Source: Henckelia pumila (taxonomy: Eukaryota; Streptophyta; Magnoliopsida; Lamiales; Gesneriaceae). From it: a stretch of DNA of 64,000 bases. Below are positions 1 through 64,000 of this stretch, in pieces. The translations under genes and the position numbers were made by a program. The stretch's first letter is position 1, and each line of letters opens with the position of its first letter. Location: assembly GCF_033568475.1 (NCBI RefSeq), contig NC_133120.1, forward strand, positions 80,700,151 through 80,764,150. Reading direction: 5' to 3'. Below the pieces are notes generated by a model. It saw only the letters and a list, made by a program, of their open reading frames with translations. It was not told the DNA's origin and made no database searches.

Positions 1-1501
1 TAGGACACGAGGTGAAACCAGCCATACTCATCCTAGCCCTCCATTTTCCTGCAACCTCATAACGCTCTATCCTTTCCGTTCCTTCACATGCGACAACGTT
101 AATGATATCACGTGCAAGACACTGTTTCTCTACGTTCATTCGGTCTTGGCTGTCTCTACCGAGAGCTGCGTCGAGTGATTCGAACACTGCTGCGTAGTAA
201 CTGTATGCTTCTGCAAATCTTGTTAAGAATGGAGCAGTGTTTGTGTTCACGTCTTGCTCAACAACTGTGACAAGTTTTGGGTTTAACCCTTTGACCATTC
301 GAAGAAGTTGGTCTCGAAGATTTATTGTTGATACACTCTCGTCTGGCATGTGGTGGAGTTGGAAAGCAAAGTTTACGATCAAAGTTTCTCCTGTCTGACA
401 ATCTAGCATTGATGGAGAGACCACAGCTGTTTCGGCAGCAACGATATGAAACTCGAATGAGAGCTTCAGATCCTTGGCTAGTAGCTCGAGTCGCTGCCCA
501 ATGATTTTTAAGCCTCCCACCGTCCGTTGAACCGATTCAGGGTCATCCACTCCAGTTAACCTAACGTGGGGACGTTTCCCAGGGACTTTAGCCAGGGATG
601 TCAGCAACGAGTAATACTGACTACCTTGGTTTACGTCAAAGTCTACAATATGAACCCTTTTTTCGTCTTTAAATGCCTCTAAGATTGCGCCATTTGCCAC
701 CATGAAACCAAATCTAAAACATGGACACCCTTCAAAGAGGACCTGCATGGCAGAAAGTCTTTCCAGAGATGGGGCCTCTTTGCATTTCAGTGCCTTGTAA
801 AGACCTTTACCAGAAGTAGCCATTCTAGCCGCCAAAGCTTCTACCATGTAAGCTGCAATTCGTTCAGAAGGATCTCCCTGGATCGAGACCCTTTGCCGGA
901 GCACGTTGATTATGCATGACGCTTTCTCCATATTTCCACCGTGGATGGCATCAGCACATATAAACAGCAAGGATTTTGCATTCTGTGGAGTAGAAACTGA
1001 GATCTCCTTACAGCAGCTTATTCTACTAAGATTAGAATCTGAAGACGAAGATTCTTTCGGTGAGTCATCAAGCATCTCATATGGACATGTTGGGTCATTC
1101 TGTTCACAATCGATTTCCATACTATGATCTTGATCTTCATTACTATCATCACAAAGTGCCTTCTCAAATTCTAGCAACTTCAATCTTATCTTATCTTCAT
1201 CGATAGCATCAGGACTTGGACTATTCAAATATATAGTGTCGTAATTGAACTCATAATTATCATGTCTTGCGGACACCAAAGAGGGAATAAATGGATTATT
1301 AGTACTTGCAATTTCTTCTGACGGCGAGCTTAGAAAATAATTTGGATCAAAACCGTCGCTGCTATATGATTCACCAGGGTAATTCATTCGCCGATTGTCT
1401 GAGTCAAAAGTGGACGTTGATAAACCAGAGCTTTCATTGCCATCCTTCAGTGAGTAAAGTTCATGGCTTCCGAACAATGCAGCAGATCTGACTAAAGACA
1501 T
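1..1501 (-). CDS. SCL1: GRAS-family transcriptional regulator, SCARECROW-LIKE 1 (C-terminus beyond window)
   Basis: One uninterrupted minus-strand frame of 500 codons runs from the ATG at 1501-1499 to the window edge. It begins MSLVRSAALFGSHELYSLKD, has an acidic, Ser-rich N-terminal third with a DSPKESSSSDSN block (matching Arabidopsis SCL1 DSPKESSSADSN), then the GRAS domain: LHRI region, AAYMVEALAARMA, VHIVDFDVNQG (the VHIID motif), RLTGVDDPESVQRTVGGL, VNFAFQLHHMPDESVS and ERYEVAGKWRARMSMAGF. The final 50 or so residues, including the SAW motif, lie outside. GRAS proteins of the PAT1 branch are nuclear transcription co-regulators. The N-terminal MSLVRSA block is specific to SCL1 in my memory of the family, so I assign SCL1 rather than PAT1 or SCL5/21. 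Arabidopsis SCL1 has about 15 extra residues before this Met; I see no such extension directly upstream in frame. Confidence 0.93.
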   Translation of the reverse strand, partial: MSLVRSAALFGSHELYSLKDGNESSGLSTSTFDSDNRRMNYPGESYSSDGFDPNYFLSSPSEEIASTNNPFIPSLVSARHDNYEFNYDTIYLNSPSPDAIDEDKIRLKLLEFEKALCDDSNEDQDHSMEIDCEQNDPTCPYEMLDDSPKESSSSDSNLSRISCCKEISVSTPQNAKSLLFICADAIHGGNMEKASCIINVLRQRVSIQGDPSERIAAYMVEALAARMATSGKGLYKALKCKEAPSLERLSAMQVLFEGCPCFRFGFMVANGAILEAFKDEKRVHIVDFDVNQGSQYYSLLTSLAKVPGKRPHVRLTGVDDPESVQRTVGGLKIIGQRLELLAKDLKLSFEFHIVAAETAVVSPSMLDCQTGETLIVNFAFQLHHMPDESVSTINLRDQLLRMVKGLNPKLVTVVEQDVNTNTAPFLTRFAEAYSYYAAVFESLDAALGRDSQDRMNVEKQCLARDIINVVACEGTERIERYEVAGKWRARMSMAGFTSCP

Positions 1502-2880
1502 GGTTCACTTCTACCAATCTAAAGATTTTCCCAATGATATATTTATGTACTTTCCGATTGGATAGAAACTCCGAATTATTTATATAGTAACACGGCGAGT
1601 TGATGTGGGACTCCCTGTAGCAGTTATAAATCAAAGAACGTATGAGAATCAAAGAACGTATGAGGAGATGTTATAGAAACATGAACTTAGGAATATGCAA
1701 AAAGCACCAAACATCATATTCCCAAACAAATCCATATACACTTGAAAAGGTGTGCAAGGCAGATTTTTTTTTAAATAATTTCCCTGCCTTTGATGTTTTG
1801 TTCGCCTCAAAAGAGTGAGTCGACTAAAGGGGACTCCGTTAACAAGTCAACTTGAAACTCCAACTCAAATAAAACTCAACTTCTGTTCGAACCTCCACCA
1901 CATTTCTAGAACTACTCCCGACTTAAGGACGTTTTGAAAGGATAAATTAATGATCCAAACACTGAAACCAACATACTGCCACACAACAGTCATGTCATCA
2001 TGATTGGAATTCTTTATCTGTTTCTCTTAAAAACATAGCTCAATTCCAGTTCCTTAACAATTCAAAACCGTCATGGAAAGTTGGAAACAGACAGCACTGG
2101 TGTTATATCTCGTTTTATTCAGTATAAAAATCATCAGGGCCTTATTTCGGTCTCCACCGAATCCAAAAGGTCATCCTTAAACTACCACACAATCTTCATT
2201 CAAGTCCGAATAACGAAACATACGTAGACGATATATCACCCAAAACATGTACCAAAACGCTATAAATCTTCCTAAACGAGCTATAATCTTACAGTTCTTG
2301 GGGATGAAACAATAATCAAAATGTTCAGTGTCACAATCTGCATAAAAATCAACCCTCAAACATCAAGAAACATAAAAAAACAGGGGACAAGAACACGTAC
2401 CTGAAGATCCAAAACAAGAGTGGAAAAATCAAAACAAACCCACAAACATCAAATCAGATACAGCAAATCTGCAAATTGCACAGCAACAAGAAACACATGT
2501 ATACCAAGCTCAGAATTGGGTTTGAGGAGAAAGCAATACTAGGGTTTTGACCACCAACGAAAAGTAAATAAAGACGACCCACCCTTGAGTTGGTTTGGTG
2601 AATTAACAACAAAGGGACACAGACGAAAAAACAAATCACGAATCAAAAAGGGAGACTTTACTTTAGCCTTGAAACTTATTAATAAATCAACAGATTTAAA
2701 GCAAAAAAAATTGAAATGAAACATAAAGAAGCATACTTGTAGGTGAGATTTGTTTTCTACCTGAGTCCTCTGTTCAACAAATAGTATGATAAGATAAATA
2801 TCCAATCCAAGACAAGTAAAAGCTGAGAAAATACCAAGAAAATTAAAGTGACGACATCTTGCCACCACTATTCCCACTAT
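1502..2880 (-). promoter_or_regulatory. SCL1 5' leader with probable leader intron
   Basis: No coding gene is seen here. On the minus strand a strong donor (CTTCAG then GTACGTG) ends a putative leader exon at 2401, and a pyrimidine-poor but usable acceptor (GCTACAG then GGAG) lies near 1613. This fits a leader intron of about 0.8 kb, a common arrangement for plant GRAS genes of this branch. The donor is seen in sequence; its pairing with this acceptor is inference. The short open frames here have no family resemblance. Confidence 0.45.
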
Positions 2881-3069
2881 GATATTATCGGGTGAGACTA
2901 TGCTGCATCTGGAGTTCTTCTCTAGGTGCAGCATAGTCCTTGGATCAATAGGGCCCATATGAAAACATGTGAAACCCACATGTTATCATGTGGGCCCTCC
3001 CTTGATCCAAAGACTTAACTCTACCAGGTGTAGCACACCTGGTGGAGCATTGTTTCACCCGATATTATC
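2881..3069. mobile_element. foldback MITE, 189 bp
   Basis: The ends are inverted copies: GATATTATCGGGTGAGA at the left and its complement (TTTCACCCGATATTATC) at the right, with one mismatch. Inside there are further inverted blocks: ATGCTGCA/TGCAGCAT at 2900-2936 and the GGGCCCA/TGGGCCC pair near 2950-2997, so the whole unit can fold into a hairpin. There is no coding capacity. No clear target duplication was found, so the superfamily is open. Confidence 0.7.
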
Positions 3070-4483
3070 TCTTTGTAATGATAACAATAATATGATTTTT
3101 TTTTTTCAATATATATATATATATAATCAAAAAGAAAATAATATACACTAAAAAAAATTTTATAATGGCAAGTTTGCTTTAAATCTCCAAATTAAAAATA
3201 TTTTTGCATTTAGTATTTCTGCACTCTCTAAGCCCACGTGTTTTTTTTACCGTTGTTTAATTAAAAAATACAAATATGACATTAATATCAATACTTGCAT
3301 ACATATTTGAGTACTCAAAAACATGTATTAGTACCAAATTTGAAACAATTTATGCTCAAATATCACGTATTAGTACTGTATTTTTAATCTTTTGTACCGA
3401 ATTTCATCTGAAAGAAAATTAAACATGTGAACTCAGGGCGTGCAGAAACATTTGATATGGATCAAGGAGCTCAAATATATATTTTCTAACAAAAACTAAA
3501 TACAAAATTATGCTTAAGTTTGAGAATTTAAAGTAAATTTTTCTTTTTTATAATGCATATATTTTACATCTTTATCCTTTTTTATTTTTATGTTTTTTTA
3601 TTAATCAATAAATTTATCGCTTCATCGTATATCTTACCACATGGCAGGGGTCGGCTGCCTTTATTTTCATTTTCAAAATATCTAATCAAAAAAATATATA
3701 TGTAATATTTTGTTTTCACGTGTTATATTACATAAAAAAAACTCACATCTAATTGTCTCATGGATTACGTAATTTGGAAAATTAGAATTGGGGAATATGC
3801 TAGCTACCATGCATGTATATTTTTTAAGGTGCATTTGGATAATTGTCATTTGCAATATTTTAAAGGATTTTTCATTATTTATATAACTTAAAGAAAATAC
3901 AAATGCATTTTCATTTATTTATATTAAAATTGTACTATAGTAACGTTAAATTGGCAAAAATCTCATCGTGATATGTGACGTTGCACTAAGTGATTACTCC
4001 TAGTTAGTGGAGAACTAATAATTGTAGTAGTAATTTATGCACACAATCTCAATGAGAAAAAAGTAGTTAAATTGGAATAATAATTCGAGCTTTAAAGACA
4101 GCGTAGAAAACTGGGTGGTGCCTCAAACTTTGATGCGAAAATTCAATCCCAAGAAGACTTCATTTTCTTTGCACGTGATCGTTTTTTCCCATAAAGCGTG
4201 CCATTTTATTTTTACTGATACAATCAAGTTCAACACGATTGTTCTTTATATTATAATACTTCATATACGTTTATCTTTTTTCCACAGGAAATTTTATGCT
4301 TGACGTTTTAAAACACGAGATCTATAATGCTATTACTTTTATATATGATTTATTTTTTGCTTTAATTTTTGATATACACAAAGTGTTGATGCAATTAGAC
4401 AATCATAGACACGACATGATGGGATAATTTGGCGTGTATTTTATGAACTCGGTTTAGAACATATTACTCAAACAAAAGCTATA
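3070..4483. other. AT-rich intergenic DNA
   Basis: No gene is seen. The stretch at about 3290-3440 (repeated phrases about GTACTCAAA, TTTGTACCG and ACATGTATTAGTACC) resembles the interior of the foldback at 44537-45113 and may be a decayed relative. The rest is AT-rich and featureless, including a short TA run near 3112-3124. Confidence 0.5.
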
Positions 4484-4498
4484 GAACAATGCTTCCAA

Positions 4499-4717
4499 TG
4501 AGGTGTTCAAGTTAGTGGAATAGGTGAACTCTTGGCCAGAGGTCAGGAGTTTAATTTCTCATACCAACATCTTTTTGGGTTAGCCTGTTACACAAGGCTT
4601 GTCCAGTGTGATTTACATGGCTAACCTAGTTTGCAGGCTATTGCGTTAGTCCGAAGGTTTACCCAGTGCGCATCGAAAGGTAACGAGTGCGGATTCCCAC
4701 GCCATTAAAAAAAAACT
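4499..4717 (+). mobile_element. tRNA-derived SINE, about 220 bp, with target duplication
   Basis: A unit with a tRNA-like 5' part (AGTTAGTGGAATAGGTGAACT, then GGTCAGGAGTTTAATTTCTC at a B-box-like position) is followed by a body that recurs at 11311-11432 and 13039-13205, and ends in A9. Flanking direct repeats (GAACAATG-CTTCCAA at 4484-4498 and GAACAATG-TATCCAA at 4721-4735) fit target-primed insertion. It has no ORF. The family name is not known to me. Confidence 0.75.
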
Positions 4718-5101
4718 ACCGAACAATGTATCCAACAACAAAATAAAATAAAACTGCATAGAAAATATTTCTAAATCTTTAAATTCTAATTGCATATTCG
4801 TCCTCACATACATTTTATTTTTATTTATCACACACACACACACATCAACTCAATTTGCGAGTTAACCAATTAAATACTTGAGAAGTGCCTACTCAACTAG
4901 TTTTGTATCATTTAGTGGAGGGAACAATCGCATGATAACGTTCTTTCAACTCGGGACGCACTCAATAATTTTGACGAGCAATAACATTAATTATAATTAA
5001 CTACCACTAAAGTAGACATGAATTTCTGGAACAGAAAAACTCTTAGGAGATTGTTTTATTGATCGACTTAATGAAATGAATTATATGACTATGAAATTAT
5101 T

Positions 5102-5656
5102 GGGGTGTTCATTCGGTTCAAACCATCCGAACCATACCGGTTTTTCGGTTAAATCAAAATTTCGTTTCTCCAAAACTTCGAACCGAATTGAGCTGTTTGG
5201 TTCAATTTTTAACCAAAATTATTTCGGTTTTTCGGTTTTATTTTTCGGTTAACCGGTTTTTTTAAAAAAAACAGTTTAAAATTTTTTTAATTAGAAAAAC
5301 TAAATATTTTTAGTTATTCTGTTAATGAATAATTTTTTGGAAAAAATTAACAAATGATTCAATCAAATATTTGTGATTTGCAGCTTCGAAAAATGTATTT
5401 GAAAATAACTATACCGAGAACAAAGAAATTGCGCTAACATTTTAAATTTCAATAATAATAATTTATGAATTTATAAAAAATAATATAATATATAATGGAA
5501 ATACGTGTATAAAACAACACCGATCCATACCAAATATTAATTGATTAATAAATAAAAAATGATTTTTCGATTCGGTTCGGATAACAACGGTTCGGTTTTT
5601 GGTTTAAATCGTATTTTCGGTTCAGTTCGATCGGTTATCCAAACCGTGAACACCCC
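5102..5656. mobile_element. non-autonomous TIR element, 555 bp, hAT-like MITE
   Basis: Terminal inverted repeats GGGGTGTTCA / TGAACACCCC enclose subterminal runs of TTCGGTT and AACCG motifs on both sides and an AT-rich core without coding capacity. This pattern is widespread among plant MITEs. Flanks (TGAAATTATT versus AATGAAAAAT) give no exact target duplication, so hAT membership is inferred from the subterminal motif style only. Confidence 0.7.
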
Positions 5657-6029
5657 AATGAAAAATATTATTTTTTATGTTCAAAATATTATTTTTTATT
5701 GAAAATATATCAATCTTTCATTTGTGTTATGGAAAATATTGTGTAATATATGTTTATTTTAATGAAAAATGTAATTATTATTCTTTTTTTCAAATCTAGC
5801 TCGGTAACATATATATTCTTAATTGAGTGAAAATTATTATAATTTTTATATCAAAAAATATTATTTTCCAATATAGATATAGATCGACTTGGACAGCCAC
5901 ATAAATATAAATCGGTTAATATATTATATTGTACAAGACATTTATCCAACTTGAATAAATAGGATTCGAACCTTCCGATTTCCGAACGTGGTGAGAAAAA
6001 AATGTTAGAAAAAATTGAAGTTAGTAGTG
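5657..6029. other. AT-rich intergenic DNA
   Basis: Only AT-rich sequence with short ATATTATTTTT phrases. I see no gene and no clear repeat boundary. Confidence 0.5.
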
Positions 6030-6037
6030 GTTTGCAT

Positions 6038-9000
6038 TAGGCATGCTTAACGGGCCGGTTCGGTCCGAACCGAACCGAACCCGACCCAATAAACCCGGAA
6101 CCGGACCCGATATGGAAGAACCGGGCCCGGAACCGAGCCCAATCCATTTAATAATGGATTGAACCGGTTCAGGGTTTTCAGAACCGGTTCATCCGATTCC
6201 GGTTTCGGAACCGAATCCGGATAAATCCAGATCCTACCCGGAACCGGTAATAAAAAAATTTAAAAAAAAAGAAAATTTGGCCAACGGATACATTGTATCT
6301 GTTGGCAATTGTTCACCATGCAGTAGCCGTTCAACGGATACTGCATGGTTTAATTGCAAATTGGCCCCCAAATTAGGGGGCCAATTTTAAAAAAATAAAT
6401 TATAATTTATACCCAAAAAATTTCTATAAATACTAGATAGTTTTCATTATTTTGACACAACAATTTTCTCACAATTCTCTACTTTACTTTCTCTATAATT
6501 GTATCTCAAATATATATTTATTTAAATTCTACGTTCTCTACATTCAATGACATCATCTTCAAACCGTGGTGGTGGTCGTGGTGGTGAACGTGTCTTCGAT
6601 CTTGATCAAGATTTTCCCTACATACCCGACTTTGATGAAGCCGAACCTGGGAACGAGGAGGAAGAAGTAATGCAAATCCCCAATTTAGATGCCGGGACAC
6701 CATCTTCCGCTCGGGAAAGCAACACGATTTCAACGAGTACGACGACAAGGCGAGCAAAACGAAGTAAAGTTTGGGATCACTTTGATATCGAACAACAAGG
6801 TACGAACAACTCTTTTGCCGTATGTAAAATTTGTAAAACCAAATATTCTTACAAAACTGGTGGTGGTTCCGGTGGTACTGGTACTTTGAAAAAACATTTA
6901 GTCAAGGTACATAAACTTGACCCGGATACTCTACAACCATTCAGTAGAGAACCAACTCAACAACAAATTAATCCTTCAAGTGGTAGAGCTTTTACGATTA
7001 CTAAAGATATTTCTCGAAAAGACATTGTTAAATTTGTTACAAAATGTTGTCAACCTTTCCTACTAGCCGAACAAGAAGGTTTTGTTGAATTTACTAGTAC
7101 TATTCAACTGGGTTTTCATAATATTTCTAGGCATACACTTAAAAAATATTTTTTCGATATGTATAAGAAATATAAGGAAACACTAAAATCGTATCTTTCA
7201 AATATTTCGTGTAGAGTTAGTTTGACGACTGATATTTGGACTAATATTAAATTTGAATCTTATCTTGTTGCTACATGTCATTGGATTGATGAAACTTGGT
7301 GTATGCAAAAAAGAATTTTATCACTCGATTATTTAGAATCGTCACACAATGCATGCACTATAGCTAGATATGTTTGTAATGTTGCTAAGGCTTATGGAAT
7401 ACAAAATAAAATAATGTCTATTACATTAGATAATGCGAGTGTCAATACTCTTGCAATTAGATACATAAAGGATTCATTAAAATCGATTTTAGATGGAAAG
7501 TTGCTTCATGTTAGATGTGCTTGTCATGCTATCAACTTATGTGTTAAACGTGCATTGGATGATCGCTTGTGTACTGTAATAGAAAAATTCAAAACATGTG
7601 GAAAATTATTACGTGAAAGAAGATATGGGCGTGATTGGAAAAAACTAGTAGAATCAAATGAGATTAGATTTAAAAAAATTTCTTGCACCAGTTGACACTC
7701 GATGTAATTCTTTATATCATTTGCTTCAAACTTTATTACATTTTAAAGATTTAGTTACTTCATACTATAATAATATTGCTGCAAATGCTTTAGTCTTGAC
7801 TGACGATGATTGGAATATTTTGAGTCATGTTGTTTCTTTGTTAGAAATTTTTAAAGAAGCAACCGAAAAATTTTCTGGCATTCACTACCCCACTTCTCCC
7901 ATGTTTTTGCCTTTGATTTTCAATATGATTTTTAAATTTATGGAACATCGTGGTGATTCATTTATGCATGATTTTATTTCTAACATGGAAGATAAAATTT
8001 TGAAATATTAAGAGAATATCCCAATTTCGCATGGTTTAGCAACACTACTTGATCTTAGTCAAAGCCAAGGTGGGTTAGACATATTTTTTGAATATTACGT
8101 TAAATTTCTTGGGAAGAATGTTGACGATCAAAAGAAGTCAATAACACATTCTCTCCAAGAATTGTTTGATTTGTATGCAAGAGAACAGGGTGAACCGAAT
8201 GCACAGTCGGATGAGAGACCGATGGAGATAGACAAAACTGGAGCAATCAACTTCTTTCAAAGTTTGAAAAGACAAAAGTTGAAGGGAAAAACTACAACAA
8301 CTAATTACAATGAGATCCAAATTTATCTGAGCCAATATATTGAGACTACTGAGAGTTTTGATGTTCTAAATTGGTGGAAAGTAAATTCTCAACTTTATCC
8401 AGTGTTAGCGGCAATTGCACGAGACGTCCTAGCCGTTCAAAGTTCTAGTGTTGCTTCCAAATCGGCATTTTCAATATGTGGAAGAATCATTGGTGATCAA
8501 AGAACTAATTTAAAGCCAGAAACACTTAGTATGTTGTCATGCCTCCAAGACTGGTTTGCAGCCGAAAAAAAGAATAGGACCGCTGGAGCATTCGACGAAT
8601 TTCAAAGTTCAAGCTCCGACGAAGAGCCGGAGTATTCGAAGTATATTTTAGTTAATCGTGATGAATTTTATATTTCAATTATAAAATTAAACGTTTCAAG
8701 TTATGTAAGGACCTCGGTTATAATCATCTAATCAAAAATAAATCATTCAAACATTGATACAACCAAGAACCAAGAATGTAATCAACAAATTTTTTTTTTA
8801 TATGGGCACGGACTCCGTGCATTGGGTCCGTGCCCTTCAATTTTTTTTAAAAATCTGCTCAAACCCAAGGGCACACGGACCTAGGCACGGAGGTCAGTCC
8901 AGGGTTCGTGCGCTGCTTTACTCGAACTCCAGAACCGGTTGGAACCGGACTGGAACCGGTCCGGTTGACGTCGAACCGGACATAGGTTCGAATTGGTTAC

Positions 9001-9114
9001 AAGGTAAGTAACCTTGGAACCGAAATCGGTCCGGAACCGGTTCCTACCGGTTCTGACCATTATGGACCCGAAACCGGACCGGAACCGGTCCGGTAGAACC
9101 CTTAAGCATGCCTA
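6038..9114 (+). mobile_element. near-complete hAT transposon, 3,077 bp, with perfect 8-bp target duplication
   Basis: The element starts TAGGCATGCTTAA and ends with the exact complement TTAAGCATGCCTA. It is flanked on both sides by GTTTGCAT (6030-6037 and 9115-9122), the 8-bp duplication expected for hAT. Dense AACCGG / GGTTC / CCGGACCGG motifs fill both subterminal regions (about 6050-6250 and 8930-9090), as expected for transposase-binding sites. The interior carries a BED-zinc-finger hAT transposase frame on the plus strand. The ends and duplication look fresh, so insertion is probably recent. Confidence 0.95.
6547..8731 (+). pseudogene. hAT transposase (RICESLEEPER/Tam3-like), interrupted frame
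   Basis: The frame opens at 6547. An acidic N-terminus is followed by a BED zinc finger near residues 75-126 (KVWDHF, CKICKTKYSY, LKKHLVKVHK), then the RNase-H-like core with LTTDIWT (first Asp) and ITLDNASVN (second Asp), CACHAINL, and the C-terminal dimerisation region (FDVLNWWKVN, YPVLAAIARDVLA, DQRTNLKPETL). Three faults are visible: an A7 tract at 7672-7678 where six A would keep the frame, a TAA at 8009-8011, and a Lys (VASKSAFS) where relatives carry the Glu of SERxFS or SESAFS, thought to be the third acidic catalytic residue. With so few lesions the copy is young, but probably inactive. Confidence 0.9.
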
Positions 9115-9122
9115 GTTTGCAT

Positions 9123-10250
9123 AACGTGTGAAAAGAACCTCTTCTAAAATTTTACAATTTTAGATAACATATATAAAATTCTCGATTTTGGAATTAAATA
9201 TAATCGCTTGAGCCATGAATCGCATTGCTTTGTTATCTAAAAACAAGTCTCCCAAGTGGAAGTTTCGGCAGTTTATTATCTTCAGGCAACTGTCGTAACT
9301 CGTAAGGTCATCAAACACTCGATACAAAAATTCAATCAACTAGAAACAATTACCAAGTCAACTTATTGACGGTATTTTAATCTCTTTGAAATATTATTAT
9401 ATTATTCTATATATATTAAATGGGTTAATTTTTTTGTTGGTTGTATTACGACATGACACGTCACCACTAATATATGACAAAAATTTAGTGTTTTGGATTA
9501 GAACACAATAGTACAAATCATTAATATTTATTTAATTTAATAATTTGTGGGTTTCTAAAATACAGCTTGTCATGTTCTCATTAGTCATGCACATTATATA
9601 TTTCATCGCCACCAATGTCATGATAGCGTTGTCTCCCTCCCAATAGATAAAAATGATTAGTTGGATAAGATCTATAGTTTTAATTAGTTATTAGTGATCG
9701 ACACATATTATATGTGTTATGCAATTTTTTGTTTTTTGAAAAATCGATCGGTTTTTTAAAATTTATATAATGGTTTTCTAACCATGTTAATTCGATCATT
9801 AGAATTATTAGTGTCTTGTACACACAATGTGTGTTTATCAAATTATCACATTAAAAATAATTTATTATTAAAAATTGTTAATTTTTTTTAAAAAATAAGA
9901 AATCAATCTCAAACAAGTAAAAGTATGTGACAATAAGTTTTTTAAAATTTGAAATTCAAATATGTCAGACGTAAAAAATGAAATGCTGAGAAAGTGGTAA
10001 GAAAATAAATTGAAATTGCTAAATAATTTTTTTTATTTATTGGATATAGTTATTTTTGAAAGTTCACATAAAAATACCAAAAAGTAGTAACTATATCACC
10101 CTCTTACTTTATTAAATAGTAATAGATATTAGTTTTTTTTTCATTGATATTTATATTAGTTTAGTTAAAGCAAAGAACTATATATAAAAATAATTTAGAT
10201 CGGTGTCACATTGACATATCGAGTTGTTTAGTATAAATGGTGCAAATTCA
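9123..10250. other. AT-rich intergenic DNA
   Basis: No gene, RNA or bounded repeat is recognised. The sequence is AT-rich with scattered homopolymers. Confidence 0.5.
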
Positions 10251-11103
10251 GATAGTGTTTGGCTAAACTAATTAAAAGCAGCTTATAAGATCTAAGAGCT
10301 CATAAGTTGGTTTATGAGCTTATAAGTAGAGCTGTCAAAACGGACAGGTGGGATGTGCTAACCCGCAACCCACCAAAACTCGCCGATTTGTGGGGCGGGG
10401 CAGGGCAGGGCGGTCTACCATTTAGGCGCGTTGAGAAATTATCAACCCAGCCCGTCTATTTGGCGGTACAGGGCGGGACAGGTCGACCCACTATTTAGGC
10501 GGGTTGGAAATTTGTCAACCCAACCCGCCCATATTGCGGGGCAGGGCGGACCAACCCACTTTGACAGCTCTACTTATAAGCTGTCACGACTTATTTTTAA
10601 AATAAGCTGTTAAAATGTTTGGATAAACTTATTTTAAACGAATTAAAGATGTTGATGTGTTTGACATTATAAAATCTTTTTATTGTCAAAATTATCAAAA
10701 AAATATAATACTATGAATTTTATTTTAAAAGAGTTTTTAAATTTTATAAGTATTAAACCTATAGTACAAAAAAATAAAAATATTTCATATTTTAATTAAG
10801 ATAAATTGATATTTTTTGGAAATTTTATTTTTAAAAAATATTTAATGTTATAAGCGGAATATATGACATGGATTATGGAAATATAGAAGAGTATTTTGGA
10901 GAAGTAAAATTTTAAAATAAGTTTTTTAAAAAAAGTATGGTCATCCGAGCTATTTTAAAAACAGCTTATAAGTTGTCAAACAATTTATTTTGACCGCTTA
11001 TAAATTGTTTGACCAAATTATTGCTAAACAAATTGGAAAATCTTATAAGCTTCAAAACAACTTATAAGTTGTTTTGTGGAGCTTATAAGCTTCAAACACT
11101 ATC
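10251..11103. mobile_element. TIR element with GATAGTGTTTG ends, interrupted by a hAT MITE
   Basis: The left end GATAGTGTTTGGC and right end CAAACACTATC are inverted copies. Both arms carry repeated GCTTATAAG / CTTATAAGC blocks that pair across the element. The interior is AT-rich and non-coding. The hAT MITE at 10327-10572 sits inside it and duplicates one of its CTTATAAG motifs. Without the insert the element is about 600 bp. The superfamily is unresolved; I found no convincing target duplication. Confidence 0.65.
10327..10572. mobile_element. hAT MITE, 246 bp, with perfect 8-bp target duplication
   Basis: Ends TAGAGCTGTCAAA / TTTGACAGCTCTA are exact inverted repeats. CTTATAAG flanks both sides (10319-10326 and 10573-10580), the 8-bp duplication typical of hAT. 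The interior is unusually GC-rich for this window, with repeated GGGCGGG, CAACCC and CCCGCC motifs. It shares its GGGCGGG/CAACCCACC subterminal style with the element at 27905-28242. There is no coding capacity. Confidence 0.92.
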
Positions 11104-11310
11104 ATATTTAATAGCATAGATAGCCGATAGATCACAAATTTTTAAGTGTCTTTGAAAACCAACATTTTTTAGATGTCTACGTTATAAGTATTTATCAATG
11201 ATCCACGTTGAATATATTCTAAAACATTTTGAATGCGATTAATTCATCCACCTTTATGTTGAAAATTTGTCTTCTCGTCAAGTATATCGATTATTTTTTG
11301 CTCATATTCC

Positions 11311-11432
11311 TTTTTTTTTTTTTTACGTGGAAACCCGCAGCCGCTACCTTTCGGTGCGCTTTGGGTAAACCCTCGAACTAACGCAATAGCCTGCAAACTA
11401 CGTTAGTCAGGTAAACCACACTGGGCAAACTC
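11311..11432 (-). mobile_element. 5'-truncated SINE copy with 14-bp target duplication
   Basis: Reading the minus strand, this is the 3' half of the 4499-4717 SINE (CCAGTGTGGTTTACC, GTTTGCAGGCTATTGCG, GGTTTACCC, a poly-A tail). TTTGCTCATATTCC flanks it at 11297-11310 and 11433-11446, a perfect target-site duplication. Confidence 0.88.
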
Positions 11433-11446
11433 TTTGCTCATATTCC

Positions 11447-12442
11447 TATTGATTGCGCGCGACGTTGACGTTATAATTTCTCGAATATATAAATTTCATT
11501 TGTTAGTAGATTTTATCTTAACATTGATATCTGTTTAACTATTTATATATTTTCGTGTGTTATTCAATCAATTTTGTACTCAATGATATCCAGGAGTCTG
11601 CTCTTGAATGACGGGCGAAAAAAATATATGAAGAAGATGATTTGAAATTGGGCTGCGGTGACCTAATTTAGAAGCCCTTACCAGGTGGCCCCGTATAAAA
11701 TCAAATGTCCACATGTTCAAAAATTTGGAGGTCCAAACCATATGGGTCCAAAGCCCATTAATTAACTTCAAAAGTTTCAAAGTTTACTTAGCTAAAAGTC
11801 TCAAAATTTTTCTCCCATTTTTTTCTCTTCCAAAAAGGGAAAGAAAAAAAAAAGAAAAGAAAAAGGTCTTCTCCCATTTATTTCCTTTTTTTTAATAGTG
11901 ACTGAACAAACATAACGATATTTGAGAAAAAAATAAAGAAATAAAACCTTAAAAAAATTAAACACACACGCACAACGATGTTTGAGAAAATGTCTTGTCC
12001 CATTTCATATATTTGAAATTACTAAAATAAAGTTTCAGTAAATTGTTAAACAATGAGTTCATACCTTTAATTTCAAAGATGCATACCATGATAATTCATT
12101 GATTGAATTATTTTTTGCTTATACGATTTTACACAATATTTTAATCAACCACAACTTTGATTAGTATGCAGGATATACACACATATATATATATAGATAT
12201 ATTAATGGTTGGCTGTACGTTACCATACCAACCCATTCAATTTCTAGAAATATAAAAGCACAAAGCATAACTGTATTAATATAGAATCAAGTGTTTGTGG
12301 TTATACCAAAATTTATAAGTTATGATAATAATGTAATTTCAAACTTTTAAATGTATAAAAATTCAAACACCGTGTGTTTCAAATATCGTTCTCTCAAAAA
12401 GACCAATTATTACAATCCAACATTAATATATGTATATCATAA

Positions 12443-12504
<62 letters not shown>

Positions 12505-13038
12505 CTAAAACGACTTTCATCTATATTACGGTTATATATGCGTACAATAACCTTACATTATATTCATATTATTCAAATCTTGATTAATTACTTCTATAAA
12601 CATATTTTTATAAAATAAAATAACACGTGAGTTCAGGGTAGACTATAATGTCATTTTCCTAGTACCCTATTCGATGTCTTTGAATTTTCGACGGTCCTTG
12701 CATTAGTTATGGCTTACATAAAACTAACTATCACCAATTAGGCAAATATATTTGAATTAATTTTTTAAAATGTTCTTTTTAAAAAAAGTTAGCTGCACTG
12801 TCACAACATTAATTTGCATACTTCACCTTAATTAATTATTGAGAATTAGAGGCAATTTGTTGAATGAAAATGAGTGGCAATCTCTCGTTCGATATAATGG
12901 ATATAAAATTCCAATTAAACAGTAGTTTAGTAAGATTAGTTATATAAGGAAAATAATAAATTGGGGGTTTAGTATTAACTAAATTTCTTCAAGAAATGTC
13001 TAACCCACGTCACATTGAAGATTATTTCATTTGCAATT
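11447..13038. other. AT-rich intergenic DNA with a TA microsatellite
   Basis: Nothing coding is seen. A purine-rich A/G tract lies at about 11835-11865. A TA microsatellite of about 57 bp lies at 12446-12502. The rest is AT-rich and unremarkable. Confidence 0.5.
12446..12502. repeat. (TA)n microsatellite
   Basis: Uninterrupted TA dinucleotides over about 57 bp, likely polymorphic in length. Confidence 0.9.
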
Positions 13039-13205
13039 CTTTTTTTTAATGACGTATAAATATGCAGTTGCTACTTTTCAGTATACACGGGATGGATAAT
13101 TCCACATGCTAATTCTATTAATTTCCAAATCACGTTAGCCTGGTAAGCCACTCTAGGAAGCAGGTCTGGTGCGAGAGGCTCGTCCGATAAGTTGTTGGTA
13201 GAACG
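13039..13205 (-). mobile_element. diverged SINE copy, same family as 4499-4717
   Basis: A poly-T start (minus-strand poly-A tail) is followed by minus-strand matches to the SINE body, including AGAGTGGCTTACCAGGCTAA. It then extends into the tRNA-like 5' part (CGAGCCTCTCGCACCAGACC on the minus strand). It is older than the other two copies, and its 5' limit is approximate. Confidence 0.6.
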
Positions 13206-13838
13206 AATCAAACTCATATTTATTGCTCAAACATTCACATTTTTCACCAACTTGGATAATCTTTAATTTGTGGTGTTCGAATTTTTTAAATTTCCATCTC
13301 TCTTTTTTTTTTAAAAAAAAATTCTATCTCTTTAATATTGATGTTTTGGATAATAATGAAAATATTAATTCTGAAAGTTTATATATATTATATATATATA
13401 TTAAAGTTTCATGCAGATGACAAGTCAAATACAAACGCTGCAAGGCACGACGCAATAACCATTATAATTTTTTAAAAGGATTTCTTAACAGACTGATTAA
13501 TGCATATTCCACGAAATGAATTAATTTAATTTTGATTTGTGTAAAATAGTTTATCAATTAACGTCACCAATCGTATGTACGCAACAACATACAAGCTATA
13601 TATATATATCCAAAATGGTGGGTATAAAATCGGTATCTAAATATGAATTAAAGTGTGGTGATAAGTCTTTCCATCATAATTTTTTATTTTCTAATCAAGT
13701 TATTACGATCTTCTGTCTCACTGTTTGCTCCAAATTATTCTTACGTCTAGTTGAGCTACACGTGCCTATCTATATATACATATGGACACACGTGTGTGTG
13801 TCATTGTGCGTGTCATCACAAAATTGTTTTGGAATTTT

Positions 13839-13995
13839 CGGTCTTGTCTATGCTACTCCATTGGGGTAGTACCCAAATGAGATCCAACGGTCCATTATTT
13901 TTAGCATTTGATATGATATTATTTTAAATGATATCATCTCAAATGAAAAAAAAATATGGGCCCTTGGATCTGGCACATGGGCATAGACAAAGCCG
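13839..13995. mobile_element. foldback MITE, 157 bp
   Basis: Ends CGGTCTTGTCTATGC and GCATAGACAAAGCCG are inverted copies with few mismatches. The core contains an ATGATAT/ATATCAT hairpin. Its interior phrases (ATCCAACG, GGGCCCTTGGAT, GCACATGGGCAT) recur in the tandem units at 14152-14563, so they are one family. Confidence 0.7.
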
Positions 13996-14151
13996 GAACT
14001 TTCCCTTCATTTTTCAAATTTGAAATTTCTTAATTACTCGCTCACGTATCATATATTGATTTAATTTAGTGAACGAAAATCTTATTGGATCTGATTTATG
14101 AAAAAATATATAGATTGAATCGATTGATCAGCAGGATGAATATACGCGATC

Positions 14152-14563
14152 AAACCGATGACTTATATATAAACATCTTGGCTCCACCGGTTCGCATGAC
14201 TGTTTTTTCCCTTGAACTTATGGGAGTGCCCGAATGGAGATTCAACGATCCATGTTTTTTGGGATTTAATATGATCTCATTTCAAATGAGATTATATTAA
14301 ATTCCAAAAAACATGGGCCATTGGATGTAGCACATGAGCATTGCCCATAGCATAGACAAAACCGATGACTTATATAAACATCTTGGCTCCACCGGTTCGC
14401 ATGGCTGTTTTTCCCCTTGAACTTATGGGAGTGCCCGAATGGGGATCCAACGATCCATGTTTTTTGGGATTTGATATGATCTCATTTCAAATGAGATTAT
14501 ATTAAATCCCAAAAAATATGGGCCCTTGGATGTAGCACATGAGCATTGCCCATAGCATAGACA
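14152..14563. repeat. tandem pair of 206-bp units containing a foldback MITE
   Basis: Two head-to-tail copies with a period of exactly 206 bp (14152-14357 and 14358-14563) each begin AAACCGATGACTTATATA. Each includes the sequence CTTGGCTCCACCGGTTCGCA and a hairpin core (GATCTCATTTCAAATGAGAT). They differ at only a few bases, so the duplication is recent. The hairpin core is related to the MITE at 13839-13995. Confidence 0.85.
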
Positions 14564-15017
14564 AAACCGAACTTATGATGAATTACATACATAGGTGTAG
14601 ATGTGATTTCGAACATTAATGAATTCTACGCAATGAAGAGTTAATTGTTTGCAAAGAAAAGAGAGCAGTGAATACACTTTGGTCATCAAATCTAAGTGAA
14701 TTTCTTCACAACGAAAACAATGATACACCTTAATTTTTATATATCTCACCTTACTAGAATCAACCCCTCTTAGCAACACATCAACAAACGATGATTATAA
14801 ACCCTAAGCAAACCAACTTTGACTAGAGTTAACTTAGCAACGACAATATCCAATCGTTCTCAAATTATTATTATTTTTTTCAAGGCCAATGAGTTAGATT
14901 AATTGTATATAATTCATCATTATATATCAAGAATTCGGTTTCGAGATATATAAACCAAATTATAATAAATATATATAAAAATTAAAACATAAAACCTCAT
15001 ATGAACCCGGATCACTG

Positions 15018-15142
15018 CAAATCAATTTTGTGAGACATGTATCCGACTTGACCTGACTCATAAAAAATATATTTTTTATATCAAAAGTATTATTTTTTAT
15101 CATATATATATATGGATATAGCAAGACCGTCTCACAAGATTT
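15018..15142. mobile_element. diverged GAGACGGTCTC-type MITE
   Basis: Left TTTTGTGAGACATG and right GACCGTCTCACAAGATTT are imperfect inverted ends. The internal ATATCAAAAGTATTATTTTTTATC matches the better-preserved copy at 28596-28755. It is non-coding. Confidence 0.6.
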
Positions 15143-16371
15143 CACCTACATACACAAGACTGAAATCGGATAAACCCAAAATTTTAACGTGAAAAAGAGG
15201 AAAAAGGTTTCACATATATATTTATTATGGATTTTGGGCCCAGGAGATCATAATCTATAAGTAAATATAATTAAATTGTTCTACATACTTTACTTCTTTT
15301 TATAAATTAATATTAGTTATCATATTTCTCTTCTCTTTAAGTAAATTCATTAATATGTGTAAGCCAAATACGTCTTGTTAAAATTAATAAAGAGACATGA
15401 CTGATTAAACTTATCAATTTATATATTTAATATATACATGGAAAGGCCACCAACCATATATATCATACACAATAGATGAACAACAAGATTTTATATATAA
15501 AGGGATTTATATATTGATTAGAAAATTTACTTGCATAAATTATGAAGAAGGGAGCCTCTGATCTCTGATATCCTCTGATTAATTTGCTGCAGTATTCTCC
15601 TATTCTCTGGTGCATTAATGATCTCTCAATTGTGCAAGTGCTTCATTAGCTTCAAATAAATTTCGATTGATCTTCATATATAGAGTGATATTCTCGATCG
15701 TCTCTCTTTTTAAAGTACTCATGATCAAGGTGAATTAATCTCAGTATTAAAATTACTTTGAGTTCTAATTTCGAATACGAATATTTATGATTAATCTTCA
15801 TCGATTCTTATTCTCCTATAAAAAAATTTATCTTGCCTAAATATTATAAATGCATTTTTCTTTGTTAAAATCAGTACTAGATCGTAGAAATATATATAAA
15901 TTAATTATATAATGCATGCGTTGGAAAATTACATCAAATAGGGTTATGCTGATTAAACATTACAATATTTAAAATTTCAAAGTGATCATGTAACCCAACG
16001 AGTATTAATCCTCGCTGTACATGTAGTATTTTTCATCAAATAATAATACCGAGTCTCAATACATGGTCACAATTCATACACAAGACAAAGAAAAAAGGTG
16101 TATTTCTATACATAGATGCAAAAAAAGGGTGCAACTTGTGGTGTACATATAATATAGAATACTTTTTTGTTGATAGAATTAATTTGCAAGAGTAATAATT
16201 TTCCAAAAAATGCAATCGAATTAAATTAGAGTATAGATATCCATGACTTACGATTCACAACAATAATTATGATGATTGCTATATTTGTTGACACGAAACT
16301 CGGCCGCCACTACATATCTACCACACCCTCCTCTAATCCTATATACTTCTTAATTCCCTTCCTAACATTCG
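15143..16371 (+). promoter_or_regulatory. upstream region of the MYB gene
   Basis: No gene is seen. The stretch 15541-15740 is less AT-rich than its surroundings and contains pyrimidine-rich, leader-like sequence (CTCTGATCTCTGATATCCTC, TTGCTGCAG), so it could hold a leader exon or a small non-coding transcript. A CTATATAC motif about 30 bp before the first ATG is too close to be the TATA box of that start. No transcription start can be fixed from sequence alone. Confidence 0.3.
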
Positions 16372-17783
16372 ATGAATTTCAGATCCATGGACGAAACTAA
16401 TTATTGTGGCGGCCGTTCGAGTGATGATACAAGGAGTACTACTACTGCCTGTCCAGCGCCTCGAGGGCACTGGAGACCCGCGGAAGACGATCAACTACGA
16501 CAACTGGTACATCAGCACGGACCTCAAAACTGGAATTCCATAGCCGATAAACTTCGAGGAAGATCAGGTATATATACTTAGTACTTGCACGCGCGCACAC
16601 ACACAACAAAGTTTGAGTTGGTAAATATATGATATATCTACTTTGCCTATCTCGAGTTATATATATATAAAAGTTGAAAGGGTGACATTTTTTTTTGTAA
16701 AATACTTTGAACTCTCAAATTTTAAGCTTCTATGTGTTTTTATATTGTTGTGTAGATGTGGAATTGTAACATTTAACAAGATCATGATGATACATAGATA
16801 TATTATATATATACTAGTATTTAATCATGCTATATATATGTCATCCCTCTATCGATTATTTTTCTACAATCATTTCCCTATAAATTATATCATCATATAT
16901 AACCCTAAACAACTTTGTATTCTGTCAAATGGAATCAAAGATTAGTATCTTATAATAAATTTTGCACCTTAAATGAAAGCTTACGATAGACGAATTCATA
17001 TGTGCAGGCAAGAGTTGCAGATTAAGATGGTTTAATCAACTGGATCCAAGAATAAACAGACGGCCATTTACGGAAGAAGAAGAAGAAAGGCTAATTGCAG
17101 CACACAGATTGCATGGAAACAAATGGGCACTTATTTCAAGACTTTTCCCAGGTAGAACAGATAATGCTGTAAAGAATCATTGGCATGTTATAATGGCTAG
17201 AAAGCAAAGAGAAACTTCCAAGATTAATTGTAAAAAGAGAAGCTTTCAAGATCAAAATGATCATGCAGATTCCAAGTCCTCTTATTTTCAGTACTACGAT
17301 TTTCGAAGGAAAACTTCGAGGCTCCAAAACGAACATGTCTCAAGAATCAGCTTCGAAAATGGCGCGCATGGCCGAAACACAGATAAGATCTTCTCCGTTG
17401 CGATGTCATCTGCTTCATCACACTCTCTGGCTAATAACTTGTCATCTTCTGCTAAATCTCTCGATTTTTGGGCAAGAAAAGGTGTACCAGTACTACATAG
17501 TTCTACCTCGAACAGCTCGACTCGTCGAACGAATTTTGTCATATTTGATGACCACAGGGATTTGAGAGCATTTGATACCCTATACAAGAACACGGTCATT
17601 CCAAGTTCCTTAACTTATCTTGAATATGGGAGAAAAGATAGAGGGCATATCAATGTACGAGAGAATGTTAGCGATTTCGGTGAAACGAGAACGAGTATGA
17701 AGCAGCAAGTTGAAGAACTAAACCCTATTCTGAAGAAGGAAGTTCCCTTCATAGACTTTCTTGGTGTGGGGATCGCTTCTTGA
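16372..17783 (+). CDS. R2R3-MYB transcription factor, subgroup 21 (MYB52/54/56/105/117 group)
   Basis: Two coding exons, 16372-16567 and 17008-17783, are joined by a GT-AG intron in phase 1 and encode 323 residues. R2 spans about 33-79 ([37 protein letters not shown]) with the three spaced Trp. R3 spans about 84-132 ([46 protein letters not shown]) with the usual Phe replacing the first Trp. The [13 protein letters not shown] stretch and the C-terminal [10 protein letters not shown] motif mark subgroup 21. Members regulate secondary wall, organ boundary or seed-coat programmes in Arabidopsis, but the exact orthologue cannot be picked here. The protein is nuclear and DNA-binding. The second in-frame Met (residue 6) could also start translation. 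Confidence 0.92.
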
Positions 17784-18499
17784 TCATATAATAATATAAC
17801 ATAGCTCAGTTAATAGAGAAAGATATGAATATGTGATGCTAGCTGTAGTCTAGCTAATTTGTAGTTTATGTATAAGGTTTTGTTTTCTTATGTAATTATA
17901 TATAGATAGTCTATAGTCGAGAGCAAAATTTTAATTCATACCGTTTGAAATTAAGTGTATTATAATACAAACATTTACAGCTTATTTTGTATTTTGATAA
18001 GCTTTTCTTCTGTTTCATCAACTGCATGCTGCCTACACATCTTCTGTATACAAATTTGAAATAGAAGGAAAAATTGCAATATCTATCCGTGTTTTACGTG
18101 TTTGCTTCTTTGCAAGGTTGATCATCTGTGTTCTGCAACGGTATCATTGACAATTTAGTAATTTTTTCTGCGCGATTGCTGATATGACACTATACACGTT
18201 GTTAGTATCATGTCAGTTCTGTGTTTACGCGCATGATAATGTACCACTAGGAAAAATGAAGAAAATGACAAGAAAAAAATAAAATAAGAGGTTAAAACTT
18301 AATTTTAATAATATGGACTACCAAAATTGGAAAAAAAAAAAACAAGTATATAAGACCAAATTGCAATTTTCCAGTATAAAATGTTTATTTTATTGATATA
18401 ATCGTGTCAATTATAAATTGTAAGTTTAGTAAAAGTTCGTAAAGACAAAAATATTTTTCTTGTTGTAAATAACTTCTTAATCAAAGGCAAAACTATATC
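17784..18499. other. intergenic DNA between MYB and RH29
   Basis: MYB 3' UTR sequence is probably within the first 200 bp. Around 18160-18480 there are phrases (CAATTTAGTAATTTTT, ACTACCAAAATTGG, GACCAAATTGCAATTTT) resembling the foldback near 33560-33960, probably a decayed MITE. No gene is seen. Confidence 0.4.
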
Positions 18500-18701
18500 A
18501 AACATATGGGCCAGGTCCAGATTGACAGGCTTAATTGTTTATTGAGTAAAGCCAACAGTAAAGTGACTGTTTATATAATCCAAAAAGGCCCAATACATAT
18601 TGGGCTTGGTTTGTCCTCGGTAAAACCCCTAAAACACCATAATTCTGCAACTCTTCGTAGCTGGAGCAGAAAAACGTACGACGCAGCACCGCCGTGATCC
18701 C
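18500..18701 (+). promoter_or_regulatory. RH29 core promoter with site II and telo-box-like motifs
   Basis: Three GGCCCA/TGGGC site II type motifs lie upstream of the ATG: ATGGGCC near 18508, AGGCCCAAT at 18586-18594 and ATTGGGCTT at 18599-18607. They are followed by a telo-box-like AAACCCCTA at 18622-18630. A TTTATATAATC box sits near 18570. In plants this pairing of TCP-bound site II and telo-box is typical of ribosome-biogenesis and ribosomal-protein genes, which fits the product. The motifs are seen; the regulation is inferred. Confidence 0.6.
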
Positions 18702-21700
18702 ATGGCGAAAATTCTCGCGGCCTCAAAATCAGAGTTCAAGAAGAAGCAAAAGCAGTCGAAGAAATCGAAATCTGGAGGATTTGAGTCCCTCGGATTGACC
18801 TCTAAAATCTACAATGGTGTCAAGAAGAAGGGATACAGGGTCCCGACACCTATACAGCGCAAAACCATGCCTTTGATTCTATCCGGATGCGACGTTGTTG
18901 CCATGGCCCGCACTGGTTCCGGGAAAACGGCGGCTTTCCTGATCCCTATGCTCCAAAAGCTCCAGCAGCACGTCCCACAGGCGGGAGTTCGGGCACTCAT
19001 CCTCTCCCCCACGCGTGACTTGGCTCTCCAGACTTTCAAATTTATTAAAGAGCTCGGTCGCTTTACAGGTGAATGCTTTTTCCTCAGGTGTCCATTCACA
19101 TTTGTGTAACAATGTAGTGTGTAAATGGAACGTTTTGTAAATTGCTTGAGCTGATTTTTTGTTTTTGAATCACGTAAATAGCTACGGTGATTTATTTTTC
19201 TAGTACTTGTAGTTCTTTTAGAAGTGTTGATTGAGTTTGTTGTCATGTTACTGCCGGAGCTGTAACTTTTACTTTTAAAAGTGCCTGTATCGTTGTCTTT
19301 TTTTTTTTTGCGATATCGTCATCGTCTTTTTCTAATCATAGAAGAAGTGGGTGTTTTTGTTCTTTCAAACTTTCATTTGTAGTTTTATTTCTCGTTTGAT
19401 TTAATTTGCTGGGCGCCTCATGCCTCCTGGAATAAGTATAAGAGAAAAAAGCTCCTAACTTTGTTGCCTAATACTTGGTTTTTTTTACACCGCTGAAGGT
19501 CTAACTTCGTTATTGGTCAGTGTGTGAATAAATTGAATGCAGCTTTAGAGACGATTTCACTTCAATCAAACACAAAATTTCAGTCTTTGTTATTTTTTTT
19601 AGATCTACGGGCTAGTTTACTGGTTGGTGGCGATAGTATGCAAAGCCAGTTTGAGGAATTGGCGCAAAGTCCAGATTGCATTGTTGCTACCCCTGGTAGG
19701 CTTATGCATCACTTGGAAGAGGTAGATGACATGTCATTGAGAACTGTGGAGTATGTGGTTTTTGATGAAGCTGACTGCCTCTTTAGCATGGGATTTGCTG
19801 AGCAGCTGCACAAAATCCTTGCACAGCTGGGTGAGAACCGACAGACTTTGCTTTTTAGTGCAACTTTACCGAGTGCCCTCGCTGAGTTCGCCAAGGCTGG
19901 TCTTCGAGATCCACAACTAGTGAGGCTTGATCTGGAGACAAAAATTAGCCCTGACCTGAAAATTACCTTTTTCACGTTACGCCACGAAGAAAAGTATGCT
20001 GCACTGTTGTATTTGGTTAGAGAACATATAAGTTCTGATCAGCAGTCTTTGATTTTTGTTTCCACTAAATATCACGTTGAATTCCTTTATGCTCTCCTTA
20101 GAGAAGAAGGTATTGTGGCTTCTGTTTGCTATGGGGATATGGATCAAGATGCCCGTAACATCAATGTATCAAAATTTAGAGCTAGAAAAACTATGCTGCT
20201 GATTGTCACTGATGTGGCTGCTCGGGGAATTGACATCCCTTTACTCGATAATGTAGTTAACTTTGACTTCCCTCCTAAGCCTAAACTATTTGTCCATCGT
20301 GTTGGGCGAGCTGCGAGGGCTGGTCGTACGGGTACTTCCTTTTCTTTTGTTACTTCGGAAGACATGCCTTACCTGTTAGATCTTCATCTCTTCCTTTCAA
20401 AACCACTTAGGGCCGCTCCTACTGAGGAAGAGGTCCTACAAGATATGGATGGTGTCATGGCTAAGATAGATCAAGCAGTCTCGAATGGAGAAACCGTGTA
20501 TGGCCGATTTCCCCAGAGGGTTATAGATTTGATTGCAGACAGAGTTCGAGAGATAATTGATTCATCTACAGAACTGTCTGCGATGGTTAAACCTTCTTCA
20601 AATGCATTTGTCTTGTATTCAAAGACAAAAGCAAAACCATCTAGAGAGTCTGTTAAAAGAGTCAAAACCTTGCCTCGTGAAGGTTTGCATCCGATGTTCA
20701 AAAATATTCTTGGTGGTGATGAATTGACAGCTTTAGCCTTTTCTGAACGCCTGAAAGCATTTAGGTGACTCCTGAATCAGCTTTTTATTCTTGTTCTTTA
20801 AAACTGTACAATTCTCATTACTTTTATTATTTATAAAATCAACCTTTATGCTATGTTTATTGCTAGGCCCAAGCAAACTATTATTGAAGCTGAAGGTGAG
20901 GCTGCCAAGTCAAAAAATCATCAGGTAATGTCTAGGTTCATTTTTTGCCAATTCAATAGCTATAGATGTTTTTTTTCGCTTTATGCGTTATCTCGGTACA
21001 ATTTGACGGAGAGAAATTTTTAGGGAAAGTCTAGTCAATGGGTTGATGTGATGAAGAGGAAAAGAGCCGTTCATGAGGAGGTCATAAATAAAGTCCAACA
21101 GCAGCGTTCTAAAGATAATGCGGAGAAGGTAATTCTTTTGATAAAGAATTCATTGATGGATTTGGATAGGGTTATCTGGCAATTGGATCAACTTTATGTG
21201 TGCAATTATAATTTATTATTACTGAGGCTGTTTGTTACTTAGGAATCAGAAGCTTAAACAATTTAGATAATATGATTTTATTAAAATTTGGGGTAAATAC
21301 TGGAGTAGTGGCACATTAACAAACCAATTTGGTGGTCTTGAATGCAAGAGTTCCTATCAACAATTAAACCAATATTAAATATATTCATAATTTAATGGTT
21401 GAAATCTGTGGTTGTGTAGTGATGTTTTAGGACTAACAACTCTACGTCGTTCTATTTCTCAAAGGCATTTAATAAAGACCGTTTACATTTTGTTTTTTTT
21501 TCCTTCCACCATGTATGAGATCCCCAATCGCTCTCTCTCTTGAGACACCCAAGCTGCTAGAATTGAACTGCCTGAATCCCCACATACTTTTGATAACTTT
21601 GACATGCCTTGTTCCTCACCCACCCTCCTGGACCATTTTCAAGCTTAGATGTGCTGTCATTTACATTTTATTGATGTCTGTGGTTCATTCATTCCTTGAT

Positions 21701-24570
21701 GTTTTTCTCTGTTTATATAATTTGTACTCATGTTCTTTTGTAGGAAGTTGATTCTGATCAGAGTCTTCCAAATTACAGGCACAAACAAGGTGCTTGTCAT
21801 CACTCTTCATTTTTTATTCACCTTTATTCGTACTTTTCTGTGACATTTGGAATGCAATATCATTCTTCTGTTTTAGATGTTAAATAAATCTTTGATTAAA
21901 ACTCTACCTTAGAACCATGAGCTCCAGTTCTAGAATCCCGCAGGCTGCATAGCCTCAACCTTTTTTTCTTTTGACCGATCCTTTTGACAGATTTACATCT
22001 ATACATTTTGAATAGCCGTAATGTTGTTTTTTTATCTTCGTAGTTTCTGGCTCTAAAAGAAAAGCATGCAGCTTCAAAGACGATGAGAATTTTATTAGTT
22101 CAGTGCCAACAAATCAGGTTGATTACCTTACTTCTCCTTGTTACTTTTTCGATCACTTTCAGTAGTTTGGCTCCTAATCTGCGAGAAGACGGTTTTCTTT
22201 CACCTTGATGACCTGGGTTGTGTAAAACATGCCATAACATTTTTGTGATGATGTCAATTCCAGCATTACGAAGCAGGTCTTTCTGTGAGAGCTAACCAAG
22301 GGTTTGAATCAAATAGGTGAGGATAACATCAGTTGAAACTAAAATTTTTCTTATTATCGGTATGATATGAGTAATCAATTTGTTGCTTTTTCTCAGTGCA
22401 GTTTATCATCTTAATTATATGTCTTAAATTATATGATGCTTAATTTTATAATATCTAATTGTATATTTCAGTAAATACCTAAAGTGAATTTTAATAGCTT
22501 GAGATGAAGTCAGTCATTCATTCCCTTTCCTGCTCCTATTCGTAAGCCCATGGATCTTATGCTCCTGTCTATCCCAGTGCGTATGAGAAGTTGTCACGCT
22601 AGCAGTACATACTTATTATTTGCTTTAAAGATTCTCTCTGGACTTCAAATGTGTCAAGCCTTGACTTTTTCAAGTATACAGGTTGGAAGCTGCTGTTCTT
22701 GATCTGAATGCTGATGATAGTACAGGGTTGATGAAGCAGAAGTCTTCTTATCACTGGGACAAGGTACTTCAAACTGTTGATTTTGCGCTGCTGACACACG
22801 CAATCCAATGCATGTGTTTGTGTATATTGATAGAGAGAGACAAACGGAGAAAGGAGACTGTGAAAAATGAGCCCAAACTAAAAATTCCTTGGACACCTCA
22901 AACTAATTTATTTACATGTTGTAATTGTCCTCAATTTTTTGCAGAGGGGCAAAAAGTATGTCAAGCTAAACAATGGAGAGCGGGTGACTGCTAGTGGAAA
23001 GGTAATCTCTTTGGCAAATAGTCACTTTATCAAAAAACGTGCATTTGATTTATTTACCTGGTGCAGATGAAAGTTATTGATTTTTAAATTTGCTAAAATG
23101 ATGGCTGGTTGGTTGGTCATATATTTAACACTATGGTGAAAGAGCACCTACCGTTAGGTTTTGTGGCTAGCCTGCAATGTCTTGAGGTCTGTCTTATTTT
23201 CTTAATCCCTTTGAAGCTAAATGATTTTTTGAAGGTAATAGGCCCATCACTGAATATCTTTATTTAAGTTCCTTAGAACATCACCCATGCACGATAGATA
23301 TCCCACGTGATAATGTTGATCAGTGATTTTAACCACATTAATTATGAGACTCGAAACTTTTTACATGAATTTTTTGTGTTGGAAGCAATTTGATTATGGA
23401 CAACCCTCCTTAATTTAAGATCATTGATCCCCCAGCTTCTATCTACCAAAAATATGCAATGCTTTAAGATGTATTAGCAGTTAACCACTTTATGTAAGTA
23501 ATCTTCTACAGTAAATGCAAATTATATTTGTAGTCACATGCATTCATGAATATTAAAGTTTCAACCTTTTGCTTTTCCTTCTGTCAAAGGTTCTTTGTCT
23601 TGGTTATCTTAACCGGTATTGTGTTTCTACTTATTATACAATCTTTTCCTGCAGATAAAAACAGAAAGTGGTGCAAAAGTAAAAACAAATAAAACTGGGA
23701 TATACAAGAGGTGGAAAGAACAGTCGCATAAGAAAGTATCGCTTAAAGGAACAAATGATGGCACTGTTGAAGTAGCTTCCACTTCATCAGGTAAATTTCG
23801 ATGTTAGCCGTTGCGTTGTGTACATGTATCTTATATCCAAGAAATGAAAGTTCAAATCGACATGATCCCACAACAGTATTGACTCTTTAACGAAATATAG
23901 CTCAGGGTGCGGGTAAGCCAATCATTAAGAATTCATGGCAAGGTTAAAACTATTAGAATTGGAATAATATTTAGGTAGTGTTTGGAAGAGCTTCTGAAAT
24001 TTTGTGAAGGAGAAGCTGAGAAGTGCTTCCTAGAAGCTCTCCCAAACACTACCTTATTGCCTAAATTTAATTGGTTGTGCAAACATGTATAATCTTCAAT
24101 TGTAATTTTTGTCCAAATGTGTGGTCTTCAAGTATTTTTAAGTTCAAATATTTTGTTGCTGTGGCTTCAATTACATTCACCTAATGTGATGCTCTTTTTT
24201 TCCCACAACCTCCGTGTTGCCACCTCCACCCCCACCCCCACCCCCACCCCACCCCCCCACCCCACATCATCTCCTTATTTCACCATTTCCATTTTGAACG
24301 TTCTGGTACGTGGTCCTTATTTTTTTGAGTTTACTGTCTTCTCCATTTATAGGTAATCTTGGTTTCCGAGGGGACTATCGAGGGTTCAAAGGTAGAAACA
24401 ATCAAAAGTCTGTACCAAATGCTCATATTCGTTCAGAAATCAAAGACATTGAGCAGGTTAGGAAGGAAAGGCAAAAGAAAGCAGACCGAGTTTCTTATCT
24501 CAAGGGCAAGCCTACTAAGAAAGGGAAGAAGAAGTTTGGTGGAAAGGGAAAAAGGGGGAAAGCAAAATAA
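18702..24570 (+). CDS. RH29: DEAD-box ATP-dependent RNA helicase 29 (Dbp10/DDX54 type)
   Basis: Eleven exons, all with GT-AG borders and continuous phase: 18702-19068, 19603-20764, 20867-20924, 21024-21128, 21744-21789, 22044-22117, 22264-22316, 22682-22763, 22945-23001, 23655-23790, 24353-24570. They encode 785 residues; as I recall Arabidopsis RH29 is somewhat longer. Helicase motifs in order: Q motif around F27-Q52, ARTGSGKT at 69-76, PTRDLAL at 103-109, TPGRL, DEAD at 177-180, SAT at 208-210, RGIDIP, and [10 protein letters not shown]. The C-terminal part holds the Dbp10 tail ([21 protein letters not shown]) and a Lys/Gly-rich basic end. Yeast Dbp10 acts in nucleolar 60S ribosomal subunit assembly, so the same role is inferred. 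The basic N-terminus ([11 protein letters not shown]) is a likely nuclear signal. Intron 10 carries an 80-bp MITE. The gene is convergent with SKP2A, 683 bp apart. Confidence 0.96.
23974..24053. mobile_element. 80-bp Tourist-like MITE in RH29 intron 10
   Basis: Inverted ends GGTAGTGTTTGGAAGAGCTT and AAGCTCTCCCAAACACTACC are flanked by TTA on both sides (23971-23973, 24054-24056), the 3-bp duplication of PIF/Harbinger elements. It is tiny, forms a hairpin and is non-coding. A relative lies at 37565-37774. Confidence 0.82.
24221..24265 (+). repeat. C-rich CCCCA tract in RH29 intron 10
   Basis: About 45 bp of CCCCA/CCCCCA repeats, a strong contrast to the AT-rich intron, lying some 90 bp upstream of the last acceptor. 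The opposite strand is G-rich and could form a quadruplex. Confidence 0.85.
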
Positions 24571-25252
24571 GTTCTCTTGATGCTGCGTCTCTTCAATCTG
24601 GATTTGAAAAATAGTGAGTGATTCAAATGAGGTTGGCGCAAGATGTATTTCCAGATTTCTTGAACCTGCTGCTATGACCAACGGTATTTGCCGCCTCTAG
24701 ATGTGCGCCATTTTACAGCCTTGGATGTATAAATTGCCATATATAGGGTACATGGCTGGTGTTCTTATGTTCTATAAAGTGGGCTTACACTGTTACACAT
24801 TTGTGTTGTCTTGTAGCACATTTCTCCTCGAGTTTTGTCTAGTAAAGCGGCTTTTAGATTTGGCATAGTTTTTGTAGGCGTTTTCTGAGTCATGATGTAC
24901 TAGATTTGGCATGGTTTTTGTACCCCAGAGAGATGCCACAGTGAAAAAGTTCATTGTATATTTAAATCGTGGGATTCTACAACATAATATTTACGCGATC
25001 CAACTTGTATTTGACCATTCTCTTCAAACACGACGAAAATCCTTAATACACATCCGCATTTCCCTTCGAAGTACCATAAAGAGTATCAAACATATAAGAA
25101 AATGCCCCGAAGATAAACATAATATCCACGTTACTGCTCAATCCCAAACAGTAAGATTACAACAAAATGGTCTAAAATGTACACAAACTACCTTATACAC
25201 ACAAGATTCGCTTCTTTCAGCCAGAGGAATTAAGGTTTTCCTGCAGAAACCT
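24571..25252. other. convergent 3' region of RH29 and SKP2A
   Basis: Holds the 3' UTRs of two convergent genes. No further gene is seen; short frames here have no family resemblance. The transcripts may overlap at their 3' ends. Confidence 0.5.
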
Positions 25253-27269
25253 TCAGTGAGCTAGATGAGCCATCGCAGGTGTGGTACGGTGAGCTTGAAC
25301 AGCACATACACAATGAACCGACGTTAAGCTCAGGCACCCACTGATAATAAGGGAATGGCGACCGGAACATGTATGAAGAGCTGGAAATGAGTCACAGAGT
25401 GCCTGCACTGCAGGCGGAGTAAGGGAAGTGCATTGGCTGATGTTCAGGTTCGTAAGGCCTTCCTCCTCGTACCTGTTCTTCTTCACGGATGCCCACATTT
25501 CATGCTTGTTTTTCACTCGGCTATGCGCCAGAGAATACATGGCTCTGTCGGTGATATTCTTGCAGTAGTATAAACCGAGGGATCGCAGATGCCGGCAGTT
25601 GTTTGCCAAGGCGATCACACTCTCATCTGCACGATTTGCACCATTGAATACAAGCAAGTACGGAAACAAATAGCTTAGAAAGAGTAGGGGAAACTAAATG
25701 ATGCAACGGTTTACCCCTCACTATTTTGCTACTATAGAGCCCGAATTATACGAAGGGATATACCTGTTATAAGAACACATCCACACAAGTCAAGAGCTCG
25801 GAGATCGGGGCAACCATAGGCTAAGCTCTTGACCCCTTCATCACCAACTCGGTCACACCATCCTAGGTTTATCGACTGCAATTGATCACAATTATATCCA
25901 ATGGCCTGCAAAAATGAGTCGAAGTAAAATATCTCAGGAGTCACCGTAAATGTTATGATCTTAAAACATAGACCAGACCACGAGATTCATACCTTCAGTG
26001 CCCTATCTGAGGCAGCCTTGACACATCCACAGAGATTCAAGATTTTCAACTTTCGGCAAAACCCAGACAAATACGCCACAGCAGTATCGTTGAAAGCCGA
26101 ACAGCCGCTTATGTTCAGCTTCACGAGATTAGGGCAGCCATCTGCTAAGGCATACAAGGAACGATCAGTAAGCCTGAAACTCTTGCTCAGATCCAACTCT
26201 TGGAGGTCACCACAATGTTTTGCGATTGTTTCAACAGCAACATCCTGAAGTTGAGGCGAGTCTTGTCGCAAGATAAGGACCTGAAGTTTTGTGAATCTCG
26301 GAACCAGTGATAGCACCAGATCATTCATGTTCTTCTTGCACCTGAGGCAGAACAAATCAAGTAAAGGTCATAGTTATTTCAATGAAAACTATCGCAGTTT
26401 GCATATTATTACTCCCTTAACAAAGGGCTCGCGAAACCATGTCGATCCCCCGGAGGCATACAAAAGCTTGGGTGCAGAACATGCAGTGGGTTCTCTCCAT
26501 ACTTCATAACCCTCGCCCATTCAATAATCACAATGATAAACAAGTATGATGAAAGAACCAGATTGGACCTGACAAGAGTGCTCTGCTCGCATATCACTAG
26601 AACAAGAGTATTGCCAACCAGAACAAACTAAAAGACCGGAAAAAATCATTCTTACCCACCGGCCTTCATTGATAATCTATAAACTCAAATCATTCAAGCT
26701 TCAAATAGCCTGCAATTCTTTCCTAGTAACTAATGACGATTAACTCATTCATAATGTCACCAACTTAAAACTAGCCAGGTCACACCAGCAAAGGAAAAAT
26801 AGCAATACTGTGATAAATAATTATCAAGCAAGAAAGCTACAAAAAGTTTTTTTTAAAAATGACAAAATTTCGTTACACATAAACAACAATCACCAAAAAA
26901 CCAATGAAACCCAATATCCAACAGTGCCAATAAAAAAAAAAGTTGAAAAAATGTTGATAGACATAAACTGAATCAGCACAAAAGAAAAATATACCTAGAG
27001 AGGGAGAGATGAGTGAGCCCCCAAGAAATGGCATCCCTCCATCCATGACAAACACCAGATGCCACAATCACCGTGGGATCATCCACCAAAGAAAGAATCC
27101 TCAACAAAAGCTCCACTGGAATATCTTTCCACTCACTTATCTTCGATCCCCCACAAAGACCTCCTCCCACTTGACAAACCATATTTTCATTTTCATCCAC
27201 ACCCTCGACATCACCAAAAACCATCAGCTTCTCAAAATTCAACCCCAGACCCTCCCCTGTTTCTCTCAT
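25253..27269 (-). CDS. SKP2A: F-box/leucine-rich-repeat protein SKP2A-like
   Basis: Four minus-strand coding exons: 27269-26995, 26341-25993, 25905-25764, 25626-25253, with GT-AG borders and continuous phase. They give 379 residues; Arabidopsis SKP2A is about 360. The F-box lies near residues 47-85 (EWKDIPVELLLRILSLVDD, VIVASGVCHGWRDAI). It is followed by about eight cysteine-containing LRRs (ELDLSKSFRLTDRSLYALAD, KILNLCGCVKAASDRALK, SINLGWCDRVGDEGVKSLAY, ALDLCGCVLITDESV, SLGLYYCKNITDRAMYSLA) and the conserved C-terminal FPALHTCSGRHSLIISGCL. The family forms SCF ubiquitin ligases with SKP1/CUL1. Arabidopsis SKP2A binds auxin and promotes turnover of E2FC and DPB, affecting cell division. The N-terminal 45 residues are longer and more acidic than in Arabidopsis. 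Confidence 0.95.
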
Positions 27270-27830
27270 TTCTCAATCTCCCCTGTGTCTACTTTGCACA
27301 AAAATCATACAACAAAAACAAAAGCCAAGAAAGATTCCGCCTGTATGCTCCTTCCTGTCAAAGATACAGAAAAAGACATAAACTTGGAATGATCAAGAAA
27401 TACAAAACAGTTACCATAATACCATGTTTCTTCAACCCAATACCTATGTATTATTCTATTGGTAATAACCAAAGGCTAAGAGATAAGAAGTTTCAACAGG
27501 GGTCGAGTTTCAACAACAAAAAGGGGTCAGAAATTTAAGTTTCTTTGTTCTTTTTTAAATCAAATGAAAAAGAACCAATCTTTCTACTCGTTTAAGGTAT
27601 ATTCCAGAAAATTAATGACCAGAGAAGAAACCCAAAAGAAATTATCAAAGAACAAGAATTTCGAATGTACGAGATAAACAGAGGTTTTTGTACCTATGAG
27701 TCAAGAGCTCTGTTTAACCTACAGGGTACAGCTTGGTGGTGAAGCTCTCTTATTCTACGCACACACGAACGAGGCGACCGATTAAAAGCCACGTGTCAAA
27801 TTCGTATGGAAGATGCGTCCAAAGATTAAC
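27270..27830 (-). promoter_or_regulatory. SKP2A leader and promoter with a G-box
   Basis: On the minus strand a donor-like CATAG/GTACAAAAAC at about 27694 and an acceptor-like TTTGACAG/GAAGG at about 27357 suggest a leader intron. Farther up, CACGTG at 27790-27795 lies in TGACACGTGGC, a G-box/ABRE-type core bound by bZIP and bHLH factors. Sites are seen in sequence; their use is inferred. Confidence 0.45.
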
Positions 27831-27904
27831 TAATTAATATTTTTTTAGACGCGATTAATGTATTTTTCTCACTATTTTATACTTTGTGGCTATATTATTA
27901 AGTA

Positions 27905-28242
27905 TAGATGTTAAAACGGGTCAGTGGGGCGGGTCGACCCACAATCCGTCGCAATCTACCATTATGTGAGGTGGGGCGGGGAGGGCCACCTTTTGGACGG
28001 GTTAAAAAATATCAACCCAACCTACTTATTTTAGGTGGCGGTGTGGGCCAACACGACGGGTTTACGTGTAAATTGACGGGTTTTTTAGGGCCAAACCGCA
28101 ATCCACCACAACCCACCTTTAGGCGGGGCGGAACGGAGCCGACCCACCTTTTAGACGGGTTGGAAAATTGTCAACCCAACCTACAAATTTTGTATAGCGG
28201 AACATGCCAACTAGATCGACCTAACCTATTTTGACAACTTTA
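27905..28242. mobile_element. diverged hAT MITE, 338 bp, GC-rich
   Basis: Imperfect ends TAGATGTTAAAACGG and TTTTGACAACTTTA, with repeated GGGGCGGG, ACGGGTT and CAACCCA blocks, match the style of the younger MITE at 10327-10572. Target duplications are no longer clear. It is non-coding; apparent open frames follow the GC-rich repeats. Confidence 0.7.
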
Positions 28243-28595
28243 TTATCAAGTGTCAATATTACCCTAGTATTTACTGGTTCCCAAATATGACAAGTACATT
28301 TCTCTTTTTATTTTTTCAAATTATAGATTCAAGCGTCTATAATATATTTTTTTATTTAATATATATTATCTATTTCAAATAATTTTTTATATTATCATTA
28401 TGGAAAATAGTTTATATAATTGGATTTTTCGATAGAAAAACGAGTTTGTATATTTGAGACAGAGATATTATCTGATAGCAATCGAATCATATTTCAATTT
28501 AATATATTAGCAATTTGAAAGTTTTACAAACTTTAAAGTTTATAACATATTTTATGTGATATAAAATAACTATTATAAGATGACAAAAATTCTTA

Positions 28596-28755
28596 TGAGA
28601 CGGTCTCAAAGGTTATTTTTTTGAGACGGGTCTTTTATATGAGTTATCCATTAAAAATGATTACATTTTATGCCAAAAGTATTATTTATTATTATAAATA
28701 TGGATAGGATTGACCCGTCTCACGGATGAGACCGTCTCACACGAGTGTTACTCTT
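28596..28755. mobile_element. GAGACGGTCTC-type foldback MITE
   Basis: TGAGACGGTCTCA at the left and TGAGACCGTCTCA at the right frame an AT-rich core. A second inner pair (GAGACGGGTC / GACCCGTCTC) nests within. The core shares CAAAAGTATTATTT with the older copy at 15018-15142. Confidence 0.72.
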
Positions 28756-29319
28756 ATAAGATTTAGAATAAAAAAAGTTAGTTATTGAAAAAAATTCAAA
28801 TATTGATCAATGGACCGATTAGTCAATTGAATGGTAGATACAAAAAATGCAATAATTAATATATATATATATATATATATATGGTTAATCATATATAATA
28901 TTCAAATAGTATATATGATAATGACATGTATAATAATGCATCCCAATATTCAAATTTTAATAATGTAAACAGTTTTTTTTTTTTATATATATATATATAT
29001 TATAAATTTATAATAATAATTATGAATATATAAAGGTCAATGAAATTAGCCGTACAAGTTTAGGTTATCATTAATGGAGCATATATGTATATTAGTTTTG
29101 ATCTCACGCACTTTAGGGTATAGGAGATTCACGTGCACCCATGCACAAAATAACTTCGATTGTCTTGAAATTTTTACAGCAGAGTCGTCTCAAAAATGCG
29201 AATCCAACGATATATCATATTATACAAACTTCAATCTCGGTGGTCGAAAATGTAAAGATGACCGAAAATTACATATTTAACATAATTCCTGGTCATCTTC
29301 AAATCTATTACCATTGCAA

Positions 29320-29382
<63 letters not shown>

Positions 29383-29505
29383 CCATTGAAGGTGTGAAGT
29401 GAAACTGCTCTAAGCCTTCAATGATTTCCACTTAAATATGAGCAATGTTAATGTGTGTGAGACGTTTTATTTTTATTTTTTGAAACGGATGGGTACTAAT
29501 AATAT
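28756..29505. other. AT-rich intergenic DNA with TA microsatellites
   Basis: No gene. Two TA tracts are present, at 28860-28882 and at 29321-29381 (the latter with one phase slip near 29342). Apparent small proteins over the second tract are translations of the microsatellite. Confidence 0.6.
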
Positions 29506-29990
29506 ATTATCTTATTATATTATTAAAGTAGAGATCCTTTAATTAATAAAATTTCAATTAATTGGTGAAGTTTGATTGAAATTATCATTATCTCCTAACT
29601 TAATTTTCAAGTAGCAACGCGTGCATATATATAATTTTTTTATGTTAATTAATTTTCATATTATTTTAGAACTCACATGATGAATTAGATATTCAAAATG
29701 TTAAGAGTGATAATTATATGATTTAAATTTTTCAAAAAATATATATATCTAAATCTAAAATTCAAAAATACAAACAAATATAGCGAGTGTCATTTTGGTA
29801 AATAATATTGTTTTTAATGGCTAAAAAAAGAGGAGATTATATAAAAATGATTAATTTGTTTAATAATTTTGATTTTGTTAAAAATTAAGTTAGGATATAA
29901 TCGTAATTTCATATCAAGCTTCACCAATCAATTAAAAGTTAGTTAATTAGAGAGTCTCTCTACTATAATAATATAGTAAGATAAAACCAA
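29506..29990. repeat. foldback with roughly 100-bp inverted arms
   Basis: The left arm (29506-29620; TTATCTTATTATATTATTAAAG, then TTAATTGGTGAAGTTTGATT, CTAACTTAATTTTC) is matched in reverse by the right arm (29880-29990), with diverged but continuous pairing. The spacer is about 260 bp and contains GCAACGCGTGC. It may be two opposed transposon ends rather than one element; see the adjoining Helitron-like unit. Confidence 0.6.
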
Positions 29991-30234
29991 AATTATTGGG
30001 CAAAATAGTCATTTTATACGGTTTTCTCTTTTCTAGCCATTCACTTTGTGCCCTTTGATATTATTTTATTTACAAAAATAACACTCACTTTATAAGATAT
30101 ATATATTTTTTGTGAATATTTGTTTAGGTAAACGTTATATTTTTATTATTTTTTAATTTTACTATTTATTATTTATTTTTTTCGTTAAAAAAATAAAATG
30201 TACGAGCACGCAACGTGTGCAACAAAATACTAGT
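29957..30234 (+). mobile_element. Helitron-like non-autonomous element (tentative)
   Basis: It begins TCTCTACTATAATAATATAG and ends with a short hairpin (GCACGCAACGTGTGC at 30206-30220), then about nine bases, then CTAGT at 30230-30234. This is the 3' signature of Helitrons (hairpin plus CTRR before a host T). The 5' limit overlaps the foldback arm and is not preceded by A, so the start is uncertain. Confidence 0.4.
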
Positions 30235-33200
30235 AAATAATTATATACATATTATGGATATTGCAAAAATAATTAAATTAAATATATAGATGCGGTTACA
30301 AAGATACTTCGATAGCATACAATTTTTGACATTTTTATGTGTCGTTCCAATTTTATCGAATGTGCTAGCGTACGATTTTTAGAGAAATTTGTTAATGACA
30401 AATATTAACTCCGATACTTTTTTAAGATCATTGAAAAAGACAATCGAATGGTGATAACATATAGTGTGCATGCGTGTATATATATACATGAAATTAATTA
30501 TTTTATATGTCCAAATTAAAAAAGAATGAACCAAATTAATTAATCGAACTTTAATAAGATACGAAACCGTGGCTTAAAGTTGTGGAATTAATTACTGCTT
30601 TTTTGACCCCTTTAGAGGTTTATTAATATAATTGTAGATGTCTAGCTAATTATTTTATAGTTATCTCCAAATTGGTTGTGGGGAATATTTATTTATGCTA
30701 ATTCTACCGATTAAATGTCTTTGTCACATATGCGACCTCAGGATGAATGATTGATTAAGCGCCACAATTAATTATTAGCCACTTTGCATTTTTTTTTTGG
30801 TTGGGGAAAAAATCATTATGGTTATTTGTGGTTAATGGGTTACTCTTTTAAAATAATTAATAATATGTTTAATGTTATGTATTTTATGGAATAGTCTATG
30901 ATGTTCTTTATTATTAATTAGTTTTTTTTAAAGAAAAATTATTCTAATAAATGGTTGTAACTCGTACGTGTAGTATATTAAAAAGACACAATATAACTTA
31001 GAAATAATTATTCCAAATAGCTTTATGTGAGATTGGAACCTCTGCTTTTCTTGAGCTTGGAGCAAAATGGTTCTTAATCTTTACTTAATCAAATAACATG
31101 GGGATATTGTGTTTTTCAATAAACTTATAAAATTCAAAATATATGTTATAAAACAGAATAATATAATGTGATTTGCTCTAAATTAACTTTCATTTGCTTG
31201 AAAAGTTTCTTTGATTTCCATTAACGCAATCCTTTGGTCAAAATCTTCCTTTTCAATTTCATGATCAACTTTACTCCATGCATGCATCTTAGTTGAATTT
31301 CAGATGCAAAATATGCGGATAGTAAATTTAATGAAACATTTTAAGGCCATGAAATTAAATATCACACTAAACTATAAAAATCCATATATTAATATTCGAA
31401 AATTAATATCAGAACATGAAAATAAATTATGTAAAATATACAGAATTTGGAAAAATAAATATTTAAAATACTCCTGGCAATGCATGGCATGTGTATCGTA
31501 CATGCTAATAGCCTAATATAATGCATCATTCATTATTATTATTCTTATTATTTAAAAAATAATAATTTAATTGGAACAGCAGATTGGAAATTTATTGAAT
31601 GTATAGTATACTTTGCATCTTTGCTTTGTTCTCGTCTACATGCATTTTTTAGATCGATCATGATTATCATTATCAGTACTGTGGATATATATACTTTAAT
31701 GGTGATAACATAAAATAATTATTTTTTTACACAATCATGCAAACAAGGAGATTCCCATATTATATATTAAAAACTAGTTAAATATATGGCCATGTATGGA
31801 TAATAAGTATGTATGTATAAAATATATATTGTATTATTCTTTGTTTCAAAAAAAAATATTGTATTATTTTCGAAAATATTCTGATGCTAAACTTTTTGTT
31901 CATATAAAACAAATTAAGATAATTACTTGATCAAAAGAAAATATTAAATATAATTTGTGTGACATTATCTTTACAATATAATATAAAGAGGTGTACATAG
32001 ATAGTGCCAACTTTTACTTTTATGCTGTAATTTTAGTGGATTAAATTTTATTGAATACGGAAAAATGAATGTCAATCGTATGTTGTGTTTGGATGAAATG
32101 ATTTTTCAAATGTATTTTTGTTTTTTTTCTATTGAGAGAAATAATTAAAACTATAAGTTTCAAATCTACTTCTTATACATTTTATGTTAATTAGTAAGGA
32201 TTTCAAGTTTCACCAAATGATGATGTCATTTTAAATCAATTATATTTTAAATTACTAATTTTAAATAAGTAAATGAATAATTTAAAATTTAATCAATTGC
32301 TTTTATAGATAATAAAACTATGATTCAAATCAATGAATTTAAAATTTATCAATCTAAAGACAATCTTAGAGAATTTTTATATAATGTGAAGTGTTGAGGT
32401 TGTTTTTGATCAATCAACTTTTAAATACACAGAAAAAGATCAAAACAATTATATATAGTGTAATCATAAATAGTTAGGCGTCATTTGTGTATAATCTATA
32501 TTCCATAAAAGGCTAATGACGAGAAGCTTTGTTACATTTGTATGAGGATCTCATTTACTTTTCTTTCTCCTTTTTTTTTTTTCGTTTCCCCGAAGTTCTA
32601 TATTACTACATTAGATTTTGTTTTTTTTTTCCCCCATATTACTATGGACTTTTTTTTTTCGTTACAAAAAGGTTTATAAAAACATGCAATATTTTCCCCC
32701 AAAGTTTTGTATTTTACTATTTCCGACATTGTTTTTTGTATTTTTTCATATTTATGTTTATTTTTTTTTCCATTAAAAAAAAATACAAACACACAATAGC
32801 GCAATCCATAATAGTAAGGTTTATTTCAACTTATCTTAAGATATTACCTTAATAAAAGATCTAACATCCCATAATTTGTTATGTTAGCATTATAAAATTA
32901 ATTATGCATATGTGTTGATATATAGATTCTCCGATGAATGATTTGGTTACTCATTAACCAACAATAATAGAACTTACTCCAATGTTCACATCGAGAGATT
33001 CTTATTTAAGTGGAAAACGAAAAAAGGAATTGGCCCAAACAAATCTAGGGCTCTTCGTTTGGGCAAGTTGGTCTACAAGTATTTTTCAAGATATTTTGCT
33101 CAAGTAACTTGTGAAACTTGTGCGAAATATCTCGAATATTTGTGAACCAAATTTCACCAGGGAATTTTCAATCATTTTCTTTGAGCCATCTTGGCTTTTA

Positions 33201-34455
33201 CTTTATTTTTTTTAAAAAATATTTTATTAAGGATTTTTTAAGTTAATTTATATAATATCCTCGTTTTTTTTTTGAATCTAATATCCTCGTTTTTTAGTAC
33301 AATGTGCACAACCAATAAAGATTTTTTGGTAAATAAAAAAAAAACCAATAAAGATTTAAAATCTCATCTAAAAAAAACAATAATAAATAAATAAAGATCC
33401 AAAACCCAATGTTTTCCAAAAAAAAGGAATTTTTCTTGGGTTCCCAAAAACAGGATTTTAAAAGCTCATTAATTTTATGAAAAATTGCATTTTTGTTTCG
33501 TATGTTTGTTTTTTTTTACAATTTTGATCTTTTATATTATCAAATTTAAAAGAAAAAATTGCAATTTTAGTCATTTAATTTTGTCTGGTTTTGGTTTTAG
33601 TCCTATAACTTTTTAAAGTTTGGTCTTAGTCCAGTAATTTGGTTTTTTTTTTTATTTTGTTTTGGTCATTTTTTCATCGAGAGTCACTAAATCAATCGAA
33701 TATTACTTATTTGACGTCGTTGTTCTTCTGTTTTTTTCCCCGATTTGGGAATATTGGGTGTCTTTTTTTTTTTGCTTTTTCCTTTATTTTTGTGTGATGA
33801 ATTTTAATTTATGTAATATATGGTTAATTCTTGTCAAATGAGCCATATAAAACACTATCAGTGTCAAATAAATAATATTCATGGATATAGTGACTTCCGA
33901 TGAAAACAAAGACCAAATGACCAAACTTTGAAAAAGTTATATGTCTAAAACAAAAAAACAGATCAACTTACATCAATTGATGCGTTGATGAGTCACTCCA
34001 TACTTTAGCAGTAAACTGGTGCCACGTCAACTTCACGATTGAAAAAAAAAATACTAAAATTTTCTACAAAACAAAATAACTGTAACGGACTGTGATCGAA
34101 ATCGGCAAAAATCACAAAGAGCCAAAAAGAAATAATAATAATTTCCCCTTGGTTTTATACGAGAGGTTGCGTGTGTGTGCTTTTTTTTTTTTTTGGGCAA
34201 CTAGTATGCTGTTTGCTCTTAAAATTAATAATACAGACAGACAATTTATATAATCAATTATTTAAAGATGTCATGTGAATTTTAGAAAATCAAATTTATT
34301 TAGCTTGAATGCTCATGATCATGCATGTTTGTTAGGTAATCCGAGCTTTTATTACAATCTTTCCTCGTATGTGTACTGTGAACACATGGAAACTAGCCCA
34401 GAATTGAAGTTGGTGTCAATATGGTACAAATCAAGATATGTACAAATATTTATAA
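30235..34455. other. long AT-rich gene-free interval
   Basis: No gene is seen over 4.2 kb. A foldback of moderate quality lies at about 33560-33960: the phrase AGTCCTATAACTTTTTAAAG-TTTGGTC at the left is repeated in reverse as GACCAAACTTTG-AAAAAGTTATATG at the right. It looks like a decayed MULE-type foldback. Elsewhere there are only homopolymer T/A runs and AT-rich unique sequence. The last few hundred bases probably include the ACR3 3' UTR. Confidence 0.45.
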
Positions 34456-36762
34456 TTAGCTGCGGAACTTTTCCAACAAACCTCCGAAGAAGAAGCTCGT
34501 ATTAGCCCATCCACCTCCTTCAGCTGCTGCTTTAACATCTATTGGAGCTTTTTTCACATTAACCCTCATCGTGCGCCCGATTTCTTTTCGTAATGCTTCG
34601 ATGATCTTGGCGTCGACTGGATTCCCGGACCCATCGTTCACATAGAACACGTTCATGGCTTCCTCTCCGACGGTGGAGACACCTGCTCTCGTGACGGACA
34701 GCCCGTTTTCTCGAAGCACTCGAGTCACTTCCGACAGGAGGCCTACTCGGTCCTTTGCGCATATTTCCAGGCTTAGGCCCTGATAAGGTTACCAAACATG
34801 TGATATGTGATTAGAGATACGTAAGAAGTGTAGTTTGGCTTGTTCAGGAGGGTGATTGGTGAGGTTACCTCGCTTGTTCTTCGTCGGATTGCGGCCTCGA
34901 GACATTTGATGACCTTCTCTTTCTCTCCTTGGGTATCTAATGTGCGACCATCCATGTGACGAATGAAATATTCCTACAAGTTTAGACTGTTTAGTATCCT
35001 CAGTAAAATGGTCAAAACTCAGCTGAACTCGAGTCTTTTTAAATGCGGTTTCAGACCCCAAACCTTAGTACCTTTCAAATTTTTTTCAATGTTGTGAAAT
35101 ACGTAAGAGAGTTTTATCCTAAAGTTTAGGTCTCTAGCTTCCTGTCTTTCCAAAACAATCAATGAAACATAACGTACATCGATTCAAGAAAAGAAACCGA
35201 GCAATTACCTGTGAAGCGTGCGGGCCATCTGATGAAATAGTGGCATGGAAAACAATGTACTGCATATCTGTAAGTGTGCACACGATATCAAACATAAGCT
35301 TCGGTCGATCTCTGCACCTGACAGACACCACCAGGTAATCTTTCTCTTCACACCTCTCGATCACAACCTTTGGTTTGAACGACGGAGGAGAGTCCTCTTT
35401 GGTTTCCGAGAAAGTACACTCGTAGTCCCTGTCAGCGAATAATAGTTGGTGGAGTCGTCTGTCAATATGTGTGGAACCTATCGAGAAACTTGTGTGAGCA
35501 ACATTTTCTTCGTTCCCACAGCCTCGAAGAATATTTTTGAGCTGCTCCTCCACAGATGATAATCGAGATGCGTCATTCACTGCACGGCATGTCGTGTCAT
35601 CATTAACATATAGAACACATGCTATGCGACTGTTATGAGTCCAGACTTCGGCAGCAGCTACGTTGATGTGGAGATTGGCAAGCACGGCAGAAATCTCCGA
35701 TAAGAGACCGGGGCGGTCCCGGCCTATAAGCTCGATAGTGGTGTAATCTCCCATGGATTTCACTCCCACTCTCTTCTCAGGAGAAGCCTTCAATATGCCA
35801 GAGGTGTAGCCCTTGGGTCCCAAAGCCTATAGTTTATTAACAACAAAAATCATAGACTCACCCATTTAGACTCCAAATAAAACTATTTCACAGGACATTA
35901 GTACAAGACTGTTAGCTCCTCTGCGCAGGAACGGAGTAATGTGAAAACAATGAACAGTTTAAGATAAAATCAAACCTTCTCTATGTACTCAATAGTCTGA
36001 CTGTCCCTAATCTTGCGCCCTTGTTCATCAGTGACATGAAACACTGTTGAGGAAGAATAGAAAATATGACAAGCATTTTAGCCACGAAAGGAGCTTCTGA
36101 CTCACACTCGAGTTTTTAATATTCTTGCACGAGTAAAAGATATAAACAAAATAGATGGCCAAAAGAAGAAACACAATTGTACACCTTTAGTTTCATAACA
36201 TTGCTTATTGATACACATTATCGACATTTCATTTGATCACTCAAGTCAATAAATATTCACAATGAAGTGTATCGTACCATCCATAAACCAGCCGCCATCG
36301 GAGGAGATGTAGGCTTTAGTAATTATAAGATCAAGGTCAGTAAGAATTTGCACCACCTCAAGCAGGATCCCTGGTTTGTTCATGCTATCAACCTGAGAAT
36401 CACATAAACATTAAAATTATGGATGTTTGATTCTGATCAATCAATTAATTTGCAAGAGTTACCTTGACCAGAGTACAGTCCTTGCAACTAGAGTTGTCCA
36501 CAGAAACCCTGAAACATGTAAACTGAGATAATTTAAAATCACAAAACCAAAATATCATGATTCAACGAGCATACTTTGTGTGTAGAAACGAGAAAATCGT
36601 AGCACATAATAGGGATTAGAGTTAGGAAAAAGAACAGAAACATGTCAAGATGTATCAAAGTAAGTGAAAGTAGTAGTAAAAGGTTTTGAAACTGAACTGT
36701 GGAGGATTTATTCTGATATTTAATGTCTCGTATTCAGGATCAAAGTATGCCCACGAACCCAT
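34456..36762 (-). CDS. ACR3: ACT-domain repeat protein ACR3
   Basis: Seven minus-strand coding exons: 36762-36698, 36508-36463, 36392-36278, 36043-35976, 35826-35209, 34973-34869, 34779-34456. All junctions have GT-AG and keep phase. The product is 446 residues; Arabidopsis ACR3 is about 453. It has four ACT modules, near residues 34-100 ([20 protein letters not shown]), 127-200 ([20 protein letters not shown]), 262-330 ([19 protein letters not shown]) and 342-415 ([19 protein letters not shown]). The N-terminus ([16 protein letters not shown]) and the C-terminus ([17 protein letters not shown]) match ACR3 rather than ACR4/5/6/8. ACR proteins resemble bacterial GlnD sensor domains without the enzyme part and are thought to sense amino acids or nitrogen status. 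Function in plants is poorly defined. The upstream DNA of this gene has been amplified into an array. Confidence 0.95.
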
Positions 36763-38280
36763 TATCTTGTCTGCACAGAACACCACCAACGGTTAACCAA
36801 GAAGTCAAATGGCATTTCATAACGAACCAAAATATCATCATACTGACACTTCTTGCGTAAGTAATCCTTGAAAACTAAATTAAAACAATGAAGAAATGCT
36901 GATTTTTTTGTCAGAGGCGGCTACCTGAATTGGACGCACAGTAGTGAGTTTCGGTGGTTAATTAAAAAGTGATCCTTCCTTGGATTCTTTTGACAAAAGA
37001 TTTACATGTTACAAATGATCCGACTGCATATAAGAAGATACAATTAGTTGTAGACTGCAGAGTCACAAAATACCCAAAATATTCACCATTTGGTTCATTG
37101 TTTTGTCCTAAGAAATTAAGAGTAAGACTAATCTGAACCAATATTTATGCACAACTAGCTACGGAAACAAAATAAATTTCAATGTTCATGCACAAACGCA
37201 TTGAGAAGACACCATAATACTTAGATTTCAACATGTAGTCAAGTTATGAATTAAGCTATCATACTATGCTAGCTGGCTTAAAGTATACGAGCCAGAGCCA
37301 TTCGAGGGATTAAGGCCGAAAAACCTGACCACCACTCAATAATAACAGAAGGTTTTCGTTATCAGAAGTACTAAATCACCAGAATTCTACACTAGAAATT
37401 AATAGACTGAGCCAGGGATGATGGACAGACACCCCCTTAAATTTTAATTTTTCTTACAAATTAAAGCTTCACCCCATGAATTTTAGACCTCAGTTTGGTA
37501 CCAAAGCTAATATAAATTCCCACTTCAGCTGACAGGAAAAACAAAGGCAGCTAAGTATACATACGTAGTGTTTTGGGAGAGCTTTTAAAAAGCACTTCTC
37601 AGCTTTTCCTCAACAAAATTTCACAAAAATTTAAAAATTTGTTAAGAAAAAGTCGAGAAATGCTTCCTAAAAACTCACTCAAACAACAAAATTTCACAAA
37701 AAATTAAAATTTTGTTAAAAAAAAGCCGAAAAATGCTTTCTAAATGCTTCCTAAAAGCTCTGTCAAACACTATCTTAGTATAACTAACCTTACAGAGTTG
37801 CCTGGACAAAAACAACAAAACCAAGGAAATAAAACTGTAATAGACAAAGTTAATCGACACAAAAGCGATAGAGGAAATAGAGCTCGAATCCACCAAGATA
37901 AACAAATTTCAAATGTTAAATCCCAAACCCAGAAAACAATTTAAAGTCATTAAATTAAATACACAAAATAGTTAACATTCGCTCAACTATCCCTCAAGAA
38001 AAATTCTTGATTTTACATCTGAAATATACAAAAAAAAAAAAAAAAAACCAAAAAAAAAAAACATATGTATATATATTCATGAAACCCACATAAGAAATTA
38101 AGAGCATGAAATCACCTGAGCTCTGAAACTAAAGGTTGATTTAGAGAGTGCGTGTTTGGTATGTGTAATCACAAAAGAAAAAGGGCCTGAAAACTTTCAA
38201 CGTCGGAATAGCACTGAGCTCTCTCTGTAACAGTGGATGATTTAGAGAGGGAAAATGGAATCTGTATCGTTTATATAATG
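36763..38280 (-). promoter_or_regulatory. ACR3 leader, 1.35-kb leader intron and TATA box
   Basis: Just above the ATG a clean acceptor (TTCTGTGCAG then ACAAGATA) ends at about 36771. A strong donor (AGCTCAG then GTGATTT) lies at 38115/38116. This implies a leader intron of about 1,345 bp and a leader exon from roughly 38240 to 38116. TATATAAA on the minus strand (38277-38270) sits about 30-40 bp above that exon. The MITE at 37565-37774 lies inside the intron. Transcription start is inferred from the TATA position. Confidence 0.65.
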
Positions 38281-39445
38281 GAGGTGAGAATAGTGCGTGT
38301 GTGTTGGGATGACAGAGAAAATTAAAGAAAAAGAAAAACGTCGTTAAAATTAATGATCAAATCTTTAGCAGAGATTTAGGTTTGGAACACAAATTGAAAG
38401 ATTCCGCAACCGAACCATGTCACTATCGTATCAATAATGTTATTAAAAATCTAACTCAATTATTCAAAATTATATATTATAAAAATAGGACTGGGTTTCA
38501 ACTTTCAATCATTCATTACGGGGAAATCCAAAAATATGGCTATTTTTTTGTGCTGGGTAAAGATTCGAATTAATATAATAATTAATAAATCATGCTAACT
38601 AGATAAATTATATCTGAACATATTGTGTGTGGTAGATTTGCTCAAAGATAACTTGATAAAAAAATTATCGAACTCTTCTGTCAACTCCAACACAAGTTGG
38701 AGGCTTCAACATTTATTATTGATATTAAATATTAAATAGGACTGGTTTGGCATAATTGATTACATAATCATTGCTAGTTTAGCACGGTTTAGAATAATTA
38801 ATAATAATATATATACTAATGAAAAATGCACACGTTTTGCTTGTGTATATATAATTTTTTTAATATGTTTTTTTTAAAGCAAAACATGAAGTGAATGAGA
38901 AGTTTAGTGGAATAGTGAATATGACGAGATGATTATAAAATAATATTTTTTGATATTTTCAAAATAGTTAATATAGCATGCTCATTTTTTATATAATAGA
39001 ATATATAGATAAACCTCCACCACAAAAGACTGGTGGATAATTGGTATCATCTCAAACTTGGCATTTTTTTTTAACCAATAGAAATGGAATCTTATTCCAT
39101 TTTAAACAAAATTAACTGCAACCAATTGGATATGCATGCTTGAAGGGTTGATTCTGTACCAGAATAATGAATCAGTCTGTTTACTTTTTCCTCTTTAAAC
39201 TCTTTATATACTCATCGTTTCTAAGAAGTGTATTCGAGCTTTTAGTTTGATTCGAATTTTGAAAATTCTACAATATTATCAATCGAATTCGAGCTTAGCT
39301 TTAAAATTTTGAACATGTTCGCAAGATGATCAGTGTTTTTGAAATGTAATCTCAATTGTTAAAATTATCGTATCCACGTCGTATCACATGATTTTTATTA
39401 CACATTGATTCCACGTTATCCAGTTTTGTACCATTTTGGAGATAG
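37341..39445. repeat. duplication unit A: ACR3 leader intron, promoter and upstream DNA
   Basis: The sequence from the leader intron (AGAAGGTTTTCGTTA...GGGATGATGGACAG) through leader exon, TATA region and upstream DNA to about 39445 is followed directly at about 39455 by a second copy that starts again with GAAGGTTTTCGTTAGACC. Unit A contains a MITE and about 330 bp (roughly 37530-37860) absent from unit B. Confidence 0.85.
37565..37774. mobile_element. Tourist-like MITE in ACR3 leader intron
   Basis: Left GTAGTGTTTTGGGAGAGCTT and right AAAGCTCTGTCAAACACTATC are inverted ends related to the 80-bp element in RH29 intron 10. The core repeats AAATTTCACAAAAA and AAAATGCTTCC phrases. A TTA follows the right end, but the left flank is not an exact match. 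Confidence 0.65.
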
Positions 39446-39454
39446 ACCCTGGGC

Positions 39455-40627
39455 AAATCAGTAGTAACTAGTAATAGAAGGTTTTCGTTAGACCAAATCA
39501 CCAAAATTCTACACTGGAAATTAATAGACTCTGGCCAGGGATGATAGATATATACATCCCCTTGAAATTTAAATTTTCTTCTAATCAATCATATATTTTC
39601 AAAGAAAAAAACAAAACAAAACAAAACAAAGATTTCACCCCTGAATTGAATTCTTTTTAGAATTCAGTTTTTGGCACCAAAGCAAGAAATAGGGCTTGAA
39701 TTTACCAAGATAAACAAATTTAAAAAGTTAAATTTCTAACCCAGAAAACAATTTAAAGTCATTGTATTAAACATATAAACTAGTTAAGATTCGTTCAACT
39801 ATATATCCCTCAAGAAAGACCCTTAATTTTATTTATTACATCTGAAATTTGCAAAAAAAAAAAAATCATACGTACGTATATATATTCATGAAACCCACAA
39901 CTGAGAAGGGCGTTAAAACTTTCAACGTCGGAATAGTAGGTCTGAGGTGTCTCTGTATGTGAACTTGGATAGGGAAAATGGAATCTGCATGGTTTATATA
40001 AAGAAAATGGAGGTGAGAATTAGGGGTACGGTGGATGGATGAATTGACAGGGGAGCCATTGAGTGGTTGAGTCATTATAAAATGAATCTTTAGCAGAAAT
40101 TTAGGTTTGAGACACTAATGTGCATGGTAAGGCTACCGAAAGATTGGGATTTTTTTTAACGTTATACTGGAGTATTTTTCTTATATGATAGTGACTAAAT
40201 TTTAATTTTTGAATTTTCAACACATGATATCACATTTTATTAATATACAAGAACTCACATGATTTAATGATATTGTAATATACGAAGAATTATTATCGAT
40301 GCAGATAATATTAAACTAACTCTTAAGTGATGATTCTTTTTTGTGATCCACGTTACAGTGTGATCGTTTTTCTTTTATTGAATATCTATTTAATTAATTA
40401 ATTTTTTTAATATAATATGTTTGTGATCTTATGGGTCAATAACATTAAAAAATAATAATTTAACTCACTTTTTGTTTTGAGATTTAACTCAATTATTCAA
40501 GTATATATTATAAAAATAGATCAAATTGATCTAATAGTCACGAAAGGATATAATTTATAAAAAGAAATTTAAGGTGAGAATAGTGTGTGGATGGATGGAC
40601 GTACTGATCTAACTGATGATTAAATGG
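39455..40627. repeat. duplication unit B: second copy of ACR3 leader and promoter region
   Basis: It aligns with unit A over the intron start (39460-39600), the leader/intron boundary (AAGATAAACAAATTT, AACCCAGAAAACAATTTAAA, TATATATTCATGAAACCCAC, ACTTTCAACGTCGGAATAG) and the TATA region with the following AATGGAGGTGAGAAT. Coding exons are not included. An extra segment of about 200 bp is present near 40130-40330. Confidence 0.85.
39993..40000 (-). promoter_or_regulatory. duplicated ACR3 TATA box
   Basis: TATATAAA on the minus strand, in the same context as the gene-proximal TATA at 38277-38270 (GAATCTGCATGG next to it versus GAATCTGTATCG). It could serve as a distal start site for ACR3 or be silent. 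The donor-like CAG/GTGA that ends the leader exon in unit A is not preserved cleanly in this copy. Confidence 0.5.
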
Positions 40628-41632
40628 TGTCAGGATCGATTTGTTATTGTTATTGGGTAGACAAGTACTAGTGAGCTACTATTGGCCTGATGCTGATTTG
40701 TGATGACAGTAGTTGATTGCTGCTTAGTGAGTTTAATAGTGTGAGCCACTGAACTCTCCTTCGTCTTGGATCTCGCAAATCGACTAACAAATATACTTGT
40801 GCGAAAAGAGGTCAACTTGGAGATTGGACTGCATCTGTTGATTCTACTGGTGTCCAAGTGTAAAAGGCAGTAAACAACACAGTATATTGTTTTTGGATGT
40901 TCGAAAACTTAACTGCTCATACGTCACCCCTTCTTTTAATTATGCTAGAAGGTATCACTAGAGGACTTTGAGTATTACAACTCTTGCAACACTCCACCTT
41001 AGCTAGGACTTACCCTACAACTCATGAGACTCCTAGATTCAATGAATCAGTTCTCTACCGATTCTTACAAGAGTGTTTTGGTCAGTTCACTCAACTGATT
41101 AGTTTACAAAGATTGTACAACTCAACACATAACACGAAGTGATCCTAAGAGATCTGATGTATCTTGATACATGTGCTAGTGTTCTTCGGCTTTATATATG
41201 ATCTTCTATGTAAGCGCCAAACTCTTCTTGTGAATGTAAGTAACAACTTAAAGTATTCAGTTGTTCTTTGCTAAGTTGTAAGTGATGCGAGTTCTTGTAA
41301 GCCGGTTTGTTTCTTCTGTATGCTATGATCTATATTTATATATACAAAGATAACAGTCATCTTGATTCAAATACATTCGTTGGTCCTTTAATTCATTGTG
41401 AAAAGGTAAAATGTGGCTGCGCAATTCGAAGTCTACTCAGTATACTAAAGATCTTTGGATAATAGTTTGGACTAGTTAATTAATTAATATGATGTTATGA
41501 TCTAGTCTTATTTTACTGTGTGCTATTTAGGTTCTTCGATCTGATTCTGTTCAGTAACTTAAGTTATGCTACTTCTGCTTTTGTTCCATTTGTTTGTTAA
41601 ACATCAAAACGTAAATATTTGATTTCCTAACA
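40628..41632 (-). mobile_element. solo LTR, 1,005 bp, probable Ty1/copia (SIRE-like)
   Basis: TG...CA ends, flanked by 5-bp duplications AATGG (40623-40627 and 41633-41637). The minus-strand start TGTTAGGAAATCAAATATTT and the following TTTTGATGTTTAACAAAC recall SIRE/Maximus LTRs. No internal region is present, so it is a relic left by LTR-LTR recombination. Confidence 0.8.
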
Positions 41633-41942
41633 AATGGAATGAGAAATTAAAGAAAACATAATTAAAATTGCTGATAAATAGATTTATGTTTTGAATACCA
41701 AGTATACATGTTAAGATAATGAATGATCTGACAACCAAACGATAATCTTTGTATGCACGATCCACTCTTTTACATTGAGTGACATATCTTTCCTTCATCT
41801 ATGAATATGTTTATTTAATTAATTAATTTTTTTTTCTAATATTATGGATTTGTTGATCATGAGTCAATAATATATATAAAACTAATTAACTTAATTATAT
41901 TATTCAAGTATGTAATAGAAATAGATTAAATAGATCCAATAG

Positions 41943-44348
41943 TGTGAGGACATCGGGTTGCTAATCTCATCTTAGGACAATTAATGATTAAAACACAATT
42001 AATCAAGCAATAAAGGAATATTAAAGCCAAGAGCTAAATTTTTTTTTTTTTAAATTCAAGAACCTTGCTCGATCGGATGAACTCGTCCGATCGAGCGAGC
42101 CCAATTTCCTCAGCTCTCGAATTTTAGGATTTTCAGACCGCGCTCGATCCCATGCACTCCAACGATCGAGCGAGCTTCAATTGCCCAATTCTCTGTTTTT
42201 GCAATTTAATGACCTCGCTCGATCGGTGGAGTTCATCCGATCGAGCGGGCTCCTCTGCTTTAGAATTCTGCAGATTTCATTTTGTTGTCAAAGCTTGACC
42301 TTCAATCCAAATCATCAAAAACCAACTCTAAAACATAGTTTATCAATTCTAGAACTTTCATATAAACATATATGAAGTCTCAAGCATATAATCATGCATT
42401 TGGTACATCAAACGGATCGTTCAAAAAGCAATAAAAGTCATAACTACATTGAGTTTCATACATGAACTTCAAACCATAATAGTTCTAACATGTTTGATGC
42501 TATCTATCTACCATTATTCAGCTTAAACACGAGTCCACACTTGCTACATCTCTCTCCCGAGCTATCAATGTCGTCTTTGATTAGCTCCTGCCCCATCTGT
42601 TGTCATGCACACATACAAAACAAAGCAACAGCCGGATAAACTCCGGTGAGAAATCATTCTCAGTATAATCGACATATAAAGCGTTAAATAAATCATATCA
42701 ACTCTAATCATAATCGACTCAACAATAGAGTAAATAACGCATATATAGATCAAGAATTGATTCATATATCGTCGTTGCCATCAAGATTCGTAACCGATCT
42801 TGACATGGATATCCATCTATCGTAGTCGTCGCAGACTAGAAAATAAGATCGCCTCAGATCTTGGCATAAAATCAATTCAATATAATATCATATCATCATC
42901 GTATCGACTCAAACTCAAAAATCCCATACTTGAGATGGATCGAAAACATCAAAATCAAATCGAAAAGATAAACAAGTATGTGATTTTGGCGGGACAACTC
43001 AAGAAGCTTCATTCTCGAGTTTCAAATCCCTGACTCGCGATGTCGTCTTATACCTTCGTATTTTCTCTGTTTTGAACGCTTCAAATCTGAAACATAACAT
43101 CAAAACATTCATATCAAACTTCATTCAACTTATCATTTCATAATCGATTCAAAATCATCATTCATCTTCAACCAAATTCACTTCAAACCTCAACTTCTTA
43201 TTCTTCGGTTCGAATTCAAAGTTCTTGATTCGTTAGCCTTCAAAACTAATCTGAAATTGAAGAATAAAATTTCTACAATATCAATAACATCTCAAAGAAG
43301 ATCTCAGCTCAGTCATAGGCTATCAAAACGGTTTCAAAACATGAATCGACGACGTAGCGATTGAAAATCGGTAACCGACGAAATATCGAAACCATTTCCA
43401 ACTTCAATACTATGCATACGCATAGTCAAATCAGCAAAACATCATCATACTCCTCATATCCGCAACTATAATCATCGAATATAATCTGGAATTCATAACA
43501 AACACAAACAATAGCCGTTCGTCGATTCAATTTTGAATATACGAAGTATAAACGTTCAAGAACACAAATATACCATCAAATCTGATCTCTACCAGATTTC
43601 AATCTTAAAAACACACCGAAATAAATCAAGACTTATATCAATCCGAAGTCCTCGTCGCAAGGATTTCAGAACAATTTTCGGAATCAAAATCGGACGAGCT
43701 GATCAAAAGTTACGATGATTTGAAAATCGGAAATCAAAAGAAAACAAAGGTCTCGGCTTCCTCTGTTCTTCAAGTTTTCTGAATGCAAAATGAAATAACA
43801 CGTATACATAATGATAATATAATAAAATCGGATATGTATTGCATAAATTGCAATTTAGTCGCTGAAACTTCGTAAATTGCAATTCAGCTCTCGACCTTAT
43901 TTTTAATTCAATTTCAATCCTAAATAATTTAAGAATATTAGAATTTAAATCAAAACTCAAAATATTTCCAAATTAAATATACTCGTATTAAAATTAAATA
44001 AGTTCGGATTAAGTTAACTAATCCTGGCCTTTTGCACTTTAGCCCTTGCAACTTCGATATTTTCAAATCAACCCCTGATCGGGTTTCACTTTCGAATTAA
44101 ATCATATTAATTCCCAAAACTTGGAATTTAATCTTAAATTCCATAAATATTCAAATCGAATATTTATTCTTTTAATTTCAGAATTCCCGAAATTTAATTC
44201 TCAAAATCCGTAACTTCTCCAATTAAATATTTTCGGCTCGGAAATTAAATCTCTAATTTCCATAACTTCTCAAATAAATATTTTTCCAAAATACGGAATT
44301 TAAATCTCAAATTTCATAATTAATAACTTAATATTTTCGGGCCTTACA
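41943..44348. mobile_element. solo LTR, 2,406 bp, probable Ty3/gypsy
   Basis: TG...CA ends (TGTGAGGACATCGGG; CGGGCCTTACA) with a 5-bp duplication AATAG at 41938-41942 and 44349-44353. The interior has several CTCGCTCGATCGG / CCGATCGAGCGAG palindromic blocks (42065-42250) and long AAT/TTCAAATC-rich stretches, with no retroviral genes. The family is inferred from LTR length and end sequence only. Confidence 0.8.
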
Positions 44349-44536
44349 AATAGTCACAAAATATGATCTCATTTATGTAAAGAAAATGGAGCTTTAACAG
44401 AGATGAGAATAGAGTGTGGATGGATGGGGAAACTCATGGTTACCTGAGATGATGAGAAATTAAAGAAAATTTAATTAAAATTAATAATGAAAAGAGTTAT
44501 GTTTGGAACACAAAGTGTAACGTATTAAAATAACGA

Positions 44537-45113
44537 TTAATTATAATTCAGTCCCCAAATCTAAACAAAAATTAATGATCAATCCCTGTCAGAAAAAAAC
44601 TTTGTTTAAACTTCCTGGGCCCACATGTTTTGTTTCGGATAAAATTCGGTACAAAACATGAAAAATATGGTACAAATACATGATATTTGAGTATCAAATA
44701 TGTTAGATCTAGTATAAATATATGATTTTCTAGAACTAAAAAATATTGATATTAATAACACATTTATCTTATTTGGAGGAAAATCGGTACAAAACATTGA
44801 AAATATGGTACCCATATGTGATTTTTGAGTACCCAATGTGTTAGATCTGGTACAAATATATGATTTTTGAGTACTCAAACACATGTTGCAAGTTCACATT
44901 AATAAAAATGTTTAGATTTTATACTCAAAATTGTATTTTTGTACTCGATCTTGAACAATTAGTGCTCAGTATTTGTACCATATTTTCAATGTTTTGTACT
45001 TAATTTTATCCGAGTAAAATAATGTGGGCCCAGGGAGTGCAAACAAATTTTTTCTGACAAGAGACTGATTTTTTATTTATTTTTGAATTTAGGGACTGAA
45101 CATCAATTCACCC
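44537..45113. mobile_element. MULE-like foldback element, 577 bp
   Basis: Long inverted arms of about 130 bp (left: AATTCAGTCCC, CCTGGGCCCACATG, GGTACAAAACATGAAAAATA; right: complementary CAGGGAGTGC, TGGGCCCAGG, TATTTTCAATGTTTTG). Near-identical flanks TTAAAATAACGA and TTAAAATAATGA suggest a target duplication of 9-12 bp, as in Mutator-like elements. The interior repeats GGTACAAATATATGATTTT phrases. It is non-coding. Confidence 0.75.
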
Positions 45114-45585
45114 TTAAAATAATGAATGATGCGGCGATCAAATATTATTACTTTGTGCGTCCGATCCACGCTCGACAATGAACGTGATCGCTATATCTTA
45201 CCTATGAATATTAATTTATATTTTACTACTATTATATATTTGTAATCATATGAGTGGATAACATTAATAAATTAACTCAATTATACAAATATATATTATA
45301 AAATAGATCAAATGGATCCAATTGTCCTAAAAGCTAGGGGTACAAAATAGTGTGCTGATGGAATGAGAAATTAAAGAAAACAAAACTAAAATTAATGATG
45401 GATCTTTAACACACTGTCATAATTCAACGGTTTTAACCAGGGACGTAGCCAAAAAACTTATTGACACTGAGCTGACTTAAATATTTACACTTTGGAGGTT
45501 CAGCGTGAAGAGTGGAGTTTCATCATAAATAAGCAACGGCCTATTAGCGTAGGAGACAAATCGATTTTGAAAGTCTATGAGCATA

Positions 45586-46241
45586 CACTAGTAGAATTTC
45601 TGCATATTACTTCGCTATTTTTTACTTCGGCGATCATTATTGCCGAAGTAATACATAGTTTTTTACTGCGGTTTTAAAATCAACGAAGTAAAATGTACAT
45701 TAGACTTCATCAATTAAAAAAACGGGCTTCACTTAAATTTTTAAGTGACTTTTTACTTCACCAAATTAAATTTGATGAAGTAAAAAGATAAAAATAAAAT
45801 TTTTAATTTCTATTTGATGAAGTAATAGGTTATCCGTTTACAATTCTCTATTTTTATTTTCCACCCTGCTTCGTCTCGCCCTTAATTTCTCTCGATCTCA
45901 AGTGAAATCCATTCACTAGTAGAATTTCTGCATATTACTTCGCTATTTTTTACTTCGGCGATCATTATTGCCGAAGTAATACATAGTTTTTTACTGCGGT
46001 TTTAAAATCAACGAAGTAAAATGTACATTAGACTTCATCAATTAAAAAAACGGGCTTCACTTAAATTTTTAAGTGACTTTTTACTTCACCAAATTAAATT
46101 TGATGAAGTAAAAAGATAAAAATAAAATTTTTAATTTCTATTTGATGAAGTAATAGGTTATCCGTTTACAATTCTCTATTTTTATTTTCCACCCTACTTC
46201 GTCTCGCCCTTAATTTCTCTCGATCTCAAGTGAAATCCATT
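45586..46241 (+). repeat. tandem duplication (2 x 328 bp) of the CACTA 5' terminus
   Basis: 45586-45913 and 45914-46241 are almost identical (one clear difference, CCCTGCTTCG versus CCCTACTTCG). The second copy starts exactly at a new CACTAGTAGAATTTC terminus. The element therefore has two successive 5' ends. Confidence 0.92.
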
Positions 46242-47303
46242 TAGGGCTTCCCCATTCTCTCCCCAACAGATCGATGTCCGCCTGCTTCCATCACTTCCGC
46301 CTGCTCTAGGGATTTCCCATTATCACCATTAATCTATGTAAGAATCTCTATTTTTCCATTCTTTCCATTACCGATTTGGAGATGACCAAGTTCAACGAAG
46401 TGCAAACGCGTCGCCGCTCTGCCGTCGACCTGTGGAAGAGAAAGCCTCAACTTTTTCCCCTGTTTTTTTGTTGTTTTCCCTCTTATCCAATTTAAATATA
46501 TGTTCTTTGATGCAGTTGTGGCAATCCCATTTTGTACCAAATCAGTTGTAATCGATGTAAAATCACAGATCGATGCCCTAATCGATAAACTCATCGACGC
46601 ATACATCATCTTCTATCTCCCTGTAATCGATTCTAAGCTTCCCTCCTTTTCTTGAATTGATTATGGCACTTTCGATTTTATGTTTCCCCCTTCGTTGTAA
46701 TCGACTCTAAGCATCGCCTTTTCTTAAATCGATTTTGAGTTTCTGCTGGTATTTACGTTAATCGGGTCGAGCTTCGCCATTTGGAAATCGCATCGAAGAA
46801 TTTTTAGTTGAGGTTTATCGGGTCGAGCTTGTCTTCTCTTCTTTCTCCCAAGCATCTGCCATAGAATCTCAAGGTGAAAAGGTATTGTCGCATTCTAGCT
46901 CTGTTTTAAAATAAACTTAAATCTCTAGTTTTTTTTAATTCAAGGCTTCTTTTCCTGTTCCTTTATATCCTTCCTCGGGGAATTCCTTCGTACGCTATGG
47001 ATTTCCAGTAATCCTTGTCTGCTTCAAGTATCTGATGACAATGTATAGCAAACAGGTCTTGATTGTGACAAAATTCCTAAAACTTCTAACATAATAGTCT
47101 TGAAAATTCGAGTAGGCTTAAATCTAATACACTAGATTTCCCGTAACATGCATTCAAAAAATTCCCTCACAATAACATTATTTTTGAAATATCATAACCT
47201 TCTTGAACTGTGAGAAATAAAGAAATACACTGCGCTCATGATTTTTTTTTTTTTTGGTCTCCTTTCTATGAACTTGTTGGTGGATGATTCAATCTTACTG
47301 CAG

Positions 47304-48163
47304 TTTACTTGGGTAAGTCATGCATGTTAATTCTGTAAACTCTATTATTTGCCGCCATTCAAGAGATATTGTTGCTCAAACTGATAACTGTGTCTCATAT
47401 AAATCTTCCATTTTCTTTAAGTTTTTGTTTGATCTGAACTTCGTATAATTTTCTGTGTATATATGTAGGAGGTTATGATAAGGAAGAAAAGGTTGCTCGA
47501 GCTTATGATTTAGCAGCTTTGAAATACTGGGGAACAACTACCACTACAAATTTTCCTGTCAGTGCTTTGAGTACCCATTAAATATTTCATGTGTTTGGAC
47601 TAAATATGTTCCAATATTCAAATATTTGTAATTTTAAAAACTTGTAATTTCTGATTACCTCCAAAACATTGATTCAGATTAGAAACTATGAGAAATAAGT
47701 GGAGGAAATGAAGCACATGACTAGGCAGGAATACGTAGCATCATTAAGAAGGTAATCTGAAGCTTTGATAACATAAATAATAAGAATCAATGTGAAAATC
47801 ATAATGGTACAGTACTTGTCTATATCTATTTGAGCTGATCATTTGACAATTGCAATATTTTTAATCCAGCAAAAGTAGCGGTTTCTCTCGCGGCGCGTCC
47901 ATTTATCGGGGAGTTACAAGGTACATCAACCTATTTGTATTAATATATCTCATGTATGCCTGTTATATGGGGAATGAGCAACATGGATCGTGAATTAATA
48001 TATAGTTTCCAGCATATTGATATACATGTATCTGTCATTACATTTTTCACAAATTAAATTACATTAAGATTGTGTACTTTAACAGACATCATCAGCATGG
48101 AAGATGGCAAGCAAGGATAGGAAGAGTTGCTGGGAATAAGGACCTTTAATTGGGAACTTTCAG
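47304..48163 (+). pseudogene. captured fragment of an AINTEGUMENTA-like (AP2) gene
   Basis: Five consecutive exons with introns kept. The 9-nt mini-exon TTTACTTGG (47304-47312) sits between CAG and GTAAGT. Then 47469-47557 ([20 protein letters not shown]), 47678-47751 (EEMKHMTRQEYVASLRR), 47870-47920 (KSSGFSRGASIYRGVT) and 48086-48163 ([20 protein letters not shown]). This covers the end of AP2 repeat 1, the linker and the start of repeat 2. The mini-exon encoding the YL of VYLG is diagnostic of ANT/AIL/WRI1-type genes. Two in-frame TAA codons lie at 47696-47698 (normally Glu after NYEK) and in KDL-stop-LGTF at about 48150. The last donor has lost one G. Confidence 0.9.
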
Positions 48164-48938
48164 TAAGCTTCTTGCATGAAGTTATTGGGCTATATTTTGT
48201 TTATTTTCTGGAAGATGTGCAGATTCACATTATCAATTGAATATTTTTTTCCTATTCCTCTTGCAACAATAATATTTGTTTACTATAGCTAAATTTTTTT
48301 TATTGAGTGAAACTATTCAATTGAATTACTACAATTGATTAAAAAATGTATTTTTTTTTATTTAAATTGCCACTAGTAGCAGCATTATTAAATGAAAGCA
48401 GCAAACATGGTTTTACAGGGTGAAGTGATTTGAAGATGAAATAGCTTGAGTTTTGAGCTTCTTACTCAACATTGGCCTATAGGTTTTCTTTTTAGTTTTT
48501 AGTCTTGCATTCCAACATTTCCTAATCTTCTAAAATTTAAACGTACATGTATAGAGTCAATAGAAAAGTTATTGCGCTAGGAAATGGTTTGGTGTCTTTG
48601 ATTCACTGTTAACATGAGTCCTTTAATAGGTTACATCCATCATGATTATCTCGCTAAACTATATTGTGAATGTGTCATTGTTCAGACTTTTCAGAACTGG
48701 AACGTTGTGTTTGTCCATTCCATTTCTGACCACACTCTTAATTTCTTTGTTTCCTTGTCGCACTATCTTGACTGGACTTTACTCAGTTCTCTGTATGTTA
48801 TGTGGTTATGATAAAGTTTACAAGCCTTTTAACTGAATGGTCATGCATTTCAGTTGAGGAATCTTTTGTGCGCAACCTCAAAACATGATGTGTATCTTAT
48901 CAAAACTATTCTGTGATGCGCTGGTCTTCTTTTCTTAG

Positions 48939-49198
48939 GATAGGTAAAGAGGTCCTAATTGCCGCTAAACCTATCGTGATATCCTTGGTGAGTTCCCTTG
49001 TTCAAGCTATTTTGTAGTATATGACAGGAATTTAATGAGTGTTGAATGTATTAGCCTGTATTAGGAGTGTTGAATGTATTAGCCTGTCTGCAGAAACATC
49101 TTGATGATCAACCTGTGACAAGGGTTCAGATAAGCACCATGACTGTTAAGGACAATCTAATGGTGATTGGTGGTTTTCAAGGAGATCTCATCTACAAG
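48939..49198 (+). pseudogene. captured fragment of a WD-repeat protein gene
   Basis: Two exons with GT-AG borders: 48939-48987 (GKEVLIAAKPIVISL) and 49094-49198 (RVQISTMTVKDNLMVIGGFQ then GDLIYK). The ISTMTVKDNLMVxGGFQGEL phrase is characteristic, as I recall it, of a conserved plant WD40-type protein annotated as an uncharacterised WD repeat-containing protein. Both exons are open. The frame enters in phase 1 and leaves in phase 0. Confidence 0.75.
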
Positions 49199-49288
49199 GT
49201 ACACTACAAGAAATATGGTAATAGACTACACTAGTCTTGGCTGTTTGAGGTGTTCATCCTTTAACATTGATTTTTACTTTTTTACTAG

Positions 49289-49765
49289 AACCAAAATGCA
49301 GATGAAGCTATCCTCAAACATCTGGACTTACTAAGGTCAGTTCTTATTTGATTTTTTTAAATCTTCTATTCATACTTTCTTTGTACTTTTGGTATATCAT
49401 AGACGTACATAATTTCTATGAACACATGTTTTTGGGGTTCCTTGTATTGTATTGTATCGTATCATTCTTTCATATATGAATGATCTGTAGAATATCGAAA
49501 TTTATTTCCTTAACCGCATTGTTTTCCTGACTATATACATGTAAATTTTCAGTGTTTCCAAGTTTCCCAATTTACAAAAATGGACTAAACGAGCTGAGAA
49601 TTTTGACAATTACCTAAAAAACTCTGTTAGTAACAAACATTTGATACCTGCTTTTGACTGATTTATTTTTGTACATTGGCTGATGAATGTCTGATTCTGC
49701 AGGTTCAAATTGCAATGGTGGGGAAGTATGTTGGGATGGCAGATTCATATCTATCTGTTGTTAAG
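49289..49765 (+). pseudogene. captured fragment of a CTP synthase gene
   Basis: Three exons: 49289-49335 (NQNADEAILKHLDLL), 49553-49625 (FPNLQKWTKRAENFDNYLKN) and 49703-49765 (VQIAMVGKYVGMADSYLSVV). They correspond to the end of the synthase domain, the linker and the start of the glutaminase half of CTP synthase, where relatives read W-x-x-RAE and VRIAMVGKYxGLxDSYLSV. All borders are GT-AG and the phase is continuous. No stop is present in these exons. Confidence 0.9.
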
Positions 49766-50157
49766 GTGTGATAATATATATTTTTGTAGTATCTATATTC
49801 AGCTGATGTCTAATATGTCGACACGCCAGTGGATCACATGACAATTTGGAGGAATTTTATTTTTGCTTATATTTTATGCAATGGTAAAAGATATGTATCG
49901 CTTCAAAAAAAAATATGTATCAACTTTATGTTTTCAAGTGTTTAGCTTTGTTTTAGATCCAACAGTTTTTAGTATACTCCATGAATAATGAATAATCGGA
50001 TGGTTTCTTAGATGAGAACCAAATCTCTAGCACATCATACTGAGATTTAAATATTCCAAGATCGGTGATATGCGCCTTTATAGCTGTTAACAATTAACTT
50101 TAATTGTAATTCCTTTGGTATTTAATGACTTGATCTAATAATTTCATTCATGATCAG

Positions 50158-50240
50158 ATTTTGGAAGCTCTCACCATAGCAGGATGTAAAGAACGTTTCT
50201 CCTTGGAAAGGTTGGAAACACTCGGAGATGCAGTTTTAAA
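50158..50240 (+). pseudogene. captured exon of a Dicer-like RNase III gene
   Basis: One exon reading [20 protein letters not shown] then TLGDAVLK, followed by a GTATGC donor. This is the RNase III signature region (LExLExLGDxxLKYA), with the Glu and Asp of the catalytic motif intact in the fragment. The flavour is Dicer-like (DCL) rather than bacterial-type RNase III. The member (DCL2, 3 or 4) cannot be decided from 27 residues. The exon starts in phase 0 and ends in phase 2. Confidence 0.8.
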
Positions 50241-51588
50241 GTATGCCATTTTTTATTTTTGGGTGTGATTTGAAAATACTGTCTAATGTGATTTAAGCTA
50301 TCTTTAATTTAGTGTCTATTTTTCATCCTAGTGTTAGTTGAGTGATTAGATCTTTGCAGGTTATTAAGGAGTTAGGTGTGATCAAATGAAAAAATGAAAA
50401 ATTTTTGTTATGATTTAAAAAAATGCAAGATTCATCGCTAAGATTCTGTTGAAGCTTGTAGTTTGATTTGAATTGTATTTTTTGTGTGTTTTTTTAATAT
50501 GTCGTATGATTTCATCACATGTAATTGGATGAAAGTGCACTTGTATGAAAACTAGTTTGTGTTTTATGGGATTAAATGTCTTATGAATCTTGTCAGTACC
50601 TATCATAGTGATTAGATCAAGTGAAAGAATGAAATCAAGAAAAAATAATTTTTGATTAAAGTCTGTCATTGTTATTAATTATTTTTTCAGGAACTGAATA
50701 TGGGCTTTGCATTATGGATTGCTTTTGGAGGTGATGGCTGGCTTTACGAGTGGGTGGGCGAAGTGCAGGGCCGACCTGAATGTGTTTGAGTTTTGCGTGT
50801 TAAGTTTAGAATATGATTTGCATCCATTTACTTGTACAATTCTATTATTTGTTCACGCCTCTAGTCCCTAGTTTCTGAAAAAAAAAATTTGTATTTTTTG
50901 TAGTGTGCATTGCATTAGAATTTAATTTCGAGTGATTTGTAATACTAAAAAATTGTATATTAAATTTTATTTTTGAAATTTTAAATTTTGGTTTATTTAT
51001 AATATTGAAAATTTTATATTATTTTTAAATTTTTTTTTTGTTTTTTAGAATGTCTTTTACTTCGTCAATTAGTAAAATTGCCGAAGTATAAGCATATCTT
51101 TTGCTTCGAAAATTTCATTAAAAATCGAAGTAAAAGAATACATTTTACTTCGGCAATTTCTTTAATAGACGAAGTATAAGCATATGTTTTACTTCGTAAC
51201 TTATGAAATGAGCGAAGTAAAATATATGTTTTTACTTCGGCACCTGTCCAATTCTGCTTTCAAAAAATGACCAAAAACTTCGGTAATTTAAGGTATAAGA
51301 CTTCGGCGATTCAGCGAAGTAAAAAGGTATCCTATTACTTCACGTGACACTACTTCGGTAATTAAGTGCCTACGACTTCGGTTATTAACCGAAGTCTTAA
51401 GCGATTTTTCTACTAGTGATAATATGTTTTACTAGTGGGCTAAACAAATTAAAAGAATAAAGGAAAATTTTTTATGTAAGGCTAAGCCCAATAATAAAAA
51501 CAAAATCTCATATACTATTAACTAAAAAAAAATAGACTGGGCTGGAGCCCACCCCAACCTTTGGGGTGGCTCTGTCCCTAGTTTTGAC

Positions 51589-52316
51589 GTGTGTCATATA
51601 ATAGAATATATAGATTGGGCATGAGAAGATGTCACGAAGGATTGGTGGCATCAAAAATGTTCTTTAGCTCTCTGGTATTTTCCTGAGGCAAGGAAATGTT
51701 CCAGAGAAATTGAGAAAAGATATGAAGGTTCTAGATTCGTGCGGAAGAACCTTGAATATTGTGGATAATGCGTGAAGATTTTAGGTACATGTGGAAGGGC
51801 CTAGAATATTGAAGATATAACGTGAGAAGATCTAGAATATTGATGTGAAAAAAGTTGGGTCTAGAAGCTTTCAGGGTGATCAAAAAATATATAGAGACTT
51901 GTAATTGTAGGAAGGTTTGGATTATTCTATAATACGCTTGTAAATATGTAATATTTAGAATGCTCTATGGATCCAAAAACATGTAAAGACTTGTAAGAAG
52001 GTTTGGATTATTCTAAAATAGTACTCTTGTAAATATGTAATATTTAATTAGAATGCTCTATGGTATAGAGTAGAGTGAAATACACTAAATGATCGAGAAC
52101 TTGTATATATAGAGGTGTAAGATCTCATTTGTAAATCAACCAATTAAAGAATCAAATTAAGTGTACATATTCTCCAAGTTAGTTTTACTAGTTCATACAC
52201 TTAACTACCAAGATCATCTTCTAAGACTACTTTGTTAGTACTCGCAAGAATGGAGTTGTGGGACAAAGACCACATGTGAGCTTAGAAAGACTAAGTTCGT
52301 GACAAGACGGTGATAA
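51589..52316. other. unclassified insert within the array
   Basis: The first 70 bp resemble array flank sequence (TAATAGAATATATAG; GGATTGGTGGCATC). From about 51658 to 52310 the sequence is unrelated. It has internal near-repeats (GGTTTGGATTATTCTA, CTTGTAAATATGTAATATTTA) and a TATATATAGAGGTGTAAGA box. It begins TGTTCTTTAG, which could be an LTR start, but no matching end or target duplication was found. Confidence 0.35.
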
Positions 52317-52652
52317 GATAATGAATGATACGGTGACCAAACAATGATTCCTTTGTGTGTCTGATTCACGCCCTACAATCAGCGTGATCCACTCATCTAT
52401 TACTAATGTTTAATTAATTAATTTTTTTCTAATACTATATATTTTTAATCGTATGGGTCAATAATATTAAAAAATATTAATTCAATTATTCAAGTATATA
52501 TTATAAAATACATCAAACGGATCCAATGATAATGAAAAATAAAAATAGTGCGTGTATATGGATGACCGAAAAAATTAAAGAAAAATAAATCGTCGTTAAA
52601 ATTAATGATCAAATCTTTTGCAGAGATTTAGATTTCGAACACAAATTGAATG

Positions 52653-54101
52653 TGTGAAACCCGAGACTTTGGCCCCAAGTTTATTCCATAAGGAATAAAA
52701 CTCCCAAGCATGGAAACCAAAATCTTTTCTTTTTGTGATAACGAGGTAATGGCTGATATTTTGGACAAGAATCAATATAATTTCAAAAATTAAATCAAAG
52801 AATGAAGATGTAAGATTTTTCTTCCCCAAAGCTTCGAAATCAAGGCAGATCTCCTTTTTTATTCGGACGATTTGTAGTCTCCTATTTAAGTGCAAAGGAG
52901 TAAGCCTTGTTGAAAATCACGCTTTAATCTTCACTATTTCCTCTCCATATTTTTGTAGCAAGAAATCGTTCCACTACTCTCTCTCTTTTCTTTGAATTTC
53001 GAGACTTAGTGTCGCAAGTGTGCCAGAATAATTTTGGAAATCGTAAGTAGAATTAGAAAAGAAAGGTGCACAAGTTGTGTCAGAGAGTTTCTGAAATCAA
53101 TTAAAAAATTTGGGTCAAAGGGAATTGGTCAATTTTTCTCCATATGCACGTGGAAGTAGCCTAGGCAATTGGAAGAATAGTGCTCAAGGAACTCAAGTCT
53201 GAATTTTCGAGTATTTATTTTGAATTCTCGATCCAAAGCTTCACCAATTCAACTATTTAATTCTCACACGAAGATATACTGTAAGTGGACTTTTATATGT
53301 ATATTTCTTGTTGTGATTTTAAAAATATTTATTAATGAGTCATGGTATTTTGGTTTTTGAAATTCGTTCGAGCATGTGTCTTTTATTCGTGTCATGTTGG
53401 TTCATGTTGTGTCATGCATGTTGTCAAGCACTGTTATGATTCGAATGGATATGGTAATGATATGACCCTATACGGTGGGATTGTAACCGTTGTATGACCT
53501 CACTCCATAGAGAATTAACATATTGGACGTGGCCTCGCTCCTTAGAGGATTAACATATAGGAGACAGTAAATCATGGAAAGAAGATGAATTTCAGTGCTT
53601 ATGTTCATGCGTTGAAAGCTTATGTATCATGATGATGTTATGGCCGATGGCCCAAGTATTGAGTTATATTTATGTTTATGTTCACGATGTGTTGCGTTCC
53701 TATGATTATGCATATATTTGTTACATGTCTCGAACGGCCCCCACTTGCTGAGTGTTTTTCAAAACACCCACCTCTTACTTTTCCCTCCCAGATGATGAAG
53801 ATGATGATGTAGAAGTTCGTGAACAAGATATGTTTTGGGGATGGTGATAGATGATCAATAAGACTAAATTTCGTTATTTTTATTATTGGGATTTTCGCAT
53901 TAATATTTTGTTATTAAGTTTTTAGACGCTTCCGCAGTTGTTTTGTTATTTTGGATTTATCGAGTTATAAAGACGATGTTTTGGAATTTATTTATGATAA
54001 TAGACTGGTTTGGTTTATACTATATTACGAGGCTGGTTGTTTTATAATTTGTGTGAATTTGAAACAATGCCGGTGACACGTCTAGGTCTCGGGGCGTGAC
54101 A
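52653..54101 (+). mobile_element. solo LTR, 1,449 bp, probable Ty3/gypsy chromovirus (Tekay-like)
   Basis: TGTGAAACCCGAGAC start and GGTCTCGGGGCGTGACA end, flanked by GAATG on both sides (52648-52652 and 54102-54106). The interior has CCCCCACTTGCTGAGTG and CACTCCATAGAGAATTAAC phrases like Tekay/Del LTRs. No internal region is present. It splits one ACR3-array unit, whose two halves rejoin cleanly when it is removed. Confidence 0.85.
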
Positions 54102-55748
54102 GAATGATTCGGCAACTAAACCATGTCATTAACGTGTCCGATCCACGCGATTTGTAGAGCGTGAGCTACGATCAAATTTCGTGTATGGTGTAAGCATATT
54201 TTCTACATGTTTTTTTCAATATTAATATTTTTGTATTTTTATGGGTCAAATATTTTTTTTTGAAAATTTCTAATATTATCAAATAATGTAATGTTATTAA
54301 AAAATTTAACTCTATTATTCTGAATTATATATTATAAAAATAGATCAATTGGATCCAATAGTCATAAAACGTGATATTTTAATTAAGAATGATGCCATTT
54401 GAAAATATCAATCTGATTTGGGATTCAATCATTCATTAGTTTTTCATTACGTGAGAAACCAAAATAGCTATCTGGGTAAACATTCGAACGAATATAATAG
54501 CTAATAAATCACATTAATTAGATAAATCATATTGGACAAATCGTATGTGGTAGACTCGCTCAAAGATAACTTGATAAGATAACTATCGAACTCCCGACTA
54601 TTTTTCAAATGATCGATAGTTCCGCCAACTTCAACACAAGTTGGGCTTCAACATTTATTCTTGATATTAAATATTATATAGGACTAGTTTGTCATAATTG
54701 ATTACATAATTATTGCTAGTTTAGCACAGTTTAGAATAAGTAATAATAATATATATAATCCTCCACCACAAAAAAATATGAACTCAATTTTATTCAAGTA
54801 TGTATTAAAAAAATAGATCAAACAGATCCAATGATAATATAAAGAAAATGGAGGTGAAAATAGTGTGTGGATGGAATGACAGTAACTGATGGTTACCATG
54901 GAATGGGAATTTAAAGAAAACATATACTTATAATTAAAATTAATGATCGATAAATCTTCAGCAGTCATTTATGTTTCGGATACAAAGTGTACCGTAATCG
55001 TACTAGGATAATGAATGATACAAAGACGAAATAATCATTTCTTTGTGTGTTCGATCCACACTCTACAATTAGTGTGATTGCTACACTTATCTTTGAATAT
55101 TTATTAAATTAATTTATTTTTCAAATAATATATAGTTGTAATCACGTGGAATCAATAATATTTTTTTTTAAAAAAATTAACTCAATTATTCAAGTATATA
55201 TTATAAAAATAGATCAGATTGACCTAATATTCAAGAAAGATGATATCGTTTATACAAAGAAAATGGGCATGAGAATAATGTGTGGATGGATGACAACGAA
55301 GCAACTCATAATCACCATAGTAGGAGAAATTAAAAAAAATGTAATTAAAATTAATGATAAATATTTAGCAGAGATTTATGTTTCGGACACAAACTATACC
55401 ATAATGAATGGTGTGGCGATCAAATAATAGTTCCTTTGTGTGTCTGGTCCACACTTTACAATGATTATGACTGTTAATTAGTAATTACCTCTTAAATCTT
55501 ACCTATGAATATCTATTTAATAGTTTATTTGTTTTTATAATATTGTATATTTTTAATCATATGAGTCTATAATCTAATATAACATTATTTATAACAGTTT
55601 CATCGTCTTCTTTGTTAATTCACCATGCATTATTTTAAATAAATAATATTATCTAAATTTCTTACGTACTCATATTTTCGATTGTTGATTACCACGTACA
55701 ACACATGTGCACTTTCTTTGTATTACAATAAACATATACTCAATCTAA

Positions 55749-55751
<3 letters not shown>

Positions 55752-55798
<47 letters not shown>

Positions 55799-55812
55799 AT
55801 ATATATATATAT
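55752..55812. repeat. (TA)n-(TG)n compound microsatellite
   Basis: TA dinucleotides, then a short TG run, then TA again, inside the last array unit. Confidence 0.9.
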
Positions 55813-56757
55813 TATTTACATATAAATAGACCACTTTCAATTGTGAATTTCCTCTTGTACCTCTTATTTTCTTCATATTGTGTTAATGAAACAGTTTCAT
55901 CATCTTCTTTGTTAATCCACCATGCATTAATTTAAATAAATAATATTATCTAAATTTCTTACTCATATTTTTATGTTTGTTTACCCACGTGCAACGCTGT
56001 GCACTTTTCTAGTATTAGTATAAACATATAACTCAATTATTCAAGTATATATTATAAAAATAGATCAAATGGATCCAATAATAATGAAAGATGATATTTT
56101 AATTAATAAATAAGAATGATGCGAATAGAAATTAATATTAATCTAACAAAATGATAAAGGGATTCAATCATTTTCATTAATGACTTGTGAATTTTTAACC
56201 GCCATAATTTGATGTGCATTAAGTAAATCTTGAGGGGTAATATATGGGAAAATTAGGAAAATAAACCTTATCAAACAATTTTTTTTTAAATGACATCCCG
56301 ATGTGTTTTTGAGATACATTGGATGATGTCATTTAAAAAAAATGGTTGACCGATGTTAATTAAATAAAAAAAATAGCCCGAAATAGATCTAATCAAACAT
56401 TTGTTTTTTTAATGACCTCTCCCAAGTGTATTGAAATACATCTGAGTAGGTTTTTTTAAAAAAAAAAAAGTTGAATGAGGTTTGATAAAAGATTTATATA
56501 TAAAAAAACTCATGTTAATATAGTAGGCTGAAACTACATTAACTAGGCAAGTAATAACAAGTTCAAGCTTGATAAGGGGAATTTCGAACTCCTGATAATT
56601 AGTAAATATTTACTTCCGACCACTCGAAAACATATATATTGGAGGCTTCAATCATTTATTCTTGATAGCTGACTAAGAAAATCAAGCGAACTATATTCGC
56701 TATTTAAATAATTACTAGTTTGGCACATATTTGAATAATTAATAATAGAGTTAAAAT

Positions 56758-57722
56758 TAATTTGGTACGTGAAGTATTAGTTAAATAGAAAATTGATACA
56801 CAAATTTTTATTAATGGTCTAATTGATATATATCCATCGGATTTCGATCAATTTCTGGTGAAATTTAAATAAAACATCTAAGTTATCCTTTATAAAAAAA
56901 AATACAAATTTATTATTTATTTTTTAATTAGATATGTTTTTATATTAAAAGTAAAAGATGATTTGGTTAAAATTTTTATTTGTATATAATATTTATTATA
57001 TTAGATAGATTAAATAAATTATACCTTTTATTAGATAGATTAAATTAAGTATTAACACATATTGTATCGAAATAATCGTAAGTAAATAAATTGACAATAT
57101 AGAATATATAATTATATATATATATAGATATATATTATATAGCTAAATTTTTATTTATGAATACGCATTTTCTAATTAATTGTTTGGAAAAAATATTAAG
57201 TAAATAGTGATTGTGATTTAAAATATATATATATTTTAGTTGGTATAAATTAATTGAATATATTATTCAATAAAATATTAAGTTATGCTAAAAATAAATT
57301 TAAATAGATTTATCACATCATACATATGATGTTTATTCAAAAACAATAATTTTAAAGGAGAACATGAGTAATAATAAGATTTGAAAATTAATCACTTTAC
57401 ATATAATTGAAACTTTGAACGACATGAATCAAAATTTCACGTTTAATATAAAGGTATCAAAACATTTCCAAAAACTTGAAACTCTAACATCATGCTCAAT
57501 TTTGATGAGATCATTTATGTCCATCCTCTGTCAAATAAGATTTTGAAATAAATATAATATTATTACATTATTTGTTATTTATCAAAAAATATTATACTCT
57601 TTTATTCATCAAATTTTGGTCAAAATCCGACTTACAGGTACCAATATATTAGACCATTAATAAAATTCCATGTATCAATTCAACATTTAACAAATAGTTT
57701 ATGTATCAAATTAATTTTTTCA
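56758..57722. mobile_element. MULE-like foldback element, about 965 bp
   Basis: The left arm (AATTAATTTGGTACGTGAAG, ATTGATACACAAATTTTTAT, TAATGGTCTAATTGATATAT) is matched in reverse by the right arm near 57590-57722. Flanks ATTAATAATA and ATCAATAATA form a probable 9-10-bp duplication of array sequence. The interior is AT-rich and non-coding. Confidence 0.7.
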
Positions 57723-57763
57723 TCAATAATATATATAAACCTTTCGATCAAAAAATAATAATA

Positions 57764-58017
57764 ACTAGCAATTTAGGCACACCCGATGCGTGTGCGACGT
57801 AGTACATGAATATTTATGTATATGCATGAGAGCAGCCCTATTCACATAATTCGGAATGAAAAAAAGTTAATTGAAAAAAGGAAAAAAATGTAATTTGAAA
57901 ATGACAGAAAAAAGTGGGTGAGTAGAGGGGCATTTTGGGGTAGGAAATCCTGGCCAAAACACCATTCTATTTTTATGTAGTGCTTAAACTTAATAAATAG
58001 TAAATGATATATACAGA
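57764..58017 (-). mobile_element. Helitron-like non-autonomous element, about 250 bp
   Basis: Read on the minus strand it starts TCTGTATATATC directly after a host A, and ends with a perfect 6-bp-stem hairpin (GCACAC...GTGTGC, plus coordinates 57777-57795), then eight bases, then CTAG before T. These are the structural rules for Helitrons. At its right edge (58018) homology to the 39000-39440 segment resumes at once, which supports this border. Confidence 0.65.
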
Positions 58018-58415
58018 TCCACCACGGGATAATTGCTATCCTTTCAAACTTGGCATATTTTTTTTAAACCAATAGAAATAGAATCTTGTTCCATTTTAAA
58101 CAAAATTAATTGTGACCAATTGGATATGCATGCTTGAAGGTACCAGAATATTGAATCAGTTTTTTTTACCTTTTCCTCTTTAACCTCTTTTTATACTCTT
58201 TTCTAAGAAGTGTATTCGAGCTTCAGTTTGATTCGATTTTAGAAAATTCTAAAATTTTCAATCGAATTCGAGCTTAGCTTGAACATTTTGAACATGTTCA
58301 CAAGATAAGTGTTTTTTGAAATGCAATCTCAGTTGTTAAAATTATCGTATCCACGTCGTGTCACATCTTTATTACGCACTGATTCCACATTATCCAGTAT
58401 TGTACCATTTGTGAG
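58018..58415. repeat. second copy of the 39014-39440 segment
   Basis: Aligns over about 400 bp with 39014-39440: CTCCACCAC, AACTTGGCAT, AACCAATAGAAAT, TTGGATATGCATGCTTGAAG, AAGAAGTGTATTCGAGCTT, AATCGAATTCGAGCTTAGCT, TTGTTAAAATTATCGTATCC, GATTCCAC, TTATCCAGT. Small indels separate the copies. Beyond it the sequence is unique, so it marks the far limit of the ACR3-upstream amplification. Confidence 0.88.
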
Positions 58416-59524
58416 AGTGCACCTCAACCACAAACTGAAACACCACTATGTAGCCAATGGGGCTCACAAAAATGCATGGAATTTACTTGGAATCCCATTC
58501 GTGCATACCTTCAATCATGTTATTACTTCCATTATTTGTCAAAGTCAACCATTTCGGTAAGCCGTGATCACTAGTTCTCGGTATCATGCCATCATCTATC
58601 GACGTCTTGTTAATATTTCGATGAAAAATGATTAAAATCGAAAAAGTGCAAATTGATGTAATACAACTGTAATTTGATTGTTTGACAACATAATGACAAA
58701 AAATTTAAAACATGCAAGTTACTAGACATAAAACTTAATGTACCCAATCAATCCAATATTCAATGTATAATGTACTAGCAAGAAATATGCTAATATTATT
58801 CTAAAATAATAAAAGTCAAGATAACTTTAATATACAATTATCTGATCTCATATGCCTAGAATCACTTGAAAAATCATACATTACTCCATTTTAGAACATG
58901 CAATTCCTTGAAGATCCCTCGAAACAGAGTTCATTTTTACCAAGAATCTGCACAAAAAAAATAATTATTTTACGCATCACATTCAGTTGATCACGATTGG
59001 CTCCTGAAGTTGACCACATTTATCCTCAGTGCTGTAGTGCTCTGCTAAAAAATTCTATGCACCTCCACATGCACCCCTCAATTTCTTGTCTCCCATTGTC
59101 ATATATATATAATATATATATATTTGAAAATCCATTCTCAAGTTTCCCAAAAAAATTAAATAAAGTGCCAAAGCGTTGCATGTTGGGAATTGGAATCATT
59201 TTTTTTTTTTTCAAAAGAATTGGAATCATATTTATTACCCTTTTTTGTGTTATCTATTGACGTCATTCAACCATTATTGTTAAATTAATTAAGATAAAGA
59301 TACAAAAAAGGAGGAAATAAAATTTGCTTCTAAACCTTGAATCTGGGTAGAACTTGATCATGTCAAGCAAGATCTAGTTAAAGGGGTCTCCAGCTATTCT
59401 TTATAACGCGACATCGAGTCATATTTAAAACATGAACGCCCAAGCAACGAAGAAGTCGAAAATGGAAGCTCAAAAGAGAGGTTGAATATATTACCACTTG
59501 AAGTATATGGTAATATCACCTCAG
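58416..59524. other. intergenic DNA downstream of the kinase gene
   Basis: No gene is seen. It contains AT-rich sequence, a short TA-rich stretch near 59100-59122, and presumably the 3' UTR of the kinase gene in its last few hundred bases. A 12-T run occurs at about 59200. Confidence 0.5.
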
Positions 59525-62500
59525 CTAAGTTGGTCTTTGTGTGTTATCAAGATGGGGCGTCATCTGCTCGGTAAAGTGGCGTAGACGGTCTCTTTCTCCT
59601 TCAAGAAGGTGCAACACCTGGAGCAAGTGAAGTGTACATTAGCGACCCCCAACCAGCCACACATTTTATCACACTACAACATAAAACATTATGTTTACAT
59701 ATAAACACAATTGTATAAGAATATGAAGAATCTTTTGTGCACAGAGTTTTTCACAAAAGTATTATGTTAACCCTCAGATTTATCAGATTTCATTCACCTC
59801 TCCCATTGTTGGCCGCATTGCAGGTTTGGTTTGAACACATAAGTATGCCACAGCAGCCATTTGGCAGAGTTCGTGTGTGCTATACGAGCTCCCAAGCCGA
59901 GGATCAACAAGCTCTGCTAATGCGAGTTTCTGAATTAATGGCAAAGCCTGGAACACCACCATAGCAGAAATCCATTGGTATCTCAATATATAATCAAGTT
60001 CCGCTTATTTTGAATAAGATCAAGTCAAAATTATTTCATCTGATAGCTTGCATATCAATCTTGGAACACACTAAGCTGGTCGAATGTAGAAAAAAAATTT
60101 AATGCTTGCATCGAACACATTAGCTTTAGCAATTAAGAGGTGAAAGGAATAGCATACCCACTGTCTAAGAGACTTTTGTTGGTTGTCTCTCGTCGGAAAC
60201 ACATCTCTACGTCCCGATATCATTTGTATCAGAACCATTCCGAAAGCATAGACATCTGTGCTTATAGAACAAATCCCGTTTTCCCTATACTCTGGCGCAA
60301 GATATCTGCATTGGGTGAGAAGAAACCTTCATCTCGAGTTGGCAAAAGGCACACTTGTCCCAAAAAAGGAACCTTTTTCATTACAAAGTATAAAATCAAT
60401 GCTTACATAAGACCGTGAAAATGTCTAGTCCTTTTGTCATATATTTTCGTTTTCCACTTCGCTATGATGCAGTCTCCCAGCTGTGCGTGAATAAATTGAA
60501 TATGTTTTAAGATGTAAAGCATAACTTGACCGCTAGACAACTCAAAGTAAAAAGCATGGTTAAGTTTCTGCCATTGCACCATTTGGTGTGAAAGGATAGG
60601 ACTCCACGTCCATGTATCATCGCTTGGCTCGAGTAAAAAATAATCGGAGTTAAAAGATAGTTATGTTATTCAGATCTATGATCTATCAATTTATTATCCC
60701 CATGTCATATATATTCATCATCCCATTCCACGAACCAAGCGGTGCCTTAAGAGATTATCTTAAGAAGATACTAAAAGATCGTTAACTGGTATTTATCTTT
60801 TCACTAGAGACTTCTTCGAATAGGGAGTATCGACTTGAGCAACAGGATGGCATTATTCTTCAAAGTTCAGGCATGAAACTTATAAATGAAGGCAACAGCT
60901 AGAAAAGATTTACCAAGGGAACAAACTCCTGTGTAAGTAATATGTTACTTGGCCTCACATCCCGATGAACGATAGGACAACCTCGACACTCTTCATGCAG
61001 AAAACGCAGCCCTTTTGCAGTTCCAATGGCAATAGATTGTCTTTGTTTCCATTCAAGAACATGCTCTGTATTATCTATCACATGAAAACAAAACCATTAA
61101 ACCTGAAGGTGAGGTTGCAAGGAAGTCTATTTTAAAGATGGAAAATTTTGCTTACCAAATAAATGCCAGTGCAGCGATTTATTGCTGACATATTCATAAA
61201 CCAATATGCTATTTTCCTCGTAACAATGACCGAGAAGCATCACAATGTTCTTGTGACGTGCAGAGACGAGGACATCTATTTCAGACTGAAATTCTGCAAA
61301 ACTTTCTGTATTTGCTTCAGTTTTCACCTTTGCAACTATGAGCTGCCCATTTTGAAGCTGCCCTTTATACACCACTCCATATCCACCTTCTCCAAGTAAA
61401 TTCTCTTTGGAAAAATAATCTGTCGCCTCCTGTATTTCAGAATAATTACATCCCATGGAATTCTGCCTCATTTTTGACTTGCTAGCAGTGCCAAAAACAG
61501 GGGCTTCAGAATGATTCTCGGGACTTCTTTGCTCTACTATCACTTGTGGAGAGTCAAATCCAATTTGATGTTCATAGGAGCTGCCTGTTAAAAGTACGCG
61601 TTACTTGCAAGAACAAGAAAGAGGCCGAGATCATAAGTTTCTGCATGGCAAGCATTTCATAATGATACTTCTTGCTGAGAATTTGAGCCAAAAATTCACC
61701 TTGCAATAAAGACTTTTTATCCTTGAAGTGCAACATGGATGACGATTCTGAACCATTCTCGGGAGCATTGGAGCTCCCGGGGGAATCCATGGATAGAGAA
61801 ATAACGGAGTACTTGTCACTGTCGTAGGCTTGAGCAGGTTGAAGTAGAACGGCCTTTGACAGCGAGTAAAGCAGCTTCTGCTCGATAATTTCCTTATAAT
61901 TGTCTGATTCATATGGTCTAACAACTTGCAGTGACATGTTGTCAAGGACCAAAGCAACCTTGCAAGGTATGTGCTTAAGATAAAACCTCAATTCCGTTCT
62001 TAGCTGCCTGGCACATTAAACTATCAATTATCCTTGTTACACTAAGTTTTGGGTATGTTTTTTAAGGGGAAACTCGAGCATACATATTACTGATCAATGA
62101 TAATTTGTGGTTATTATAGGAAATCTAGTACACAGATCAGCCAAGCAATATAAAAAATTGAGACAAATGTATATATATAGTAAAAGGAGAAAGAATTGTA
62201 ATTCAGATCACTGAGGATAAATATGTTATCAGAGAGAACGACACTGAATGATACCTGTCAAGTATAGCCCATGTTGCATTTGAAGATACAATTTCTTGCA
62301 CGACGATCTTTTCAATGGGAGCTCCAACAGCAATTTTGACTTCCATTTCAACCTGCGAGGAACACAGCAGTAATAACGAATGAAAGATACACTTCACTGG
62401 GAAATATCAAAGCGATCACAATATATATACCAGTATTCTAGAGGGCATGCTACAGATTTGGATACTTAGTTTCTTGGATCAAGTATAGTGCAGAATTATT

Positions 62501-63112
62501 TTATAAAGATAAGCTGGTGCTTGATGATTACTTATGCACAAGATGAAATACAAAAATGACAAAAAATAAATAAAGAAAGTACCAAAACTTGGGTAGATTG
62601 AATAAAAAACTGAAAGTGAGACGTATTACCCCTTCACTTTCAAATTCTACAACACTGCGCTGGAGCATGCCGACATATGCATCAACCTTTCTTGATGCAT
62701 CTTCTTTGATTGCACGAGCATGAGTTCCGACAAAAGAATTGGAGCCAATTTGAATTTGAAAACCCACTGCACAAACATTCGTTTCAAAATCCTAAACAAA
62801 CTTTGTAAAAAAACATTAAAATCTATGCTTAATTCCTCGTTCACTCTCCCTCCCTGGCCACTGATCAGATTGATACACAAACTTACTGGGGTGCAGAACT
62901 TTATGCAACACTCCAAACACAGTAATCCTATCAGCTTCTTGAATCATGTCACCCCGCATACGAATATGAGCAATAATATCTTTCAACTCCTGAAAGTTGC
63001 GATTTTTCGTGGCGTCGAAGGCAATAACTATCCGCCCTGGCATGAAAGTGGTAGTACTAATAATACTACCACTCCCACTCCCACTGCTACTTCTCTCCGT
63101 GTATGATGCCAT
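59525..63112 (-). CDS. receptor-like cytoplasmic kinase with USP-like N-terminus (possible pseudokinase)
   Basis: Ten minus-strand coding exons: 63112-62887, 62766-62630, 62352-62255, 62007-61700, 61584-61156, 61074-60914, 60480-60407, 60305-60158, 59947-59798, 59617-59525. Phase is continuous; 607 residues. The N-terminus (IVIAFDATKNRNFQELKDII; EVKIAVGAPIEKIVVQEIV) resembles the adenine-nucleotide alpha-hydrolase/USP fold. The kinase domain starts near 320: GEGGYG at 321-326, Lys342, Glu358, HRD at 436-438 (VHRDVRPSNILL), APE at 481-483 and VLHLLEGERDRLR at the C-terminal end. The DFG position reads GDCIIAKW (456-458 = DCI), so the Asp is kept but Phe-Gly is lost. Relatives are annotated as inactive kinase SELMODRAFT_444075-like, although several of those keep DFG. 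There is no signal peptide or membrane segment, so it is probably cytoplasmic. If the exon 9 donor is skipped, the frame ends at once with NEI-stop. Confidence 0.88.
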
Positions 63113-64000
63113 ACAAACAATTATATCTTAAATTCAAATCCCAGAAAATTACTTGAATGTAAGAACTATCCCTGTTAAAAAAGATGCATCACATTCAAGG
63201 GATATCAAGAAATGGCACTTTCTTTGTGTTTCGAGAATCTTGGAGGTGAAAAGTTGTGTGTCCTGCCTCGATTCAAATTTCTGCATCACATGCAGGAGAG
63301 ATCAACAAATGGGCAGTTCCCATTTCAAGTGAAAACTTCTTGGCCTGCCATTCTTCATGTCTGGATCTTGTTGGCTCCATGTGTTTTGAAAACATAGTAT
63401 TTGTTGTGACATGTGAGGTGTGTGATTGATTGTTACATAATGTGGATATTCGAAATTGTTTGCGCGGAGAATCAGAGAAACCACCTATTTTACACGACGA
63501 CATAGATAATCCATAGGCAGCTGAAGAAAACAAGAAAAGTCAGTAGTCTTTTAGCTGCTGGTACTTTATACAATTTTCGGTTATGGAGTCTGTACTCGTT
63601 TGTAATTCACAAATTTGCAGTAAAGGAAGATGAATCGTTATTTGCCCCCTAAGTTATAATAGTAATAATAATAATAATAACCCTTTATGCAGAGTTAAAG
63701 GGTTCTACTGTCAGGTAATTATATTATTATGTATTTATAATAATTTTTGGCATTTTTCTTTTTTTATTTTGAATTTGTATATTTATAACATAAATTATAT
63801 AAAACAAACATTCAAAATGAGTCTTGCAACAATTTCAACGACATATTATAAACAAGAATTTTATGCAATCCAAGAATTCATGTAAATCTCACAAAATATT
63901 ATTTTCAAGAAATAGTTCAAATAACTAGCGAACATGTTGGAATTTCTCGAGCCAAACTCGAACAAAAAATATTAAATTTTCCGAGCTTCAAACCGATCTC
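63113..64000 (-). promoter_or_regulatory. upstream region of the kinase gene with probable leader intron
   Basis: A good acceptor (TTTTTTAACAG then GGATAG, about 63172) lies 60 bp above the ATG, suggesting a leader intron whose donor is farther right (candidate AAATAG/GTGGTTT near 63490). An ATA/AAT microsatellite occupies 63659-63680. Open frames at 63212-63533 show no recognisable domain and are taken as leader or chance. Confidence 0.4.

Follow-up and report, generated by a model that had tools for sequence, protein, structure and literature searches.

A transposase-less CACTA element of Henckelia pumila enclosing pieces of five separate loci, and its probable stepwise assembly

Introduction

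Uptake of gene DNA by CACTA transposons has been argued mainly from models, namely the fusion of neighbouring elements or the use of filler DNA in break repair. The 64-kb stretch of Henckelia pumila DNA analysed here, termed the window, holds a CACTA element enclosing pieces of unrelated host genes, and the question raised by this locus is how such a cargo was brought together. The assembled element, relatives that resemble each of its halves, a relative without the AP2 piece and the matching genes all seem to be present in one genome, so that both routes of capture become readable base by base in a single element.

Structure of the element

The element and its ends are laid out as follows (TIR, terminal inverted repeat; TSD, target site duplication; places elsewhere in the genome are given as contig and position).

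45586..51418: complete, non-autonomous CACTA element with both TIRs and ATA/ATA TSD
45583..45585: left TSD, ATA
45586..45596, + strand: left TIR, CACTAGTAGAA
45586..45913, + strand: additional left-end copy that none of the other three full copies has
45914..46241, + strand: left end with subterminal repeats, grouping with the element at C3:32.4M
46242..47246, + strand: inner DNA common to C3:32.4M and C1:7.18M
50552..51418, + strand: the family's right end, bearing subterminal repeats and grouping with Dicer-only elements
51408..51418, - strand: right TIR
51419..51421: right TSD, ATA

The left terminus, CACTAGTAGAA from 45586, is matched in 11 of 11 bp by the inverse running up to 51418 and ATA stands on both sides, which bears out the perfect CACTA termini and ATA duplication reported by an earlier sequence-only reading of this DNA. 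The subterminal ACTTCG arrays of that reading were likewise recovered: the motif or its complement CGAAGT occurs 26 times inside the element, 23 of them in the terminal parts (45586-46241 and 51053-51418), and 20 times in the remainder of the 64-kb window, the subterminal short repeats being present in both orientations. Genome-wide, the left-end pattern with at most two mismatches is found at 134 places and the reversed pattern at 0. A transposase-sized frame is absent from the six frames of 46242-51050, where the longest stop-free stretch is 92 aa, in agreement with the earlier statement that no transposase is carried. The element is a transposase-less Pack-CACTA, a known kind. The window copy carries its leftmost 328 bp in duplicate, with 1 mismatch in 328 between 45586-45913 and 45914-46241, a feature that had escaped the sequence-only reading.

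Captured gene pieces and matching genes

All five of the cargo pieces lie on the + strand, as had been claimed, and each was matched to a locus of the same genome.

47247..48230, + strand: exons and introns of an AINTEGUMENTA-like AP2 gene; gene L021, C77:6.22M
48376..49201, + strand: intron and exons of a WD-repeat gene; gene L082, C2:122.2M; 70 substitutions in 771
49231..50027, + strand: exons and introns of CTP synthase (CTPS); gene L024, C3:60.6M; 74 in 747
50028..50246, + strand: intron and exon of a Dicer-like RNase III gene; gene L077, C1:110.0M; 20 in 218
50249..50559, + strand: non-coding UDP-glucose dehydrogenase (UGD) piece; L078, C3:148.1M; 39 in 307

The four donors named earlier (AP2, WD, CTPS and Dicer) therefore stand and their number does not, the UGD piece having been missed; its match lies about 0.6 kb upstream of the UGD start codon. 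The CTPS gene was found in a search in which 40 of 1069 candidates were scored. Intron DNA matches the gene found for AP2, WD, CTPS and Dicer, and the matched loci are five separate ones (C77, C2, C3, C1 and C3), so that neither a ready-made neighbourhood of parental genes nor a lack of parental introns, the two findings that would have spoken against capture, was encountered. Pfam comparison of the short window fragments left AP2 under the cut-off and returned nothing meaningful for WD, CTPS and Dicer.

The AP2 piece is the closest to its gene, with 6 differences in 301 exon positions and 13 in 663 intron positions (about 1.7-2.0% overall). As exons and introns have diverged equally and the piece carries stops, there is no sign of protein-level constraint on it, and this possibility was rejected. 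Because the CTPS, WD, Dicer and UGD pieces diverge from their matches by 9-13%, the genes found for them may be paralogous to the actual donors, or capture may have happened long ago. A further match of the fifth piece lies at C3:81.03M (88% over 144 columns), and since no dehydrogenase is near it, the piece may be a repeat that has spread on its own.

Full copies of the chimera

Other copies with the same cargo, which had been proposed as a check on the sequence-only reading, do exist. Three full copies besides that of the window are 98.8-99.4% identical to it, carry the TSDs TTA, GTA and GCC, and differ from it by 0.3-2.0% substitutions per segment. The genome thus holds at least four full copies (40 of 1069 candidates scored), and the WD search, with 14 of 14 candidates scored, also gives four. 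Each has its own 3-bp duplication and therefore the chimera moved as a unit. A degenerate host gene or pseudogene cluster that happens to be flanked by CACTA-like sequences is practically excluded, as is an artefact of assembly, in spite of the gene model annotated there, by four near-identical, TSD-flanked copies at separate places on three contigs.

Relatives with partial cargo and the joints

An own TSD was found in all nine elements of which both ends were compared, and the related elements are flanked as follows.

C3:32.4M: TSD TAT
C4:121.9M: TSD CTA
C2:165.7M: TSD TAC, left terminus mutated
C3:2.59M: TSD CAT
C3:18.7M: TSD CCT

Pfam on the 170-aa frame of the C3:2.59M element and on other small pieces gave no informative match. 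The element at C3:32.4M shares with the window its left end (1.2% substitutions) and its WD/CTPS cargo (2.5-3.6%), has other DNA at the place of AP2 and shows no match to Dicer. Conversely, the elements at C4:121.9M (1.2-1.4% substitutions) and C1:41.1M match the window, within the cargo, only from 50028 to the right end. Position 50028 appears to be the join point between two cargo-bearing elements, with WD/CTPS on one side and Dicer/UGD on the other. The AP2 piece is a patch of about 0.98 kb replacing about 0.24 kb inside the WD/CTPS cargo; its joints show overlaps, a poly-T run and a shared TATC.

The trees of the two ends point the same way. The right-end tree (20 rows, leaving out the right end of C3:32.4M) unites the four full copies with two Dicer-only elements (100/100), while in the left-end tree (31 rows) C3:32.4M and L067 join the four full copies (100/99) and the left end of the Dicer-only type belongs to a distant group. 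These conflicting histories agree with the joining of two elements. At C2:165.7M the WD/CTPS cargo lies behind a quite different left end, and therefore more exchanges must have taken place than the scheme proposed below shows.

The locus C1:7.18M looked contiguous and was considered as the WD donor gene, yet it already holds the WD/CTPS joint and was rejected as such. What lies there is another element of this cargo type that lacks its left end; beyond the WD/CTPS joint it is interrupted by a block occurring twice at a spacing of about 3.46 kb, a probable LTR retrotransposon.

Proposed assembly history

We consider it highly probable that this Pack-CACTA was built stepwise, by way of separate cargo elements, an AP2 patch, the join at 50028, transposition as a unit and doubling of the left end. 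The scheme starts from what was directly observed, namely structure, copies, TSDs, matching gene loci, joints and the conflicting histories of the ends. Different elements with related ends would have acquired WD and CTPS DNA on the one hand and Dicer and UGD-upstream DNA on the other. About 0.98 kb of the AP2 gene would have been copied as filler into the WD/CTPS lineage, displacing about 0.24 kb, and this lineage would have been joined at 50028 to a Dicer element, one contributing the left end and the other the right. The patching may have preceded or followed the join; among the elements compared, none was seen with the AP2 patch alone or the 50028 join alone. Fusion of neighbouring elements and template switching in break repair are both conceivable routes for the join. 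The finished chimera would then have spread in one piece to four or more sites, presumably mobilised in trans by a transposase from elsewhere, the candidate partner being a CACTA transposase between CACTAGTAG ends, and the window copy would finally have gained its second left end.

Succession within a single element, the other elements being its deletion derivatives, would account for one strand and one pair of ends enclosing all pieces. It is nevertheless improbable, because deletion cannot add extra DNA: the AP2-less elements have different, mutually homologous DNA at that place, and their CTPS DNA continues past the point where that of the window copy breaks off, still matching the CTPS gene; the Dicer-only element extends over more of the Dicer gene than the window copy does and has another left end. 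The view of a Pack-type CACTA carrying exons and introns from unrelated genes is retained, and simple sequential capture gives way to the 50028 join and the AP2 patch. Somewhat less probable still is that the chimera arose through another type of element, such as a Helitron, and came to lie between CACTA ends only afterwards. Helitrons typically carry multi-gene cargo, which would suit this locus, but CACTA ends and 3-bp TSDs are present in the related elements with cargo that were compared, and the joints resemble repair patches.

Annotated chimeric gene

Under stepwise assembly, splice sites in the cargo could allow transcripts that join exons of different donors. A public Henckelia pumila protein of 102 residues, P0241, equals the spliced WD, CTPS and Dicer exons of the window letter for letter.

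48916..48987, + strand: exon 1 (WD)
49094..49198, + strand: exon 2 (WD)
49289..49335, + strand: exon 3 (CTP synthase)
49703..49765, + strand: exon 4 (CTP synthase, read in a frame other than the gene's)
50158..50179, + strand: first part of exon 5, ending at the stop codon (Dicer, likewise not in the gene's own frame)

This gene model suggests that the window copy may be transcribed as a chimera, and makes transcription of such a shuffle testable. A broader idea is that the family acts as a modular gene assembler, whose elements keep trading cargo blocks and ends through repair-linked fusion, and that the window copy has turned into a transcribed, spliced chimeric gene combining exons from three unrelated genes; it is put forward tentatively and is more likely wrong than right.

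Comparison with known systems

Among the literature matches listed for CACTA in this species, no paper names Henckelia pumila. Tgm-Express1 of soybean is a CACTA element of 5.7 kb in which exon and intron segments from five unrelated genes are found, and its exons are spliced into chimeric transcripts as demonstrated by RT-PCR (PMC1947982). The unusual richness ascribed to the window element by the sequence-only reading was thus too strong a claim. Both have five unrelated pieces, and a database gene model is compatible with a similar joining of exons in the window element; in addition, the Henckelia genome shows relatives with partial cargo and both parts of the join. Chimeric transcripts are also reported for the non-autonomous CACTA elements of the Tpn1 family of Ipomoea nil (morning glory), which share with the window element conserved ends, subterminal repeats, an interior replaced by host genic DNA and 3-bp TSDs, the window element being of another species and another family (PMC5105172). 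For Pack-CACTA and Pack-TYPE capture, fusion of neighbouring related elements has been proposed; the window element is alike in having no transposase, TIRs with a TSD and coding DNA from several loci, and differs in that two elements of different cargo, resembling both halves, survive (PMC8903248). A Chenopodium CACTA-like element also has an AP2 fragment, which measures 80 bp and lies upstream of a transposase-type domain, unlike in the window element (PMC8978399). Overall, Tgm-Express1 and Tpn1 are close precedents, and the new point is the well-resolved assembly.

Element structure and mobility

The element at 45586-51418, located in the 884.7-Mb Henckelia pumila genome (window at C1:80700151-80764150), is bounded by perfect inverted ends of 11 bp, CACTAGTAGAA, with ATA flanking it on the left and the right, and 23 of its 26 ACTTCG/CGAAGT repeats lie within its terminal parts; the longest stop-free stretch inside it is 92 aa. 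With 46230-51050 as query, 40 of 1069 genome candidates were scored, giving at least three further full copies, C3:188.55M, C2:158.04M and C2:178.62M (contig and Mb position), flanked by 3-bp duplications of TTA, GTA and GCC, and a search with the WD-repeat fragment (14 of 14 scored) returned the same four. Pairwise identity among the four is 98.8-99.4% over aligned bases, 3-bp duplications also occur in five other family members (those with both ends compared), and the left-end pattern, at up to two mismatches, is found at 134 genome places versus none for its reverse. The element is a mobile element.

The left end of the window copy is doubled: 45586-45913 duplicates 45914-46241 head to tail (328 bp, one mismatch). 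The ATA duplication lies beyond the outer of the two, and the other three full copies have a single left end. The repeat starts exactly at the first base of the element and finishes near the border with the inner DNA, 46238-46241, where the homology of C1:7.18M likewise starts.

A second CACTA-like terminus, CACTACAAGAAAAT, occurs at 399 places in the whole genome versus 9 for the reversed pattern. By eye, 45430-45585 and 51422-51590 resemble imperfect inverted ends (AGGGACGTAGCCA left, TGGCTCTGTCCCT right), and the element seems nested within a smaller repeat. Among other family members, C3:2593181-2597490 (L058, L074, L031; 4.3 kb, target site duplication CAT) contains a 170-aa open stretch that matches nothing in Pfam and may be a different captured gene, and L060 (C3:18.7M) is short (~0.77 kb, duplication CCT). 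Elsewhere in the window, three consecutive + strand open frames at 6526-8731 resemble, by eye, a broken hAT-type transposase, and a DEAD-box RNA helicase 29-like gene lies at 18633-20768.

Captured gene pieces

The cargo pieces, all on the + strand, match five unlinked gene loci.

47247-48230, +: AP2 piece; AINTEGUMENTA-like gene at C77:6.22M
48376-49201, +: WD-repeat piece; gene at C2:122.2M, 70/771 substitutions
49231-50026, +: CTP synthase piece; gene at C3:60.6M, 74/747 substitutions
50028-50246, +: Dicer-like piece; gene at C1:110.0M, 20/218 substitutions
50249-50559, +: fifth piece; DNA upstream of a UDP-glucose dehydrogenase ORF at C3:148.1M, 39/307 substitutions

Protein matches of the first piece are AP2 proteins, many with ANT/AIL/PLT-type names. 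Compared with its gene, the piece has 6 differences in 301 exon bases and 13 in 663 intron bases. Its exons contain stop codons common to all four copies; over 968 columns, 15 differ from the gene identically in all four and 11 vary among them. The next three genes have Pfam matches above cut-off (WD40; CTP_synth_N and GATase; two Ribonuclease_3), and the Dicer-like piece has two additional matching places 70-80 kb from its gene. Part of 50249-50559 has an 88% match at C3:81.03M too, and no dehydrogenase was observed there; this counts against the dehydrogenase assignment.

Probable assembly from two elements

Four elements (C2:165.7M, C2:32.4M, C4:200.4M and C72:2.5M) carry the WD-repeat and CTP synthase cargo with a right end that lacks Dicer, and their CTP synthase DNA extends beyond the window's break point, matching the gene there. 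The match of the C4:121.9M (duplication CTA) and C1:41.1M elements to the window is limited to 50028 through the right end; the former has more Dicer DNA than the window element and a left end only 72% like that of the window element. In the right-end tree (20 rows, leaving out the right end of the C3:32.4M element) the four full copies group with these two Dicer-only elements (support 100/100). The left-end tree, of 31 rows, puts them instead with C3:32.4M and locus L067 (100/99), and the Dicer-only left end falls in a distant position. This conflict indicates that the two ends differ in history, and, together with the element matches, argues that the window element is two cargo-bearing elements joined at 50028. 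In the C2:165.7M element the WD-repeat/CTP synthase cargo follows a further left end, which means that elements have exchanged parts more widely than a two-element scheme describes.

The element at C3:32399234 (duplication TAT) combines a window-type left end, the 46242-47246 DNA and WD-repeat/CTP synthase cargo. The position that the 984-bp AP2 stretch occupies in the window element holds ~0.25 kb of different DNA here, which is homologous, at ~90%, to the corresponding position in another element of this type, C1:7.18M. At the AP2 joints, a T run and a TATC common to both sources mark where the window switches from one to the other, an appearance suggesting that AP2 DNA was copied in as filler during break repair. 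The related C1:7180400-7192700 element (L070, L019, L023, L071) lacks the family's left end and is interrupted by a repeated block, probably an LTR retrotransposon, with copies ~3.46 kb apart.

Dates are relative, from substitutions only, with no clock applied. Cargo-to-gene values are 12.7% (UDP-glucose dehydrogenase), 9.9% (CTP synthase), 9.2% (Dicer), 9.1% (WD-repeat) and 1.7-2.0% (AP2), which makes AP2 the youngest capture; at 9-13% the matched genes may be paralogues and not donors. The window differs by 2.5-3.6% from the WD-repeat/CTP synthase elements in cargo and by 1.2-1.4% from the Dicer element, and full copies differ among themselves by 0.3-2.0% per segment; both the join and the spread are young.

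Chimeric gene model

P0241, a 102-aa 'uncharacterized protein', 'isoform X1', of Henckelia pumila, is given letter for letter by splicing five window exons.

48916-48987: WD-repeat
49094-49198: WD-repeat
49289-49335: CTP synthase
49703-49765: CTP synthase
50158-50179, including stop: Dicer

All introns of the model are GT-AG, and two exons are out of frame relative to their source gene. The compared codons are not the same in the three remaining full copies, which identifies the window copy as the one annotated.

Comparison with known elements

Among the papers listed by a CACTA literature search, none named Henckelia pumila, and no first report is claimed. Tgm-Express1 (PMC1947982), Tpn1 (PMC5105172) and the Pack-CACTAs (PMC8903248) are of the same kind as the window element, and fusion of neighbouring elements was already proposed in section 9 of the last; the value of the window element lies in its readable history.
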